Of a stretch of 64,000 nucleotides of DNA, positions 1 through 64,000 are shown in pieces (within the stretch, counting starts at the first letter, position 1; each line of letters starts with the position of its first letter). Below the pieces are notes generated by a model that did not search any database, had not been told where the DNA came from, and saw only the letters and a program-made list of their open reading frames with translations. Origin of the DNA: Verrucomicrobiaceae bacterium (GTDB lineage: Bacteria > Verrucomicrobiota > Verrucomicrobiia > Verrucomicrobiales > Verrucomicrobiaceae); assembly GCA_947507875.1 (NCBI GenBank), contig CANNQP010000011.1, forward strand, positions 1 to 64,000, read 5' to 3'. A program made the position numbers and the translations under genes.

Positions 1-394
1 TTCCTAGCCTCCAAACCTGTTCTCTGAAAGATCAATTCTAACTCCACTCATTAAGGCTCACTTCGTGATCCCGTTGGCTTTGTCAGCCGCCGCTTTTCGC
101 TGGCGGACGGGCAGTCTGCCACATCTCCCCTCCCCCGCAACTTGTTTTTCTTCTTTTTCAAAAGTTTTTGCGCAAATTGGGGTCTGTGAGGTGACCAACG
201 GTGTTGTGTTTTTGAAACTTACAGGGGTTCAGCGCGTCTCTTTTTGAAATCATTCGGCCTTTGTCGACTGAAAGAAAGCCTAACTTTAAGGATATTAATT
301 TACCAACAATCGTTCGGCACATTCCATTGATTCGTGTGTGAATGTCTTGTCCGGTTCGAGCGTTTGGCGTGGGCTCGTCTTCATCGACAATCTT
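1..394. other. No gene recognised; upstream region of the SGNH/propeller gene
   Basis: I see no convincing coding region here on either strand. The short open frames have no signal peptide, no recognisable domain and no codon pattern like the neighbours. The stretch is AT-rich from about 270 to 310 and presumably holds the promoter of the gene starting at 395, but no clear -35/-10 pair stands out. Confidence 0.5.
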
Positions 395-3300
395 ATGATC
401 AGGTTACTTTCATTACTTTTCGTTATCGCTCTCTGCCCCCTGCTCTCGGCTTTCGCCCAGCTCCCGCTGGAACTGAAACCAGACACGCGCATTGCCCTCA
501 TCGGCAATTCGCTCTTCGACCGCATGCGCGACGACGGCCAGTTCGAGGCGCTCATGCACCAGCGCTTTGCCAAGGAGAAGCTCGTGTTCCGCAACCTGAG
601 CTGGTCCGCCGATGAAGTGGCCCTGCGCCCGCGCCCCGATGGCTTTGGCGACCTCAACCAGCACCTCGCCGAGCACCAGGCGGACGTCATCCTCGCCGCC
701 TTCGGCTTCAACGAGAGCTTCAAAGGCGAAAAGGGCCTCGCCGAGTTCGAAACACTCCTCAAGGCCTTCCTCATTGAGCTGAAGGCCCATCGCTACAACG
801 GTACCTCCGAGCCGAAAATCGTCCTCGTGAGCCCCACCGCCGCCGAGAAGCCCCACAAGCATCTCAACGCCCAAATCAAGCTCTACACCGACGCAATGAA
901 AAAGGTCGCCGCCGCCGAGAAGGTGGCCTTTGCGGATGTTTTCACCGATTTGACCCCGAAGACGACCAACGGCGTGCATCTCAACACCGCCGGCTACGCC
1001 GCTCTCGCCGAGCGTCTCTACAACCAGCTCACGCAAGAAACCCCGCCGAAGCTCAACGAAGCCGTCCGCGCTGCCGTCGTCGAAAAGGAGGACAAGTTCT
1101 TCCAGCACTACCGCCCGCTGAACTACTACTACATCAAAGGCGGCCGCATGGAGCCCTACGGCGTTGTGAATTTCCCCGGCGAGCTGAAGAAGCTCCTCCA
1201 GATGACCGAAGCACGCGACGAGGCCATCTGGGCCTCCGTCAATCAGGTCACGCCAGTCAATCCAGTCCCCCCAGACGACTCCCATACCGATCCCCTCCCC
1301 GTCATCACCGGAGACCGCCCCATCAACGAATGGGTCTCTCCCGCCGATGAACTCGCGGCCTTCAAAATCGATCCACGCTTCGAAGTCAGCCTCTTCGCCT
1401 CCGAAGAGGATTTCCCGGAGCTCTTCGTGAAGCCCATCGCCATCCGATTCGATGGCAAAGGCCGCCTGTGGGTCAGCACGAGCACCACTTACCCGCAAAT
1501 CATGCCCGGCGAGGCCCCGCAGGACCGCATCCTCATTCTCGAAGACACCAATGGCGACCACCGCGCGGACAAATGCAGCGTGTGGGCCGATAAGCTCGCC
1601 ATCCCGCTCAGCTTCGAGTTCGGGAATGGCGGCGTCTTCGTCTCCGACCAGCCGCATCTCACCTTCCTCAAAGACACCGATGGCGACGGCAAGGCCGACC
1701 ACCGCGAAAAACTCCTCACCGGCTTCGGCACCGAGGACAGCCACCACGCACTGCACGACTTTGTCTGGAGCCCCGAGGGCGATCTCATCTTCCGCGAGAG
1801 CATCTTCCATCACAGCCAGGTCGAGACGCCCTACGGCCCCGTCCGCGCCCGCGAGAGCAGCTTCTTCCGCTACACGCCCGCCACCGGCAGGCTGCTCGCC
1901 TTTGGCAGCTACATGAGCACGAACCCCTGGGGCATCACCTTTGACGACTGGGGCTTCCACGTCGGCAGCCATCCCGTCTTCGCCAGTGCCGTCCACGCGC
2001 TCAATGCGCCCTACCCCGACATCCACATCCCTGCCGGCAACTATTTTCCTGCTTACAGCGGCACCTGCGGCCAGGAATTCCTCACCAGCAGCCACTGGCC
2101 CAAGGAGCTGCGCGATCAAAAACACTTCATGCGCGTGCGCTACAAGCCCACCAACGAAGTCGAGTTGCACGAGTGGGTGGAGCACGACACCCACTTCGAG
2201 GAAAAGAAAGTCGGCATCGTCTTCCAAAGCACGAACCTCAGCTTCATCCCCGTGGACATCCAGCAAGGCCCCGACGGCGCGATGTACATCGCCGACTGGT
2301 ACAACCCCGTCAAAGGCCACGCCCAATACTCCCTCCGCGACACCCGCCGCGACAAAAAGTCCGGCCGCATCTGGCGCATCACCGCGAAGGATCAAAAACT
2401 CGAAGCAGCACCGAAGATCACCGGCGCGCGCATCCCCGAGCTGCTGGAGCTGCTGAAGAGCGAGAACTACCGCACGCGGTATCGCGCGAAGGTGGCGTTG
2501 AGGGAGAGGAAGCCAGAAGAGGTCATATCTGGAATCAAGGCTGCTAAACTGCGCTTACCCAGCGACAAGTCCGATGAGAACCTGCGAAGCATCGAATTGG
2601 ACTGGGTGCTAACCAGCATCGGAGCTTGGCGGAATAATGGCCTTCTTTCTGATGACGATGCCAGAGGTTTGAAATTCGGGCTTGTGGCTTTCCCTCTCTG
2701 TGACCAAGACCCCAAAGTAAGAGCTGCGGCTATCCGGCACCTCCGTTGGACACCGCAGTTCAATCATGTGAAACTTGAATCATCTGGCCGATCCTCGCTT
2801 CAACTCGCAGCAAACGACAAGTCCGGCCTCGTCCGCCTCGAAGCGGCCATCGCAGCGAGTTACATCGGCACGCAGGAAGCCTTGGAGGCCGCGCTCGATC
2901 TGCTGAAGCGCCCGATGGACCCTTACCTCACCTACGCGCTGCGCACCTCGCTCGACAGCCACACGCTACAGCCGCTTTGGAAGGGCAACACTGCCTTCAT
3001 GCAGAAGCATCCCGAATTGGAAAAATTCCTCAAAGACAGCGAGCCCACCAAACCCGCCCTCATGGCGAAAAAGAAGAAGCCTGAGCCGCCGAACCCCTTC
3101 GACAACCAGCCCGGCCTGCAAACCATCACCATCAAGACCATCCCTGAACGCCTGCTCTACGACCTGCGCGAGTTCAAAGTGGCCCCCGGAGCCCCCGTGA
3201 AGCTCGTTTTCGAAAATCCCGACGTCACCCCGCACAATCTCCTCATCGTCCAGCCCGGTGCCGCGGACGAAGTCGGCATGGCCGGCAACGAGATGGCCAA

Positions 3301-3490
3301 AACGCCCGACGGCTTCGCCAAAGGCTTCATCCCCGACTCCCCGAAGATCCTGCACAAAACCAAGATGCTCAACCAAGGCGACCGCGAAGTTCTCCGCTTT
3401 ACCGCGCCCACTGCGAAAGGCAAATACCCCTACATCTGCACCTTTCCGGGGCACTGGCTGGTGATGAAGGGAGAGATGGTGGTGGAGTAA
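395..3490 (+). CDS. Secreted PVC-type multidomain protein: SGNH hydrolase, dehydrogenase-like beta-propeller, HEAT repeats, C-terminal cupredoxin
   Basis: About 1031 residues. The ATG at 395 begins a signal peptide (MIRLLSLLFVIALCPLLSAFA), so it is preferred over the upstream in-frame GTG at 338. Residues ~30-230 look like an SGNH/GDSL hydrolase: block I GNS near 35 and a late GVHLNTAGY segment near 195 carrying the catalytic-type His. From ~320 to 670 follows the 'putative membrane-bound dehydrogenase' propeller typical of Planctomycetes/Verrucomicrobia, with Asp-rich loops such as DTNGDHRAD and DTDGDGKAD and the segment GPDGAMYIADWYNP near 625. HEAT-like helices fill ~680-855. The tail (~905-1031) is plastocyanin-like, with ligand-type residues in TPHNL, YICTFPGH and the final Met. 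There is no CxxCH motif, so the usual heme domain is replaced by a copper-type one. A periplasmic redox or carbohydrate-linked role is inferred; the substrate is unknown. Confidence 0.88.
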   Translation: MIRLLSLLFVIALCPLLSAFAQLPLELKPDTRIALIGNSLFDRMRDDGQFEALMHQRFAKEKLVFRNLSWSADEVALRPRPDGFGDLNQHLAEHQADVILAAFGFNESFKGEKGLAEFETLLKAFLIELKAHRYNGTSEPKIVLVSPTAAEKPHKHLNAQIKLYTDAMKKVAAAEKVAFADVFTDLTPKTTNGVHLNTAGYAALAERLYNQLTQETPPKLNEAVRAAVVEKEDKFFQHYRPLNYYYIKGGRMEPYGVVNFPGELKKLLQMTEARDEAIWASVNQVTPVNPVPPDDSHTDPLPVITGDRPINEWVSPADELAAFKIDPRFEVSLFASEEDFPELFVKPIAIRFDGKGRLWVSTSTTYPQIMPGEAPQDRILILEDTNGDHRADKCSVWADKLAIPLSFEFGNGGVFVSDQPHLTFLKDTDGDGKADHREKLLTGFGTEDSHHALHDFVWSPEGDLIFRESIFHHSQVETPYGPVRARESSFFRYTPATGRLLAFGSYMSTNPWGITFDDWGFHVGSHPVFASAVHALNAPYPDIHIPAGNYFPAYSGTCGQEFLTSSHWPKELRDQKHFMRVRYKPTNEVELHEWVEHDTHFEEKKVGIVFQSTNLSFIPVDIQQGPDGAMYIADWYNPVKGHAQYSLRDTRRDKKSGRIWRITAKDQKLEAAPKITGARIPELLELLKSENYRTRYRAKVALRERKPEEVISGIKAAKLRLPSDKSDENLRSIELDWVLTSIGAWRNNGLLSDDDARGLKFGLVAFPLCDQDPKVRAAAIRHLRWTPQFNHVKLESSGRSSLQLAANDKSGLVRLEAAIAASYIGTQEALEAALDLLKRPMDPYLTYALRTSLDSHTLQPLWKGNTAFMQKHPELEKFLKDSEPTKPALMAKKKKPEPPNPFDNQPGLQTITIKTIPERLLYDLREFKVAPGAPVKLVFENPDVTPHNLLIVQPGAADEVGMAGNEMAKTPDGFAKGFIPDSPKILHKTKMLNQGDREVLRFTAPTAKGKYPYICTFPGHWLVMKGEMVVE

Positions 3491-3536
3491 CTCAAGCAGT
3501 GTCAAAATATAGCCCTCACCTTCGGTGCGATTGCCC

Positions 3537-4256
3537 TCAGCTCACCATTTCCAAAAATATCTGCTCTAGGCTCAAGCCGCTGCTAGATCGTGTTGCACGA
3601 AGTTCATCGAGAGTGCCCACAAAGAGCAGGCGCCCACGGTGCAAAATGCCGATGCGGTCGGCGACCTCTTCTGCGATGTTCAGCAGGTGCGTACTCATGA
3701 GCACAGCGGCTCCTGCTCGACTTTGGCGGCGCAGCTCCTCTTTCACCACACGTGCGTGCACCGGATCCAGACCCACCATGGGCTCATCAATCACGAACAC
3801 CTGAGGCTCATGCAACAAAGCACTGGCGATGGCCAGCCGCTGGCGCGTGCCGTGGCTTAGATTTTCAATGCGCTGCCAGCAGTGCTCATGCAGCGCGAAC
3901 TGAGTAAAAAGCTCTCGCGTGCGGTTCGCAGCGTGTTTGGCCTCCATACCGAAGAGTTCAGCGATGAACTGCATGAACTCAGGCGCGCTGAGCTTTTCAT
4001 AAAACACGGCCACGTCCGGCACATAGCCCAGCAACGCCCGTGCCCGCAGCGGATCAGCCTGCACGTCAATGCCACACAACCTGACGCTACCTGCATCTGG
4101 ACGCATCAGCCCGGTCAGCAGCTTGATGGCGGTCGTTTTCCCCGCGCCATTTGGGCCGAGAAAAGCAAAGAGCTCCCCCGGGCGGATGCTTAGGCTCAAC
4201 CCATCCAGGGCCTTGAGAGCACCATAGTGCATGGTCAGACTGTCGATCTCAATCAT
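3537..4256 (-). CDS. ABC transporter ATP-binding protein
   Basis: 239 residues from the ATG at 4256; an upstream frame extension to 4298 adds residues not seen in the family. Walker A is GPNGAGKTT near residue 37, the signature region reads LSHGTRQR instead of canonical LSGGQ, and Walker B plus D-loop is VFVIDEPMVGLDP, followed by a switch His in STHL. This resembles the CcmA/NatA/YhaQ-like ATPases that drive ABC-2 type exporters. No permease gene is adjacent, so the transported substrate cannot be inferred. It lies 31 nt downstream of the iron alcohol dehydrogenase gene on the same strand and may be co-transcribed with it. It converges on the 395-3490 gene with only 46 nt between the stops. 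Confidence 0.9.
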   Translation of the reverse strand: MIEIDSLTMHYGALKALDGLSLSIRPGELFAFLGPNGAGKTTAIKLLTGLMRPDAGSVRLCGIDVQADPLRARALLGYVPDVAVFYEKLSAPEFMQFIAELFGMEAKHAANRTRELFTQFALHEHCWQRIENLSHGTRQRLAIASALLHEPQVFVIDEPMVGLDPVHARVVKEELRRQSRAGAAVLMSTHLLNIAEEVADRIGILHRGRLLFVGTLDELRATRSSSGLSLEQIFLEMVS

Positions 4257-4287
4257 AGAAGGGCGAGCGGAAGGAAGAGGTATTTGT

Positions 4288-5445
4288 TCAAAGGGCACGC
4301 TGGAGGATAGAAACGAGCGTATCCTGCGGCAACGGCACGGGATTTCCCTTCATGCTGCTGGCCTGCGCGGCTTTCCTTGCCAACTCTTCGATGTGATGCT
4401 TTTCAAGACCATAAGTCGCCAGCCCTGGAATACACAATCGTGTAGCGAGTCCGTCTAGCACGGCGACGGACTCGATCGCCAATGCCTCAGGCCTACCAGT
4501 GAGCAGGGCGGCCACTTTTTGAAAACGAGCACGCTGGGCCTCGGTGCCCGCCGCCTCTACAGCCGCCACATTTTCCTGCCAAACCGGTGCCAGCAGAGCA
4601 GCACAGACAGCTCCATGGGGGGCGTGAAACTGCCCGCCCACAGGCGCAGCGAAACCATGCACAGCACCGAGTCCGGCATTTGCCAAGGCCATGCCGCTGA
4701 GCATCGCAGCGAGCGCCATATTTTCCCGCGCTTGGAGATCGGCACCCTCCACGACGGCCCGCTCCAAGCTGGCCATCGCGCGCTGAATGCCTTCGACGCA
4801 AAGGGCATCGGTCATCGGTTGCGCGCGAGAGCTGACGTAGGCTTCCAGGCACTGCGTCAGCGCATCCATGCCACTGGCAGCGGTGACCTCAGCCGGGCAA
4901 GTGACCGCGAGCGCTGGATCGAGGATCGCGACGCGTGGGAGCATGGCTGCGTGGCGCAGGCTTGCTTTCACCTGATGCTCTGGGCTGGAGAGAACCGCGT
5001 TGCGCGTCACCTCAGCACCTGTCCCCGCAGTGGTGGGAAGAGCGATGACGGGCAGCGGGGCTTGTTCGAGCGGATGCCCGGCCCCGATCACTTCGAGATA
5101 ATGCATCACCCCCTGCGGCTGAGTGGCCAGTGCGGCCACGGCTTTGGCTGCGTCCACCGCACTGCCACCGCCGATGCCTACGATGACGTCCGCTCCCACT
5201 TGGCGGGCCTGCTCCGCCCCTTCACTGACCTCTTTGACCGTGGGCTCACCATGCGTGGGAAAAACCGCCGAATTCACCCCTGCTGACGCGAGGAGGCTGC
5301 GCAGAAAATCTGCACGCTCTGGTCGAGACCCCGTCACGACCAAGGCGCGGGTGCCATGGGCACGGCAAATGGGGCCTACCTCGGCTGAGCTTCCGCAGCC
5401 GAAGATGATTCGGCCCGCTGTGGCAAATTCAAATTTCATTCCCAT
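4288..5445 (-). CDS. Iron-containing alcohol dehydrogenase family protein
   Basis: 385 residues, the normal length for group III (iron-activated) alcohol dehydrogenases and maleylacetate reductases. The N-terminal half holds the NAD(P)-binding segment with GGGSAVDAAKAVA near residue 98, followed by PTTAGTGAEVT near 138. The metal-binding half contains SGMDALTQCLEAYVS near 190 (Asp ligand; Gln stands where FucO-type enzymes have the second ligand His) and GAVHGFAAPVGGQFHAPHG near 260-278, supplying two His ligands. The Gln at the second ligand position occurs in a known branch of the family. The reaction is NAD(P)-dependent oxidation of an alcohol or reduction of an aldehyde or keto acid; the substrate is not deducible. 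It sits 51 nt after the cobA-hemD gene on the same strand. Confidence 0.9.
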   Translation of the reverse strand: MGMKFEFATAGRIIFGCGSSAEVGPICRAHGTRALVVTGSRPERADFLRSLLASAGVNSAVFPTHGEPTVKEVSEGAEQARQVGADVIVGIGGGSAVDAAKAVAALATQPQGVMHYLEVIGAGHPLEQAPLPVIALPTTAGTGAEVTRNAVLSSPEHQVKASLRHAAMLPRVAILDPALAVTCPAEVTAASGMDALTQCLEAYVSSRAQPMTDALCVEGIQRAMASLERAVVEGADLQARENMALAAMLSGMALANAGLGAVHGFAAPVGGQFHAPHGAVCAALLAPVWQENVAAVEAAGTEAQRARFQKVAALLTGRPEALAIESVAVLDGLATRLCIPGLATYGLEKHHIEELARKAAQASSMKGNPVPLPQDTLVSILQRAL

Positions 5446-5496
5446 CGGGACGCTCGACCGAGGAATCCGTCAAGCAGGATGCCTGGGGTAAACGCC

Positions 5497-7035
5497 TCAT
5501 CGAGACCAATGGCGCGCAATCGCCTCGACCAGCCCAGGGATGCTGTGCTGGGTCGCAGCCACATCCACCGACAGGCCATGCTTTTTCACTGCCTGACTCG
5601 TCACAGGACCAATAGAGGCCACCTTGCAGCCCTCTGGCAGAGGCACCCCCAGATCCATGAAGTGATCCACCGTGCTCGCGCTGGTGAAGGTGATCATGTC
5701 CGCGCCCTCCTTCTTCAGTCGAGCGAGTGCTTCCAGGTTATCCTCTTTCTCCGGCACCGTGCGGTAGGCAATGGCCTCATCCACGATCGCGCCCATGCGG
5801 GTCAGCTCTTTGGTGATCACCTCGCGTGTCTCCTCAGCCTTCACCCACAGCACCGAGACGTTCTCCATGTTTTGGTGTTCGCCCAGCGCCTTGATCAGCC
5901 CTTCTGCCACAAAGTCCTTTTCCGGCATCAGATCCACGGCCAGATGGCGCGCGCGCACTTTTTCTGCTGTGCCTGGCCCGATGCAGGCGATGCGTGCGCC
6001 ACCGATGCTGCGGGCGTCATTGTACAGCTTGTCGAACATACGGAAAAACGCATCAACCCCATTAGGACTGGTAAAAATGATCCATTCATAGGTATGGCAA
6101 TCCTGCACCAGTTGACCAAAGCCCAGGCGATCCTTCGGCTCCGTGATACGGATGGTCGGTAGTTCAATCACATCGGCCCCCAGGTCGCGCAGCATTCGAC
6201 TCAGCACGCCCACCTGCTGACGCGTACGGGTCACCACGATCTTTTTCCCAAAAAGGGGGCGACTTTCAAACCAATTGATCCGCTCACGTTCCTTCACCAC
6301 ATTTCCCACCACCGCCACGGCGGGCGCTTTGAACCCCGTCTCCTCTACACGACGCGCCATGGTGCCAAGCGTGGCCACCAGGGTCTGCTGCTTGCCATGC
6401 GTGCCCCAGCGCACCAGCGCCATTGGCGTCTCAGGATCGGCACCATGCTTCATCAGCTCGCCCGTGATTTCAGCCATGCGCTCCACGCCCATCAGAAAGA
6501 CCTTCGTGCCATCCGCCACCGCCAGTTTTGCGTAGTCCAAGCTCGTTTCGGATTTGGAAGGATCCTCATGTCCTGTGAAAATGGTCAGCTGCGAGGCATG
6601 GTCACGATGCGTCACTGGAATGCCTGCATAGGCCGGAGCCGCGATCGCACTGGTGATGCCCGGCACGATCTCAAAACGCACCCCCGCCTCCGCCAGCTCA
6701 GCCGCTTCCTCAGCCCCACGGCCAAAAAGCACGGGATCGCCGCCCTTCAGCCGTGTCACGACCTTACCTTCGCGAGTCAATTTCACGATCAGCGCATTGA
6801 TCTGATCTTGAGGCAGTGCGTGGTCGCCCGCCTTTTTGCCAACATAAATTCTCTCCGCCCCCTCTTTTGCATAGCGGAGGAAGTCGTTATTGCTCAGGTA
6901 GTCATAGACCAGAACATCCGCTACCTCGATGCACTCCTTACCCTTGATCGTGAGCAGGCCAGGATCACCCGGCCCAGCTCCCACGAGGTAGCAGATGCCG
7001 GAAGAAGAGGAATGAGGAGAAAGCGAAGAAGCCAT
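5497..7035 (-). CDS. cobA-hemD: Fused uroporphyrinogen-III C-methyltransferase / uroporphyrinogen-III synthase
   Basis: 512 residues from the ATG at 7035, chosen because the family N-terminus (YLVGAGPGDPGLLT, residues ~15-28) follows closely; the 41-residue upstream extension looks non-coding. Residues ~10-250 are a SAM-dependent tetrapyrrole methylase (SUMT): GAGPGDPGL, a GGDPVLFGRG loop, and IPVTHRD. Residues ~260-512 are a HemD-type synthase with the paired Rossmann-like lobes and the segment TFTSASTVDHF. Together the halves cyclise hydroxymethylbilane to uroporphyrinogen III and methylate it at C2 and C7 to precorrin-2, the entry to siroheme and corrinoids. Such CobA-HemD fusions are known in several phyla. 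hemC is not in the window. Confidence 0.95.
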   Translation of the reverse strand: MASSLSPHSSSSGICYLVGAGPGDPGLLTIKGKECIEVADVLVYDYLSNNDFLRYAKEGAERIYVGKKAGDHALPQDQINALIVKLTREGKVVTRLKGGDPVLFGRGAEEAAELAEAGVRFEIVPGITSAIAAPAYAGIPVTHRDHASQLTIFTGHEDPSKSETSLDYAKLAVADGTKVFLMGVERMAEITGELMKHGADPETPMALVRWGTHGKQQTLVATLGTMARRVEETGFKAPAVAVVGNVVKERERINWFESRPLFGKKIVVTRTRQQVGVLSRMLRDLGADVIELPTIRITEPKDRLGFGQLVQDCHTYEWIIFTSPNGVDAFFRMFDKLYNDARSIGGARIACIGPGTAEKVRARHLAVDLMPEKDFVAEGLIKALGEHQNMENVSVLWVKAEETREVITKELTRMGAIVDEAIAYRTVPEKEDNLEALARLKKEGADMITFTSASTVDHFMDLGVPLPEGCKVASIGPVTSQAVKKHGLSVDVAATQHSIPGLVEAIARHWSR

Positions 7036-7381
7036 GAGAAAAGCAGCCTCCAACGTGTCGAGCCTAGCCCGACCTGCAAATGCGGAGATGCGCCGCTCGT
7101 GTCCTGCTCGTCCGGTGCCGGCGCAGCGCTTCAAGCGGACAAGCCGAAACGCACACATAGAATCATTCGCAGTGAACTCCTATCCAAGCCTCAGGCCAAT
7201 GCATGCCCTTTCCATGTCCTGTCAGGAGTGGTGCAAATCTCGCAGGCGTGTCCATTAAACGCCGCGGAAGAGAACTGGAAGACTCACAAACCTGCTCAAC
7301 TGAAAAAATAAAAGCACGCTGATGATTCTGCCGCTGTGCCGCTCACGGCGATCAAAGCGCCCCAAAGACAGGGACGAAAGT
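7036..7381. other. Intergenic region between cobA-hemD and the SRP RNA; no gene seen
   Basis: The region lies upstream of the leftward cobA-hemD gene and downstream of the leftward SRP RNA. On the minus strand, about 60-85 nt past the RNA end, there is a T-rich run (7299-7312 read as cttttattttttca) preceded by GC-rich inverted sequence around 7330-7355, which could terminate the RNA. No open frame here looks coding. Confidence 0.4.
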
Positions 7382-7471
7382 GTCAGGGAACCGCAGCATG
7401 GACAGGCATGCTGCCGTTGCTTCCGTCAGGACCTGGCGGGATTCACAAGCTGGACATCCGCGGCCCCTGAC
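7382..7471 (-). ncRNA. ffs: Signal recognition particle RNA, small bacterial (4.5S) type
   Basis: Read on the minus strand, the ends GUCAGGG (7471-7465) and CCCUGAC (7388-7382) pair, followed by CCGC/GCGG, giving a single long hairpin of about 90 nt. The apical part holds the conserved SRP domain IV: GUGAAUCCCGCCAGGUCC on the 5' side, then the loop, then GGAAGCAACGGCAGC on the 3' side. This includes the CAGG / AGCA symmetric-loop bases contacted by Ffh. The loop itself is UGAC where most bacteria have GGAA; it fits the URRC-type alternative. A promoter-like -35/-10 pair lies immediately upstream. With Ffh the RNA forms the particle that targets membrane proteins. The mature ends are inferred from pairing. 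Confidence 0.87.
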
Positions 7472-7476
7472 AAAGT

Positions 7477-7505
7477 CACATAGGCCGATGATGGCGAAAG
7501 CGCAA
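7477..7505 (-). promoter_or_regulatory. Probable sigma70 promoter of the SRP RNA
   Basis: On the minus strand, TTGCGC (7505-7500) and TATGTG (7482-7477) are separated by 17 nt, and the expected start about 6 nt downstream is the first G of the closing SRP helix at 7471. The position fit, rather than the consensus match, is the main support. Confidence 0.55.
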
Positions 7506-7677
7506 GCTGCAATCCGCCCAGCAACGGATCGACACCTTTCGCAATGCTTTTACCAGCACGGCTGGCCTAAAGCGAGAGCTTATCAGGAGCGCCTATCCTA
7601 GGTCCCTGTCGCGAAAGGGACTCCAGTGAGCGATGTTTTCGGGCAAGGGCCGCATTGCCAGGGCGGTCTGTCCCTCT

Positions 7678-10209
7678 ATGCTGACGTGTATGTTTTTACG
7701 CTTTTGTGCGCTATTCTCCCCGATCGTCCTCGCTGCTCGGTTAGTGGCGATCGATTTGGAGGATGATCTCAGCTACCTCTCAGCACGTCAGGCTCTGCAG
7801 GATGGATTGCCTGCGGTGGCAGCCGTGAAAGCCGAGCGCATGCTGCGTGCCGCCGCGCCGGGGTCCATCCAGCGGCAGACCCTGGCTGCTCTGGTGGTGG
7901 AGGCCAAGGTGCGCGCTGGAGATGGCCAAGGTGCGCTGGATCTACTGCACGAGGAAAAAGTACCCAATGCCGACTTCTGGGAGGCTCAAGCTCGGGTCTA
8001 TGCCGGTGATCTGGAAGGGGCAGAGCAACGATTGGCACGCCGTCTGGCAGAAAACGCTGCGACGAGCCAGGAGCGACTTCTTTACGCCCAACTGTGCAGC
8101 CGCAACGGTCACTTGGCCGAGGCGCGGGCCGTCCTGGCCCCCGTGATGGAAGGACAAGATGCCGACGCGATCCACCGCACTCGCCTTTTGCTGGCCGAGC
8201 TAGATCTGCGTGAGGGAATCACAGCATCCGTGATCTCCGCCCTGACCCGCCCAGAGATGATGGCTGATCCGCGCGCAGCATTGCTGCGAGCTCAGGCACT
8301 CTCACGAGAAGGGCGCCACGCCGAAGCCCAGACGTTGCTGCGTGACTTGCTGGCAGGCTCTGGCGGTGGCGAGGACCTGCACCACAGTGCGGCAGTGCTG
8401 CTGGCGGAATCACTGCGCGATGAAGGCCATCCTGCCGAGGCTGCCACTGTGCTTGTACAATTTCTGGAAAACACATCCGCCAGTGGCCTTTGGCAGCGCG
8501 CCTTTGATTTACTGTGGTCCTGCCAGCAGGCCCAACCCGGTCAGCCACCACCCGATGAGGCAGCACGATGGGCAGCGGGGTTAAACCCTTCCAAAACAGC
8601 ATTATCCGCTGCCACCAGCCAGGATCTGGAGAGCCAGGGTCTTTTTCAAAGTCATGCGCTACTCTTGTTGGCTCGATGGTTAGCCACTGAGAAGCGTCCG
8701 ATGGAGGCGCTCGGTCTGCTGGAAGCTTTTCTACAACTGACGCCGCAGCATCCATCTCTGGACGATGCCATGAGCCTCACCGCAGACCTCTATGGACAGA
8801 TCGGCGCAGCACGACGGCTGGAGTCTCTCGCAGCACTTTGGCAAAATCGAGCAGCTGGTGGATCCGCCCGCGTTGAATTCGCAAGCGCACAGGCAGCCTA
8901 TGGCCGTGGCGATCATCGACGCGCCATGCAGCTCTTTGAGACGGCGGCCAGTCTTGCCACCCGTCTATCGAGCCGACGCTCTGCACTCTACAACGCCGCC
9001 CTCTCTGCGTGGCGCGCCGCTGAATTGGCAGCCTATCCCAGCCTTCTGGCTCAGTTGGCAGCCACCGGTAGCGATGCTGAGGCAGAGAGCCGCCGCATAA
9101 CAGCCGCTGATTTGGAGCTGGATCGCGCGCTGGAGCTCGCGGCCAAAGAATCTCCTGACGCGCGAGCAGCTTTGGAAGCCTTCTTGAAGCAAAATAGCAC
9201 TCACGCGCGTGCCGCAGAGGCCCAGGCTGCACTGGCCGAAACCTTGCTCACACAACCCCAGCCAGATTTTGCCGCCGTGGAACGAGCCCTAAACACCGCC
9301 GCCGCAGCTCCTTCGGAGCGTCAATCTCAGCGCCTCGCACTCACTCGACTCTGGAGCCTGGAGCGTCAGGGCAAGCTGAAAGACCTCACCACAGCAGGCA
9401 CGGACTTTTTGACCCGCTGGCCCACGAATGCCCAAGCGGCTCTCGTACGCATGAAGATGGCCGACGCTTACTACCGGCAGGAAAACTTCGCCGCAGCACG
9501 CACCGAGTATGAGATCGTAGCCCGCGAACACAGCAGTTCACCTTTTGCCGATACAGCACTCTACTTCGCAGGCATGGCGTCCCTTTCCATGCTGAGCAAT
9601 GAAGGTCGCGAAACAGCCATCAATCTCTGGCAACAGCTCGCCGAGCGCGGAGGCCCGTTGGCCATCAGTGCGCGTCAGCAGCAGGCCCAAGCCAAGCGCC
9701 GCGCTGGGCAGGAAGAAGAAGCTCTGAAGCTGCTGGACTCTCTTCTTCAGGAAAAAGAACTGCCACGGCAGACGCGTCGCTCTTTGCTCTGTGAAAAGGC
9801 AGAGATTCTGATGTTACTGGGCAAGACCTCACCGACTCAGCTAGAAACCGCAGCCAACACACTACGTGAGCTACTGCAGCAAGCGGAACTCTCTCTGCTC
9901 TGGCGCGCACGTGCTGGCTACACACTTGCGGTTGCCCTGCGCTCCGCTGGCCGACAATCGGAAGCCCTGGAGGCCTGCTACGATGTCGTGCAATCCGCCA
10001 GCCTGACTCCCAAAGCAGATCCCGCTGAAGCTCTTTGGTATTACCGGGCAGGTTTTTTCGGCATCGACCTCCTTGAAGACATGAAGCAATGGGAAGCCGC
10101 GGCTCGTCTAGCGGAAAAGCTAGCCACTACAGCAGGCGACCGTGCCGCGGAAGCTCGGCAGCGCGCCACCAAGATCCGTCTGGAGCACTTCCTGTGGGAT
10201 GGAAAATGA
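7678..10209 (+). CDS. Secreted tetratricopeptide-repeat protein
   Basis: About 843 residues, rich in Ala, Leu, Glu and Arg, with degenerate TPR helical pairs throughout (for example LYAQLCSRNGHLAEARAVL and the repeated EAQTLL / EALxLLExFL patterns). The ATG at 7678 gives a hydrophobic signal-like N-terminus (MLTCMFLRFCALFSPIVLA); ATGs at 7633 and 7690 are in frame and also possible. No enzymatic motif is visible. It is likely a periplasmic or outer-membrane-associated scaffold, in the manner of BamD/YbgF-type or PVC TPR proteins, but the partner is unknown. A perfect 6-bp inverted repeat (7602-7607 / 7616-7621) lies just upstream and could be a 5' leader hairpin. The gene is followed after 69 nt by the ThuA-like gene on the same strand. 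Confidence 0.85.
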   Translation: MLTCMFLRFCALFSPIVLAARLVAIDLEDDLSYLSARQALQDGLPAVAAVKAERMLRAAAPGSIQRQTLAALVVEAKVRAGDGQGALDLLHEEKVPNADFWEAQARVYAGDLEGAEQRLARRLAENAATSQERLLYAQLCSRNGHLAEARAVLAPVMEGQDADAIHRTRLLLAELDLREGITASVISALTRPEMMADPRAALLRAQALSREGRHAEAQTLLRDLLAGSGGGEDLHHSAAVLLAESLRDEGHPAEAATVLVQFLENTSASGLWQRAFDLLWSCQQAQPGQPPPDEAARWAAGLNPSKTALSAATSQDLESQGLFQSHALLLLARWLATEKRPMEALGLLEAFLQLTPQHPSLDDAMSLTADLYGQIGAARRLESLAALWQNRAAGGSARVEFASAQAAYGRGDHRRAMQLFETAASLATRLSSRRSALYNAALSAWRAAELAAYPSLLAQLAATGSDAEAESRRITAADLELDRALELAAKESPDARAALEAFLKQNSTHARAAEAQAALAETLLTQPQPDFAAVERALNTAAAAPSERQSQRLALTRLWSLERQGKLKDLTTAGTDFLTRWPTNAQAALVRMKMADAYYRQENFAAARTEYEIVAREHSSSPFADTALYFAGMASLSMLSNEGRETAINLWQQLAERGGPLAISARQQQAQAKRRAGQEEEALKLLDSLLQEKELPRQTRRSLLCEKAEILMLLGKTSPTQLETAANTLRELLQQAELSLLWRARAGYTLAVALRSAGRQSEALEACYDVVQSASLTPKADPAEALWYYRAGFFGIDLLEDMKQWEAAARLAEKLATTAGDRAAEARQRATKIRLEHFLWDGK

Positions 10210-10278
10210 AGTAGGCACAGCGAATCCAACTCTTTTCTTGATGGCAGCCGCCCTTTAGCTGCGTTCCTTGCGGCTCCC

Positions 10279-11268
10279 ATGACCGTTTCCAACCTGCTCC
10301 GTTCTACCCTAGCTATCCTGGCCATCGCCGCTCCAGTTCTCGTCTGGAGCGCTCCGAAAAAGCTCCTCGTCATCACCGTCACCACGGGCTTCCGCCATTC
10401 CTCCATCGAGACAGCCGAAAAGGTCCTCAAAGACCTCGGCGAAAAATCAGGAGCCTGGACCGTGGATTACGTCCACCAGCCGGAAGGCCAACCCAAGAAC
10501 CCAGGTCGACCTCCCGAAAAAAAACCCAACGATAGCGACGAAGCCTTCAAGGCCAAACAAGAAGCCTACAGCCAAGCACTTGCCGAATTCAATGCCGCGA
10601 ACAAAGTATGGAACGATCAAGTGAAGACTTACATGGCCGACCAAATGGCCATCGAGAAAATCAAAAACTATGACGGCTTCATCTTCGCTAACACCACTGG
10701 CGACCTTCAATTCCCCGACCGGGAAGGCTTCGTGAAACTTATCCAAAGCGGCAAAGCGCTGGTGGCCATGCACTCCGGCTCCGACACCTACCATCCCTTC
10801 CGTGGTTACATCGACATGCTCGGTGGTGAATTTGAAACCCACAAAGCTCAGGTCGAAGTTCAGCCTATTCTGCACGACCCTGCCCATGCAGCGACTCGTC
10901 TCATTCCTAGCGGTTTCAAAGTTTATGATGAGATCTACATCATCAAAAGCTACGACCCCAAGAAGGTCCACTCCCTCATGGGTCTGAATGACCACCCGAA
11001 CCTCGCCCAACTGACCGACGAAGAAAAAGCCAAGAACCAAGGACGCTACTTCCCCATTTCTTGGTGCAAGGAATTCGGTCAGGGGCGGGTCTTTTACACC
11101 TCGCTCGGGCATCGTGAAGACGTCTGGGACCCAACTTGGAAAGAAGGCACGAAAGACCGCAAAAACTCCCCTGAAATCGCCAAGACCTATCAAGAACACA
11201 TCTTGGGCGGCATTCGTTGGGCGCTGAAGCTTGCTGAAGGTGACGGCACCGCCGGCAACCTCAAGTAA
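10279..11268 (+). CDS. Secreted ThuA-like domain protein
   Basis: 329 residues. It has a cleavable signal peptide (MTVSNLLRSTLAILAIAAPVLVWSA) and then the ThuA fold, related to glutamine amidotransferase-like domains. The characteristic opening KKLLVITVTTGFRHSS at ~27 is present, with GKALVAMHSGSDTYHPF near 160 and the closing block GRVFYTSLGHREDVW near 270. An inserted charged stretch at ~75-115 (PPEKKPNDSDEAFKAKQEA region) is not part of the core fold. ThuA-like proteins are abundant in Planctomycetes and Verrucomicrobia beside sugar-metabolism genes, and the biochemical activity is not established for this type. A rho-independent terminator follows 20 nt after the stop. Confidence 0.9.
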   Translation: MTVSNLLRSTLAILAIAAPVLVWSAPKKLLVITVTTGFRHSSIETAEKVLKDLGEKSGAWTVDYVHQPEGQPKNPGRPPEKKPNDSDEAFKAKQEAYSQALAEFNAANKVWNDQVKTYMADQMAIEKIKNYDGFIFANTTGDLQFPDREGFVKLIQSGKALVAMHSGSDTYHPFRGYIDMLGGEFETHKAQVEVQPILHDPAHAATRLIPSGFKVYDEIYIIKSYDPKKVHSLMGLNDHPNLAQLTDEEKAKNQGRYFPISWCKEFGQGRVFYTSLGHREDVWDPTWKEGTKDRKNSPEIAKTYQEHILGGIRWALKLAEGDGTAGNLK

Positions 11269-11287
11269 TCACGCCTCTGCCGCATCA

Positions 11288-11317
11288 GCCGCCGTCCACC
11301 AAAAACGGCGGCTTTTT
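11288..11317 (+). terminator. Rho-independent terminator after the ThuA-like gene
   Basis: Perfect 8-bp stem GCCGCCGT (11288-11295) / ACGGCGGC (11305-11312) with a 9-nt loop, followed by five T residues. Confidence 0.9.
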
Positions 11318-11445
11318 CATGCCCAACAAGCTTTTCACCAACAATTCATACATGCCTAAATCTACTCAAGTCACGAGGTTCAAGGCTTAGCTTTTTCTCG
11401 CTATCCCTGTTCTAGCGAATACGCGCCACTTGTGGGCCACAAGAA

Positions 11446-11589
11446 CTAGCGCTCCGCAGCCCCACTCACCCTTTGAATCTGGGGTTTTTGCTGCACTTCC
11501 TCATTCGCTTTTATCTCATGGAGCACAGCATCTACCCAAGCTTCAGCTTCAGCAGACTTGGCCACGTCAACCTTCACCTTGGCACTCAT
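11446..11589 (-). CDS. Possible 47-residue protein of unknown function
   Basis: An open frame of 48 codons starts at an ATG 17 nt after the stop of the upstream aminotransferase gene on the same strand. It encodes a hydrophilic, probably helical, Ala/Val/Lys/Glu-rich peptide beginning MSAKVKVDVAKSAEAEAWV and ending in AAER. It is too short for most gene callers. Composition, spacing and a clean single reading frame support it; the Shine-Dalgarno match (TAGGG) is weak and I recognise no family. It would be an accessory or chaperone-like small protein if real. Confidence 0.45.
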   Translation of the reverse strand: MSAKVKVDVAKSAEAEAWVDAVLHEIKANEEVQQKPQIQRVSGAAER

Positions 11590-11606
11590 GCAAACCCTAA
11601 GAACAC

Positions 11607-12443
11607 TCAACGCGCCGCCTTGACCCCATGCAGGGCAAAAACCTGCTGAACCGCCTGGGTAATCGGCCCGGGTGCAGTTAACGGACGTCCATCGATCAGA
11701 TCGATCGGATGTACCTCGCGGGTCGATGAGGTCAAAAAAGCCTCCTCACAATGCTGCAGCACGGACAGTGGCAGATCACCCTCACGACACATAATGCCTG
11801 CCACACCACAAGCGTCGAGCACGAGGCGACGTGTGACTCCCGCCAGACAGCCTGAAGCCAAAGACGGTGTCATGAGTTGGCCTCCGACCACAACAAAGAC
11901 GTTCGAACTTGTGCCCTCACAAAGCTCTCCGCGTGTGTTCGCCATCAAAGCTTCACCTGCTCCCCGGGCTTTCGCATGAGCCAGTGCTACCACATTTTCT
12001 CCATATGAGGTGGACTTTACACCGCTCAACACTCCAGCCTCATGCTTGGACCAAGGCACCGTGCAAACGCGCTCCGTTGGAGGCCAGGCCTTCAAGGCCG
12101 TAGCCGTGATGAGTTGCGTGCACGGCTCTTTACCACGATCTGCAGCCAAAGGCCCCTCCCCGCTTGTCAAAGTCACACGCAGCCTCGCCTCTGTGAGTTC
12201 ATTCGCCTGAAGAACTGCCACCAAGGCCGAATGGAAGTCCGACTCTAAAATTGGCGTCAGTCCCATCAATTCGCACGACCTCACCAGCCGCTCGTAGTGC
12301 ATCTGCGGAGCAAACGGTACCCCACGCCTTGCCACCAGCGTCTCAAAAACACCATCCCCGACAAGCCAGCCATGATCAAACGGCGAAATTCGAACTTCTG
12401 CCGCCGTCAGCAGTTTCCCATTGAACCAAAGGATACCTTTCAT
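11607..12443 (-). CDS. Class IV PLP aminotransferase (aminodeoxychorismate lyase / branched-chain or D-amino acid aminotransferase-like)
   Basis: 278 residues, the usual length for PabC and D-amino-acid transaminase. Fold-type IV features are clear: FDHGWLVGDGVFETL at ~22-37, the pyridoxal Lys in GVKSTSYGENVV near 140, and the cofactor-binding block GELCEGTSSNVFVV near 172. The C-terminal segment EAFLTSSTREVHPI near 238 matches the SxR/TxE-type ending of the family. Sequence alone does not separate PabC (4-aminobenzoate formation for folate) from IlvE or Dat. No pabA/pabB or branched-chain genes are in the window, so a single symbol is not justified. Confidence 0.9.
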   Translation of the reverse strand: MKGILWFNGKLLTAAEVRISPFDHGWLVGDGVFETLVARRGVPFAPQMHYERLVRSCELMGLTPILESDFHSALVAVLQANELTEARLRVTLTSGEGPLAADRGKEPCTQLITATALKAWPPTERVCTVPWSKHEAGVLSGVKSTSYGENVVALAHAKARGAGEALMANTRGELCEGTSSNVFVVVGGQLMTPSLASGCLAGVTRRLVLDACGVAGIMCREGDLPLSVLQHCEEAFLTSSTREVHPIDLIDGRPLTAPGPITQAVQQVFALHGVKAAR

Positions 12444-12570
12444 ACGACCAAAAAAGCCCCATCATTCCCCAGAAAGCAACCCTTGACGGTATGGATTCTT
12501 GGAGACGTGAACCATCCGCGAACAGCACCCCATGAGGGTCTGACATTAAGAGTCGAAAACCAAGAGAGCA

Positions 12571-14172
12571 TTAACTTACCTGATTTTTCCCCAGACGAAA
12601 ACGAAGACGGATGGCTTCGCGGAGGGTCATTAGGTTTTCTCGAAAACGGCCATCTAACCCAAAAGCAGAGAGGCAAGCACTGAAGATAAAAAGACACTGC
12701 AACAAGGCAGGATACATTCGCCCAAAGTTCTGTGGGTAATTGGCAAGGATAGCGATGACGAGACTAAGATACAAAAAGGGGTAAAAGAACAGAAAAGCCA
12801 AATAGCGCTCGAAGCGAGCATTGCGCCGGACCTGAGCATTCGAGGGGATCCACTCCATCTTACGCCCTATCAAAAAGTCCAAAAACACCTGCACGTGAAT
12901 GAAACTATACATGAAGGAAAGCGGCAGAACAAAGAGACCGGCTCGATGAGTGTTCCAAAAAGGCACCAGCACATAGCTAAAAAGGCAAAGAAACACCAGG
13001 GCAAGCCAACTGGCCGGATTGACAGCGCCCTGGGCTAGAGTCAAGCCCGTGACGACAGCGGCAGGAAAGGCAAGCGCACCAATGACATTGAAAACATAGA
13101 AGCTGTTCAGAAAAACGAACAGCCAACGCTTGCGTCCCAATCCATGCAGCGACCAGAGACGACGAGTGAACATGAGCTCAATCCCCCCCAACGCCCAACG
13201 ATACTGCTGCGTGAAAAAAGTCTGTAGCCGAGCAGGGCTAAGTCCCTGACTCAAAATGAGCGGGATGTAGCGAATGCGATACCCCGCACTGAGGGTCAGG
13301 AGGCCCGTGTTGATATCTTCGGAACACTCCACGAGCGGAAATCCACCGATGTCATTGATCGCTTGGCGGCGATAGACAGCGCAGCTGCCACTGCAACCTG
13401 CTAGCCCCAGACGTTCGCGCAAACGCTGGACGATACGATAGTACAACTCCTGATTGTAAGCAGCAGCACGCTGGATGTTATTGATTCCTTCAGTAGTAAA
13501 ATGCTGCGGCGTCTGCACGATCGAGACACGAGGATCTTGCTCTATGTATGGCATGAGATGCTGGAGCCAGTCCGTACGCGGGCAAAAATCGGCATCAAAG
13601 ATGGTAAAAAAAGGCGCTGTTGTCGCTCCACTGCGAAGAGCATAGTTCAGGTTGCCCGATTTTTTCCCAACGCCAGGATCTGGTCGGCGAACATAAGTGA
13701 CTCCATGCTGCAAGGTGGCCTCTTCTTGTATCAATGCTGCATGCTGGGGATCGCGTGTATCATCACAGAGGATAACCCTGACTTGATAACGCCCCCCTTC
13801 ATTGGCCTGACGCAGTTGCTGTGCATGATGAAGTGTATTTCGGATAACTTCAATTTCTTCCCCGCAAACGGGAATAAGCACATCAACTGCTAACTTTTGC
13901 TCTCGAGCCGCCGTCTCTTGCCGTAAGCGATCATGCGCCTTCATGTCAAAGGGACGAACAAATAGAGCACCAAAGACATTCGTCATGAATGGCAACATGG
14001 TTAGAAACATGAAGGCAATGAAGCCAAGCATGACCTGACGATCATGATGCATGTAAAGAAGCCAGCCTAGAGAGGACACAACGGCAAAGATACCAGCCGT
14101 GCTATAAATCCCCTTCCGAGGATTGATCAGTGCAATCATCTGCTTATCGCCTGGAGGTCTAGGAAGTTTCAT
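12571..14172 (-). CDS. Cellulose-synthase-like family 2 glycosyltransferase, membrane bound
   Basis: 533 residues. Two N-terminal membrane segments (~24-70) precede a GT2 domain with the full processive signature: DD at 137-138 (LCDDTRDP), DAD at 193-195 (FDADFCPR), SED at 284-286 (ECSEDINTG), and QQYRW at 322-326. Four or five transmembrane helices follow to the C-terminus. This is the BcsA/hyaluronan-synthase architecture, polymerising a UDP-sugar while extruding the chain. It is shorter than proteobacterial BcsA because no PilZ (c-di-GMP) domain is visible after the last helices. No bcsB, bcsC or cellulase partner is adjacent, so cellulose is only one possible product. It is divergent from uppP. 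Confidence 0.9.
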   Translation of the reverse strand: MKLPRPPGDKQMIALINPRKGIYSTAGIFAVVSSLGWLLYMHHDRQVMLGFIAFMFLTMLPFMTNVFGALFVRPFDMKAHDRLRQETAAREQKLAVDVLIPVCGEEIEVIRNTLHHAQQLRQANEGGRYQVRVILCDDTRDPQHAALIQEEATLQHGVTYVRRPDPGVGKKSGNLNYALRSGATTAPFFTIFDADFCPRTDWLQHLMPYIEQDPRVSIVQTPQHFTTEGINNIQRAAAYNQELYYRIVQRLRERLGLAGCSGSCAVYRRQAINDIGGFPLVECSEDINTGLLTLSAGYRIRYIPLILSQGLSPARLQTFFTQQYRWALGGIELMFTRRLWSLHGLGRKRWLFVFLNSFYVFNVIGALAFPAAVVTGLTLAQGAVNPASWLALVFLCLFSYVLVPFWNTHRAGLFVLPLSFMYSFIHVQVFLDFLIGRKMEWIPSNAQVRRNARFERYLAFLFFYPFLYLSLVIAILANYPQNFGRMYPALLQCLFIFSACLSAFGLDGRFRENLMTLREAIRLRFRLGKNQVS

Positions 14173-14376
14173 AGGTTATGACTAAGCGGAAACTTAAACT
14201 GCTTTTTAGCGTTCTTAAACTCATCAAAGCGCGGATTATTTTTTAATGAATATTACTTTGACCTAAAGAGCAGATGTGTCGTGCTTGTCGCTTTTTTAGT
14301 CGGCATGGGCGGTTGCATTCCCTGTACTGCGCCCGAGAGTCGGATTAGATTTTTTCGCCTTTTTTCTTTTTTGCCC

Positions 14377-15177
14377 ATGCCCGACTGGCTCGCCGTCATC
14401 ATCCTTGGTATTATTGAAGGAGTTACTGAATTCCTTCCCATCTCTTCAACGGGACATTTGCTGATTCCACAAAATTTGGGCTGGTTACCCAAGCAAGGGG
14501 ATCTTTTTGATGTGGTGATCCAGAGTGGGGCGGTTCTTGCTGTCCTGGCGGTTTTCATGAAACGCGTGCACCACCTTGGCTCGACGCTAAAGGAGACAAG
14601 CACTCGCGACTATCTAGCAAAACTAGCCCTTTCGTTTGGCCTGACGGCAGCAGGTGGACTCGTGATCAAAAAGATGGATATCGAACTGCCCGAAAGCATT
14701 GAACCCGTGGCTTGGGCGACTCTGATTGGTGGAATTTTAATACTCATCCTGGAGAGAGGGCAAAAGGAAGAAAAGAGCGCTACATCCATCAGCTGGTCCA
14801 TCGCAGCTGCCATTGCAGCTGCTCAGTTGCTCGCCGCTGTTTTTCCTGGCACGTCGCGATCTGGGGCAAGTATTCTCATGGCCATGGCCTTCGGTGTGGC
14901 ACGCCCTGCGGCCACCGAGTTTTCCTTTCTGCTAGGCATTCCCACCCTGATATCCGCAGGCGGCCTGAAAATCGTTTCTGCTTTTTTGAATGGTGAAGCC
15001 GAAAGGATTGATTGGGGCATGTTAGCACTTGGCAGCATCACTTCTGCTGCTTCTGCTTTTCTGGTCGTGAAGTGGCTTATTCATTTTGTGCAGAGCCATA
15101 GTTTTGTCGGCTTTGCTTGGTATCGTATCCTGTTAGGCATTCTGTTGCTTACGCTAAGCACTGGAGTTGGCCGTTGA
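14377..15177 (+). CDS. uppP: Undecaprenyl-diphosphatase
   Basis: 266 residues from the ATG at 14377; the upstream in-frame extension to 14281 is rejected because the family N-terminus is MPDWLAVIILGIIEGVTEFL. The two diagnostic blocks are present: EGVTEFLPISSTGHL at ~13-27 and PGTSRSGASI near 160, which together form the active site for dephosphorylating undecaprenyl diphosphate to the carrier used in peptidoglycan and polysaccharide export. About eight membrane helices are seen, and the length matches BacA/UppP. It lies 21 nt upstream of the DUF2062 gene and is probably co-transcribed with it. Confidence 0.96.
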   Translation: MPDWLAVIILGIIEGVTEFLPISSTGHLLIPQNLGWLPKQGDLFDVVIQSGAVLAVLAVFMKRVHHLGSTLKETSTRDYLAKLALSFGLTAAGGLVIKKMDIELPESIEPVAWATLIGGILILILERGQKEEKSATSISWSIAAAIAAAQLLAAVFPGTSRSGASILMAMAFGVARPAATEFSFLLGIPTLISAGGLKIVSAFLNGEAERIDWGMLALGSITSAASAFLVVKWLIHFVQSHSFVGFAWYRILLGILLLTLSTGVGR

Positions 15178-15198
15178 TCCTAAACCTGAGGACAGCAT

Positions 15199-15783
15199 AT
15201 GTTTGAATTTGCCCAGGGTTACTTTCGTCGCACGGTCTTTAAAACCATCCGCTTTCTGAAGCACCCACGAAAGCTCAAGCAAAGTGGTGTGATGCGCTGG
15301 TTTGCGCTGCATTTCCTCAACAAAAGAGTATGGAAACCCACGCAGCATACTTTGTCCGGCGGCATGGCCATCGGCACCTTCATCACCTTGCAGTTACTGC
15401 CCATTCAAATGCCGTCCGCAACGGTTCTAGCAGCGATTTTTAGGGTCAATATCCCCATCGCACTCGTCATGTGCTGGCTAAGCAACCCCTTCACGTTAGC
15501 TGCTCTGGTTCCGCTCGAGTACAAGTTAGGCAAATGGGTACTCGGAATGCTGACCAAAGTGCCAACAACCCCTTTTCCTGATCATTTGCCTCAGGATGTG
15601 GCGGGCATGTGGCTGGCTTTACGCGAACATGCACCTGTGATGCTTTTTGGCGGCGTCATTCTAGGTGCAGCGCTAGCTCCAGCAGCCTACATTTTCACTT
15701 ATTTAGGATGGGGATGGCTCGAACGTTGGAACCATAATCGACACGAGCCTAAGCTTCCCTTTCCTGATACGGATCCAAGCTAA
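15199..15783 (+). CDS. DUF2062 domain membrane protein
   Basis: 194 residues. A basic N-terminus (residues 1-50) precedes the DUF2062 core: TLSGGMAIGTFITLQLLPIQMP, a second hydrophobic block with FRVNIPIALVMCWLSNP and a C-terminal helix near 150-180. DUF2062 proteins are small inner-membrane proteins often found beside glycosyltransferases or tetraacyldisaccharide/lipid genes, with no known activity. An AGGA element sits about 9 nt before the ATG. The stop codon overlaps the stop of the convergent acyltransferase gene, sharing CTAA at 15780-15783. Confidence 0.88.
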   Translation: MFEFAQGYFRRTVFKTIRFLKHPRKLKQSGVMRWFALHFLNKRVWKPTQHTLSGGMAIGTFITLQLLPIQMPSATVLAAIFRVNIPIALVMCWLSNPFTLAALVPLEYKLGKWVLGMLTKVPTTPFPDHLPQDVAGMWLALREHAPVMLFGGVILGAALAPAAYIFTYLGWGWLERWNHNRHEPKLPFPDTDPS

Positions 15784-16730
15784 GGCGAAAATGAACGGAC
15801 TTGTTGGATAAGTGGCTCGAAAACAAACCACTGATCCCAGTGTTCCTGAAGATAGCGATGCAGTACGGAAAGCCATCTTCGCCCAATGTCATCGACACGC
15901 ACTTTGGCATTCCCTTCCATAAAGCATTCTCCCACATGAATCCGATAATGCAGTGGGCCAATACGTTGCAGAAAAATAGGCTGGCAAGGAACACGCGAAA
16001 TCTCCGCTAGGACCAAAGGACCTTTAGGAATCTGATAGAGGCAATCTTCATGCATCAGCACGATGGGTGATACCGCCGAGAGCACCCGATCCCCCTGTAC
16101 TGCAACAACGTCACCTGCCCTCAATACGCGGCATAACTCCATGCCGAGGTGATTGTCACCAAAGTTATAATGCACCCGCAGCATCGGATCGCTTTGCTCC
16201 GTCCTGCGCAGCTCTTCTTCTCTTAACATTTGAAGTTCCTGCGTCTGCTCAGGTGCGCGCACGGTGTGGAGACGACGCCCGAATTTCCGAGCGAAGAGGG
16301 TAGCTCCAATGTCGTAGTTGCCGCTATGAATGGTAAAGATCAAAACGCCACTTGAACATGCACGTAGCTGCTCAAACCGATCGAGATGTGGCACATCCCA
16401 CTCGATCTCTTTGCCAAAATGAAGCACCCACAGACGATCAAGATAAGTGAGCGCAAAATTCACGAACACCAAAGCCCCTGCCCACCATCGTTGAATCGGC
16501 CCAAAATCGGGTCGCAAAGCCTGGAGGTTGGATAAAACAGCTCTACGCTGGACTTTCACCGCTAGGTAAATTGCGAAGGTAATAGGCCAAACGAGAATCA
16601 AGGCCAGATGGCGTGGAACAATACGAAGAACGCAGATCAGACATCGTGTCCAAAAAGCACCATGCAAACCAATGTTTCCACGAGGTGGAACTTGCGATGC
16701 TGCGTGATTGGCGGTTATCTTTGGTGTCAT
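15780..16730 (-). CDS. LpxL/HtrB-like lysophospholipid acyltransferase
   Basis: 316 residues from the ATG at 16730 (a GTG two codons earlier is also in frame). After a membrane segment at ~30-60, the LPLAT catalytic motif HSGNYD (His ~135, Asp ~140) fits the HX4D consensus. The second family block, GDVVAVQGDRVL, lies near 224, and a GPLVLAEISRVPCQPIFL segment follows. LpxL-type enzymes transfer acyl chains from acyl-ACP to lipid A precursors; related proteins appear in aryl-polyene and ornithine-lipid clusters. The neighbouring divergent halogenase-like gene, only about 50 nt away, makes a specialised lipid or pigment pathway possible, but this is inference. Confidence 0.88.
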   Translation of the reverse strand: MTPKITANHAASQVPPRGNIGLHGAFWTRCLICVLRIVPRHLALILVWPITFAIYLAVKVQRRAVLSNLQALRPDFGPIQRWWAGALVFVNFALTYLDRLWVLHFGKEIEWDVPHLDRFEQLRACSSGVLIFTIHSGNYDIGATLFARKFGRRLHTVRAPEQTQELQMLREEELRRTEQSDPMLRVHYNFGDNHLGMELCRVLRAGDVVAVQGDRVLSAVSPIVLMHEDCLYQIPKGPLVLAEISRVPCQPIFLQRIGPLHYRIHVGECFMEGNAKVRVDDIGRRWLSVLHRYLQEHWDQWFVFEPLIQQVRSFSP

Positions 16731-16780
16731 TCGCACGGTAACTGCCCTAGGATTTCTCTAGCTTCTCGTCGAGTTAAAAC

Positions 16781-18376
16781 ATGCATACCGACGCCTTCAC
16801 CCAACAAATTGAAAAAGCAGATTATGACGTGATCATTTTGGGCGGTGCATTCAGCGGCGCGTCATCAGCCCTTTTGTTAAAAAGAGAGAATCCCAATTTA
16901 AAAGTACTCATTGTGGAGCGCACAACCGCTTTCAATCGGAAGGTCGGCGAAAGCACTTCTGAGGTTGCTGGGTGCTTTTTGACAAGCGTGCTGCACCTGA
17001 ATCCCTACCTGAGCGCACACCACTATCAGAAGCATGGTTTACGCATGTGGTTCTGCAAAAATGCCGAAGACACCGTGGACGATTGCACAGAGCTAGGCCC
17101 CAGGTTTCAAAGCCGCTTACCCACGTTTCAGCTCGATCGAGCATTACTCGACCAACACATTCTCGAACTCGCTCTTGAGACTGGCGCTGAATTGGTTCGG
17201 CCGGCAATAGTGCGTGAAATTCACTTATCTGAAAATGCAGAGAATCATCAGGTAAGTTTTACGACCGCCAATGGCGAAACTCGTCGGCACACCACGCAAT
17301 GGGTGATCGATGCCTCAGGCCGTAGCGCTCTGCTAGCCAAGAAGTTAAGATTGCATCGTCCGCTAGGTATCGAACACCCGACTTCATCCATCTGGTGTCG
17401 TTATCGCAATGTTAACCCGCTAGACAGTTACAAAAGCCGAAGTCTGCATCCTAAACTCATGAAGGGAGTGAACGGCTCTCGTAGCAGTGCGACCAATCAT
17501 CTGATGGGGCGAGGTTGGTGGATCTGGCTCATTCCCTTATCGCATGGTGATTATAGCGTGGGGGTGGTGTGGGATCGTTCCATTTTTGAATTGCCCGACG
17601 GGCCAACTTTGACCGCGCGCTTGCACTCTCACCTTCTGAACCATCCGATCGGCAGATTGATGTTTGCCAAGGCAGAAGCTATTGAGGATGACACCTTCTA
17701 CTACAAGGGACTGCCCTATTACACTGAGCAGATGGTAGGCAATCGCTGGGCTATCGTTGGTGATGCCGCTGGGTTCATCGACCCTCTTTACAGCCAAGGT
17801 CTCGACTATTGCGGTCACACGGTTTATGCGGTGACTCAGATGATCCTGAAACATGCCAAAGGTGAGAACATCAGTGAAAACTTAGATTATCTCCGAGGAG
17901 CTTATCAGCGAAGTTACCGCCTATGGTTTGAAAGCCTGTATAAAAACAAATACTGCTACCTGGGCGATGCTGAGTTGATGCGTATCTCCTTCATCATGGA
18001 TTTGGGAAGTTACTTCATCGGTCCAGTTCGTCTTGTTTACACAGACCCTAAGCATGAGTGGAACCGCCTACCTTATGATGGTCCTATCGGCCATCTGTTT
18101 GCCAAATTCATGGCATTCTACAATCGGCGCTTAGCCGCCATGGCCGACAAGCGCTGGGCCAAAGGCACCTATGGCACTTGGAACACAGGGATGGATCTAA
18201 CTTTGGCACAAAGTTATTCTCCTAACTTCAGCGCTTTCAGGTTTCTTCGCTGGGGCTTATGCCTTTGGCTGATGGCTGAATGGAGAACACTTTTCGTCAA
18301 CAGCAAACGCAAGAATGGATCGAATGGTTCCCTAGGCTGCATGCGAGGAGCTACCAACGCAGTGGCACAAAGCTGA
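16781..18376 (+). CDS. Flavin-dependent halogenase-like FAD oxidoreductase
   Basis: 531 residues. The Rossmann FAD site is present as DVIILGGAFSGASSA at 16-30 (GGAFSG replaces the common GGGPAG), with ERT at 46-48, GES at 56-58 and the second FAD motif GDAAGFIDPLYSQG near 327. The WxWxIP motif that marks flavin-dependent halogenases is intact as WIWLIP at 247-252. A Lys at 84 within YQKHGLRMWF sits where the halogenating Lys of PrnA-type enzymes would be expected, although that alignment is by eye. Such enzymes chlorinate or brominate activated substrates, free or carrier-bound, using FADH2. No flavin reductase or carrier protein is in the window. A plain oxygenase role is the main alternative. 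Confidence 0.85.
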   Translation: MHTDAFTQQIEKADYDVIILGGAFSGASSALLLKRENPNLKVLIVERTTAFNRKVGESTSEVAGCFLTSVLHLNPYLSAHHYQKHGLRMWFCKNAEDTVDDCTELGPRFQSRLPTFQLDRALLDQHILELALETGAELVRPAIVREIHLSENAENHQVSFTTANGETRRHTTQWVIDASGRSALLAKKLRLHRPLGIEHPTSSIWCRYRNVNPLDSYKSRSLHPKLMKGVNGSRSSATNHLMGRGWWIWLIPLSHGDYSVGVVWDRSIFELPDGPTLTARLHSHLLNHPIGRLMFAKAEAIEDDTFYYKGLPYYTEQMVGNRWAIVGDAAGFIDPLYSQGLDYCGHTVYAVTQMILKHAKGENISENLDYLRGAYQRSYRLWFESLYKNKYCYLGDAELMRISFIMDLGSYFIGPVRLVYTDPKHEWNRLPYDGPIGHLFAKFMAFYNRRLAAMADKRWAKGTYGTWNTGMDLTLAQSYSPNFSAFRFLRWGLCLWLMAEWRTLFVNSKRKNGSNGSLGCMRGATNAVAQS

Positions 18377-18871
18377 GCTTTTCTCCAGATCTGATCAGCC
18401 CCCGAAAGCAGGGATCCAGACCGTGAACCTTTCCTACCTGAAGGAGTCGTTGTGCTTCTTCTCTTCGATTGCTTCCACTGCCTTTCAGCCCACTCAATGC
18501 TTCCTGGCGTTCCTGAAGCTGAATGACTTGCAATACCCCTGCTACCTAGGCTCAAAGGATTGATTGGATGATTTCTGTCAGCGAAAGAGCTGCCATCAGC
18601 GAAAAGATTTTATCCTTCAACTTCTCACCAAGCATTTCATGAAACAACCGAAAGGGATAACATCGAGAATCCCCAAGCCCATCAACAAGCGGCTTTGATT
18701 CGCCTTAAATCACACCATTTCAGGCGACAACAGATCCAACCATGCACTTCCACATGACGTACTCTTAGACTGATTGGAGCAACTTACCAATCCGCACGAA
18801 AGCAAAAACTTGGTGAACGCGGTTGGCCAAGAGCTGCCTTGATTTCATGCCTGTCTAACCACCTTTTCCTC
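18377..18871. other. Intergenic region of about 495 nt; no gene recognised
   Basis: Open frames on the minus strand at 18214-18555 overlap the end of the halogenase-like gene and are low-complexity Ser/Arg-rich, so they look like shadows. I see no tRNA, no tmRNA or RNase P motifs and no strong terminator. The AT content is higher than in the flanking genes. The last part presumably carries the promoter for the CPXCG gene. Confidence 0.4.
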
Positions 18872-19057
18872 ATGACTGAGACAACCCCCGTCATCTGCCC
18901 CTCTTGCTTCCAGGAATTTGAAGTGCCCTGCCCTCACAGCACTGAAGTGCCCTGTGATGTCGACTATGATTGCGAGGTCTGCTGCCGCCCCATGCGCATC
19001 CTATTCGAGGATGAAGATGGCGAAATGCGTGCCACTGCCTGCGGACTTGGAGAATAA
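18872..19057 (+). CDS. CPXCG motif-containing cysteine-rich protein
   Basis: 61 residues from the ATG at 18872 (an in-frame start at 18839 adds a segment absent from the family). It has the signature ICPSCFQEFEV at ~8-18 and a second Cys cluster DCEVCCRPMRI at ~36-46, ending in an acidic tail with a late Cys. This is the small CPXCG family (Cys_rich_CPXG), probably a zinc ribbon, whose function is unknown. It stands alone, with a non-coding stretch upstream. Confidence 0.88.
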   Translation: MTETTPVICPSCFQEFEVPCPHSTEVPCDVDYDCEVCCRPMRILFEDEDGEMRATACGLGE

Positions 19058-19130
19058 AACCTGCAGTCTTTGAGTTAGCCATTCACAGCATTTCAAAGTG
19101 ATCTCGTTGCTCACAAAAGCAGCACTCAAA

Positions 19131-19165
19131 GAAAAGTCCCCGCTGGGCTTTGAGTCCAACGGGGA
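19131..19165 (-). terminator. Rho-independent terminator after the metallopeptidase gene
   Basis: On the minus strand TCCCCG / CGGGGA arms (19165-19160 and 19142-19137) with extra pairing toward the loop are followed by CTTTTC. It lies 33 nt after the stop of the leftward gene ending at 19198. Confidence 0.75.
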
Positions 19166-19197
19166 TGATAAAACTTCGGAGGCTAGTTCGCTTCAGG

Positions 19198-22100
19198 TCA
19201 TTCGTACCTCACATCGAGATCACTGAAGATCATGGTGCCATGCGTAGCAATTCCCTGTGCCGGCTGGTAGGTGGCCGAGATCGTGCTAAAGGATGAACCA
19301 GATCGAATGGTGGTATCGGTGTGTATGACAACGCCCTCGTAGAATACTTTCAGCTGGTTGGCTACAGCATCATGCAAGAACTCAATCGAAACCGGACTGC
19401 CAGAGATCATTCGCTGGTTCAATGCTGTCGTAACACCATTGCCCGAAGTATAATTCAGAAGTCCGTTTCGCGCATCGACCCAAAGGGCAGCCATAGGAGC
19501 TTTTTCAGCATCTACAGCTGTCCATCCAAAACGGTCATTGCTGCCTTCCTCGGGAAGTTCCAACTGCATTTTCACAGATGCCACGGTCGTCTTGGAAGTC
19601 TCAGGTGCCGTCAGGCTATTATTCCAAATTAACAACGGAAGCTCTATGGATTTGCCGTGACCTCCAATCTTAATCACGCCATCCACTTCCTGCAGATCAT
19701 CGATTGGTTTAATGCTCCCATCATTACCCTCATATCCAACCCATTCTTGACTGCCGCGAGGCGTGCTGGCGGATTCAAATGTTGGGATGGGGGAACCAGA
19801 CTCCAAAATTAATCCATACTGCCCTTCGCTACGCCAGGAACCGTTTGAATTATAACCACCCACGAAAAAGACATTACTCTCTCCTCCATTTGCGGTGAAT
19901 GTCATCGTTTCATCATTTGTAATTCTAGCACTATCCACAAAGTTACCGATACGGGTAAGCGTCCCGCCAGGAATTCCTCGATACCTAGCTATCGCAATAT
20001 CAAAAGTTGTTCTGGTTCTGAGCGTGTATCTTCGAGTAGCTGGAGAGGTCCACCAATGCCATGCCGACGCAAGGAATGCGTGTTCTGCGTCTACAGGATC
20101 TCCATTTGAAAACCCTGTGCTGTCCCCTTGAAATGCAAAATTCGTTCCAGTAAGAATGACGGCGTCGATTAAGGCATCATTGGCAACTTTATCTGAATAA
20201 ACAAGTTTACTGGGAAGGCTGTCAGTTTTACCGCCAGTTCCACTTGATGTTACTTCAATGGTATTCTGTGAATTATTCGTCAAGCCAACTGGAACCTTCA
20301 CATAAGCCTGTGTGCTGCTAATCAGTGTTACCGCTGCGGCTTTATCTCCGACTTTTGCCGAAACCAGATACTGAAGATTTGAACCGGTCAATAGAATCAA
20401 CTCATTTTTGGTCGCCTTGGTAGGCTGAAACCGAGTAATCGTCGGTGGGGGAGTAGGCCCGATAGAAAGGGTCGCAATCGGGCTCTTGACAGCACCCACA
20501 GAGTTACTGACCTCACAGCGATATCTGCCTGAATTTGTTGCCAAAGGACTATTGAACTGCAAAACATTCCTCGTTTGGTTGGCAACCAGAACCTCAATAT
20601 CGTTATTAGAGAGATCTTTCTCAACTTTATACCACTGATACTTTAGTGTTGGGCTGCCGGCTGCATCCACAGAAAGGGTCACTGGAGTACCCTCGGTCAC
20701 TGCTTGGTCACGTGGGGGGCGTGTCACAGTGGGAGGGATTAGGATTGATACATTAAGAGAAGCGCTCTTGGACGTGATCGCACGATTGTTAACATCCACA
20801 GTGCGATTACTAATAACAACGGAGTAAGCTCCCGAATCCCCAGTCTGAGCGGATGTCAGTGTTAAGGCACCTGTGACAGGGTTCACTGTTCCACCTGTAA
20901 ATCGCCGACCTGCCTTCTGCCACTCGAAGCTAAAGGGCGCAGTACCGGTGAAGCTTGGGGTGATAGTGACATCCCTGCCGACGGCAGCACGATGACTATT
21001 GGCAGAAAAGTTAGTGGTAATGGCGGTCACCTTGGGCGGATCTTCAACAGCAAGGGTAACCAGGGCAGTATCCGTCGTTCCGGCAGGATGGCCGTTACTG
21101 ACTCTGCAAAAATAACTCCCTGCATGAGTCGCAATGCTGAGCTTGCTAAGATTCAGAATGGGGCTGGTAACTACTGCAGTCACGGGTGTCGGTGCAGGAA
21201 GGCCATCTTTAAACCATTGATATTTCAACGGAGTGTCACCTCCTGCAACCAGTCCGAATCTTACACTGCCCCCCGTCGCGCCAACCACGGTGAGAGGCGG
21301 AGGAGTCAAGATGATCGGTTTGGATGAAACTCTTAAATTAGCAACTACACTACGAACGAAACCCACACGATTTCTGACTTCAACAGAATAGGCACCTCGG
21401 TCTTGCCATGTAATGGTTGGCGCAAAGGTCAGCGTGTCCGTATTAAATCCTGCACCTAAATATGGTCTGCCATCTTTGAACCAACGGAAGGTGCGTCCCG
21501 TAGCAGTGCCACCGGCCACGACGCTGAGAGTGACACCGGCGTCTCCAGCTAGCACACTGCGAGTCGGTGGCTGAGTCACTATCGTGGGACGGGTATCGAC
21601 TTCCACAATAGCATCGGCACTCTGGGCAGCAGTTCCACCAGCGAGGGTAGCAGTCAGGGAATTGCTCACACGGACAAAATATGTTCCCGCATTCAATGGC
21701 TGGCCGACGATATTGAGTGTAGGACTGTTCGTGCCGACTAAACTTTCAACGTTAGGGGTGACAGTTCGATCAACTTTGTACCATTGATAATTTAGCTTAG
21801 CTAGCCCACCTGCTAAAACAGATAACCTGCCACTGCGTCCTTGTTCAATAACGCTGAGGGGAAGGGGCTGGGTAAGAACGACAGGAGGCGAGTCAACATT
21901 GACCACAAAACTAGTGCTAGTTACCACAACACCTGTCTGATTGGTCACAAGAACCCGATAGGTTCCCGCATCATTAAATCCAACCGGATTGATTGCTAAA
22001 GTATCCGTTAAATTTGGGGAGGTGAATGTCCTTACATTTGCAGTCAATGGTCTAATTTTTTGCCATGTGTAGGTCAGATTGGGCGTAGCCCGGAAAAGTG

Positions 22101-24213
22101 GCGAAATACTCGCGTCAACGGTTGCTGTTACACTGAGTGATTGCCCAGAAGTTAACTTGATGGTTCCAGTGGGTGCTAGAGCAATTGTTTTGGGACGAAA
22201 ATTGACCGTCACAACCGCTGCGGTACTTAATGCTGATAGATTTGTGTTTGTGGCATTTGTCACTCTCACAACATAACTACCCTCCTTGTCTTTGCTCATG
22301 TTAGTGAGCCTTAGCGTATTCCGAGTCTCGGCCGACATTGGTACTCCATCCTTGAACCAAAGATAGGTTAGTCCGCCCGAACCGACGGCTGTTACGGAAA
22401 GCGTGATGGTGCTACCATCTACCGCAGCAATACTTTGAGGATTCACATCAATCCTTGGCACACTAGGCACAGGAGTAAAGAAACCACTAATCCTGTATGC
22501 ACCCATAGCTCCATAATTTGTAAAACCAGCCGTTATAGCACCGGCAAAAGGTTCACCTGCTCCGCGGACCACAAGGTAGTATGTTCCAGGAGGTAAAGTC
22601 CCAGTCACATTAGCATTGCGTGAGTTGTTTGGATTACTAGCGTTCACCACTAGACCTGTGCTATCTCGGATTTCCAAACCAAGATCCAAGTTAGTACTGG
22701 CACCTACAGGAGCGACGCCAAAATTATATCCACCATTTGCTCCGCCAGCTCCTGCACCATGAACAAACCTGAACCAGTCTTGGTCGGCACTGTTTCCGAT
22801 AAAGCTAGATGTATCAAACGCGCCATTGATGGTACCAGCTACTACTTGATCCGCTGTAGCGTTGGTGTTGCCAATGTCATCCACGACGGCTCCAACTCGA
22901 TTCAAAGGACTGGCAATGATGGCAACATCGTCTTCGGTGTTCGTTGCCGCATCATAATCACCAATCGACCACTGTGTCAGTTCACGACCATAAGGCGCAC
23001 CCATGATTGGCCCCCAAGAAGTCACACCACCTGCTCCGCCATGGCCTGCGTAATACTCTGAGGCTCCCCGGCCATCATGCCTAAGGCCGAAAGTATGTCC
23101 TACCTCATGGGAAATCACCAGTGCCATATCCAAAGGGGTGTACATACCATAGCACCAACAGGGCACATCCGCATCAAAGGTTGTCCCAGCTAGATTCCAG
23201 CTATTCAGGTAAGCGACACCTGCACTCTCACCGAGCGTGATTGGGTCAGTGATTGTAATGATGCAGCGTGCGCGACTGCCAGCAGCGGCATCTAGGTAGC
23301 GCTGTTCATTGGTAGTGACGCTTACATTAAAAGGAGCAAAGTCTTGGGCGACTGTATTCACAACGGTTTCAATGTGTGAATCAGACAGTGGCTGCCCCAA
23401 ATAGATCGGGGGTCTTGCATCAATCTCATTGCCGTTATTCCAGATAGAGTCTGTGACTAACTCGCCATCGAAGTCCAGGTAAATGACTGCTGTTGCAGTG
23501 GGCTTGGTGTCGAAAATCGGTATAACGGGCTTGGTATAACTTTGAGCGGCCGCAGGCAGAGCTTGCGGTGCAATTTGCATACGTTTCATACCAAGACACT
23601 GCCATTCATCTAAATTGTGCTCCTTCATGACTATCCTGCCATCTTGCGGACGAATGAAGAAGGCACGCTTGTTTTCTGGCAGCCTAACAAGGCCATGAAA
23701 TCCGTCTGCGGTCTTAGCGAGTGAGAAGCCGCCACTACTACCATCTAACCCACCTCCAATACGAATAGAGCCGTCTTTACCTGATTTAACTAAATTCACA
23801 ACCCCATCATAAGAAGAACCATCACTCAAAGGAATGCCAACACGCATACCTTTACGCATTTTGCTTAAATCCGGCAGACTAGAAGGCTGAAGGTAGCTCA
23901 TGCTGTAGGTTGCCGGGATTCGAGCACCACCCATTTTCGGGTCCGCTGGCTTGGCAGGCTCTACGATAAAGTTAGCAACAGGTGCTAACTGAAAAAACAA
24001 GGGCTGCGAAGCTTTGTGTTTAGCAGATGCAACGCCACTCCCTAATTGTGCAGAGAGCGAATCTAGATTGATCGAGTTTTGAAGCTTTTTCTCACTAGCA
24101 ACCTGTATTGGGCCGGTTTGGTCTAGTGGTGGAACATGGAGAGAGAGGCCCACAAGCAGGGCTGCAGCCAAGCCTGACAAGGCGACCACAAAAAAAGTCT
24201 TTTTCAATTTCAT
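19198..24213 (-). CDS. Giant secreted zinc metallopeptidase with PPC, multiple Ig-like and IPT domains
   Basis: About 1671 residues from the ATG at 24213, which starts a signal peptide (MKLKKTFFVVALSGLAAALL); the frame continues upstream to 24282. Residues ~230-450 form a reprolysin/metzincin-like domain with HEVGHTFGLRHDG near 367, providing the HExxHxxGxxH zinc site. A pre-peptidase C-terminal (PPC) domain with GTYYLVVRG follows near 540. From ~590 to 1260 there are about eight immunoglobulin-like repeats marked by YQWYK or YLWFKDG and GxYxVxVSN patterns. An IPT/TIG-like segment (ITRFQPTKATKNELILLTG) is near 1280, and the rest is jelly-roll-like. It is most likely an exported or surface enzyme. 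No PEP-CTERM or T9SS tail is evident. A terminator follows the stop. Confidence 0.87.
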   Translation of the reverse strand: MKLKKTFFVVALSGLAAALLVGLSLHVPPLDQTGPIQVASEKKLQNSINLDSLSAQLGSGVASAKHKASQPLFFQLAPVANFIVEPAKPADPKMGGARIPATYSMSYLQPSSLPDLSKMRKGMRVGIPLSDGSSYDGVVNLVKSGKDGSIRIGGGLDGSSGGFSLAKTADGFHGLVRLPENKRAFFIRPQDGRIVMKEHNLDEWQCLGMKRMQIAPQALPAAAQSYTKPVIPIFDTKPTATAVIYLDFDGELVTDSIWNNGNEIDARPPIYLGQPLSDSHIETVVNTVAQDFAPFNVSVTTNEQRYLDAAAGSRARCIITITDPITLGESAGVAYLNSWNLAGTTFDADVPCWCYGMYTPLDMALVISHEVGHTFGLRHDGRGASEYYAGHGGAGGVTSWGPIMGAPYGRELTQWSIGDYDAATNTEDDVAIIASPLNRVGAVVDDIGNTNATADQVVAGTINGAFDTSSFIGNSADQDWFRFVHGAGAGGANGGYNFGVAPVGASTNLDLGLEIRDSTGLVVNASNPNNSRNANVTGTLPPGTYYLVVRGAGEPFAGAITAGFTNYGAMGAYRISGFFTPVPSVPRIDVNPQSIAAVDGSTITLSVTAVGSGGLTYLWFKDGVPMSAETRNTLRLTNMSKDKEGSYVVRVTNATNTNLSALSTAAVVTVNFRPKTIALAPTGTIKLTSGQSLSVTATVDASISPLFRATPNLTYTWQKIRPLTANVRTFTSPNLTDTLAINPVGFNDAGTYRVLVTNQTGVVVTSTSFVVNVDSPPVVLTQPLPLSVIEQGRSGRLSVLAGGLAKLNYQWYKVDRTVTPNVESLVGTNSPTLNIVGQPLNAGTYFVRVSNSLTATLAGGTAAQSADAIVEVDTRPTIVTQPPTRSVLAGDAGVTLSVVAGGTATGRTFRWFKDGRPYLGAGFNTDTLTFAPTITWQDRGAYSVEVRNRVGFVRSVVANLRVSSKPIILTPPPLTVVGATGGSVRFGLVAGGDTPLKYQWFKDGLPAPTPVTAVVTSPILNLSKLSIATHAGSYFCRVSNGHPAGTTDTALVTLAVEDPPKVTAITTNFSANSHRAAVGRDVTITPSFTGTAPFSFEWQKAGRRFTGGTVNPVTGALTLTSAQTGDSGAYSVVISNRTVDVNNRAITSKSASLNVSILIPPTVTRPPRDQAVTEGTPVTLSVDAAGSPTLKYQWYKVEKDLSNNDIEVLVANQTRNVLQFNSPLATNSGRYRCEVSNSVGAVKSPIATLSIGPTPPPTITRFQPTKATKNELILLTGSNLQYLVSAKVGDKAAAVTLISSTQAYVKVPVGLTNNSQNTIEVTSSGTGGKTDSLPSKLVYSDKVANDALIDAVILTGTNFAFQGDSTGFSNGDPVDAEHAFLASAWHWWTSPATRRYTLRTRTTFDIAIARYRGIPGGTLTRIGNFVDSARITNDETMTFTANGGESNVFFVGGYNSNGSWRSEGQYGLILESGSPIPTFESASTPRGSQEWVGYEGNDGSIKPIDDLQEVDGVIKIGGHGKSIELPLLIWNNSLTAPETSKTTVASVKMQLELPEEGSNDRFGWTAVDAEKAPMAALWVDARNGLLNYTSGNGVTTALNQRMISGSPVSIEFLHDAVANQLKVFYEGVVIHTDTTIRSGSSFSTISATYQPAQGIATHGTMIFSDLDVRYE

Positions 24214-24516
24214 GAGCGGCGGCGGGAGTTCATTTTGTAAATGCGGTGTAAATGCAATTCTCAAATTTTGACCGAAATACACTTCTCTGGCAATACAAAT
24301 GTTGAAACCTTTGAACGAGTTGCTGGAGCTGTCTCATTTTGAGATCTTTTCAATCATTCGACGGCTATGCTATCCAGGGCGCCATGGGCGGCGGCTTTGC
24401 TTTTCATGGGCCATGTCTCAACGAAAACATGATTTTTAATTCGCTCAATAAATCACGCGTTGATTTAGCATTCCATTTACACTGCCGAGCCATTGGAGCG
24501 GGACTCTTTTAAGAGT
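24214..24516. other. Intergenic region between pheA and the metallopeptidase gene
   Basis: AT-rich upstream region of the leftward metallopeptidase gene. On the minus strand a weak promoter-like pair, TTGAGA and TTTACA about 17 nt apart, lies roughly 40-65 nt before the ATG. No gene seen. Confidence 0.35.
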
Positions 24517-25662
24517 TCACCTCTCCTCGATCCAGCGAGGCGCGGGGTAGCTACCAAGGATTTTTACGGTTGAGCCTTGGGTGGAGAGTTCCTGGATTGC
24601 TGCTTGGAACACGAGGTCTTCGTGATGACCGCTGATTTCGAGAAAAAATCTGACTTGTGCGCTGGTCGCATCGCAAGGAACGGGGCGATTTTCGATCTGG
24701 CGCACATTGATGTTTTGCTGTGCGAAAACTTGCAGGATTTCCAGCAGGGCTCCAACGCGGTCGGGCGCATGGACCATGAGCATGGTGTTGTCATTGCCGC
24801 TGGGATCGCCGCTGCGACGGCCAAGAATGATGAACCGCGCTCGGCAGGAGAGGTCTCGCGGACTCGCGGCGATGACCTTGAGCTCATGAAGCTCTGCCCC
24901 TAAAGGCGTGCCCAAAGCTGCGCAATCGGAACGATTTTCCGCGTAAGAAGCTGCCAGACTGGATGATTCTGTCTCATGAAGACGAACTCCGGGAAATGTC
25001 TGGGCAAGCCATGCGCGACAGATGGCCAACATTTGAGGGTGACCATAGATTTCATGGGGCGGATGTTCACCGCTTTGTGCCATGACGACCGTCTCTAGTT
25101 TCCAGAGAATCTCAGCGTAAATTTGGAGTTCTGAATCGACAAGATGATCGAGGGTGTGATGCACAGCGCCTTCAGTACTGTGCTCGATAGGCAAAACGGC
25201 ATAGTCCACTTGTCGCGTGGCGACACGCTCAAACGCCCCCTGAATGGCGTCCACTGGTAGATAATCGACGCTGTTGCCGAACTTATGGACGGCTACTTGA
25301 TGTGTCCATGAGCCGACGGGGCCAAGGTATGCGATCTTGAGGCTGTCCTCTAGGGCCAGGGCTGCGCTCATGATCTCACGAAAAATCGAGCGAATGGCTT
25401 TTTCTGTGAGTTTTCCGTGCTGTGTAGTGTTGATCTGACAAAGTTTGCGGAGAAGTGCCTCCTCTCTTCCTGGGACGTAAATGTCCAGACCTGCTTTCTT
25501 TTTTACTTCAGCCACCTTGAGCACAAGCTCGGCCCTTTCGTTCAAAAGCCTGATCAACTGCTCATCTATGGCGTCGATGTGATCGCGAATGGCTTTTAAA
25601 TCAAGCGTGGCACTAAGGTCAGTGGGATCGGCTGGATTGAGTGGTGGAAAAGACTCAGGCAT
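24517..25662 (-). CDS. pheA: Bifunctional chorismate mutase / prephenate dehydratase
   Basis: 381 residues, normal for the fused P-protein. An AroQ-type chorismate mutase occupies ~20-110 (IDAIDEQLIRLLNERAELV, with VAEVKKKAGLDIYVPGREE). The prephenate dehydratase domain runs ~115-290, with the catalytic-region motif STEGAV near 170 and CRARF near 276. An ACT regulatory domain follows at ~300-375, beginning VGALLEILQVFAQQNINV; its effector motif reads IENRP, where ESRP is typical for phenylalanine binding. The enzyme converts chorismate via prephenate to phenylpyruvate. It is 12 nt downstream of scpB on the same strand. Confidence 0.96.
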   Translation of the reverse strand: MPESFPPLNPADPTDLSATLDLKAIRDHIDAIDEQLIRLLNERAELVLKVAEVKKKAGLDIYVPGREEALLRKLCQINTTQHGKLTEKAIRSIFREIMSAALALEDSLKIAYLGPVGSWTHQVAVHKFGNSVDYLPVDAIQGAFERVATRQVDYAVLPIEHSTEGAVHHTLDHLVDSELQIYAEILWKLETVVMAQSGEHPPHEIYGHPQMLAICRAWLAQTFPGVRLHETESSSLAASYAENRSDCAALGTPLGAELHELKVIAASPRDLSCRARFIILGRRSGDPSGNDNTMLMVHAPDRVGALLEILQVFAQQNINVRQIENRPVPCDATSAQVRFFLEISGHHEDLVFQAAIQELSTQGSTVKILGSYPAPRWIEER

Positions 25663-25674
25663 CGAAAATGAACG

Positions 25675-26355
25675 TTAGTCTGAATCACTCGACTGAGGCT
25701 GAGGCTCCAACGACAGCTGCTTTTCTTCAGGAATTGGAGACGAATGCTCTTCGGGAGCTGAAGGCAACTTCACTCGGCGCAGCTCCTGGGAATTGGGCAG
25801 CTCATCGAGGTTTTTAACAGCGAAGTGATCCAAGAAGGCGTCCGTCGTGCCGTAGAGCAAAGGTTTGCCAGGTAGTTCCGCACGCCCTTCGATCTTGATC
25901 AGCCCTTTATCCACGAGCTGCTGAACCATGGCATCGACACTGACACCGCGCACAGCTTCAATCCCAGCTTTGGTGATGGGTTGGCGATACGCGATGATGG
26001 CGAGTGTTTCGAGCGCAGGTTGACTCAGGCGTTGAACCTTTTTGCCAGGAAACAGTGAGCGGCACCACTCGGCATAATCCGACTTGGCGCAGAGTCGCCA
26101 TCCATGCGGTCTTTCAGCAAGAGTAAAAGCACGCCCATCCCTTTCATAATGAGCAATCAAAGCATCTATGGCTTCACGGATCGAAAGTTCATCCACGGAG
26201 AGCAGGGGCTCAATGTAGGCGGGGACTTCAGAAGGGTCATTGGCCGCCTCTTGAATATCTTTGGCAGTTTCCTTGACTGCAGCAGCCATTTGCGAAAGCG
26301 GCAGCGGCTCCTGCGTGGCAAAGAGGAGAGCTTCAACGATGGCGGAGAGTTCCAT
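25675..26355 (-). CDS. scpB: Segregation and condensation protein B
   Basis: 226 residues from the ATG at 26355 (a TTG five codons upstream is in frame). The N-terminus [17 protein letters not shown] and the block [22 protein letters not shown], followed by [13 protein letters not shown] and the GRPLLYGTT-like segment [13 protein letters not shown], are diagnostic of ScpB tandem winged-helix domains. The C-terminal ~50 residues are acidic and Ser/Pro/Gln-rich and probably disordered. ScpB works with ScpA and SMC in chromosome condensation; neither partner is in the window. It is divergent from rplS across about 200 nt. Confidence 0.95.
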
Positions 26356-26556
26356 GGAGCGGAGAATCAAAGATCAAAAAAGGAGAGTTATCCAAAGCAA
26401 GGCTACGGAGTGAGTCAAGACGGCTTCCTGAAGATGCCGGACTCAGTGTGGAAAAACTGGTTGCGAAACCTGGCAATACCTGCATTATGCACGCCCCTCC
26501 GCCCGGTTCGGCCCCTCCAGGGAACTGTGTGGCGAATGGGAAACCTGACTGTCACC

Positions 26557-26916
<360 letters not shown>

Positions 26917-26979
26917 TCCAGATTTCCGACGGCGGCAGAGCCCGATGGGCTTGCTGTGGTTGGTTTGTTGACGTTCGAG

Positions 26980-27018
26980 ACACCTCCGCGCTGATCACGC
27001 GGAGGTGTTTTGTTTTTT
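26980..27018 (+). terminator. Strong rho-independent terminator after rplS
   Basis: An 11-bp perfect stem ACACCTCCGCG (26980-26990) / CGCGGAGGTGT (26998-27008) with a 7-nt loop is followed by TTTGTTTTTT. It sits between rplS and the convergent oligopeptide-binding gene. Confidence 0.93.
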
Positions 27019-27027
27019 GGGCAATGG

Positions 27028-28626
27028 TCAACGCCACCTCATGCAGCGAAAGGGATGGTCATCGATCAGATTCGGTCGAACCCCAGCCAAACGGTCGCTG
27101 TGATAAAACTGAACACCGACATAGTGATAGACAGGAATCACGGCAGCCTGCGATCCTACGAGCAAGGACTCGGCTTGTTGAAAGAAGCGCATTCGAGCCT
27201 GCTCATCCGATTCAGCCGCCACCCGACTCATGAGCGCATCGTAATCGTTGTTTTTGAAACCCGTGCGATTTTGACCATTCCCGCTGGTGAATAGATCCAG
27301 AAAAGTACTCGGATCATTGTAATCACCCACCCAACTCGAACGGCACAGCTGGTAGCTGAGTTCACGCATCGACTTTAGCCAGACTTTTTGCTCTTGTTTC
27401 ACGAGGCTGACCGTGACGCCCAGCGCTTCTTGCCACATGCTCTGCAGCTCAATGGCGATGCTACGCTCGATCGGCAGCGGGATATAGAGGTATTCCACCC
27501 GCGGAAACCCTTTGCCACTAGGATAACCTGCCTCTGCCATCAGCTGACGGGCTTTTTCCGGTTGGTAATCAGGCAAGCCCGCAGGCGGTTGAAAACCCCG
27601 ACCCGTTCCAGGTGGCGTCATGCTGGTGGCCACAGGCTCACCGAGCTGCGTGATCTTTTCGACGATTCGGCGTCGATCCACCGCATAGGCAAAGGCTTGC
27701 CGAATGCGCGGATCATCAAAAGGGGCCTGCGTCACGTTCACCCGAATGAACCAACTGCCCAAAAACGGGCCTGTGTGAAACCAGGGTTGTTGTTTCAAAC
27801 GCTGCGTGAGCGAGGGCGACACCATGCCCTTGTCCATCATCAGGTCGCATTGTCCTGTGTAAAAGTAGCTCAGCGCAGTATTGGCATCCTGCACAGGCTT
27901 CACCTCGACCGTTCTCATGCCCACGTTCGCCGCATCCCAATAGTGCGGATTTTTGTGCAGCAGGATACGATCATCCAGCCGCCAGTCCTCCAGCAGATAA
28001 GCACCATTGCTCACGATGTTGGCAGGTTTCATCCAGGCACTGCCATGTCGATCCAGGCAACGCTGCGGCACTGGGGAAAAGGTCACAAACGCACACAAGT
28101 CGATGAAGTATGGCGTGGGATTTTCCAATTCCACGCGCAGCGTCCGCGGTTCGAGAGCACGAACCCCAACCGTTGAAAAATCCTTGCTCAGCCCCTCCGA
28201 AAACGCGCGTGCCCCGCGGATCACATGCATCAGTGTCGCGTAGTCTGAGCCTGTCTCTGGCAGAAGAGCCCGCCGCCAGGACTGCACAAAATCATCTGCG
28301 GTGACGGGCTGTCCGTCTGACCACTTTACCCCCGGGCGCAGGTGAAAGGTGTAGGTGCGCTGATCCGCAGAGATATCCCAACGCTCTGCCATGCCCGGCT
28401 CAGGACGACCATCCTCCGTCACACGGCACAGGCCTTCGAAAAGAGACGTGGCGAGTCGCATGGAGACCTGATCGGAAGCCAGCGCAGGGTCGATGGTTTC
28501 AGGCTCGGCACTTTGCAAAAACACCAAGTCTGCCCGACGTCGCTCTGGCTCACACGAGGCTAAACCAACGAAAGCCAATAGGCATAGACTGACCTGGAAA
28601 GGAAACATCCGTGGAGAGCAAGCCAT
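27028..28626 (-). CDS. Oligopeptide ABC transporter substrate-binding lipoprotein (OppA family)
   Basis: 532 residues. The N-terminus carries a lipoprotein signal with lipobox LASC at ~23-26; the ATG at 28626 is used, with a second ATG six codons later. The SBP_bac_5 fold is clear: PETIDPALASDQVSMRLATS, GMAERWDISADQRTYTFHLR, VKWSDGQPVTADDFVQSW, and RIRQAFAYAVDRRRIVEKI near 235. It would bind peptides in the periplasm and deliver them to an Opp/Dpp permease, but no permease or ATPase genes are adjacent, so it is either an orphan receptor or serves a distant transporter. It is 33 nt downstream of the cytochrome-like lipoprotein gene. Confidence 0.93.
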   Translation of the reverse strand: MACSPRMFPFQVSLCLLAFVGLASCEPERRRADLVFLQSAEPETIDPALASDQVSMRLATSLFEGLCRVTEDGRPEPGMAERWDISADQRTYTFHLRPGVKWSDGQPVTADDFVQSWRRALLPETGSDYATLMHVIRGARAFSEGLSKDFSTVGVRALEPRTLRVELENPTPYFIDLCAFVTFSPVPQRCLDRHGSAWMKPANIVSNGAYLLEDWRLDDRILLHKNPHYWDAANVGMRTVEVKPVQDANTALSYFYTGQCDLMMDKGMVSPSLTQRLKQQPWFHTGPFLGSWFIRVNVTQAPFDDPRIRQAFAYAVDRRRIVEKITQLGEPVATSMTPPGTGRGFQPPAGLPDYQPEKARQLMAEAGYPSGKGFPRVEYLYIPLPIERSIAIELQSMWQEALGVTVSLVKQEQKVWLKSMRELSYQLCRSSWVGDYNDPSTFLDLFTSGNGQNRTGFKNNDYDALMSRVAAESDEQARMRFFQQAESLLVGSQAAVIPVYHYVGVQFYHSDRLAGVRPNLIDDHPFRCMRWR

Positions 28627-28659
28627 GTGATAAGGAAAAGACGACGTGGCGCAAAAGCA

Positions 28660-29121
28660 TCAAGGCACTGTGATCAATCGGCCCCTCTGACCCGCTGGCC
28701 AGGAGGCACCTTGAGCAATCCATCGGTGTAGCAAACTCAGCTCTTCCGGCGTCAAAACTTCTCCCACTGGAGGCATGGCTTTCACCCCCAGGTGAGTGGA
28801 CTTCAATTGGGTGAGGAATCGGCTCTGATCTGGCCTGCCTGGAATGATCCAGCTCCCTAGCGTTCCCGTTTGAATGGCTTCAGCGTGGCTGGCGAGACTC
28901 ATCCGCCCCGGTTGGGCCACTGCATTGTGGCACATCGCGCACTTGGCCTCCAAGACCGGCTTGACGTGATCGGTAAAACTCACCTGCCCCTCACGGGCAG
29001 CGCGCAGCTGAGCTTCAGACAAAACATTGCGCCCAGGCAATCTGGTCTCGCTCCCTTGATCAGGAGCTGTACAACCGACGATCAGAACAGCAAGGCCGAT
29101 GGCGGAGAAATGAAATTTCAT
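28660..29121 (-). CDS. Small Planctomycete-type cytochrome c-like lipoprotein
   Basis: 153 residues. The signal MKFHFSAIGLAVLIVGC ends in a lipobox Cys at ~17. A single heme-binding motif CAMCH lies near 61-65, within FTDHVKPVLEAKCAMCHNA, the opening of the PSCyt1-type domain. The KAMPPVGEVLTPEE segment near 115 supplies the probable distal Met ligand. Such domains are usually attached to larger PSD1-type proteins; here the domain stands alone as a membrane-anchored electron carrier or sensor. It is probably co-transcribed with the downstream oligopeptide-binding gene; a functional link is not evident. Confidence 0.87.
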   Translation of the reverse strand: MKFHFSAIGLAVLIVGCTAPDQGSETRLPGRNVLSEAQLRAAREGQVSFTDHVKPVLEAKCAMCHNAVAQPGRMSLASHAEAIQTGTLGSWIIPGRPDQSRFLTQLKSTHLGVKAMPPVGEVLTPEELSLLHRWIAQGASWPAGQRGRLITVP

Positions 29122-29363
29122 CCAGACAATCTAGGCACGCCTTGAAGGTGCGACAATCACTGTCTTGGCCAGACCTACACGAATGCTGCGCGATCCAAAT
29201 CATGCTTTCTGACTTCAACCCACGGACTTTGCAGCGCCAATGACAAGCTTCGAGGACTCAAAGTCGCCTTGATCCAAGGAAACCCGGAACTCCCGCTTCG
29301 GATGGATTTGCTTCTTGCAGGCAGGCAGCGGCTGCGGGACTCTCCAGGCCACTCATTTCGACT

Positions 29364-29747
29364 ATGTTCCGCAAAAATTGGTATCTTTTCACCCCTTTGG
29401 CGATCATCGGCATGCCCGCATTGATCCTAGGTTATTACATCGTCAGCTATGGTTATCCGGTGAATGAGGCCGTCGAGGCCACCCGCCACTTTCTTCAGTC
29501 AGGCACACGCTACGCCATGAAATACACGGACCGTCACTTCGCGCTCGTGAGGCCGGGCATGGGCGGCCAAGAGGTCTTTCAGCACCTCGGCGTGCCCTTT
29601 GAGCGCCGCAACAACGACACCGAGTGGCTCTATGCGCTGCCTAAAGGTCTGACCCAGTTTTATCACGAACGGAAAGTCATTTTTGCCAAGGATGCCAAAG
29701 GCATCCCCAGGGTCAAAGAAGTCATCCGTGCTTTCCACGCCGAGTGA
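29364..29747 (+). CDS. Hypothetical membrane-anchored protein with BamE-like C-terminal region
   Basis: 127 residues. One N-terminal membrane helix at ~9-30 (LAIIGMPALILGYYIVSYG) precedes a small soluble domain. The pattern VRPGMGGQEVFQHLGVPFERR, followed by DTEWLYALP and FYHERKVIFAKDAKG, resembles the BamE/OmlA fold (GMs-x-eV-x-LG-P, then W-x-Y), but identity is low and the assignment is by eye. Its stop codon overlaps an in-frame GTG of the rlmN gene (GTGA at 29744-29747), so the two are likely co-translated or at least co-transcribed. No direct functional link to RlmN is known. Confidence 0.75.
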   Translation: MFRKNWYLFTPLAIIGMPALILGYYIVSYGYPVNEAVEATRHFLQSGTRYAMKYTDRHFALVRPGMGGQEVFQHLGVPFERRNNDTEWLYALPKGLTQFYHERKVIFAKDAKGIPRVKEVIRAFHAE

Positions 29748-29758
29748 TCCTGCCGCCG

Positions 29759-30934
29759 ATGAGCCAGCCCAGCCCATCTCGCCCTGTCTCTGACCGCCAC
29801 TCGCTGCTCGGAGTCACTCCTGAGGAAGTGGCTGAAATCGTGCGCAGCCTGGGCGAGCCAGCCTTTCGAGCCAAGCAGATCGTCGAGTGGATCTTCAAAA
29901 AACGCGCCATGGATGTGGAGTCCATGTCCAGCCTGTCCAAACCGCTGCGGCAAGCACTGAACGAGCGATTCCTGACACGCAGCATGGTCCTCGCACGCAG
30001 CACGGGATCGGCAGATACCACTCGCAAGCTCCTGCTGAAGCTGCACGACGGTCGCTACGTGGAGACGGTGCTGATCCCCGCCAATCCAGCGCTTTACGGT
30101 GGGCGCTCGGATCGCCTGACGCTCTGCGTGTCCAGTCAGGTCGGCTGTGCCTATGACTGCAAATTTTGCGCCAGCGGCCTCGCCGGCTTCACGCGCAACC
30201 TCACCGCTGGAGAGATCGTCGAGCAGATCGTGCAAGCCGAGGCCCATGCCCAAGACCGGGTGGACAATCTCGTGTTCATGGGCATGGGCGAGCCGCTGGC
30301 CAACTTCAGCCATTTGGTCAAAGCGATCGAGATCCTCAATGCCGAGTGGGGCATCGGCATCGGCGCACGCCACATGACCGTCAGCACGAGCGGACTGGCC
30401 CCGCAGATCAAAAAACTCGCCGATTTCCCGCTCCAGATCCGCCTCGCCATCTCCCTGCATGGTGCCAGCGATGAAGTGCGCAGCCAGATCATGCCGGTGA
30501 ACCACAAGCACAACATCGCCGAACTCTTCGAAGCCCTGCAATACTGGCGCTCCAAAAGGAAGCAGCGCATCACCCTGGAATACATTTTGATCCAAGGCGT
30601 GAACGATATGCTGGAGCAGGCACGGCTGCTCGCCAAACGCGCGCGCGCCATTGATGCCCGGGTGAACCTGATCCCCTACAACACGGTCGATGGACTGCCC
30701 TGGGTGCGGCCCAGCGAGGCGCAATGCATTGCCTTTCGTGACACACTCGAGGCGGGCGGTGTCACCGCGACCCTACGGTTGGAAAAAGGGCACGACATTG
30801 CCGCGGCTTGTGGACAACTGCGGCTGAAGCAAGAAACCTCCGAAGGCATCATCGAATCTCCCATCCCAGACAAGCGGATCACCATTGGCGCTGGCAGCCG
30901 CAGCGCGGCTGCCCAGGGCAACGAAGACGGCTGA
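29759..30934 (+). CDS. rlmN: 23S rRNA (adenine2503-C2) methyltransferase
   Basis: 391 residues from the ATG at 29759. The N-terminal HhH-like accessory region includes GEPAFRAKQIVEWIF. The radical SAM cluster motif CAYDCKFC (Cys ~130, 134, 137) is followed by NLVFMGMGEPLANF, the SAM-binding GMGEP block. The C-terminal Cys in IAAACGQL is the resolving/methyl-accepting-region Cys typical of RlmN and distinguishes it from other radical SAM enzymes. It methylates C2 of A2503 in 23S rRNA and A37 of some tRNAs. The Cfr resistance paralogue is less likely given the length and the intact RlmN N-terminal domain. Confidence 0.95.
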   Translation: MSQPSPSRPVSDRHSLLGVTPEEVAEIVRSLGEPAFRAKQIVEWIFKKRAMDVESMSSLSKPLRQALNERFLTRSMVLARSTGSADTTRKLLLKLHDGRYVETVLIPANPALYGGRSDRLTLCVSSQVGCAYDCKFCASGLAGFTRNLTAGEIVEQIVQAEAHAQDRVDNLVFMGMGEPLANFSHLVKAIEILNAEWGIGIGARHMTVSTSGLAPQIKKLADFPLQIRLAISLHGASDEVRSQIMPVNHKHNIAELFEALQYWRSKRKQRITLEYILIQGVNDMLEQARLLAKRARAIDARVNLIPYNTVDGLPWVRPSEAQCIAFRDTLEAGGVTATLRLEKGHDIAAACGQLRLKQETSEGIIESPIPDKRITIGAGSRSAAAQGNEDG

Positions 30935-30998
30935 GGTCTTCGTGTTCCGGCGAAAGCAACCCCCGTGGCCTTGCGTTTGCCAGTGCGTCACTTTTTTC

Positions 30999-32453
30999 AT
31001 GAAGACCTTTCGCACCCTGCTGCTCATTGCCGCGCCCCTGACCGCCATCGCCGAGGATTCCCTGCCCGATCCCGTCGCTGTAATGAAGGCGATGAAAAAA
31101 GCCACTGCCTTCTGCACGAGCAAGCTCGCGGTGCAGGGGGGATATGCCTCCGCTTGGCCACGGGACTTGGCCCACGGCATCACAGAGCACAGCCAATCCA
31201 GCACCGTCATCTCCATCCAACCTCCAGGCACCACCACCATCGGCTTGGCCATGGTCAAAGCTTGGCAAGGGAGTGGCGACAGCCAATTCCTGGAGGCCGC
31301 GAAAGCTGCGGGCAAGGCTTTGATCTCCTGCCAACTGGCTAGCGGTGGCTGGACGGATGACTTTGATTTTGCCCCAGAAAAAGCAGCCCGGCACTGGCTG
31401 CACCAAGCGCAGCTAGCGGGCGATCGTGACGCCGGCAAACGCCAAAACACCAGCACGCTGGATGACAACAAAACCCAATCCGCGCTGCTATTCTTGCTGG
31501 AGCTCGCGCACCTGCCTGAATGCAAAGACGATGCAGTGCTGCAAGAAGCGCTGAAGTTCGGGCTCGATAGCCTGATCGCGGCGCAATACCCGAATGGAGC
31601 TTGGCCCCAACAATTCAGTGGCCCAGCAGACCCAAGCACTCCCGTGAAACCGGCACGCTATCCCTCCGATTGGTCACGCCAATGGCCCAAGGAAAAATAC
31701 ACGACCTACTACACGCTGAACGATGGCAATCACCAGCGGGCGGTGGAGCTGCTGCTGCGCGCGCATGAGCTGACGGGAGACGAGCGCTACCTCGCCAGTG
31801 CCAAAAAAGGCGGTGACTTTCTCATCCTGGCGCAGATGCCCGAGCCGCAACCCGTCTGGGCGCAGCAATACAACGCTGAAATGGAACCCGTCTGGGCACG
31901 CAAATTTGAACCACCCTGCGTGACCGGAGGCGAAAGCCTGGGGGCCATGGAAACCTTGCACCTGCTGCATGTCGTGACGGGAGATGAGAAATACCTGAAG
32001 CCTCTGTCCGCTGCGGTGGCTTGGTATGAGCGATCCAGCCTGCCTGGCGGCCTCTACGCTCGCTTTTATGAACTGCGCACCAACCGCCCGCTCTACTTCG
32101 TCAAAGATAGCTACGAACTGACCTATGCCGATGACAACTTGCCGACGCACTACGGCTTTAAGCTCGACCACATCAGCCGTGATCTAGCCAAGTTCAAAGA
32201 GCAGCTGCTGCAGCCACGGGAAAAGTTGCTGCAAAAACGCAGCGCGCCCAGCAGCGAAAAGAGCTGGGCCAGCCAAGCCAAGAGTGTCGCCAGCAAAGTG
32301 AACAGCGCGTTAAAAAGCCAAACTCCCGAAGGCATCTGGATGGAGGGCGCTGAAATCGATGCGAGCCTGATCACGAAGCAGCTCATGGCGCTCTGCCGCT
32401 ACCTGGAGGGAGCTCGACGTGGTGGGGAGGCCTTTGCCAAGCTGCGCCAGTAG
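30999..32453 (+). CDS. Secreted pectate lyase, PL10 family (PelA-like)
   Basis: 484 residues from the ATG at 30999, which begins a signal peptide (MKTFRTLLLIAAPLTAIAE). The alpha/alpha-toroid of polysaccharide lyase family 10 is recognisable: GGYASAWPRDL near 45, QLASGGWTDDFDF near 115, STLDDNKTQSAL near 150, AAQYPNGAWPQQF near 200, YYTLNDGNHQRAV near 245 and WARKFEPPCVTGGES near 300. These are family-conserved blocks around the acidic metal-binding and catalytic cleft. A further ~100-residue Lys/Ser-rich region (~405-455) precedes the end. It would cleave polygalacturonate by beta-elimination, consistent with polysaccharide-degrading Verrucomicrobia. No transporter is adjacent. Confidence 0.88.
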   Translation: MKTFRTLLLIAAPLTAIAEDSLPDPVAVMKAMKKATAFCTSKLAVQGGYASAWPRDLAHGITEHSQSSTVISIQPPGTTTIGLAMVKAWQGSGDSQFLEAAKAAGKALISCQLASGGWTDDFDFAPEKAARHWLHQAQLAGDRDAGKRQNTSTLDDNKTQSALLFLLELAHLPECKDDAVLQEALKFGLDSLIAAQYPNGAWPQQFSGPADPSTPVKPARYPSDWSRQWPKEKYTTYYTLNDGNHQRAVELLLRAHELTGDERYLASAKKGGDFLILAQMPEPQPVWAQQYNAEMEPVWARKFEPPCVTGGESLGAMETLHLLHVVTGDEKYLKPLSAAVAWYERSSLPGGLYARFYELRTNRPLYFVKDSYELTYADDNLPTHYGFKLDHISRDLAKFKEQLLQPREKLLQKRSAPSSEKSWASQAKSVASKVNSALKSQTPEGIWMEGAEIDASLITKQLMALCRYLEGARRGGEAFAKLRQ

Positions 32454-32466
32454 AGGAATCGAGAGA

Positions 32467-32525
32467 AATTCCTGAACTCGACTCAGGAATTCGGGTTGAA
32501 GAGTCCTGAAAATTCGCCTTTCAGG
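32467..32525. repeat. Two successive inverted repeats with a shared CCTGAA/TTCAGG core
   Basis: First repeat: AATTCCTGA (32467-32475) / TCAGGAATT (32483-32491), a perfect 9-bp stem with a 7-nt loop. Second: CCTGAAA (32505-32511) / TTTCAGG (32519-32525), 7 bp with a 7-nt loop. Neither has a T tract on the plus strand. They lie between the pectate lyase stop and the ATG at 32541 and could be a termination or processing structure or paired operators. Confidence 0.6.
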
Positions 32526-32540
32526 CACTACCTTCCTCCC

Positions 32541-33935
32541 ATGGCTGTTGCTCTCCCGATCCATCGCTTGCCTTGGCTACGCAGCCTCGCGGTGGTCGTC
32601 TCGCTGGGGATCATTCTAGGGCTTTTTGCCGCGCGTGCTGTGCCACAGATTCAGCATCGTAGCCCTGAACGACTGACTCAGGTGGAAATGCAGAACCTGG
32701 AGCTGATGTCGATGACGCAGGCTGATCTCGACCCAGACTTCACCCTGAGCTTTTCTGAACCTCTGCGGCGCATGATTCCACATCGCACCGATGGCCTCGT
32801 GCAGCCTCTGTGGCCCTGGATGGCGGCGTGGATGGGAGATGGCACGGATCTGGTGAATGTGATGCAGGGCACCGGCCTGTTCCGGCTTGGCATGGCTGGC
32901 GGATTCTTGCTGCTGCTCGGCATCATCTGCGCACGCCTTTTTTCCCTGCCAGCCGCACTCTGGGTCGTGCTCATGGGGGCCATTCATGGGCTGTTGCCAG
33001 TGTTGCCTTACTTCACCGGAGAAAGTCTGCACCAGATCACGCTCGTCATTCTCTGGCTCGCCTGCCTTCAGGCCATGCGGCAAAATTCCCTGTGGGTCTA
33101 TGCAGCCATCGGCGGTATCGGAGCGGTGGCTTGGCTCAGCGAGGCAAGACTGGTCCTGCCCATCATCCTGGTGTTTTTGATCGTGGCCACCCTGCGTGCT
33201 GTCTGGGGCTGGGCTGCGGCGCATTTTGCCGTGCAGCCCCGTCGCTCGCTCTGGCTTTGGCGGAATCATTGGCTAGGCTCGCTGATGCTCGTCGCCTCCT
33301 TTCTCGTCGTGGCGGGGCCGCGTCTCTCCGATGCTCACGAGCGCTTTGGCGATGCCTTTTTCACCCACGCGGACCATGCACGCTGGCTCTCGGATGCAAA
33401 ATCGGCCCAGGACTGGATGGAAAGCCATCGAGATGCCGAGAGCCTACGGCGTGTGCCAGTGCTGGACCGCCCGAGCATGACGAACACGCTCTCCAGCGAG
33501 AGCCTACCGCACATTTTAGAGCGACTGCGGCGTGGGGCTTGGCTGCTCACACGCCCCATGGCAGACGCACTGCGACCTTTGGCTGGCATGTTGGCAGTGG
33601 TGCTTCTGCTGGCCGTTTTGCTACAAACCGGTGTGGCTGCGGCCAGTCATGCAGGTCAAAAGCTGCACCCCGAGACCGCGACTGTGGTTCTTTTCACGTG
33701 CGCGGCGCTCCTCAGCTGCCTGATCACCGCCTGCTGGGATGCCCAGGTGCTACCGGTGCGTTATGCGCGTGCGCTGATTTTGCCCATCGCCCTCAGCCTT
33801 GCCTGGGCAGCGGAGGCCCTCATCAGCCGGGCACGACGCCGAGGTAGCCGTCGCCTTTTGATTCAGGGTTACCAGGCCCTGATGTGGCTCATCCTTGTCT
33901 GGACCGCACTGAGCGCAAGACTTCAGGAGGTGTAA
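32541..33935 (+). CDS. Polytopic membrane protein, possibly PMT/ArnT-like glycosyltransferase fold
   Basis: 464 residues from the ATG at 32541. The first helix is at ~12-32 and is followed by a periplasmic loop of ~70 residues containing acidic residues. About eight more hydrophobic segments then run to residue ~300, with a second extramembrane stretch around 260-330 and three terminal helices. The arrangement (one helix, a loop after it, many helices) resembles GT-C glycosyltransferases of the dolichyl-phosphate-mannose/ArnT type. I see no convincing DE or DD motif in the first loop, so the enzymatic assignment is weak. It may simply be an uncharacterised membrane protein. Confidence 0.72.
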   Translation: MAVALPIHRLPWLRSLAVVVSLGIILGLFAARAVPQIQHRSPERLTQVEMQNLELMSMTQADLDPDFTLSFSEPLRRMIPHRTDGLVQPLWPWMAAWMGDGTDLVNVMQGTGLFRLGMAGGFLLLLGIICARLFSLPAALWVVLMGAIHGLLPVLPYFTGESLHQITLVILWLACLQAMRQNSLWVYAAIGGIGAVAWLSEARLVLPIILVFLIVATLRAVWGWAAAHFAVQPRRSLWLWRNHWLGSLMLVASFLVVAGPRLSDAHERFGDAFFTHADHARWLSDAKSAQDWMESHRDAESLRRVPVLDRPSMTNTLSSESLPHILERLRRGAWLLTRPMADALRPLAGMLAVVLLLAVLLQTGVAAASHAGQKLHPETATVVLFTCAALLSCLITACWDAQVLPVRYARALILPIALSLAWAAEALISRARRRGSRRLLIQGYQALMWLILVWTALSARLQEV

Positions 33936-33949
33936 AAAACGGTCCGGGC

Positions 33950-36655
33950 TCACCTCAGGGTGTGGATGAAAAGAATCAGGCTTTCGATCTGCGAGTCATT
34001 GAGGATGCCCGCGTAGATCGGCATGCCGGTGTCGAACTTCTCAAAACCTTTCACCACCTTCGCTCCAGGATTGATGATCGATTCGCGCAGGTAGGCGGCG
34101 TCCGCCTTCACCTTGCCTTTCATGCCCTTGGCGATCTCGCGCTCGCTGCCATACAGGCCCTTCCAGCTCGGGCCCACCTTGCCCACGAGGCTGCCATCCG
34201 TGCTGTGGCAGGCCATGCAGCCAAACATTTGGTAAAGCCGCGCGCCTTCCTCAGCGGTTGGTTTGGCCAAGTTGGCGGCGACAGCGGCACGTGGGGTGAG
34301 ATCGACGCTAATTTTGCCAAAGCCCTCCTTCTCTCCTTCGAACTTCGCCAGTTCCCAGGGGGTGAAATAGGCCGTGTTCTCCGCCTTCAGTCCGTCCGCG
34401 CTCTTCAGGCCCCAGCCAATCCGCATCTGGCTCACGCCGGCTTTCATGTCGGGGAAAGCCACCAGCACGGTCATGCCATCCCGGCTCAGATAAGCGCTGC
34501 TGGCGGTCATGAATTCCTGCCCTGCGCTGCCATCGGGCTTCAGGTGCGGGCTGCCGTATTCGGGCGTACGCTTGTAGTTCCAGCGCTCGGCGCTGTAGCT
34601 GGCAGGATCGGTGGCGAGCTTGGCATCCAGCCGCGCATTGAAGCGCAGCAGCACGCCTTTGTCCGTCGGCGTGACTTCCTTCAGCAGCACGCGGGGTTTG
34701 TCCGTGTAGCGCAGGCGGGCCAGGCCACTGAGCTTCGGCGCGATGGTGCCCCAGACTTGGAAACCGACGACGTAAAGCTGGCCGTCCGCCGGATTGACAA
34801 TGCCGTTCAGCGTGGGGAAATCAAAGTCGCGCGAAAAGCTAACCAACGCTGCTTGGGGCTTGGCAAAGCGGGGACTCGACAGCACGCGGAACAGCTCCGG
34901 CCGGTTGTAGCCGATGTGGATCAGCTCTCCATCCACCGGCCCCATTTTGGAGCCAAGCAGCCAGGTCTGCGTGACACCGCTGGGATTCACCGGATGCGGA
35001 ATCCAAGTCCAGGGATCAGCAATGAACTCGGGATACTTCTCCTTCTCCGCGACGGTCGGCAAATGACCGTAGAAGTGATGCTTCTCAATGATGTGAAGCG
35101 GCGTGGACGGCACGTAATGCCCCTGCTGATCGCTCGCTGTGATGAGTCCAGTGCGCGGATGCACGCCGATGAAAGGCTGCCGCAATCCATACCCGATGAC
35201 CTCGAAGGATTTGCCATCAGGCGCGACCTTGATGACCGTGCCGTTGTGCTTCCCGCGCGTGGTGCCTTCCTGCCCGCCTTTGGAAATGTAGAGCGCTGCA
35301 TCCGGCCCCAGCTTCATCGAGTTGGGAAACTCCCGCGTCTCCGCCGTCTGCGCTGGGAGATTGCAGAACATCTCATAGCGGTCGCATTCGCGGTCGTTGT
35401 TGGTGTCGATCAGCTTCCAGATGCCGCCGCGGTCAAAGACCAGCAATTCCTGACTTTGGATTCCTGATTTCTGATCTGGCCCGCGCACCACGATGCTCAT
35501 CGGCTCATGCAGACCGCTGGCAAAACGCTTCCAGGTCACGCTTTTCAGATCGTCCTTGAGGCCGGAGATGAGCCAGACATCGCCATCGAAAGTCACCCCC
35601 GCCGCATCGCCCTGATCATTGAGGAAAGCGATGTCCGCCAGCCGCACATTCCGCTTCCAAGGATTCGGCACCGGCAGCGGGATGGAGTCGAGGACATAGG
35701 CGTCCTGGGCGGTGGAGAGATCACCCTTGGCTGCCACTGTTGGATTCCACCGTGCCTTGCTGGGCGAGTTCGGGTCGAAGGATTCCAAGGCCTTCACAAA
35801 ATCTTGATGATCGTCAGGCTTGGCTGCCTTTTTTGCTGGAGACTTTCCCGCCAGAGTCAGGTGCTGGTTTTTCCAGCCTGGTGATGCGTCACCACGGAGC
35901 TTCATCGTCAGACATCCTGAGGTCTTGGCCAGACCTTCGTCGGGCAGCAAATCAGGAGATGGAAAACCAACCAGACGAATCATGGCGGGGGCGGGGGTTC
36001 CGAATCGCATGCTCAGATGAATGACCGTCAAGTCATTGACCCGGCTTGCTGCGATGATCTCCTCCACCCAGGTGCCGCCGATTTCATATCGGATCAGCGC
36101 TCCCAGGCTCGTTGGCCGCACACTGACAAAACGCCCTTGGGCTCCAGGCATCGGCCCCCGTCCCACTTCCTCCAGACTCGGCGCAGGCTCGCGCGGATCG
36201 GTGAAGCTCGGTTTGTCCCCCGCCTGCCAGCCGGGGTAGATGCCATTCGCCAGCCAAACTTTCCCCAGCGGCTTCGGCAGGTCTTCCTGGCCGTCTTTGG
36301 TTTTCTGACCCGCCACATGATACGAGCCTGGAGCCAATGCATCGGGGGTAATAGGCGGTTTGCCGGGCTCACTTTCCCAGATGCAGGCGATGCGCAGCAG
36401 CTCAGTGTCAAAGCAGGCCCAGAGGTTGTGGCCGAGGTTCAGGATGAGGCCACGCGGGGTCAGGTTGTCTTTGGGAAAACCTTCACCGAGCTCGCGGCCG
36501 TCCAGCACGCTGCTGAAGAAGGGGAAGTCCGACTCCACCCACTCTCCCCAGGGCGAAGGCTGCCCCTTGGCATCCAGATGAACGATCTGCGCCGCCAAAG
36601 GCAGGCAGGCAAAGATCAGGGCAACAACGAAACAAGCAGGTGCGGTCAGGCGCAT
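33950..36655 (-). CDS. Secreted DUF6797/propeller protein with C-terminal cytochrome c domain
   Basis: 901 residues from the ATG at 36655, preceding a signal peptide (MRLTAPACFVVALIFACLPL). The N-terminal ~230 residues match the DUF6797-type start seen in Planctomycetes/Verrucomicrobia (WGEWVESDFPFFSSVLDGR). A dehydrogenase-like beta-propeller follows at ~290-640, with AGVTFDGDVWLISGL, ALYISKGGQEGTTRGKHNG and GVHPRTGLITASDQQGH. The C-terminal ~100 residues are a monoheme cytochrome c: FGCMACHSTDG near 811-821 and a distal Met in TGMPIYAG near 876. It is likely a periplasmic dehydrogenase passing electrons to its own heme; the substrate is unknown. It is 60 nt downstream of the DNA-metabolism operon on the same strand. 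Confidence 0.9.
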   Translation of the reverse strand: MRLTAPACFVVALIFACLPLAAQIVHLDAKGQPSPWGEWVESDFPFFSSVLDGRELGEGFPKDNLTPRGLILNLGHNLWACFDTELLRIACIWESEPGKPPITPDALAPGSYHVAGQKTKDGQEDLPKPLGKVWLANGIYPGWQAGDKPSFTDPREPAPSLEEVGRGPMPGAQGRFVSVRPTSLGALIRYEIGGTWVEEIIAASRVNDLTVIHLSMRFGTPAPAMIRLVGFPSPDLLPDEGLAKTSGCLTMKLRGDASPGWKNQHLTLAGKSPAKKAAKPDDHQDFVKALESFDPNSPSKARWNPTVAAKGDLSTAQDAYVLDSIPLPVPNPWKRNVRLADIAFLNDQGDAAGVTFDGDVWLISGLKDDLKSVTWKRFASGLHEPMSIVVRGPDQKSGIQSQELLVFDRGGIWKLIDTNNDRECDRYEMFCNLPAQTAETREFPNSMKLGPDAALYISKGGQEGTTRGKHNGTVIKVAPDGKSFEVIGYGLRQPFIGVHPRTGLITASDQQGHYVPSTPLHIIEKHHFYGHLPTVAEKEKYPEFIADPWTWIPHPVNPSGVTQTWLLGSKMGPVDGELIHIGYNRPELFRVLSSPRFAKPQAALVSFSRDFDFPTLNGIVNPADGQLYVVGFQVWGTIAPKLSGLARLRYTDKPRVLLKEVTPTDKGVLLRFNARLDAKLATDPASYSAERWNYKRTPEYGSPHLKPDGSAGQEFMTASSAYLSRDGMTVLVAFPDMKAGVSQMRIGWGLKSADGLKAENTAYFTPWELAKFEGEKEGFGKISVDLTPRAAVAANLAKPTAEEGARLYQMFGCMACHSTDGSLVGKVGPSWKGLYGSEREIAKGMKGKVKADAAYLRESIINPGAKVVKGFEKFDTGMPIYAGILNDSQIESLILFIHTLR

Positions 36656-36715
36656 GGTGGAAAGACATAACAACCGCTGAATCCTCCATCTGTCAGCGAG
36701 GAAAACACCCAACGC

Positions 36716-37582
36716 TCAACCTTCCCCCTCCGCACCCCGCTTTCGGCCATGCAGCTTTTTCAGATACGCGTTGTCCGGCATGGGCTTCACGGGGCGTTCG
36801 GGGGTGGCGATCATTTGTTTCATGCGCTCGCCGCTGCTGGAGATCAGCTCGTGGATGATCTGGGCCTCGGGCAGGTTCTTCCAATACTTCTGCGGCATCT
36901 CGGACTGCATGGCCTGCACCTTCAGCCGCGCGGGATTGAAGATGCTGCGGTAATAGGTGCGCCAGAGGTCGTCGTGCGCGTCGGCATCGGGCACTTCGCT
37001 TTGGGAAACGCCGGGGCTGAAGGTGAGGTCCTGGCCGTCCCAGTGGGCGCATTCGTGCGGGGTCAAAATGGACCAGTCCATGCTGGCGAAGCGCTTGCGA
37101 AAGAACGGCGTGGCGAGCTGGACGATGCGATACTCGGGCTCAAACCAAGCCACGAACTGCTCGCGTTGCGTGGCTTCATCCACCCCGATGAGCCGGAAGC
37201 GGACAAAGGCATGCATCTTGTGGATGTCGCGCCCGATGGCCTTGGCCCAGACCTGGCACTGGCGCGTGTCGGGGTCGGCAGGATGGCTGAGCAAATGGCG
37301 CTCGCCACCCCAGGTGAGCCGATAGAGCAGGCGGTAAAGGATGGCAAAGCGGCGTGCATCGGTATGCGCGCAGACACTGGCGGCCAGGTTCAGGAACTCC
37401 GCAGGCACCTTGATGTCCGTGGGCGGTCGGGCCGTGTAGGCGGCGGGCTCTTCCATGAGCAGCGCCGGGGTCTGGGTGGCATCGCACCAATCCACGTGCT
37501 CGGGGCGAATGCCACGCTGGAGAAGCTCGCGAGCTTGGCCGCGCCAGGCGGAAAAGGTCGGCTGGATGGTGGCCGTGATCAT
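36716..37582 (-). CDS. Putative DNA metabolism protein (TIGR03915/DUF4130 family), partner of a radical SAM enzyme
   Basis: 288 residues. Family blocks are clear: FRWEARxLL-type start FSAWRGQARELLQRGI, then the DUF4130 core with RRFAILYRLLYRLTWG, IHKMHAFVRFRL, FVAWFEPEYRIVQLATPFF and MDWSILTPHECAHWDG. In many bacteria this protein is fused at its C-terminus to a family-4-like uracil-DNA glycosylase domain; here the protein ends after YLKKLHGRKRGAEGEG and no such domain is present. The start codon overlaps the stop of the upstream radical SAM gene (ATGA, 37579-37582), indicating translational coupling. The biochemical role is unknown; repair or modification of DNA bases is inferred from the family context. 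Confidence 0.9.
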   Translation of the reverse strand: MITATIQPTFSAWRGQARELLQRGIRPEHVDWCDATQTPALLMEEPAAYTARPPTDIKVPAEFLNLAASVCAHTDARRFAILYRLLYRLTWGGERHLLSHPADPDTRQCQVWAKAIGRDIHKMHAFVRFRLIGVDEATQREQFVAWFEPEYRIVQLATPFFRKRFASMDWSILTPHECAHWDGQDLTFSPGVSQSEVPDADAHDDLWRTYYRSIFNPARLKVQAMQSEMPQKYWKNLPEAQIIHELISSSGERMKQMIATPERPVKPMPDNAYLKKLHGRKRGAEGEG

Positions 37583-38886
37583 AGCTGCCCGCTCAGGGCC
37601 ATGAGCGCGTCCTGCGGCGTGGCAGGAGGCGGCGCGTTGAAGTTCAGCTCGAGCTGGCGCGGCGCGGGGAGAAACCGATGCCGCAGGTTCGCAGCCTCCA
37701 GCACCGCCACGCGCGGCGTGTGATCGGCCGCGATGATGAAGGGCAGCACTTTTTTCAGACTGACCCTCATGCGCTGGAGGTCGATCAGGCGCAGCCGCGA
37801 ATGCCGGCGGGCGGCGACGATGCGCTCCACATTCACCGTGCCAAGGCCGGGGATGCGCCAGAGCAGCTCACGCGGCGCGCGGTTGATATCGACGGGAAAC
37901 AGAGGCCGATTTCGCAGTGCCCAGGCGAGCTTGGGATCGAGCTCCAGATCGAGGTTCGGGTCCTCGCGCGGCAGGAGTTCACCGACGTCAAAGCCATAGA
38001 AGCGCAGCAACCAGTCGGCCTGGTAAAGGCGGTGCTCGCGGACAAGCGGCGGCGGCTTGATGGGCAGCAGCACACTGGGCTCGGGGATGGGGCTGAAGCC
38101 GCTGTAATACACGCGGCGCAGGCGGTAATCGCGGTAAAGCTCATCCGCCCGGGCGAGCACCAAAGCATCGCTGGATTCATCGGCGCCCACGATCATCTGG
38201 GTGCTCTGGCCGGTGGCAAAGACGGGCGCTTTGGCCCGTGGTGCGTTGCGAATCTGGCTCGCTTCTTTGCGTGCGGAGACCGTCTCTTCGATCTTCGCGC
38301 GGATGCCGCCCATGGCCTGCTTGGTGTTCGCCAGATTCTTTTCCGGAGCCAGCTTGTCCAAGCCCTCCTGCGTGGGCAGCTCAACATTGATGCTGATGCG
38401 GTCCGCGTAGCGCCCGGCTTTTTCGATGAGCTCCTGCGAGGCTTCCGGGATGGTTTTGAGATGGATGTAACCCCGGAAGTGATGCACCTCGCGCAGCTGG
38501 CGGGCGACCTCGATGACCTGCTCCATGGTGAAGTCCGCGCTGCGCACGATGCCGCTGCTGAGGAAGAGGCCTTCGATGTAGTTCCGCTTGTAGAAATCCA
38601 GCGTGAGCTGCACGACTTCCTCCGGCGTGAAGCGCGCGCGCTGCACATTGCTGGAGCGGCGATTGATGCAGTAGTGGCAGTCGTAGAGGCAGGCGTTGGT
38701 GAGCAGGACCTTGAGCAGCGACACACAACGCCCATCCGGCGTGTAGCTGTGGCAAATGCCCATGCCACCGGTGGAGCCGATGCCTTTGCCATCTCGGGAA
38801 TCTTTCCGTGCCGCTCCCGAGCTGGCGCACGAGGCGTCATACTTCGCGGCATCGGCCAGGATTTCGAGTTTGCGGGTAAGCTCCAT
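37579..38886 (-). CDS. Putative DNA modification/repair radical SAM protein (TIGR03916 family)
   Basis: 435 residues. The start matches the family opening (KLEILADAAKYDASC with SSG following). The iron-sulfur motif CLYDCHYC gives Cys 66, 70 and 73 (CxxxCxxC), followed by the radical SAM barrel: GLFLSSGI, YIHLKTIP, SINVELPT and a late QMIVGADESSD segment. The C-terminal ~110 residues contain a ComEA-like helix-hairpin-helix, PVDINRAPRELLWRIPGLG with VNVERIVAARR, suited to DNA binding. It is coupled by a 4-nt overlap to the TIGR03915 gene. A LexA-like palindrome abuts the ATG, leaving no room for a normal ribosome-binding site, so a leaderless transcript is possible. Confidence 0.92.
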   Translation of the reverse strand: MELTRKLEILADAAKYDASCASSGAARKDSRDGKGIGSTGGMGICHSYTPDGRCVSLLKVLLTNACLYDCHYCINRRSSNVQRARFTPEEVVQLTLDFYKRNYIEGLFLSSGIVRSADFTMEQVIEVARQLREVHHFRGYIHLKTIPEASQELIEKAGRYADRISINVELPTQEGLDKLAPEKNLANTKQAMGGIRAKIEETVSARKEASQIRNAPRAKAPVFATGQSTQMIVGADESSDALVLARADELYRDYRLRRVYYSGFSPIPEPSVLLPIKPPPLVREHRLYQADWLLRFYGFDVGELLPREDPNLDLELDPKLAWALRNRPLFPVDINRAPRELLWRIPGLGTVNVERIVAARRHSRLRLIDLQRMRVSLKKVLPFIIAADHTPRVAVLEAANLRHRFLPAPRQLELNFNAPPPATPQDALMALSGQL

Positions 38887-38887
38887 G

Positions 38888-38901
38888 CGTTCAAATGAAC
38901 G
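38888..38901. promoter_or_regulatory. LexA-like operator 1 (CGTTC-AAAT-GAACG)
   Basis: A 16-bp sequence with perfect 7-bp arms, GCGTTCA-AA-TGAACGC, spans 38887-38902, ending one base from the ATG at 38886. Its core GTTC-N4-GAAC matches the Verrucomicrobia LexA consensus TGTTC-N4-GAACA except for the outermost T and A. A weak -35-like TTGAGC lies about 17 nt before TAAGCG/AAGCGT upstream, which would place the operator over the transcription start. Confidence 0.7.
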
Positions 38902-38948
38902 CTTACGCTTAAACCATGCTCAGCGATGCTCAACCTCTAGGTTCCGCT

Positions 38949-38962
38949 TTTTCAAATGAACG
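38949..38962. promoter_or_regulatory. LexA-like operator 2, imperfect (TTTTC-AAAT-GAACG)
   Basis: This shares the AAAT spacer and GAACG half-site with operator 1 and is centred 61 bp from it. It mismatches the LexA consensus at position 2 (T for G) and at the last base. It also lies inside a larger inverted repeat GGTTCCG (38940-38946) / CGGAACC (38961-38967), which gives an alternative hairpin interpretation. Confidence 0.45.
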
Positions 38963-38992
38963 GAACCCAGGCTGGCAGAGATGCGCCGATCT

Positions 38993-39931
38993 TCAGTGCA
39001 TTTCCACCGCGACCTCACCGAGGCCTTTGCGGTAGTAGTTGAACTGCACGTTTTGATGATCCGCCAGGAGTGACATCGGCACGCTGCTGTCCACGATGCG
39101 TTTGGAGATCATCAGCGCGGTCAGGCGCTGCCCCAGCGGGTTGTCGTGCATGCCCGCGTGCCAGATGCTGACCTTCTCCGCCATCCAGGTTTCTTTCGGA
39201 CCCACGGTGATGGCCATCTGCGGGACCATGGTGATGTTACCGCCACCGGAAGTGCGCGCGTTTTGCGCCAGGGTGATGGGGTGCAAATCGACGATGCGAG
39301 TGCCGAGCTTGCGGTATTCGGCCGCAGGAGGCGGTTCATTCTTCCATTTCCCCGCACGCTTCACAGGATCGTTGAAGGCCCAGTGCTTGATGTCTCCCTG
39401 GCCGCCCTGCATGACGATGCATCGCACGCCGCTGCTCCAGCTTTTGATGTAGGCGCTGGTGTCCGCCTTGGGGAAATGCAGCTGGCTGTCCGGCATGACG
39501 AGCTTTTTCTGGATGCGGTCAAAGCACAGCTCACGGTCGGCTTTCTCAAAAGACAGCGGGTGATCCATGCTGACCTCCTTTTTGGTATCCGGGTCATACC
39601 ACTCATCCATGCCCCAGAAGTGTCCGTCCTTGATGGAGAGGCCGAGTTCATTCACCAGACGTGCCACGAGAGGCAACTGCTCCGTCGGGCCGATGGGGCC
39701 GCAGATGCCCGCAGGATTGTCCGGCGTGGCTTGACGCCAAGCGTGGATGTATTCCAAAGCCTCGGCCAAATAAAATTCCTCCAGCGTGTCATACATGACC
39801 ACTTTGAATCCGGGGCGGGAGAGCTGGCGAAGATCGCGCTCCGTCAGACGGGCCGCGTCATTGATCAGGGAATGGTCGAGCGTGGTGTAGTCCCACCAGT
39901 CGGGGGCGATGTGGCTGAGTTTGCGGGCCAT
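38993..39931 (-). CDS. NagB-like glucosamine-6-phosphate deaminase/isomerase family protein
   Basis: 312 residues from the ATG at 39931 (the frame extends 14 codons further). The NagB-type fold is indicated by [19 protein letters not shown] near 45, [14 protein letters not shown] near 100, where Asp/Glu of the active site sit, and the block [16 protein letters not shown] near 180. That block corresponds to the NagB GxGxDGHIAFNEP motif, with D-I-K-H instead of D-G-H. A later [17 protein letters not shown] segment near 245 fits the family's allosteric/phosphate-binding loop. It probably isomerises or deaminates a sugar phosphate. The altered motif makes the exact substrate uncertain. No other amino-sugar genes are nearby. 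Confidence 0.85.
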
Positions 39932-40106
39932 GGCGTGTTCGGAGGTGGAGGATTTGAGGGAGACGGAAGGCAACCGTCGTATTTATCGAGTATCATCAGC
40001 CACAGGGGCTTTTGCCAAGCCCGGACCGAGCTAGGGTGGTGTTTTTTCCCTCGCCAGAAGAAGCCGTAGGATTTAGATGCGCGCTAGCCAAATTCCCTTC
40101 TGCGTC

Positions 40107-40496
40107 ATGAACGAAACTTCTCCAGTGTCTCCGTCGAACTTCAGCGCTCCCCCCTCAAATGATTCCTTTCAAACGGCCAAGGCCAGTGCGCTCAAAGCAG
40201 CCGAGGAACTTCGCGCCGCTGCCGCCCAAAAAGCAACCGAACTGCGCCAGGCGGCCGAGGCACGCGCCCAGACGCTGAAAAACTCCGCCGAACAAAAGGC
40301 CTCCGAGCTGAAAACCGAGCTGCAGGACAAGTCCGATGACTTACGCGCTTTTGCCGATGAAGCCCTCGGTCAGGCTCAACAGCAGTATGAAACCCTCATG
40401 ACCGAGGCAGAAAAGCTAGCTCGGGAAAAACCCCGCCAAGCTCTCATCACTGCGTTTGGAATCGGTCTCGTGGTCGGTTTGCTGCTGCGTCGCTGA
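40107..40496 (+). CDS. ElaB/YqjD (DUF883)-like membrane-anchored helical protein
   Basis: 129 residues from the ATG at 40107. The middle (~25-105) is a long Ala/Glu/Lys-rich amphipathic helix or coiled coil with heptad-like repeats (ALKAAEELRAAAAQKATEL, KASELKTELQDKSDDL). The C-terminus is a single membrane anchor in REKPRQALITAFGIGLVVG, ending LLLRR. This matches the ElaB/YqjD/YgaM family, where E. coli YqjD attaches ribosomes to the inner membrane in stationary phase. It is followed by YqjE-like and YqjK-like genes, the same order as the E. coli yqjDEK locus, which strengthens the assignment. Confidence 0.82.
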   Translation: MNETSPVSPSNFSAPPSNDSFQTAKASALKAAEELRAAAAQKATELRQAAEARAQTLKNSAEQKASELKTELQDKSDDLRAFADEALGQAQQQYETLMTEAEKLAREKPRQALITAFGIGLVVGLLLRR

Positions 40497-40610
40497 GCCT
40501 TCCGCCCTCTTGCATTAGGTTGAGAGGATGGAGCTCGGCATGCCAACTCCTAATCCATTTGCCCCCAACCTTCTCTTTTGCCCTCATTTCTCTGCCCAAA
40601 GCCGCACACC

Positions 40611-41000
40611 ATGATGGATCTGGAAGTCTCACGCCTGAAATCTCTGCTGCGCGCACTGGCGCTTTATGGAGAGGCGCGCGGACGCCTGCTCCAAATTGAA
40701 GCACAGGAGGCTGGGGTGAAGTTCACCAGCCTCATCGTACTGGCCTGCATCACCGCAGGTTTTCTGCTCTGTGGTTGGCTCTTGGCCGCCCCTGCCCTCG
40801 TCTGGCTGGTGGCTCACACGCAGGGCTGGCCCTGGTGGAAAGTGGCCCTTGGCGCGGCAGGACTGCATCTTTTCTTTGGCTTCATCATCCTGCTGCGTCT
40901 GCGCCATCTGGCATGCAGGCTTCAGGTTTTTGAAGAGACCTTCAAACAATTTCAGCACGACCGTGAATGGCTAGGAAGCAATCCACCCCCACCCCACTGA
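40611..41000 (+). CDS. YqjE-like phage-holin-superfamily membrane protein
   Basis: 129 residues from the ATG at 40611 (or the next codon). Two membrane helices (~40-65 and ~75-98) are separated by a short Trp-rich loop (HTQGWPWWKVALG). Cytoplasmic helical ends include RLQVFEETFKQFQHDREWL. The pattern matches the holin-superfamily III / YqjE family (Phage_holin_3_6). Such proteins are chromosomal and not phage lysis genes; no phage genes are nearby. The 3' end overlaps the next gene by 34 nt. Confidence 0.8.
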   Translation: MMDLEVSRLKSLLRALALYGEARGRLLQIEAQEAGVKFTSLIVLACITAGFLLCGWLLAAPALVWLVAHTQGWPWWKVALGAAGLHLFFGFIILLRLRHLACRLQVFEETFKQFQHDREWLGSNPPPPH

Positions 41001-41398
41001 CGCCCAAGCAACAGGCTCTGCGTGATCTTGATGCGGCACGTGTCCTTATCGGTGCGCACGTTCAACTCGCCTCCGAAGCCTGGAACCCGCGTTTGCTGCT
41101 GCGGCATTCAGTGCAAAAGCATGTCTGGGCCTGGACCGCTGCCGCTGGAGTCAGCGGACTCTTGCTGCTGAAGCTGCTGCTGCCATCACGCCCTGGGAAA
41201 TTTGATCGTGACATCGCCGGTGCATCCGATAGAAAAAATGGATTTATGGCCCTGCTTTTCGCACCCATGGCCGGTCTCGCCCGCCAAGCTGCGCTGAAGT
41301 ACGGCTCCCAGTTCCTGCAAACTTACCTGACCCAGCAACTCTCCAAGCACGTGGCCCCTATGCCCCCCACGTCCGAAGATCCCCCAGCCCATGTCTGA
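40967..41398 (+). CDS. YqjK-like small membrane protein
   Basis: 143 residues. It has a basic N-terminus with LTPKQQALRDLDAARVLIGAH, one membrane segment at ~57-72 (WTAAAGVSGLLLLKLLLP) and a second hydrophobic patch near 95-105. The end is Pro-rich. No Pfam family is certain. Position after YqjD- and YqjE-like genes and similar size suggest a YqjK counterpart. It overlaps the upstream gene by 34 nt and the downstream pilT gene by 8 nt, so translation of the four genes is probably coupled. Confidence 0.72.
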   Translation: MARKQSTPTPLTPKQQALRDLDAARVLIGAHVQLASEAWNPRLLLRHSVQKHVWAWTAAAGVSGLLLLKLLLPSRPGKFDRDIAGASDRKNGFMALLFAPMAGLARQAALKYGSQFLQTYLTQQLSKHVAPMPPTSEDPPAHV

Positions 41399-42503
41399 CC
41401 AAGCCGCCGCCCCTGCCGAAGACCTCGTGCCCGTTTTGGGCTCCGTCGATGACTACCTGCGCTTTTGCATGCAGTATGACGCCTCTGACCTGCACCTGGC
41501 CACTGCCTGCCAGCCCATCTGGAGACGCTACGGCCAGCTCGGCCCCATCTGGCACAATGGTGCCTTGCTCACCGCCGAAGACACACGCCGCCTCGCCTAC
41601 GGCTTCCTGAGTGAGGATAAAATCAAACGCCTGGAAGAGAAGGGTGACGTGGACTTTGCCTACTCGACCGATTTCGGCCGCTTCCGTGCGTCGGTCGTCC
41701 ATCAGCGCCTTGGCATCGACATCACCTTCCGCATCATCAGCACCCATGTCCGCACGATTGAGGAGCTGGACCTGCCTGAAACCGTCCGCACCCTGATCCG
41801 CTACCACAACGGCCTCGTGCTCGTCACCGGCCCCGTGGGTTGCGGCAAATCCACGACCCTCGCCGCTCTGGTGGATGCCATCAACAAAGAGCGCCAGGAC
41901 CACATCATCACCCTCGAAGAGCCGATCGAATACGTCATTGAGCCCAAAGGCTGCCACGTGAACCAGCGCGAAGTCGGCACGCACACTCAATCCTTTGCCG
42001 CAGCGCTGCGCGGAGCTCTGCGTGAGGACCCGGACATCATCATGGTGGGGGAAATGCGCGACCTGGAGACCATCTCCCTCGCCATCACCGCTGCGGAAAC
42101 AGGTCACTTGGTGCTTGGCACTCTGCATACCGGCAACTCCGCACGAACTTTGGATCGTGTGCTCGACGTGTTCCCCCCCGACCAACGCGACCAGATCCGC
42201 ATCATGGTGTCCGAATCCCTGCGTGGCATCCTATCCCAACAGCTCGTGCCCAAAGCCGATGGCAATGGGCGCGCGATGGCGCTGGAGCTGCTGGTGAATA
42301 CCCCAGCCGTGGCAGCCTGTATCCGCGATGGCAAAACCTTCATGCTCAATGGCGTCATGCAAACCGGCAAAAACGTTGGCATGATCACCATGGACGATTC
42401 TCTGCGCAATCTTTACACCAAAGGCCTCATCACCCGCGAGGAATGTGAGTCCCGCTCCGAAGACAAGCAGCAGATGAAGCTCTTCTTTGATAGCCTGAAG
42501 TAA
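41391..42503 (+). CDS. pilT: PilT-type twitching motility ATPase (first copy)
   Basis: 370 residues. It has the PilT N-terminal PAS-like domain with YDASDLHLATACQP near 29, Walker A GPVGCGKST near 146-154, the Asp box HIITLEEPIEYV near 168, Walker B region EDPDIIMVGEMRDLETI near 207 and the His box AAETGHLVLGTLHT near 230. This is the retraction-type GspE family. The PilT C-terminal AIRNLIRE-type motif is only loosely present as ACIRDGKTF near 304, so it is a divergent PilT/PilU-like protein. It begins inside the 3' end of the YqjK-like gene and is followed by a second copy 54 nt later. Confidence 0.92.
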   Translation: MSDQAAAPAEDLVPVLGSVDDYLRFCMQYDASDLHLATACQPIWRRYGQLGPIWHNGALLTAEDTRRLAYGFLSEDKIKRLEEKGDVDFAYSTDFGRFRASVVHQRLGIDITFRIISTHVRTIEELDLPETVRTLIRYHNGLVLVTGPVGCGKSTTLAALVDAINKERQDHIITLEEPIEYVIEPKGCHVNQREVGTHTQSFAAALRGALREDPDIIMVGEMRDLETISLAITAAETGHLVLGTLHTGNSARTLDRVLDVFPPDQRDQIRIMVSESLRGILSQQLVPKADGNGRAMALELLVNTPAVAACIRDGKTFMLNGVMQTGKNVGMITMDDSLRNLYTKGLITREECESRSEDKQQMKLFFDSLK

Positions 42504-42557
42504 TCTAGGCACGCCGCAGCCCACCACCCCCACGCGCTAACTCCGTCTTTCACGATC

Positions 42558-43667
42558 ATGCCAGTCATCGACCAGCTTTTCCAGACCCTCATCGACCTCG
42601 GCGGCTCTGACCTCCACCTCAGCCAGGGACAGCCGGCCAAAGTCCGCGTCCACGGCAGCATCAAGCCCATCGCCTCCGACATCCTGACCGCCGAAACCAT
42701 GGAGCTCATGATGCAGGAAATCTGCGACCCCAAGAGCTGGGAGCGCTACGTGCAGAAGGGCGACCTCGACTTCGCCTACGAGATGGATGCTGAGCACCGC
42801 TTCCGTTGCAATTACCTGAAGCAGCAGAATGGCTATGCCTGCGTCTTCCGTATCATTCCGACCAAAATCGCCAGCCTGGAGCAGCTTGGCATTCCCCAAG
42901 TGGTGAAGGAATTCGGCCACCTACGCAGCGGGCTTGTACTCGTCACCGGTCCCACGGGTTCGGGCAAGTCCACCACGCTCGCGGCCCTGCTGGACTACAT
43001 CAACACGAACTTCCGGCGCCACATCATCACCGTCGAGGAGCCCATCGAGTTCGTTCACCGCAACAAAAAGAGCATCATCACCCAGCGTGAGGTGCCCATT
43101 CAGACCCCTTCCTTCGCCGATGGTCTGCGCGCGGCGTTGCGTCAGGATGCCGACATCGTGCTCGTGGGGGAAATGCGTGACCTGGAGACCATCTCCCTCG
43201 CCCTTACCGCTGCGGAAACGGGTCTGCTCGTCTTCGGCACCCTGCACACGAACAATGCCCGCAAGACGGTGGACCGTATCATCGACGTCTTCCCCGCGGA
43301 ACAACAAAGCCAAGTGCGCACCATGCTCGCCGCCTCGCTGAAAGGCGTGGTGGCCCAGCTGCTCATGAAAAAGGCCGACGGCAAAGGCCGTGCCGCCGTG
43401 AATGAAATCATGATCTCCACCCCAGCCGTGGGCGCGATCATCCGTGAAGGTGCCACACAGAAGCTCTACGACGTCATCATCGGTGGTAAAGCGCTGGGCA
43501 TGCAGTTCATGGACGACAGCATCTGGCAAAAACTGCGCGATGGCTACATCACCCCCATGGAGGCCTACATGAAAGCCATCGACAAAGGTCGCTTCAAAGC
43601 CTTCCTGCCCCCGGAAGAGCAGGCCATCGCCAACGCAGGTGGGGGCGAGGACAGCAAGAAGAAGTGA
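42558..43667 (+). CDS. pilT: PilT-type twitching motility ATPase (second copy)
   Basis: 369 residues. N-terminal GGSDLHLSQGQPAKVRVHG near 14-32, Walker A GPTGSGKST near 132-140, Asp box HIITVEEPIEFVHR near 155, Walker B region LVGEMRDLETI near 200 and His box LTAAETGLLVFGTLHT near 215 are all canonical. The C-terminal block AIIREGATQKLYD near 293 is nearer to the PilT consensus AIRNLIREGK than the first copy's. It drives pilus depolymerisation for twitching and adhesion. Two adjacent retraction ATPases parallel the PilT/PilU pair of proteobacteria. A terminator follows the gene. Confidence 0.94.
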   Translation: MPVIDQLFQTLIDLGGSDLHLSQGQPAKVRVHGSIKPIASDILTAETMELMMQEICDPKSWERYVQKGDLDFAYEMDAEHRFRCNYLKQQNGYACVFRIIPTKIASLEQLGIPQVVKEFGHLRSGLVLVTGPTGSGKSTTLAALLDYINTNFRRHIITVEEPIEFVHRNKKSIITQREVPIQTPSFADGLRAALRQDADIVLVGEMRDLETISLALTAAETGLLVFGTLHTNNARKTVDRIIDVFPAEQQSQVRTMLAASLKGVVAQLLMKKADGKGRAAVNEIMISTPAVGAIIREGATQKLYDVIIGGKALGMQFMDDSIWQKLRDGYITPMEAYMKAIDKGRFKAFLPPEEQAIANAGGGEDSKKK

Positions 43668-43715
43668 GGCAAGCGCATGCTGGAGCCCGACTTGTTACGC
43701 AAGCGGGCTTGTCTG

Positions 43716-43747
43716 ATCTCGGGGCCTGATCGCCCCGAGATTTTTTT
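43716..43747 (+). terminator. Rho-independent terminator after the pilT operon
   Basis: A 10-bp perfect stem ATCTCGGGGC (43716-43725) / GCCCCGAGAT (43732-43741) with a 6-nt loop runs into seven T residues. Confidence 0.93.
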
Positions 43748-43753
43748 GACCAC

Positions 43754-44815
43754 TCACTTCGATGCTGCTTTCAGCCGCAACTGCGGTGCGGGAACCTCAG
43801 GCGCGAGGCGACACGCTCTAGCTTCGACCTCCTTCGGGCTACCGACGGCAAAGATCAGCGTCTGCACCAGCGTCGCCTCATCCGGCCAATCCAGCTCCAC
43901 CCCTGGCAGCAGGATCGTCAAGTTGTGGTGAGGTACATCCATCGTGTTGAAGACCGACCGCATGGCATGGGGTGGGCTGGCCGGATGAGCCGTGCCAAAG
44001 ATCACCCCGAGGGCCAAGGTTTCTCCATAGGCCATGGCCCAGCCGCCCATGTCCTGGGGTAGCCAGAAAAGGTAGCCGCTTTTTTCCAAAACAGCCTTCT
44101 CATGCCGCACTCGTGGCAACGCGCTTCGACGCAGCGGTGTCCAGGCCTCAAAGTAGGACGTCATCGACGCTGGCCACAGATGTCGTGCCTCCAGTCGCAC
44201 TTCCTCGTGGACCACATCCAGCCAGGTCTGCTGCCGCGGCTGCCAAGTCCGGGCGGTGACGTTTTTCAGCACCCATGGGCGGCGCAAAACGGAACGCTGT
44301 AGCCGCAGACTACCATCCGGCAGCACTTGATAGCGGGAGGTCGTCTCAAAATCAGGCCGACCATGGCGATCCAGTTCAGCATAAAACCAATGCGTGATGC
44401 GCGAGCGAAAGATCAGCTCCGTGGCATGGCCACTTGGCGGAGTTTCCAAGACTTCACAGACCTCAGCACCGTGGTAGCAGCCTTCCATCGTCACATTAGC
44501 CCGGCGATTTTTGTCACCGACCTCATGGGGCGCCGCGAGATAGCGTTCATTCCAATAAGTCCACTGAATGACACGGTCCGTGGTTTCGCCCTGGAAAGAA
44601 TCCCCCACCATCTCCACCTCAGGCGCGAGGTCGAGGTCACGCACAGAACAGATCGCACCGCCAGGATTGAAGCCAAAACGAAACCTCCGGCCTTGCGCCG
44701 TGGTCACGTGGAGCTGACGCGTCGCCGCTTCATACACACCCTGCACGCGAGGCGCGTCGGGCTCCTGAGCCCAACCTGTGGCGAGCCCGAGCGACAGCAG
44801 TCGAAGAAGATCCAT
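43754..44815 (-). CDS. Secreted protein of unknown function
   Basis: 353 residues from the ATG at 44815, giving a short signal peptide MDLLRLLSLGLATGWAQ. An in-frame GTG at 44848 would add a stretch with SRRGLMDLL, which loosely resembles a twin-arginine signal. The mature part is beta-strand-rich with many aromatic residues (for example TYWNERYLAAPHEVG, MTSYFEAWTPLRRSALPR and SGYLFWLPQDMGGWAMAYG). I recognise no family or catalytic motif; the composition suggests a beta-sandwich or carbohydrate-active fold. It is 71 nt downstream of a XylR-like regulator gene on the same strand, so it may be that regulator's target or simply its neighbour. Confidence 0.8.
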   Translation of the reverse strand: MDLLRLLSLGLATGWAQEPDAPRVQGVYEAATRQLHVTTAQGRRFRFGFNPGGAICSVRDLDLAPEVEMVGDSFQGETTDRVIQWTYWNERYLAAPHEVGDKNRRANVTMEGCYHGAEVCEVLETPPSGHATELIFRSRITHWFYAELDRHGRPDFETTSRYQVLPDGSLRLQRSVLRRPWVLKNVTARTWQPRQQTWLDVVHEEVRLEARHLWPASMTSYFEAWTPLRRSALPRVRHEKAVLEKSGYLFWLPQDMGGWAMAYGETLALGVIFGTAHPASPPHAMRSVFNTMDVPHHNLTILLPGVELDWPDEATLVQTLIFAVGSPKEVEARACRLAPEVPAPQLRLKAASK

Positions 44816-44886
44816 CAAACCCCGGCGTGAGAAAAGGAAGGCGATCACAGGAAGCGATTACGTGGGCTAAAGTCGAGTTCTCCGCA

Positions 44887-46041
44887 TCAAGGCTTGTTCC
44901 TGCGCCGAAATTCTCCGGGCGTCAGGCCTAACCGTTTGCGAAAAGCCTCCGCCATGTATTGCGGATGCTTGAATCCCGCTTTCTCCGCGATGGCATCCAG
45001 CGTGAGATCCGTCTGGGCCAGCAGCTGCTCCACATGGCTGAAACGGATGCGGATGATTTCCTCGCCTGGACTGCGGCCGATGCTCGCCTTCATGCGCCGC
45101 TCCAGCATGCTGCGAGACAAGGCCACCTCACGCGCCACTTCATTCACCCCAATGCCCTGCGTGGCACGCTGGCGGATGAACTGCAAGGCACGAGCGATGC
45201 GGACATCGTCCACCGCCACGATGTCTGAAGACTGCCGCACCACTACCTCTCCCGGTGGCAGCAGAGTCTGTGCAGGCGGTGGCTTTCCCTCACGCATCCA
45301 CACATCCAGGAACTGCGCCGCCATGAAGCCGACCTGAGAACCACGCAGTTGCACGCTCGAAAGCGGAGGCCAGGCGGTTTCACAGAGCGTCTTGTCATTC
45401 TCAGCGCTCACCACGCAGACCTGCTCTGGCACGGAAATGCCAGCGCGGCGGGCAGCATCCAGCAGCCAAAAGCCGATCTGATCGTGACAAGAAAAGACCG
45501 CACAGGGCTTCTCCAGACTGGTCAGCCAATCGGCCAGCTTTTGCTGATGCCGATCCCAACTCATGCCATGCTCGCCGCCCGGCTGCGTCTCCAGCACTGA
45601 GCAAGTGTGACCCGCTGCCGCGAGCGTATCAATGTAGCTGCGGCTGCGCTCTAGAAAAAAACGCTCCGAAGGGTCCAGGTAGCAGGCAAAGCGGCGGAAA
45701 CCGCGTTCCAGCACATGCTCGGCGACCTTGCGCCCGAGGATTTGATTGTCGATGCCGACGAAGGGAAACGAGTGATTCAGGATCGTACTGCGCAGCTCAA
45801 TGACCGGTAGCCGCGTCGCCTTCAGGTGGCGCAGCAGTTCAGCGTCCACCGTGCGGGCCAGGATGCCATCGCCCGGCCATTTTTTTAACCAAAGGGGAAA
45901 GCGAGAACGCAGGTCGCGCGGCTCCAGGTAGAGCGACCAAGGACCTTTTTCCGCCACGTAACGGCGAATGCCGCGCACGATGTCTCGCCCATAAGAGCGG
46001 GAAGTATCCACAAGAACAGCGACCTGAGGAATATCAGCCAT
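44887..46041 (-). CDS. XylR-type transcriptional regulator (LacI-like sensor plus AraC-type DNA-binding domain)
   Basis: 384 residues. The N-terminal ~270 residues form a periplasmic-binding-protein-like sugar sensor (VAVLVDTSRSYGRDIVRGI, GILARTVD, FPFVGIDNQILGRKVAEHV, CVVSAENDKTLCE) without an N-terminal LacI helix-turn-helix. The last ~105 residues are a double AraC/XylS helix-turn-helix: GIGVNEVAREVALSRSMLER and LDAIAEKAGFKHPQYMAEAF, ending LGLTPGEFRRR. This is the E. coli XylR arrangement, common in Planctomycetes and Verrucomicrobia for control of sugar uptake and breakdown. The ligand cannot be read from the sequence; the adjacent unknown secreted protein is a candidate target. Confidence 0.93.
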   Translation of the reverse strand: MADIPQVAVLVDTSRSYGRDIVRGIRRYVAEKGPWSLYLEPRDLRSRFPLWLKKWPGDGILARTVDAELLRHLKATRLPVIELRSTILNHSFPFVGIDNQILGRKVAEHVLERGFRRFACYLDPSERFFLERSRSYIDTLAAAGHTCSVLETQPGGEHGMSWDRHQQKLADWLTSLEKPCAVFSCHDQIGFWLLDAARRAGISVPEQVCVVSAENDKTLCETAWPPLSSVQLRGSQVGFMAAQFLDVWMREGKPPPAQTLLPPGEVVVRQSSDIVAVDDVRIARALQFIRQRATQGIGVNEVAREVALSRSMLERRMKASIGRSPGEEIIRIRFSHVEQLLAQTDLTLDAIAEKAGFKHPQYMAEAFRKRLGLTPGEFRRRNKP

Positions 46042-46080
46042 GAGACGAGAGAACAGAGCAAGGCTGACCGAGGCCTGTGG

Positions 46081-46275
46081 TCACGGTTTTTCTTCAGGAA
46101 GCAGAATCGGAATGCCCTGGTCCATGGGAAACAGGCGAGTGCCATCCTGCCGTGCCAGCGCCTGCTGATCCGTAGGCAACCCATGCTGCTGCAGGTCTGC
46201 CGCTGTGGCCAGCCGAAGAGGCTGATGCGTGTCCGGGCAGCGCATCAGCGGGAGGAAATCTTGAAGCCAGTTCAT
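46081..46275 (-). CDS. Trm112/YcaR-like small protein with degenerate zinc site
   Basis: 64 residues from the ATG at 46275; an ATG two codons upstream is also possible. The pattern FLPLMRCPDTHQPLRLAT near the start and the end DGTRLFPMDQGIPILLP match the UPF0434/Trm112-like family, which usually binds zinc through two CxxC pairs. Here only the first Cys survives (CPDTH), so metal binding is doubtful. It starts a few bases after the proA stop, in the same operon. In other bacteria the family is linked to methyltransferase activation or lipid A genes; the role here is unknown. Confidence 0.75.
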   Translation of the reverse strand: MNWLQDFLPLMRCPDTHQPLRLATAADLQQHGLPTDQQALARQDGTRLFPMDQGIPILLPEEKP

Positions 46276-46286
46276 GCTCATAAAGA

Positions 46287-47552
46287 TCAGCGCACCTGGC
46301 CCTGCCCATGGACGAGGTATTTGTAACTGCATAGCTCGGCGAGTCCCATCGGCCCCCGGGCATGGAGCTTGTCGGTGCTGATGCCGATCTCGGCACCGAA
46401 ACCAAACTCGCCACCATCGTTGAAGCGCGTACTCGCGTTATGCAGCACGACGGCGCTATCCACCTCATGCATGAAGCGCGCGGCTTCTGACGCGGCTTGG
46501 GTCAAAATGCTATCCGTGTGGTGTGAGCCGTAGTGATTGATGTGCTGGATGGCTTCAGCCAGCGAGGCCACGGTCTTGATGGAAAGAATTCGCTCCAGGT
46601 ATTCCGTGCGCCAATCTTCTTCAGTGGCAGGAATCGCCCCTGAGCCCAGCAGCGGCAGCGCGGTTGCATCAGCCCGCATTTCCACGCCAGCCGCACGCAG
46701 CGCTTCGGCGAGCTTTGGATAAAATTCGGCCGCGACGTGCTGATCCACCAGCAAGGTCTCCAAGGCATTGCAGACACCAGGCTTCTGCGTTTTGGAATTC
46801 AAAATGACCGAGATGGCCATGGCCTGATCCGCCGAAGGCGCCACGTAGATGTGACAGACGCCGTCGTAGTGCTTGATGACCGGCATCCGCGCGGTGGAGA
46901 CGACTTTTTCGATCAGTCCTTTGCCACCCCTGGGGATGATCAGATCCATGTATTGATCCATGCGCGCCAGGTGCTCGACGCTGGACCGATCGGTGAAGGG
47001 GATGAGCTGAATGCTATTCGCGGGTAGGCCTGCCCGCTCCCCGCCCGCTTGCAGCGCCTCAGCCAGGGCGACGTTGGAGTGGATGGCCTCACTCCCTCCC
47101 CTCAACAGGGTGGCATTGCCCGTTTTGAAGCAAAGGCTAGCCGCGTCCGTGGTGACGTTCGGCCGCGATTCGAAGATGATGCCGATGACCCCGATGGGGA
47201 CACGCTTTTTGATCATGCGCAGCCCATTGGGCCGAGTCCAGGCGGCGAGCTCTTCTCCCACCGGATCAGGCAGGGCAGCGACCTCACGCACGGCCGCTGA
47301 GATGGCGGCAAGGCGCCTCGCATCCAGCGTCAGTCGGTCAATCATCGCGTTGGAAAGTCCACGTTCCCGTGCCCCCTCCAGATCTTTCGCATTGGCCGCG
47401 AGGATGCTCGCTTCGCGGGCATCGATCTCATCTGCCATGGCCAAAAGGATCGCGTTTTTCTGTTCCGTTCCCAGCTTGACCAGTTCATGCGAAGCAGCGC
47501 GGGCCTTGCGGCCCATCTCGAGGATGGCAGACTGAATTTCAGCGTCGTTCAT
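46287..47552 (-). CDS. proA: Glutamate-5-semialdehyde dehydrogenase (gamma-glutamyl phosphate reductase)
   Basis: 421 residues, the standard ProA length. Family blocks include PNGLRMIKKRVPIGVIGIIFESRPNV split across ~105-130, LRGGSEAIHSN near 152, IPRGGKGLIE near 210 and the catalytic Cys in KPGVCNALETLLVD near 263. The C-terminus has ASTRFNDGGEFGFGAEIGIST. It reduces gamma-glutamyl phosphate to glutamate-5-semialdehyde in proline synthesis. proB is not in the window. It is flanked on the same strand by the KamA-like gene upstream (90 nt) and the Trm112-like gene downstream. Confidence 0.97.
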   Translation of the reverse strand: MNDAEIQSAILEMGRKARAASHELVKLGTEQKNAILLAMADEIDAREASILAANAKDLEGARERGLSNAMIDRLTLDARRLAAISAAVREVAALPDPVGEELAAWTRPNGLRMIKKRVPIGVIGIIFESRPNVTTDAASLCFKTGNATLLRGGSEAIHSNVALAEALQAGGERAGLPANSIQLIPFTDRSSVEHLARMDQYMDLIIPRGGKGLIEKVVSTARMPVIKHYDGVCHIYVAPSADQAMAISVILNSKTQKPGVCNALETLLVDQHVAAEFYPKLAEALRAAGVEMRADATALPLLGSGAIPATEEDWRTEYLERILSIKTVASLAEAIQHINHYGSHHTDSILTQAASEAARFMHEVDSAVVLHNASTRFNDGGEFGFGAEIGISTDKLHARGPMGLAELCSYKYLVHGQGQVR

Positions 47553-47641
47553 GGAATGGGAAATCAGGACATGCCGTCCAGGCTGCTACTGCGCAAATGG
47601 AAAACAGCCATCGAAGGCTGGCCCAGGGCAAATCAGCCGAG

Positions 47642-48805
47642 TCAGGCGCTGACCAAGGCAGGCTCGGGATATTCAAAGCTACGACCTTCAAAATTGCGGA
47701 TCAGCGTGCGCTGTTCATCGCGCAGCAAGACGTAGTCCGGATTCACGGGCACTTTGCCACCTCCGCCAGGCGCATCGATGACGAACTGCGGCACGCCATA
47801 ACCCGTGGTGTGGCCGCGCAGTTGCTCAATGATCTCCACCCCGGTGGCCACGCTCGTGCGCAGGTGACTGGAACCTTGAATCAAATCGCACTGATAGAGG
47901 TAATAGGGCCGCACACGACACATGAGCAGCTTTTGAATGAGGCTTTTCATCACCTCGGCGTCGTCATTCACCCCACGCAGCAACACACTCTGATTTCCGA
48001 GAGGAACGCCATGATTGGCGAGCCTTTCCAGGCCTGCGCGAACCTCGGTGGTCAATTCACGCGGGTGATTCGTGTGAACGCTCATCCAGAGCGGATGATA
48101 CTTTGCCAGCATCTGGCAGAGCTCTGGCGTGATGCGCTGCGGCAAAAAAATCGGAACCCGACTGCCGATGCGAATGAATTCGATGTGCGGGATAGCTCGC
48201 AGGCGCTTCAGGATACCTTCGAGTTTCGCATCGCTGAACAGCAATGGATCACCGCCGCTGAGCAATACATCTCGCACCTCATCATGCCGCTCCAGGTAGC
48301 GAAAAATAGCCTCGTAATCGGTGTGCAACTCCTGATCCCCTACCCCACTGACGACGCGACTGCGTGTGCAATAACGGCAGTAACTGGCGCAACGATCGGT
48401 CACCAAGAAGAGAACGCGGTCGGGATAACGATGCACGAGGCCTGGCACAGGCATGTGGCTATCTTCTCCACAAGGATCGGCCATTTCATCGGGGTCGTCC
48501 CAGGTTTCCTCAATCCTCGGGATGACCTGACGACGAATCGGACAATCTGGATCTTCAGGATCAATAAGATTGAAGTAATGCGGCGTGATCGCCATGGCGA
48601 GCTTCTTGCCGCTGAGCAGCACGCCCGCGCGCTCTTCGTCAGTCAGGACGAGGTGTTCTTCCAATTGTGCCAGTGTGGTGACACGGTTGCGCATCTGCCA
48701 GGCCGCCTGATTCCACTCCTCAGCGGACACACCTTTGTCCTTCCAAAAGCCTGGAGCATGGGAAACAAAAGCTTTCTCGGGTAGCAGAGAGGGCGGCGTA
48801 CGCAT
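47642..48805 (-). CDS. KamA-family radical SAM aminomutase (lysine 2,3-aminomutase-like)
   Basis: 387 residues from the ATG at 48805. The radical SAM motif CASYCRYC (Cys ~139, 143, 146) follows LFLVTDR, with LLSGGDPLLFSD near 190 and the pyridoxal-phosphate Lys in IDAPGGGGKVPV near 355. These mark the KamA/EpmB/AblA family, which moves an amino group between C2 and C3 of lysine or a related substrate. The length exceeds EpmB, but the C-terminal zinc-binding Cys cluster of clostridial KamA is missing; the end (SFEYPEPALVSA) contains no Cys. No ablB acetyltransferase or epmA gene is adjacent, so beta-lysine osmolyte synthesis and EF-P modification both remain open. Confidence 0.88.
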   Translation of the reverse strand: MRTPPSLLPEKAFVSHAPGFWKDKGVSAEEWNQAAWQMRNRVTTLAQLEEHLVLTDEERAGVLLSGKKLAMAITPHYFNLIDPEDPDCPIRRQVIPRIEETWDDPDEMADPCGEDSHMPVPGLVHRYPDRVLFLVTDRCASYCRYCTRSRVVSGVGDQELHTDYEAIFRYLERHDEVRDVLLSGGDPLLFSDAKLEGILKRLRAIPHIEFIRIGSRVPIFLPQRITPELCQMLAKYHPLWMSVHTNHPRELTTEVRAGLERLANHGVPLGNQSVLLRGVNDDAEVMKSLIQKLLMCRVRPYYLYQCDLIQGSSHLRTSVATGVEIIEQLRGHTTGYGVPQFVIDAPGGGGKVPVNPDYVLLRDEQRTLIRNFEGRSFEYPEPALVSA

Positions 48806-49122
48806 GGATAGAGCTGGCAAAGAGGATAGGGGATTACGCGCGAGGATTTTGTAGTGTCAATCTTTGTGCAGGAAAAGTGACTCACGCCATCTTCGAAAAT
48901 CATTCCTTGGGCAAAAGGCGTGCTTTGGCTAGAGCCGCCCAATCTTGAAAAACCTCGCCGCGTTCTCCGGCAGGGTACTCTGAATCCAGCCCAAGACTCA
49001 TGGGCCCCATCGACGGCCTGACGAAGAAGCCACAGGAGTGCAAGGAACTGAGCTGCGCTACGGTTGAATGACAAGCAACACCGAGGCCCCACCGGAGCTG
49101 CGTTGAAGGCAGATCTTCTAAG
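48806..49122. other. Intergenic region of about 317 nt; no gene seen
   Basis: This lies upstream of the KamA-like gene and downstream of the 49123-49617 gene, both on the minus strand. The overlapping minus-strand frame reading to 49092 is Ser/Arg/Leu-rich without family character. No terminator with a T tract or recognisable RNA was found. Confidence 0.4.
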
Positions 49123-49617
49123 TTACAGCTTTAAAGCTTCGGCGGCTTGGATGGCCTTTCCAAGACCATCCCAACCTCCAGGACGCTGCAGCTGAAACAT
49201 ATGCAGATACAGGGCGGCTTGTTTCGCTGGATAAGTGGCCAGCAAGGCCTGAATGCCCGCGGTGGCTTTGTCTTCAGAGATCTCTTCAGGCAGATTTTCC
49301 ACCTGACCTTTGTCATCGTGCTCAATGCCCAGCGCATCAAGGAAGGTGATCAGCATGGGGCTTTGCGACTTCAGGAGCCAGATCTGAATCAACTGCTCAA
49401 GCACCGGGCCATTGCCCTTCAGCTTCAGCTGGCCATGGACCCACTCCTGCTGCTGGGCACGAGATTTCTCCAAGATGAACTGAGGACGCAGCTTGCGTGC
49501 GGCAGCCAGCGACTGGATCATGGCCCGGTAGGCAGGCCGCTCATCGGATTGGAGGTAGCCTAGAATCAGGGCACGCAGTTCAGGTCCGACGGCTTCAAAA
49601 AGTTGCTGGGCGTTCAT
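49123..49617 (-). CDS. Hypothetical helical protein
   Basis: 164 residues from the ATG at 49617 (the frame extends 11 codons further upstream). Predicted almost entirely alpha-helical, with segments LFEAVGPELRALILGYLQ, PAYRAMIQSLAAARKL and TAGIQALLATYPAKQAALYL. No signal peptide, membrane segment or recognised family. It shares its strand with ribokinase, 73 nt upstream, and may be transcribed with it. Good codon usage and a clean frame support it as a real gene. Confidence 0.78.
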   Translation of the reverse strand: MNAQQLFEAVGPELRALILGYLQSDERPAYRAMIQSLAAARKLRPQFILEKSRAQQQEWVHGQLKLKGNGPVLEQLIQIWLLKSQSPMLITFLDALGIEHDDKGQVENLPEEISEDKATAGIQALLATYPAKQAALYLHMFQLQRPGGWDGLGKAIQAAEALKL

Positions 49618-49690
49618 ATCGGTTGGGTTGAGGGGCGCGCTTGCTAGCATGTCGCCTCTCGGGAGGCAACCCCTTTCCAGCCTGATGCGA

Positions 49691-50647
49691 TCAGGCCCGG
49701 GTGCGACTGGACGACTTCATCTCCGTCAAAGCGCTCTGGACATCTCCCCGGTAGGGAATGCCTTCCTGGGCTCCGTGCTTCAGCGTGGCAAGCGCCGCCG
49801 CGGCATTGGCCCAGCGGATGACTTCTGGCAGTTCTGTGCCTTCAGCCATTTGAGTAGCAAAGACGCCTGCAAAGGTATCTCCTGCCCCGACGGTATCCAC
49901 CGGCTGCACAGGATGGGCAGGCACCTCGATCACGCCATTTTTGCTGATCAGCAGCGTGGGATGAGCCCCACGGGTGATCACGAGATGGCGAATCCGCTTC
50001 GCAGTCAGGCGCTCTTTCCATGAGTCGAGATGCTGCGCGGCGGCTCCAGGAGTCAGGCCAAAGATCTCACGTGCTTCGTTTTCATTCACAATCACCGCAT
50101 CAAGACGCACCTCATTCCAGGGGAAGTCAGGGTTCACAGGTGACGCATTCAAAATGACCGGCACTTTGGATTCATTGGCGATCTTAATGGCCTCCACCGC
50201 CGACTCCATGGGAATCTCCAACTGCACCAGCAGCAGCCCAGCAACCGCAATGCGAGCACGCTGCATTTTGATCGAAGGCCCCGTCAGCGTGCCGTTCGCT
50301 CCAGGGATGACGACGATTTGATTTTCCCCTTTCGCGTCCACAGTGATGTGCGCACAGCCAGTGACCGAGCGCACGGTATTCAGAGCGCTGCAGTTCACGC
50401 CCTCCCGGCGCAGATGATTGCGATAGTCACGGCCATCGGGGTCATCGCCCAGGCAACCCAGCATCATCACCTGAGCGCCATGGCGCGCTGCGGAGAGCGC
50501 TTGATTGCCCCCCTTTCCACCAAAGCGCTTGCTCAGCTGGTGCGCTACAACGGTGTCCCCTGGCTTGGGCAAAAGGCTAACGCCAGCGATGAAATCCACA
50601 TTGAGGGACCCGACGACGACAAGGCTGGCTGAGGAAGGACGTGCCAT
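49691..50647 (-). CDS. rbsK: Ribokinase
   Basis: 318 residues. PfkB family with ribokinase hallmarks: VVVGSLNVDFIAGV at ~10-23 (GSxNxD), the first signature RFGGKGGNQALSAARHG at ~41-57, and the second signature VDTVGAGDTFAGVFA near 250, where Asp of GAGD is the catalytic base. The intermediate block VPVILNASPVNP (N-P of the ribokinase type) is also present. It phosphorylates D-ribose at O5. No rbs transporter genes are adjacent. It is divergent from the PQQ-propeller gene. Confidence 0.93.
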   Translation of the reverse strand: MARPSSASLVVVGSLNVDFIAGVSLLPKPGDTVVAHQLSKRFGGKGGNQALSAARHGAQVMMLGCLGDDPDGRDYRNHLRREGVNCSALNTVRSVTGCAHITVDAKGENQIVVIPGANGTLTGPSIKMQRARIAVAGLLLVQLEIPMESAVEAIKIANESKVPVILNASPVNPDFPWNEVRLDAVIVNENEAREIFGLTPGAAAQHLDSWKERLTAKRIRHLVITRGAHPTLLISKNGVIEVPAHPVQPVDTVGAGDTFAGVFATQMAEGTELPEVIRWANAAAALATLKHGAQEGIPYRGDVQSALTEMKSSSRTRA

Positions 50648-50814
50648 GATGAGTTTACGGATCGTAGCGCGTCAGACTTCGCGTGATCGTCTCGTTTAGC
50701 AAGTTTGAGCTGAAAAGAATGCCAAGTTCCTGACCTAAGGCGACTGAAGACAGAAATGAAACGCAAGAAAGAACTTCTCGCCGACGATTGAGCCGGCTGT
50801 CATTCTGTCGCTTC

Positions 50815-52110
50815 ATGAAAATTCGCCTTTTAGCTTCCCTCCTCCTCTGTTCCTCTTTCGCTGCACAGGCCGCGACGGACTGGAATCGCTTCCGCGGACC
50901 GAACGGCAGTGGCGTGGCCAAGACGACCGGGCTGCCGGACAAGATCGCGCCAGAAACCACGGTCTGGCAGGTGGAGCTGGGAAAAGGTTGGTCCTCTCCC
51001 GTGCTCTGGCAGGACAAGGTCGTGGTCACTGCCGAGACCGCACCTGGCAAGCGAGCGGTCATGCTACTCTCCGCCAAAGATGGATCGGAAATCTGGCGGC
51101 ACGAGGAGAGCTTCACCGAGCACAAAAAGCACAACTTCAATAGCTTCACGAGCAGCTCTCCTTTTGTGGATGCGGAGCGCATTTACATCAACTGGTGCAC
51201 CGGCACCACCATCCAGGCTCTGGCGCTGGATCACGCGGGCAAGCTGCTCTGGCGCAACGATCACGTGGCCGATTACATCCACGAGCACGGCACGGGCATC
51301 TCGCCCATCGTGGTGGATGGCGTCATGATCGTGCGCAGTGAGTTCGATTGGCAGCGCGATGGCAAAGTTTACACCGAAGACCCCGTGCAGCAGGCCTGGA
51401 AAGCCTGCATCGTCGGCCTGGATGCCAAGACCGGAAAACCTCTCTGGAAAACAGATCTACCGAACTGCCTGAACACCTTTTCCACTCCCGTCGTGCACAA
51501 GCGCGCCGATGGCAAACAGGAGGTCGTCTGCACAAACAACGCCAGCGGCGTCATGGGCATCGACCCCAGCACGGGGAAAAAGAACTGGCAATACAATCCC
51601 GGCTTCAGCCAGCGTAGCCTGGGCTCGGGGGTGCTCGATGGAGAGCGCTACTTCTGCACCTTCGGCACGGGCGGTGGGGTGAAGGAATTCGCCGCCATCG
51701 ACATCAGCGGCGCAGAGCCCAAGCCGCTGCCCTTTGAATTTAGCAAAGGCCTACCTTATGTGCCTTCTCCGCTCGTCATGGATGGCCTGCTTTACCTGCT
51801 GGGCGATGGCGGCATCCTGAAAGTGGCCGAATTTGAGACCGGAAAAATGCTGTATGAAGAGCGCGTCAACGGCAGTGCTGGCAGCAGCAAGTTCTTCAGC
51901 AGCCCCGTCGCGGGAGATGGCAAGGTTTTCGCCGGCAGCCAGCAGGGCGACCTGATCATCCTGAAGGCAGGACCCAAGTTCGAGCAGCTCAGCGCGACCA
52001 AGTTGGATGCACCCATCAATGCCAGCCCTGCGATTGGCGAAGGCCGCCTCTACGTCCGCACGGAAAAATCCCTCTGGTGCATCGGCAGCAAGGCCAATCC
52101 CGTCCCCTGA
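50815..52110 (+). CDS. Secreted PQQ-like beta-propeller repeat protein
   Basis: 431 residues from the ATG at 50815, which begins a signal peptide (MKIRLLASLLLCSSFAAQA). The mature start DWNRFRGPNGSGVAKTTGLP is the hallmark opening of Planctomycete/Verrucomicrobia PQQ-propeller proteins. Repeated W-docking motifs follow, such as SAKDGSEIWRHEE, LDHAGKLLWRNDH, DAKTGKPLWKTDLP and DPSTGKKNWQYNPG, giving a seven- or eight-bladed propeller. No PQQ-coordinating disulphide is evident, so it is more likely a BamB-like binding scaffold than an enzyme. The DUF3820 gene follows after 12 nt. Confidence 0.9.
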   Translation: MKIRLLASLLLCSSFAAQAATDWNRFRGPNGSGVAKTTGLPDKIAPETTVWQVELGKGWSSPVLWQDKVVVTAETAPGKRAVMLLSAKDGSEIWRHEESFTEHKKHNFNSFTSSSPFVDAERIYINWCTGTTIQALALDHAGKLLWRNDHVADYIHEHGTGISPIVVDGVMIVRSEFDWQRDGKVYTEDPVQQAWKACIVGLDAKTGKPLWKTDLPNCLNTFSTPVVHKRADGKQEVVCTNNASGVMGIDPSTGKKNWQYNPGFSQRSLGSGVLDGERYFCTFGTGGGVKEFAAIDISGAEPKPLPFEFSKGLPYVPSPLVMDGLLYLLGDGGILKVAEFETGKMLYEERVNGSAGSSKFFSSPVAGDGKVFAGSQQGDLIILKAGPKFEQLSATKLDAPINASPAIGEGRLYVRTEKSLWCIGSKANPVP

Positions 52111-52122
52111 GTCACGCGCGCC

Positions 52123-52452
52123 GTGGATGACCTCGCCACTCAAATGCAGCGCGATCTTGTGGAGATCGGACGCACGCACATGCCCTTCGGTAAATTTGGC
52201 CCTCAATTCCGCCCTCCGAATGGCGTGCCGATCTACGACCTGCCGGTGGAATACTTGGCATGGTTCGCGAACAAAGCCGGGTTCCCCAAGGGACGCCTCG
52301 GCACCCTACTGAAGATGGTTTATCAGATGAAAGTGGACGGCTCTGACATGGCCTTCGATGGCTTTCGGCAGAAAAATGGCGGCCGAACGCCGCTGCGCCC
52401 CGAACGAGTGCGCTCTTTTGACTTCAGCCCACCACGCGATCCCCAGCGCTAA
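52123..52452 (+). CDS. DUF3820 family protein
   Basis: 109 residues from a GTG at 52123, or 102 from the ATG at 52144. The DUF3820 signature is present: MPFGKFGPQF near 20-29, then IYDLPVEYLAWF and FPKGRLGTLLKMVYQMKVDG. The family is small, nucleic-acid-associated in some annotations (seen next to exonuclease-like domains) and functionally uncharacterised. It is 12 nt downstream of the PQQ-propeller gene. Its stop codon overlaps that of the convergent giant TPR gene, sharing CTAA at 52449-52452. Confidence 0.85.
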   Translation: MDDLATQMQRDLVEIGRTHMPFGKFGPQFRPPNGVPIYDLPVEYLAWFANKAGFPKGRLGTLLKMVYQMKVDGSDMAFDGFRQKNGGRTPLRPERVRSFDFSPPRDPQR

Positions 52453-55400
52453 GGCTCAAGCAGGGCATTCTCCTTGGCACGTGCTTCAGAGGCGCGATGG
52501 AGCACTTCCTTTTCAATGCCCTGCGTCAGGTGAAACTTGGGCAGCTCACGGTCGATCTGCGCCAATCGGCCCCATGAACCATAGAGATCAAAGAGCAGCG
52601 CCGCTGCCTGTTCGGGCAGTTGCCAGACCTCACTGAGCAAAAAGGCCTCGGCCGCTTCGTGCTGTTTTTCACTCATCAGGAACCGGGCCCAAGCAGCCAC
52701 AATCTCAGGCTGCGCCCCTCCGGTAGCTTCCAGGCGTTGCAGCGCCGTCTGATAAAGCTCACGCGCGAGGCCCGACTCGCCGCACTCCCGCAGCGCCTGA
52801 GCCCACTCCACCATCCTCGTGCCGCCTGGCACTGGCATGCGAACGACTTCAGCAAAAAGCTCCTGCACGCGCACACGATCACCCAGCGCATGGGCCACGC
52901 GCAGCATCAGCGGTTGCTTCCGGCTATCCAAGCGCATGGAGGGCAGCTCCTGAAGCACCTGACAGGCCTGCCAGGCCAGATCAGCACGCCCCACTTTCAG
53001 CAGACGCTCGGCGGCGAGTTCGACACAGGCGCGGTCCTGATCCGTCAGCCCCTGCCAACCGAGGTCGAGATCCTCAGCCAGAGTCGGCACCTCCGCTGCG
53101 GCGAAGGCACTCAACGCGAGTGCTGCCAGCGGGCGATCCGTGCCTGCATGCACTTCCGCACGCAACACGGGCAGCCATGCTTCCCGATTCCTGCCCACCG
53201 CCTCGGCCGTCATCCAATCCATCACACCCATGAGCGCCTCGCGCCCCCGATGCCGCACGCGGAACAACGCCGCGACCTGCGCACGCCCCACCGTGGGAGT
53301 CCAGGCCGGGTCCGCTGCCAGCAGACGCAGCAGCTCCAGACGCAGGGTGAAGCGCTCCGCATCCTCCTTCAGCGTGCGTTCTGCCTGGGTCAGAAAGTCC
53401 AACCCGTCCTGCTGCCGCGCGTGACGACGGCACAGATCCGCGATGTGGGTGATGGCATCCAGCGCACGCAGCTTCACCGCCATGCTCATCATTTCTCGAA
53501 ACTCATCCCAGAGCGCTGTCTCAGCCGCGAGCTGGGCACGCAGCTTCAGAGCCTCCCTGCCCTGCTCTCCTGACTTTTCCACCAGCGGCACCTTTCGCAG
53601 CACAGCCAGCGCCTGCGGCAGCTGCTTCTGCTTCACGCGCAGCCGGGCCAGATGCACGCAGCTTTCCGCATCCGGCTGGATGCCACGCTCTTGGTTAGCC
53701 TCAAAAGCTTCATGCAGGCGCGTCCAGGCCTCCATCGCCTGCTCATCCAGGCCTCTTTTTTCACACAGCAAAGCCAGCTCACGCAGATAGGGCACCTCGT
53801 GGGGAATGCGGCCCTGCAGTACCTTCGTGGGCGCAGGCAGATAGCCGCGCTGCTTCAGGGCCTCCAGATCATACTCCAACGCCAGGAAATGCGCATGCTT
53901 CTCACGCAGCACCTCATCTCCAGGTTGCGGCGGCTTGTAGGGTGGCTCAGCCTCTAGCAGTTGCAGCGTGAACTTCAGCCCCGTGCGCGTGTCTAGCGAG
54001 GCCTCAGCCACGCGAATCAGCAGCTGCGCATATTCGGGATTCGCCGGAGCGCGGCCAGGCAACATGCCATAGACCTCGATGGCCTCGCGCGACATGCCAG
54101 CCGCCTCCAAGCGCCCACCAAGCTCGCTCAGCGTGTCCACGGACACTTCCTGGCGCATGTCCACGCTGGCCAGATGCTCCCGCAGCATCCGCAGGCGGGT
54201 CGGGTAGTCCGCAGCACGCATCCGGCGGATCAGATGCCCCAAGCGCCATTCGCCAAACTCCAGCCCTGAGCGCGAACTGAGCGCGATGCCACCCCAGCGG
54301 GAGGAAAGCTGGTCGTTCACCTGGCGCACCACCTCGCCCAAGCCTTCATGACTGAACCGCGCCTGGATCTCGCGCGTCTCTTCCCAAAGTGAGCGCAGAT
54401 GCATCGGCTCCTCCCAGCGTGGTGAGCCCTGCGGCATCAGCATGCCCCGTGGTTCCCCGATCTGGCGAGCAGGCAGGAAATCTCCCGTCAGCAGTGTAAC
54501 CATCTCCTGCGCAGCTTTTTCCGGCGCACCGGCCAGACCTACCACCGCTGCCTTGCGCAGGCTGGTCATTGCCGAAGCAGGCGTGGCCTGAAGGTGCCGC
54601 CAGGCCGAGCGCAGGTTCTTTTCGCGCTCCTCCGCGCTCGTGGCCAGTCGATTCGCCGCGCTCAGGCTGAAGAGGTAGGGATCGTAAGTGCCACGGTAGG
54701 CCTCCGGCTGCACGCTGCCACGCACGACACGCCCCAGGTAATCGCGCGCCAGATCCCAGCGCTCCGCAGCCTCGGCGATGCGGGCCAAGGAGAAGACAAA
54801 CGCACTGCCCAGCGCGGGATTGTGCCGGCTCAGGCTTTCGCCCAGCTCCAGCGCCTCAGGGTAGCGCTGCTGATCCTGCAACCGCCGCAAAATATCCAGC
54901 ACCGAGACACTGCGCAGCGTGCCGAGGCGCTCCAGCTCACCTTTGGCAAAGCGGTAATCCTCCATGTCCGCCAGCGTCGCCGCCACGGCCAGCAGCATCC
55001 GCTGGCGTGACTCTAGCAGCTCGCCCAGCAACGCAGGCTGAGTGGCCCAGGACAGCGCCTGCTCCATGCCACCCGTGCGCACCGTCAGCCAGGTGTGGCA
55101 AAAACGCTGCTCCAGGCCCAGAGAACCCTTCCCCTGCCCATTCATCAGCGCATTCAACTCCTGACGAAACGGCATACCTAACTTTGCAAAATACAAAGCC
55201 CAGAGACGATCCACGGGCGACTTCAGCCCCCTGACCTCAGCCTGCCAAGCCTGTGTCGTGCCCGCCCGCTCATGCAGCCGAGCCAGCTCCTCAAGCGCAC
55301 GCAGGCGGATGTGCGGCACCTCTGCGGGAAGCTCCACAAACTCCGGCCGCGGCAGGCTGAGAAAGGTGCGCAGCGTCGCCACCTCCGCGCTGGTCAGCCC

Positions 55401-58400
55401 TGGCACCGTATCCAGATCGGACAAAATCTCCGTCACCGGTCCTGGCACGCCGGACTTTCTCTGCTCCGCCAGGGGCAGCGGCAGACGTGTCACGCTCTGG
55501 CTTGGCGTAGGCATCAGCGCCTGAGCCTGGGTGCGGCGAAGGATTTCGTTCAGGTAGCGCCGCGCTGCGTCCTCATCCGCCAGGCGCAGGCACTTCAGGG
55601 CCAACCGCAGCTCAGACCTCGCATCCCATGGCCGCACGCGAGCGATCTGCTCATAGACACGCCGCTCCGCCTCATCCTGTCCCGTGCTGCGGTAATGTTC
55701 AGCCAGTGCCTCCAGCGCCGTGGCATCTTGAGCAAACCGACTCTCCAGACGACGCCGCACCCGATCCGCCTCCGCGATCTGAAAGGTCTGCTCCAGCATC
55801 TCGACCAGACGCCGCGATTCCTCCGCTGCCTGAGCAGGGGCCGAACTCGCCGCGATTTGCTTTTGAAAATAAATCGCCGCCTTCAGGTCACCCGCCTTCA
55901 GCGCAGCCTCCCGCAGTTGATCCAGCGAAAAGGGCGTGTCCGGTGCGGTGTAGTAGGCCAGCTTCATCGACCGGAAGGCCTGCGCTGCATCTCCTGCACG
56001 CTCATGCACACCGGCCAGGGCCTCATGATAAAAGCCATCGAAGGGATGCTTCTTCACCAAAGCCTGGAGCGAATCGCGAATCAGCTTCAGACGATCTTGC
56101 AGCACCTCCTTGGGCAACTCCACGCCACCTTCCCCGGCCCACAGCAGGCGATCCAGGAACCGCTTGAAGGTCTCGCGACGACGCTTCACCTCCGTCTCTG
56201 TCTCCACAATGCGAAGGTGCGCCGCCACATGCTCGGGCAATTTTCCCCGCTGCAGCAGCATCTCCGCATAACGCTGCAAAAGCAGGACGGCCGTGCTGCC
56301 CGTGGCGCGATCAATCGCCTGCTGCCACAGCTTGAGCGCATCATCCGGGCGCTGCTGGAGTGTGTAGCACTGCGTCAGTGCATTCAGCAAAGGCTCCGAG
56401 TCCGGCGCCTCACGGTAGGCCCGCTCTAGCAAAAGCGTGGCCGCTCGCCCCGGCGGGGGTGGCTCATTCGCCAAACGCCAGCCCGTGCGCTCGTGGGAGA
56501 GCCCGACATTGATGGCCGCCGACGCCGCTTGTTCATCCTCCAGCAGCAGCTCCGCGAGGCGCAGCGTGTAGCGAATGGGATTCGAAGCATCCTTGGCGAT
56601 CAAGCGACGCAGCACCCTCAGCGCTAGCCCAGTGTTCTTGTCCTCCAGCGTCAATTCCAGCAGCAGCTTCTCGGCCTCCAGCGGCAGACTTTGCCCCGGC
56701 GAGACCTGCTCCAGCCGACGAAAAGCCGCGTAAGCCTCCTCATGCAAACCAGCGCGCACCGCCCACCAGGCCGCGCGGAATAGTTCGAGCCGCGCAGCAG
56801 ATGTCATGGTCGGCAGTGCATCGACGCGTGATGGCATCGCTTGAGAAAAAAACTGCTGAGCCCGCTCGATCAGCTGCTCCGTCGCTTGCGTCTCTGGTTC
56901 GGCAGTGGCGGACGTGTCGGTCGTGCCAAACCCCTTTCCCGTGAATACATCGGGAAGCTGGAAGTCGCCTCCCGTGCCACGTGACTGAGTCGGCTCCTTT
57001 TTCTTTCCCCCCAGCAGCAGCGAGTGAATGCGCTCGTCCACATCCACCCCTTCCTCCTCGTTTTTGGAGGCCTTCCAAGCACGTTCCAGCCAGTCCATTG
57101 CCTCCTCAGGCTCGGCCTGCTCAGCCAGCAGATCAGCCAGACGCAAGAACTCCTCACGCCCCGCGCTGGGCTTCGCCACGGCCTCACGCGCCAGAATGAT
57201 GGCCGTGTCCAGATCACTGCCAGCCGCCATGAAAGACGCGGCTTCATTCAGCCGACGCTGCCGCTCCTGCTCATCTGCCGCTCCCGCCGTGAAGCGACGC
57301 AGCAGCGCATCTGCAGCGGCCATGTCTTTGCGCACCCGATGGTAGGCCGCTAGTTCAAACACGGCCTCCGTACGATCCGGCTCGCGCTCCACTCGCGCCT
57401 TCAGGATGAACTCGATGATCTCATCCAGCGCCCGTTGCTGAGCGAAGGCCAACGCTTGCTTTTCCAGGTCTGCCTTGCCCGCCGTCGTCTGCAGCAGCTT
57501 GCGCAACCGTTTCACAGCTTCTGCTTGCTGCCCCGCGCGCAGATCGGCCTCGCACCGGAGAAAAATGAGGGCCGGTAGGTCGCTGCCATCCCCTTTCAGA
57601 CGCTCGTCCAGCAGCTTGGCTGCCTCCGCCGTGCCATCGTGATCCAGCAGCAGCCGCACCAGCTCCCAGCGGTAATCATCCACCTGCGGTGCCCTTTTCA
57701 CCAACTCCTGCATCACCTCCACGCGCGCATCGGCATCCGCGGTCATCTCATGAAAGCGCGCTAGATCCCTCAGTGCCTGCTCGCCCGTGCCTTTTTGCAA
57801 GGCCAGACGCAGCTCCTCCAGAAGGCCAAAGCGCTCATGCAAACGCACGCGACGGCGGAAAAAATCCGCATAGCGCCCATCGCGAAAGTCCAGCAGGGAC
57901 AGCCCTTTTTTCAGAGCAGCATCCGCTTTTTCAAACTGATCCGCGTGCTCATGAATGCGCGCTAGATCGTAGAGCGCATCCAGCCGCTTCTGGGGGTCAC
58001 TTTGATCCGCCAGTGCTGTGTAAAAGGCAGCTGCTCGCTCCGGAAAACCCGCGCGTAAGATCAGCTCCGCCACCTGACGCGTCAGGGCAAAATCACCCGC
58101 CCGCAGCCGTGCCGCTTGCTCCCAGGCACGCACCGCGTCTTCGTTCTTTTGCGCGGCCAGAGCCAGCGTGCCCAACCGCAGCAGCACCTCCACCTTGCGC
58201 CCGTCCGTGTCTGGCAGCAGCGCGTTCAGTTGGCCCATCCACTGATAGCCCTTGGCAGGATCGCCCTGCTCCTGGGCGACCTCCGCTAGGGCTTGCAGAG
58301 CCAGCGGCTTGTGCTCCGCGCTGCTCAGCGCCTGCTCGTAAGAGGCAGCTGCCTTTTTTAAATCTCCCGCCTTGCGCTGAAAGTGCCCGAGCACCAGCAC

Positions 58401-58733
58401 GAGCGCGGGATGCCGCTGGGACTGCACCTGCGCAGCCACGCTCTGCATCAGCAGCGCGGTTGCCTCATGCTTCTCGTAGAGCGCCCAGACCAGATCCACC
58501 ACGCGGCCATACTCCGGCTGAGTGACCAGCAGGGACAGGTATTCATTCGCCAGTCGTGTCTCGCGCTCAGACCAAGGTCGCGCCGCCTCCTGAGCAGCCA
58601 TTTGACCGGCCCATTCCATCGACGCAAAGAACCCAAGGACGAGGCCAAGCCTTTTGGTCAAAAGCCACCTCTCTCTCCAAGCGCAGCCGCGCGAGCCAGC
58701 CAAAGCCCACGCAAGAGACAACCGGTTCGTCAT
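52449..58733 (-). CDS. Giant secreted tetratricopeptide-repeat protein
   Basis: About 2094 residues from the ATG at 58733, one of the longest genes here; an ATG at 58748 is also in frame. A TTG at 58661 is preceded by a purine-rich GAGAGAGAGG element and would start a better signal peptide (TKRLGLVLGFFASMEWAGQ), so the true start may be there. The whole protein is helical repeat: TPR-like units such as GDLKKAAASYEQALSSAEHKPLALQALAE (continuing), NEDAVRAWEQAARL, LPQALAVLRKV and CGESGLARELYQTALQRL recur to the end. No catalytic motif is seen. It probably acts as a periplasmic or outer-membrane scaffold. The start overlaps or touches the stop of the upstream HhH membrane protein gene, indicating an operon. 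Confidence 0.88.
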   Translation of the reverse strand: MTNRLSLAWALAGSRGCAWRERWLLTKRLGLVLGFFASMEWAGQMAAQEAARPWSERETRLANEYLSLLVTQPEYGRVVDLVWALYEKHEATALLMQSVAAQVQSQRHPALVLVLGHFQRKAGDLKKAAASYEQALSSAEHKPLALQALAEVAQEQGDPAKGYQWMGQLNALLPDTDGRKVEVLLRLGTLALAAQKNEDAVRAWEQAARLRAGDFALTRQVAELILRAGFPERAAAFYTALADQSDPQKRLDALYDLARIHEHADQFEKADAALKKGLSLLDFRDGRYADFFRRRVRLHERFGLLEELRLALQKGTGEQALRDLARFHEMTADADARVEVMQELVKRAPQVDDYRWELVRLLLDHDGTAEAAKLLDERLKGDGSDLPALIFLRCEADLRAGQQAEAVKRLRKLLQTTAGKADLEKQALAFAQQRALDEIIEFILKARVEREPDRTEAVFELAAYHRVRKDMAAADALLRRFTAGAADEQERQRRLNEAASFMAAGSDLDTAIILAREAVAKPSAGREEFLRLADLLAEQAEPEEAMDWLERAWKASKNEEEGVDVDERIHSLLLGGKKKEPTQSRGTGGDFQLPDVFTGKGFGTTDTSATAEPETQATEQLIERAQQFFSQAMPSRVDALPTMTSAARLELFRAAWWAVRAGLHEEAYAAFRRLEQVSPGQSLPLEAEKLLLELTLEDKNTGLALRVLRRLIAKDASNPIRYTLRLAELLLEDEQAASAAINVGLSHERTGWRLANEPPPPGRAATLLLERAYREAPDSEPLLNALTQCYTLQQRPDDALKLWQQAIDRATGSTAVLLLQRYAEMLLQRGKLPEHVAAHLRIVETETEVKRRRETFKRFLDRLLWAGEGGVELPKEVLQDRLKLIRDSLQALVKKHPFDGFYHEALAGVHERAGDAAQAFRSMKLAYYTAPDTPFSLDQLREAALKAGDLKAAIYFQKQIAASSAPAQAAEESRRLVEMLEQTFQIAEADRVRRRLESRFAQDATALEALAEHYRSTGQDEAERRVYEQIARVRPWDARSELRLALKCLRLADEDAARRYLNEILRRTQAQALMPTPSQSVTRLPLPLAEQRKSGVPGPVTEILSDLDTVPGLTSAEVATLRTFLSLPRPEFVELPAEVPHIRLRALEELARLHERAGTTQAWQAEVRGLKSPVDRLWALYFAKLGMPFRQELNALMNGQGKGSLGLEQRFCHTWLTVRTGGMEQALSWATQPALLGELLESRQRMLLAVAATLADMEDYRFAKGELERLGTLRSVSVLDILRRLQDQQRYPEALELGESLSRHNPALGSAFVFSLARIAEAAERWDLARDYLGRVVRGSVQPEAYRGTYDPYLFSLSAANRLATSAEEREKNLRSAWRHLQATPASAMTSLRKAAVVGLAGAPEKAAQEMVTLLTGDFLPARQIGEPRGMLMPQGSPRWEEPMHLRSLWEETREIQARFSHEGLGEVVRQVNDQLSSRWGGIALSSRSGLEFGEWRLGHLIRRMRAADYPTRLRMLREHLASVDMRQEVSVDTLSELGGRLEAAGMSREAIEVYGMLPGRAPANPEYAQLLIRVAEASLDTRTGLKFTLQLLEAEPPYKPPQPGDEVLREKHAHFLALEYDLEALKQRGYLPAPTKVLQGRIPHEVPYLRELALLCEKRGLDEQAMEAWTRLHEAFEANQERGIQPDAESCVHLARLRVKQKQLPQALAVLRKVPLVEKSGEQGREALKLRAQLAAETALWDEFREMMSMAVKLRALDAITHIADLCRRHARQQDGLDFLTQAERTLKEDAERFTLRLELLRLLAADPAWTPTVGRAQVAALFRVRHRGREALMGVMDWMTAEAVGRNREAWLPVLRAEVHAGTDRPLAALALSAFAAAEVPTLAEDLDLGWQGLTDQDRACVELAAERLLKVGRADLAWQACQVLQELPSMRLDSRKQPLMLRVAHALGDRVRVQELFAEVVRMPVPGGTRMVEWAQALRECGESGLARELYQTALQRLEATGGAQPEIVAAWARFLMSEKQHEAAEAFLLSEVWQLPEQAAALLFDLYGSWGRLAQIDRELPKFHLTQGIEKEVLHRASEARAKENALLEP

Positions 58734-58734
58734 T

Positions 58735-59979
58735 TCATGAAGCACCATCGCTCAAGTGCGGCTGGGGTTGATCGACGAGATCCAGGATCTGATTTCGTGC
58801 CTCATTAAGTCTGCGGGCTTGCTGGATCCATTGCTCACGCGTGATTCGATCTTTAAAAGCGAGGCGCTGAGAAAATTCGCGCAGTTGATTTTCATCCCAG
58901 GCAGCGATTTGACGGAAGGTGTAAACCCCGAGCTCGTTCAGGCGGACCGCCAGCGCACCAGAGACCCCACGAATCTGGGTCAAATCATCCACAACCGGCG
59001 GGGACTTGCGATAAATCAGACCCAGGTCACGGTCGAACTCGATGGCCACTGGTAGGATGGGTTCGATCGACGAAGGCATGTCCGCAGGCTCGGGCAAAGG
59101 CGGCACCCCTGGACCGATGGCTGTCGGCAAGTTCGTGCCTAAACCCGACAGCGTAGGAGCGTCAACCCGAGGCAAGGGCTTGGGCAGTTCGGGAGCAGGC
59201 ACATGACCCTGGACAATGGCTGCGAGTGTCGAAAGCGATACGTTCGGTTCGTTTTCTTGATCATCCTCTCCAAGGAGAAATCCGAAAGCCTCGATGTCAG
59301 AAGCAGGCTCTGGCGAAACGGCCGGCAACTCAAGAGCAGGTAGAGCTGCGACAGCGGGAACAGACACAGGGGACTTGTGTCGGTGTGCGAGGATGATCGG
59401 ACGTCGCGGCGGGGAAAACTCTCCCTGTTGCAGCGCAGGCAGTGGAGGGGGAGTGGCTGAATCTGTAGGGGGCGTTGCCTCTAACTCGGGAAATTCCCAA
59501 CGCGTGACTTCTGAGGCTGGGGCGTTTGTTTCGACCTCTGGGAGTGCCGGCAAGCTGCTGACAGCCAGCTCAGGCAAAGGCTCAAGGCAGGAAGGCGCAG
59601 TGGACACAGTCGCCTGAGCTAGCTCAGGAAGAACGGCCCTTTCTGGAGGAATCGTCACAGACTCAGCGGCGGCAGGAGCGACAGAAACCTTGGCGTCTTC
59701 AACAGGCGCGGGAGTAGATGCTGGCCCAGCCAGGGGAATCGCGGCAGGGTATGCAGGCAGCTCTGTGAGCCGCTGCTTTACCTGCGTGAGCTCTTCGCGC
59801 TGCCCATCCATCTCTTGCCGCGCTAAGGCGAGCTGCTTTTTGTATCTCCCCCAGAGCACAGCGCCGATGCCAACGCCAAGGATGAAAAACAACACACTGA
59901 TGCCCCCGACAATCCCACTTCGTTGCTGCAGGATGTAAAGGATGGCTTCCGAGTCGAGAGATGGCAGCTCGATGTTCAT
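58735..59979 (-). CDS. Membrane-anchored protein with C-terminal helix-hairpin-helix domain
   Basis: 414 residues. One membrane helix at ~22-46 (GIVGGISVLFFILGVGIGAV) is followed by a short coiled coil (LARQEMDGQREELTQVKQRL). A long Pro/Ala/Glu-rich, low-complexity linker covers ~75-330. The last ~75 residues form an HhH domain: VDDLTQIRGVSGALAVRLNE, then GVYTFRQIAAW and FKDRITREQWIQQAR. This matches the DDLxxIxGIG...GIxTFxQIA...GRIxRDxWxxQA pattern found at the ends of some L21, NuoE and uncharacterised membrane proteins. A DNA- or protein-binding role at the membrane is inferred. It is coupled to the giant TPR gene. Confidence 0.85.
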   Translation of the reverse strand: MNIELPSLDSEAILYILQQRSGIVGGISVLFFILGVGIGAVLWGRYKKQLALARQEMDGQREELTQVKQRLTELPAYPAAIPLAGPASTPAPVEDAKVSVAPAAAESVTIPPERAVLPELAQATVSTAPSCLEPLPELAVSSLPALPEVETNAPASEVTRWEFPELEATPPTDSATPPPLPALQQGEFSPPRRPIILAHRHKSPVSVPAVAALPALELPAVSPEPASDIEAFGFLLGEDDQENEPNVSLSTLAAIVQGHVPAPELPKPLPRVDAPTLSGLGTNLPTAIGPGVPPLPEPADMPSSIEPILPVAIEFDRDLGLIYRKSPPVVDDLTQIRGVSGALAVRLNELGVYTFRQIAAWDENQLREFSQRLAFKDRITREQWIQQARRLNEARNQILDLVDQPQPHLSDGAS

Positions 59980-60378
59980 GGCACGGGCACGGGAATCATG
60001 GAATCAAGATTTCAAAACTCAGGGTTTAGGCAGACGGAAGTTTAACGCTAAGGGGCACAGGATCAAAGGAGACCGGAAGAATTTCTGCTCAGGATGCGCC
60101 CCACTCGATCAAAAACGAGACAAGCAACCACACCCGCGCTTTCGGCAGCGGCCACTTCTCGAACCAACAGCGGGGGCCCACATCAGCACAGGCATGAGTC
60201 CGATGAAGCAAAGCAAACCCATCAAGCGCATGGAAGAGAGGCGGGGATGAGCGATTGACACACCGGAGCGACCACGGATACTCCGCGCCCTCCGGTTGGA
60301 ATCTGCTACCCAAGACGCCCCGGAGGCAAGAAGGAAATCCTTCCTTCACATCTCCCAACCCTAAAGCCACCACGCCTC
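59980..60378. other. Intergenic region of about 399 nt between divergent genes
   Basis: This lies between the leftward HhH-membrane gene and the rightward PfkB kinase gene and should hold both promoters. A minus-strand 40-codon frame (about 60111-60233) starts with a hydrophobic stretch and ends in a Cys/Arg-rich tail, but it lacks support. A GGTTCGAG segment near 60155 on the minus strand is not part of a tRNA. No strong terminator seen. Confidence 0.4.
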
Positions 60379-61299
60379 ATGTCAGTCGTCATCGCCGGAA
60401 CCGTCGCCCTGGACAATGTCAAAACCCCGCAGGACTCCCAGGATAACCTGCTGGGCGGCTCCGCCGCTTATGCCGCTCTCGCAGCCAGCATATTTACCCA
60501 GCCGGTACACCTCGTAGGCATCATCGGGCATGACTTTCCTGAAGCCCACCTCAACTTGCTAAGCGGCAAGGGCATCACCCTCGAAGGCCTGGAGCGTAGC
60601 AGCGGCGCTTCCTTCACCTGGAGTGGCGAATACCACGAAGACATGAACAACCGCACCACCCACGCGGTCGGCATCAACGTGCTAGAAAGCTGGACCCCGA
60701 AGGTGCCAGCGAGCGCTGCGGCGGCTAAAATCGCTGTGCTGGCAAACATGAGCCCCGATAACCAACTGCAAACCCTCGAGCAATGCGCCGACGCCGACTT
60801 TGTGATCGCCGATACCATGGACCTCTGGATCAGCATCGCCAATGAGCGCCTGCATGATGTGCTGAAAAAGATCGACCTCCTCGTGATCAATGACGGCGAG
60901 GCCAAGGAATTCGCCCGCACTGCCAATCTCGTGGAAGCAGGCCGCAAGCTCCAGGCCAAAGGCCCTCGCTTCGTCGTGGTGAAGCGCGGCGAACACGGCA
61001 GTTACCTCTTCGGCGAGACGCCCGACGCCTTCTTCTCCTGCTCCGCTTACCCGCTCGATTCCGTCTTCGACCCCACCGGCGCAGGCGATAGCTTCCTTGG
61101 TGGCATGGCCGGCTGGCTCTCTAGCCAGGGCAAAACCAAGCCCACCTTCGAAGACCTTCGCCAGGCCGTCGTCCATGGCAGCGTCACCGCCAGCTACACC
61201 TGCGAAGCTTTCAGCACCCACAAACTGCAAAAGGTCACAAAGGCCGACATCGCCGGTCGTCTCACGGAATTGCAGCGCTACACCAGCTTCGTGGCGTAA
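60379..61299 (+). CDS. PfkB family sugar/nucleoside kinase
   Basis: 306 residues. The start VVIAGTVALDNVKTP and LGGSAAYAALAASIF correspond to the first PfkB signature, and FDPTGAGDSFLGGMAGWL near 232 is the second, with the catalytic Asp in GAGD. INDGEAKEFA near 172 is the conserved N-x-x-E region binding magnesium. The mid-region carries no ribokinase- or fructokinase-specific block, so the substrate is uncertain; Planctomycete/Verrucomicrobia homologues with a GSVALD-type start are usually annotated simply as sugar kinase. menB follows 46 nt downstream on the same strand and may be co-transcribed. Confidence 0.9.
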   Translation: MSVVIAGTVALDNVKTPQDSQDNLLGGSAAYAALAASIFTQPVHLVGIIGHDFPEAHLNLLSGKGITLEGLERSSGASFTWSGEYHEDMNNRTTHAVGINVLESWTPKVPASAAAAKIAVLANMSPDNQLQTLEQCADADFVIADTMDLWISIANERLHDVLKKIDLLVINDGEAKEFARTANLVEAGRKLQAKGPRFVVVKRGEHGSYLFGETPDAFFSCSAYPLDSVFDPTGAGDSFLGGMAGWLSSQGKTKPTFEDLRQAVVHGSVTASYTCEAFSTHKLQKVTKADIAGRLTELQRYTSFVA

Positions 61300-61345
61300 G
61301 TCTTCTTGCATTCTCACCCCCCTCTCCCATTGAAGCGTTGCGACC

Positions 61346-62158
61346 ATGTGGACCACGATCAAGACTTTCCAGGACATTAAGCTCGAAAAAACCGAGGACG
61401 GCATCGGCAAGCTCACCATCAACCGGCCTGAAGTGCGCAATGCCTTTCGCCCACAGACGGTCAAGGAGATGCTCATCGCTCTGGAAATCCTGCACGAAGA
61501 TCCCGACGTCGGCGTGATCGTCCTCTGTGGTGAGGGGCCCCTCGCCTTCTGCTCTGGCGGCGATCAAAAGGTGCGTGGTGATGCTGGCTACATCGGCGAG
61601 GATGGCGTGCCACGCCTGAATATCCTCGACGTTCAGCGCAAGATCCGCACCCTGCCCAAGCCCGTGGTCGCGATGGTCGCAGGCTACGCCATCGGCGGCG
61701 GTCATGTCCTGCACGTTGTCTGCGATCTCACCATTGCCGCCGACAACGCCCGCTTTGGCCAGACCGGCCCCAAGGTTGGTAGCTTTGATGGCGGTCTTGG
61801 CAGCAGCTACCTCGCCCGTATCGTCGGCCAGAAAAAGGCACGGGAGATCTGGTACCTCTGCCGCCAATACAACGCTCAGGAAGCGCTCGACATGGGCCTC
61901 GTCAATACCGTCGTCCCGCTGGAAAAGCTGGAGGAAGAAACGCTGAAGTGGTGCCGCGAAATGCTCCAGCACAGCCCCCTCGCTCTCCGCTGCCTCAAAG
62001 CTTCACTCAATGCCGACTGCGACGGCCAGATGGGTCTGCTCGACCTGGCCGGCAATGCCACCCTCCTCTACTACATGAGCGAAGAAGCCAAGGAAGGCAA
62101 AACCGCCTTTGTCGAAAAACGGAAGCCTAACTTCAAGAAGTTCAAGCGAGTGCCGTGA
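61346..62158 (+). CDS. menB: 1,4-dihydroxy-2-naphthoyl-CoA synthase
   Basis: 270 residues. A crotonase-fold enzyme with the MenB-specific block [11 protein letters not shown] near 69-79 (where most crotonases have a different segment), followed by [19 protein letters not shown] near 112 and [19 protein letters not shown] near 134-152, all characteristic of MenB. The C-terminal [17 protein letters not shown] is also typical. It cyclises o-succinylbenzoyl-CoA to DHNA-CoA in menaquinone synthesis, implying a menaquinone-using respiratory chain. No other men genes are visible, although the partial CoA-ligase-like gene at the window edge is a different type from MenE. Confidence 0.96.
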
Positions 62159-62337
62159 GGTGGCGCTGAGCCTAACCATTGAATCCAGTTAACGAAAGAA
62201 CACTTTTGTTGACGCGCCTTCTGTTGAAACACGGCCTGACACTGGGTTCTTGGCCAATCAAACGGAGAGCCCATCCAAGGAACTCATCCCGAAAAAGAAC
62301 GCGCCAGGACCAAGGCCTGAAGGCGAAGACACTTGGC

Positions 62338-62946
62338 TCAAGCCAGCTGCTTCCGCCGACTGGAGCGGCGAATGCTGTCCTCTGCGCCTTCAGCGACTGA
62401 GGGAGAGGCTTGATCCGAAGCAGTAGCTTCTTTCAGAGCACGAAGTTCCTTTTCGACCTCAGCGAGACGACGCGAGGTGGCATCTAGCTTTTTCGCGACC
62501 AGGCGAGCGACGAACTCAAACAAGGCGGCGTGAAAGGCAGGGTCTTCCTCACGCGGATGCATGTCCTGCAGGAATTTTTGATCCACGGCAAGGCAGAGGG
62601 CACGTCCTCCCGCGATAACCGAAGCGGCACGCTTGTCTTGGTTCACGAGAGCGAGCTCGCCAAAGACATCGCCCGGACGCGCAATGGCAGCGACTTTTTT
62701 CCCACCGACGCGGACCTCGAGCTCACCACTGAGCAGGACGTAGATGCGCGTGTCGATGCTGCCCTCCTGGATGATGACATCCCCGGGGTCACACTGGAGG
62801 AGCGAGGAGGAGTTGAGCACTTCATCAAGTTGCTCATCGGTAAAGCTGTTGAGGAACGGCACAGCCTTCAGCGGAGGCAAGATGGCCCCGTCGTCATGAA
62901 TATAGGCGTACTCTTTCATGGAAGAAGGCAACACTATCTCACGCAT
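62338..62946 (-). CDS. Cyclic nucleotide-binding domain protein
   Basis: 202 residues from the ATG at 62946, with an alternative ATG at 62919 (MKEYAYIHDDG). The domain occupies ~30-150: VPFLNSFTDEQLDEVL, QCDPGDVIIQEGS, IYVLLSGELEVRV and RPGDVFGELALVNQDKRAASV, which includes the GE-x-A-L and R-A phosphate-binding positions of the cNMP pocket. After it come a helix (~150-180, FVARLVAKKLDATSRRLAE) and a short charged tail, but no helix-turn-helix. It is therefore a stand-alone sensor or partner protein and not a CRP-type regulator. It may respond to cAMP or cGMP. Confidence 0.9.
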   Translation of the reverse strand: MREIVLPSSMKEYAYIHDDGAILPPLKAVPFLNSFTDEQLDEVLNSSSLLQCDPGDVIIQEGSIDTRIYVLLSGELEVRVGGKKVAAIARPGDVFGELALVNQDKRAASVIAGGRALCLAVDQKFLQDMHPREEDPAFHAALFEFVARLVAKKLDATSRRLAEVEKELRALKEATASDQASPSVAEGAEDSIRRSSRRKQLA

Positions 62947-63045
62947 CCGTGAGCGCGGACAAGATCATTCCCGATGCAGAAAGAAGTTTTTTTGTCGATC
63001 CCTGACGCGTCGAGCGCCAGCGCAGCCATGGAGCGTCACCACCCG

Positions 63046-63726
63046 TCACTCCTCCAGAAGGCCACCAGACTGAATGCGCAAGACGCGCCCCATGCGCTCC
63101 GCCTGAGCTGCCTGATGGGTAACAAGGATGAGGCTGACTGCCATGGTTTGCTGAAGCTGAATCAACAAGGCAGTAAGTCGCTCGGCATTGGCCTCATCCA
63201 ACGCGCCGGTTGGCTCATCGGCCAGAATGAGACGCGGTTGATTGATGAGAGCGCGAACCACGGCCACGCGCTGCCTTTCCCCCCCCGACAGCTGGGTGGG
63301 ACGCCAGGTGAGCCTGTCCTGCAGACCGACGGTATGGAGCAGGGCCTGGGCGCGCTCGTGCGCTGTCGGATCGGGCTGTGGCAGGGCCAGCGTGGGCAGC
63401 AGCACATTTTCCAAAACACTGCACTGAGGCATGAGATGATGCAGCTGGAAGATGAAGCCAATCTTCTGGCTTCGCAGGGTAGCGAGCTGCAGCACGCTAA
63501 GGTCGGAGAGGGAGGTGCCCTCGAATTCATAGGTGCCTGAGTCGGGACGATCGAGCGTGCCTAAGATGTTCAACAGGGTGCTCTTGCCACAACCAGAAGG
63601 CCCGACGATGGCGAGGGATTCGCCCGCCTGGACTTGGAGGCTAATGTCGTGAAGAACGGAAACCGGGGGTCCACCACCGGGCTCCTGATACGACTTGGAA
63701 ATGTGGGAAAGGGTAAGGAGAGGCAT
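63046..63726 (-). CDS. LolD/MacB-type ABC transporter ATP-binding protein
   Basis: 226 residues. Walker A GPSGCGKST near 42-50, signature LSGGERQR near 144, Walker B LILADEPTGALD near 163-174 and the switch His in LVTHQ near 200 are all intact. The N-terminal LSHISKSYQEPGGGPPVSVL and the block LLNILGTLDRPDSGTYEFEG mark the LolD/MacB/FtsE-like family, which works with permeases of the LolCE or MacB fold to extract lipoproteins or export substrates across the envelope. A permease gene is not inside the window. Confidence 0.93.
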   Translation of the reverse strand: MPLLTLSHISKSYQEPGGGPPVSVLHDISLQVQAGESLAIVGPSGCGKSTLLNILGTLDRPDSGTYEFEGTSLSDLSVLQLATLRSQKIGFIFQLHHLMPQCSVLENVLLPTLALPQPDPTAHERAQALLHTVGLQDRLTWRPTQLSGGERQRVAVVRALINQPRLILADEPTGALDEANAERLTALLIQLQQTMAVSLILVTHQAAQAERMGRVLRIQSGGLLEE

Positions 63727-63796
63727 GGCTGGGATACGCGCGGGACAGATAGCTGCACGTTACGATATGAACGAGCCGAGGCGTGAGAATCAAGCG

Positions 63797-64000
63797 TCAA
63801 GCACGCTGCCAGCGGCGTGACTTGAACTCATGACGCGGCAGACTGCCAATGGGCACAGCGCGAACTGGAATGCGAAGAGAAAAGGCATCGCGCAAGCGAG
63901 TTGCCAGCGCGGCAATGACGGCAGAGTCCTGCGGGATAGAAACCTCCACGAGGAGTTCGATCTCGTCCATGGCCTCGATTTTTTTCTGCTCCACAAGGAA
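63797..64000 (-). CDS. Phenylacetate-CoA ligase-like enzyme, C-terminal fragment (cut by window edge)
   Basis: The frame is open to the last base of the window, so only about 67 C-terminal residues are seen. They match the AMP-binding enzyme C-terminal domain of the phenylacetate-CoA ligase family: DEIELLVEV (inverted from the usual mEv-V-E), then LATRLRDAFSLRIPV and VGSLP-type ending VPIGSLPRHEFKSRRW. The Lys in EFKSRR occupies the catalytic-Lys region of adenylating enzymes. The enzyme would activate an aromatic or aryl acid with CoA, but the adenylation domain lies outside the window, so the substrate is unknown. Confidence 0.75.
   Translation of the reverse strand, partial: FLVEQKKIEAMDEIELLVEVSIPQDSAVIAALATRLRDAFSLRIPVRAVPIGSLPRHEFKSRRWQRA

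Follow-up and report, generated by a model that had tools for sequence, protein, structure and literature searches.

The palindrome adjoining the start codon of the TIGR03916 radical-SAM gene is very probably a LexA operator, to judge from its position and its conservation. The window, that is, the whole stretch of 64,000 nucleotides that was analysed, contains this gene together with a TIGR03915 partner gene (Table 1). The complete explanation, according to which the site would keep the TIGR03916-TIGR03915 unit repressed until the DNA is damaged and a second copy of the palindrome farther upstream would be accidental or vestigial, can be held with high confidence. A preliminary description of this DNA had proposed that a LexA-type operator precedes the unit and had predicted from it that the unit belongs to the SOS response. 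This proposal is supported by the conservation of the site in orthologues and by clade-matched operators in other phyla.

Table 1. Features at and around the start of the radical-SAM gene, in window coordinates
Feature	Position	Strand	Remarks
Putative LexA operator core, GTTC-ATTT-GAAC	38889-38900	minus	Ends 2 nt before the ATG; position conserved in orthologues
Extended 16-bp interrupted palindrome, GCGTTC-ATTT-GAACGC	38887-38902	minus	Touches the ATG (38884-38886)
Site equivalent to the conserved -10 element TACTGT of the relatives, AAGCGT in the window	38899-38904	minus	Eroded in the window
TIGR03916 radical-SAM gene, 435 aa, C-terminal helix-hairpin-helix	37579-38886	minus	NCBIfam 568.9 bits (cut-off 343.5)
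TIGR03915/DUF4130 partner, 288 aa, without UDG half	36716-37582	minus	NCBIfam 202.4 bits (cut-off 112.25); Pfam DUF4130 131.5 bits
Second, imperfect copy, GTTCATTTGAAA, one arm-base mismatch, same spacer	38950-38961	minus	61 bp upstream; probably not an operator
Terminator-like hairpin; its loop contains the second copy	38937-38970	minus	Lies 23-56 nt past the upstream gene's stop codon
Upstream gene, distantly similar to glucosamine-6-phosphate deaminase	38993-39934	minus	Outside the two-gene unit

On the minus strand, the sequence ahead of the radical-SAM gene reads AAGCGTTCATTTGAACGC and is followed immediately by the ATG. The palindrome with the core GTTC-N4-GAAC was found there as described, and this core is the only exact occurrence of the motif in the window. 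The motif itself is not enriched. Sites with one mismatch number 19 in the window against 22.4 expected, and the 36 exact sites of the genome fall below the approximately 68 given by a simple 4^-8 expectation. It is therefore the position and conservation of the site, and not the motif by itself, that argue for an operator. The 4.45-Mb genome contains three copies of the 11-mer GTTCATTTGAA, two in the 106-bp intergenic region and one before the gene of a Y-family polymerase.

The LexA motif of Verrucomicrobia is reportedly TGTTC-N4-GAACA, as Erill and co-workers are said to have established in 2016. The site in the window, which had been assigned to this consensus, agrees with it in the core but not in the outer bases, which are C and G instead of T and A. 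It also differs in abutting the start codon and in having no recognisable promoter beside it. The outer base on the 5' side is T in 39 of 44 orthologue sites and A in the site before this genome's own uvrA. When scored with a matrix derived from the lexA, recA, uvrA and polymerase sites, the site reaches 8.8, close to the lower end of the training range (8.4-20.8), and ranks third among 63,985 positions; with a matrix derived from the orthologue sites it scores 15.1 and ranks second. Another box in the window, GTTCTAGCGAAT at 11409-11420, has the consensus flanks and outscores the site at the radical-SAM gene. It is flanked on either side by the 3' end of a gene and was set aside.

The genome contains a single lexA gene, and the box GTTCGAGCGAAC ends 9 nt before its ATG. 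Exact GTTC-N4-GAAC boxes are also present near the starts of recA, uvrA and the Y-family polymerase gene, so that the genome shares with the Verrucomicrobia operator both the core and its placement before these four genes. The LexA protein has kept the Ala-Gly cleavage site (IAAG), the serine of GESM and the lysine of LKR, and by these motifs it is of the cleavable, self-cleaving type. The occurrence of the box near the starts of lexA, recA, uvrA, the polymerase gene and the radical-SAM gene, combined with the self-cleavage motifs of LexA, indicates that LexA of this organism has GTTC-N4-GAAC as its box. The 12-mer preceding the start of the polymerase gene, GTTCATTTGAAC (locus L009, positions 1501-1512), is identical to the box of the window. 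The genome has a further exact box a short distance ahead of a gene encoding the Ctc-like ribosomal protein L25 (locus L025, positions 12001-12012); this might be an unexpected SOS candidate or a product of chance.

The comparison covered 100 TIGR03916 loci from the same order; the start could be placed in 98 of them, and 97 have upstream sequence. An exact GTTC-N4-GAAC is present in the last 60 bp before the start in 39 of these 97 orthologues, as compared with a mean of 0.07 and a maximum of 2 after shuffling. Conservation of the palindrome in orthologous promoters, the check that had been suggested together with the operator, thus gave a strongly positive result. Among 11 other patterns subjected to the same test, only GTTC-N3-GAAC was seen, once, and the interior of the orthologous genes, which served as a control, contains no exact box. 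The 44 orthologue sites have 33 different spacers, the arms being fixed by the definition of a match, and their likeness is therefore not a matter of simple recent inheritance. The commonest distance between operator and start codon is 2 nt, the same as in the window. Some relatives carry the operator in the form TACTGTTC-N4-GAAC.

More than half of the orthologues have no exact box within 60 bp, and many of these possess one-mismatch, half or more distant sites. In seven members of the window's genus that lack the box in the last 60 bp, it is located approximately 60-200 bp upstream instead, and in five of them (L098, L102, L106, L110 and L112) it has the symmetric form ACTGTTC-N4-GAACAGT. 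When the search is extended to 200 bp, the exact box is found at 27 of 42 loci in the window's own family (f1), at 14 of 31 in f2, at 5 of 17 in f3 and at none of the 8 in f4. A half-site is conserved in 14 of the 17 f3 loci. In f4, the recognition helices of LexA are altered, for example to SPRAASLHVESL, SSSSVQLHLNAL or SQTAAVDVLRAL as opposed to SQTAAMSHLRAL, and those lexA promoters of this family that were read contain no GTTC-N4-GAAC box. Having no box and different LexA helices, f4 can be regarded as a natural control for clade dependence.

Several different LexA recognition helices are present among the f4 loci L145-L147, L151, L153, L159, L160 and L162. A repeated ATCATATGAAC element surrounds the lexA start in L162, and an TGTATACAAATGAATACATG element is found in L145-L147; these elements suggest that there may be new LexA motifs inside this family. 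In the Akkermansia-like genus g12 of family f2, none of the 13 genomes searched gave a LexA match, and the g12 genomes listed have weak partial matches to TIGR03916 and no full gene. The regulator and this SOS gene thus appear to be absent together.

When the relatives are aligned on the operator, TTGAC occupies positions -26 to -22, and TACT the four bases directly before the operator (-4 to -1). These elements belong to a promoter in which the -35 element TTGAC is followed, after 16 nt, by the -10 element TACTGT, the last two bases of which are the first two of the operator. Because promoter and operator overlap in this manner, the message of the relatives should be nearly leaderless; transcription would begin within the operator's 3' half, some 5-7 nt short of the ATG. 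The window has retained the operator and its spacing from the ATG, but has AAGC in place of TACT. A sigma-70 promoter scan of this region gave no match, and no -35/-10 pair is recognisable there, which makes the promoter of this species uncertain. The earlier proposal that the operator occupies the position of the ribosome-binding site of a leaderless or nearly leaderless message thus fits the relatives, with their overlapping promoter; for the window, where the promoter is eroded, it is a prediction.

The drift of the promoter elements and of the outer flanks might mean that the site in this species is a functionless relic, an ancestral operator left behind after a rearrangement upstream. Among the species sampled, the upstream gene adjoins the radical-SAM gene only in that of the window, and its homologues in the genomes of the genus lie at separate places, apart from the region of the radical-SAM start. 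However, none of the eight arm bases has been lost and the box still ends 2 nt before the ATG, despite the changes in the neighbouring bases; such a loss of function is very unlikely. A working LexA operator is the preferred reading of the site.

The clade dependence extends beyond this order. A scan of named genomes, with clades assigned from the record titles, yielded 80 further TIGR03916 loci. At the same gene, 54 of 56 alphaproteobacteria have GTTC-N7-GTTC and 4 of 7 Verrucomicrobia have GTTC-N4-GAAC. CTGT-N8-ACAG is present there in 5 of 7 betaproteobacteria, as well as in one of two non-xanthomonad gammaproteobacteria (Pseudomonas tremae). Control stretches at those loci, taken far upstream or within the gene, contain none of these motifs. 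The three Xanthomonadaceae loci and several Verrucomicrobia have none of the motifs tested. From established SOS knowledge, we take GTTC-N7-GTTC, CTGT-N8-ACAG and GTTC-N4-GAAC to be the LexA motifs of the respective clades. The presence of different motifs at one gene, each of them matching the local LexA, is strong evidence for function.

The same comparison bears on the possibility that the palindrome acts in the RNA, where GCGUUC-AUUU-GAACGC folds into a small hairpin of 6 bp adjoining the AUG and could block the translation of read-through transcripts without binding any protein. In the relatives, however, the arms consist of GTTC only and the outer flanks are mostly unpaired. The alphaproteobacteria, moreover, have at this position a direct repeat, GAAC-N7-GAAC, which is unable to form such a hairpin. 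An action of this kind is highly improbable, and binding of LexA to the DNA is the favoured explanation.

The preliminary description had interpreted the palindrome and its second copy as tandem LexA operators and had mentioned, as an alternative, that the second copy could be part of a hairpin. The imperfect copy is indeed present 61 bp upstream, with the same spacer and one mismatch, and the alternative is favoured: the copy forms the loop of a hairpin with a 10-bp stem and an energy of -21.7 kcal/mol (z -4.66), which was matched by none of 200 shuffles. Neither a T-rich tail nor a T run was found after this hairpin. Hairpins also follow several homologues of the upstream gene, which are located elsewhere; two of these hairpins have T-rich tails. 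The sequence that precedes the radical-SAM gene is different in close relatives and contains no second site. The second copy most likely belongs to the terminator-like hairpin of the upstream gene, either by accident or as a vestige.

If both copies were LexA operators, they would represent a duplicated pair 61 bp apart, giving stronger repression. An exact direct repeat of 12 nt in the 106-bp intergenic region is unlikely to arise by chance (1 of 5000 mononucleotide shuffles). This rarity, combined with the fact that the 11-mer has only one further copy in the genome, before the polymerase gene, makes an old duplication of the operator possible. Furthermore, the second copy ranks third with the orthologue matrix, or twelfth with the SOS-gene matrix, among the 63,985 positions. 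Nevertheless, it is the weaker match, with a mismatch in an arm base and no T flank, and it is enclosed in a stable hairpin of a kind that is also often found after the homologues of the upstream gene. No inspected orthologue has a second site at the 61-bp spacing, and the close pairs seen in a few relatives have a spacing of just about 15-22 bp. The tandem arrangement was not upheld and is improbable; a single operator next to the ATG is preferred. The box pairs in question precede the radical-SAM gene at loci L056, L079, L081, L087 and L100 and are unlike the tandem proposed for the window.

The radical-SAM protein matches the Pfam family Radical_SAM and, weakly, HHH_3; in the PDB it has a weak match to ComEA. 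The TIGR03915 gene overlaps its stop codon by 4 nt. A UDG half of the TIGR03914/UdgX type, either fused or adjacent to DUF4130, was not found, and the 288-aa partner has no UDG match. The sole TIGR03914-like protein of the genome scores below the cut-off and is encoded on another contig. In those members of the window's genus that were read, the partner likewise has about 280-300 residues and consists of DUF4130 alone. DUF4130 proteins fused to a UdgX-like domain (GEQPG, HPS-x-LLR) occur in alphaproteobacteria, in one Chthoniobacteraceae genome and in some Verrucomicrobiales. Because the operator is kept in the UDG-fused as well as in the UDG-less form, the radical-SAM/DUF4130 pair, and not the glycosylase, looks like the core of the system. 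An AlphaFold model of DUF4130 (mean pLDDT 75) has no PDB match with E < 0.001, and a sequence search of the PDB gave nothing convincing, so that no reaction can be named from the fold. Elsewhere in the window, positions 7378-7472 of the minus strand contain a gene for the bacterial small SRP RNA (Rfam RF00169, 52.1 bits).

The radical-SAM/DUF4130 pair is widespread, and to our knowledge no reaction has been assigned to it. TIGR03916 presumably corresponds to the COG4277 family, predicted DNA-binding proteins with a helix-hairpin-helix. SOS regulation of a UDG-based system has been reported in Verrucomicrobia and Alphaproteobacteria, and such regulation has been predicted for the COG1573-COG4277 system in Bacteroidetes (PMC8565304). 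LexA control of this gene family in Verrucomicrobia is thus not new (PMC8565304, citing Erill 2016). The unit of the window shares with the COG1573-COG4277 base-excision operon of that paper the TIGR03916/COG4277 protein and a LexA-type operator at its start, but has as its partner, like the rest of its genus, a DUF4130 protein without the UDG half. Passages of Aravind et al. (2013, PMC3765255) place DUF4130 in SOS gene neighbourhoods, where it is connected with SplB-like radical-SAM proteins and with uracil-DNA glycosylases. The pairing of DUF4130 with a radical-SAM protein and the SOS context are common to that network and the window; the operator and the two-gene form lacking UDG are not described in those passages.

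By combining these observations, it is possible to outline how the unit would be controlled. In undamaged cells, a LexA dimer positioned over the transcription start and the start codon would block transcription of TIGR03916-TIGR03915. The area under the dimer would include the -10 element and the start point and would reach almost to the start codon. Upon DNA damage, RecA* would induce LexA to cleave itself, and the unit would then be expressed from a message with a very short leader or none, devoid of a ribosome-binding site. The products, a radical-SAM/helix-hairpin-helix protein and a DUF4130 protein, would subsequently act on the damaged DNA.

It may further be that TIGR03916 and DUF4130 constitute a core SOS cassette across phyla, in which the UDG half, to which explanations of the system often appeal, is dispensable. 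Its LexA site would have been re-created in the motif of each clade (the N4 palindrome, the N7 direct repeat or CTGT-N8-ACAG) and its end would typically be separated by 2 nt, in Verrucomicrobia and Alphaproteobacteria alike, from the start codon of a leaderless message. The evidence inclines somewhat towards this generalization. The finding extends a known theme, the SOS control of this family, and does not open a new one. A local LexA operator is present in most of the alphaproteobacteria and in many of the Verrucomicrobia and betaproteobacteria examined, the UDG-less genus included, and this points to a DNA-damage function of the pair itself. The time to look for the substrate of the pair would be after SOS induction, and the operator lying over a nearly leaderless start is a prediction that can be tested in culturable relatives.
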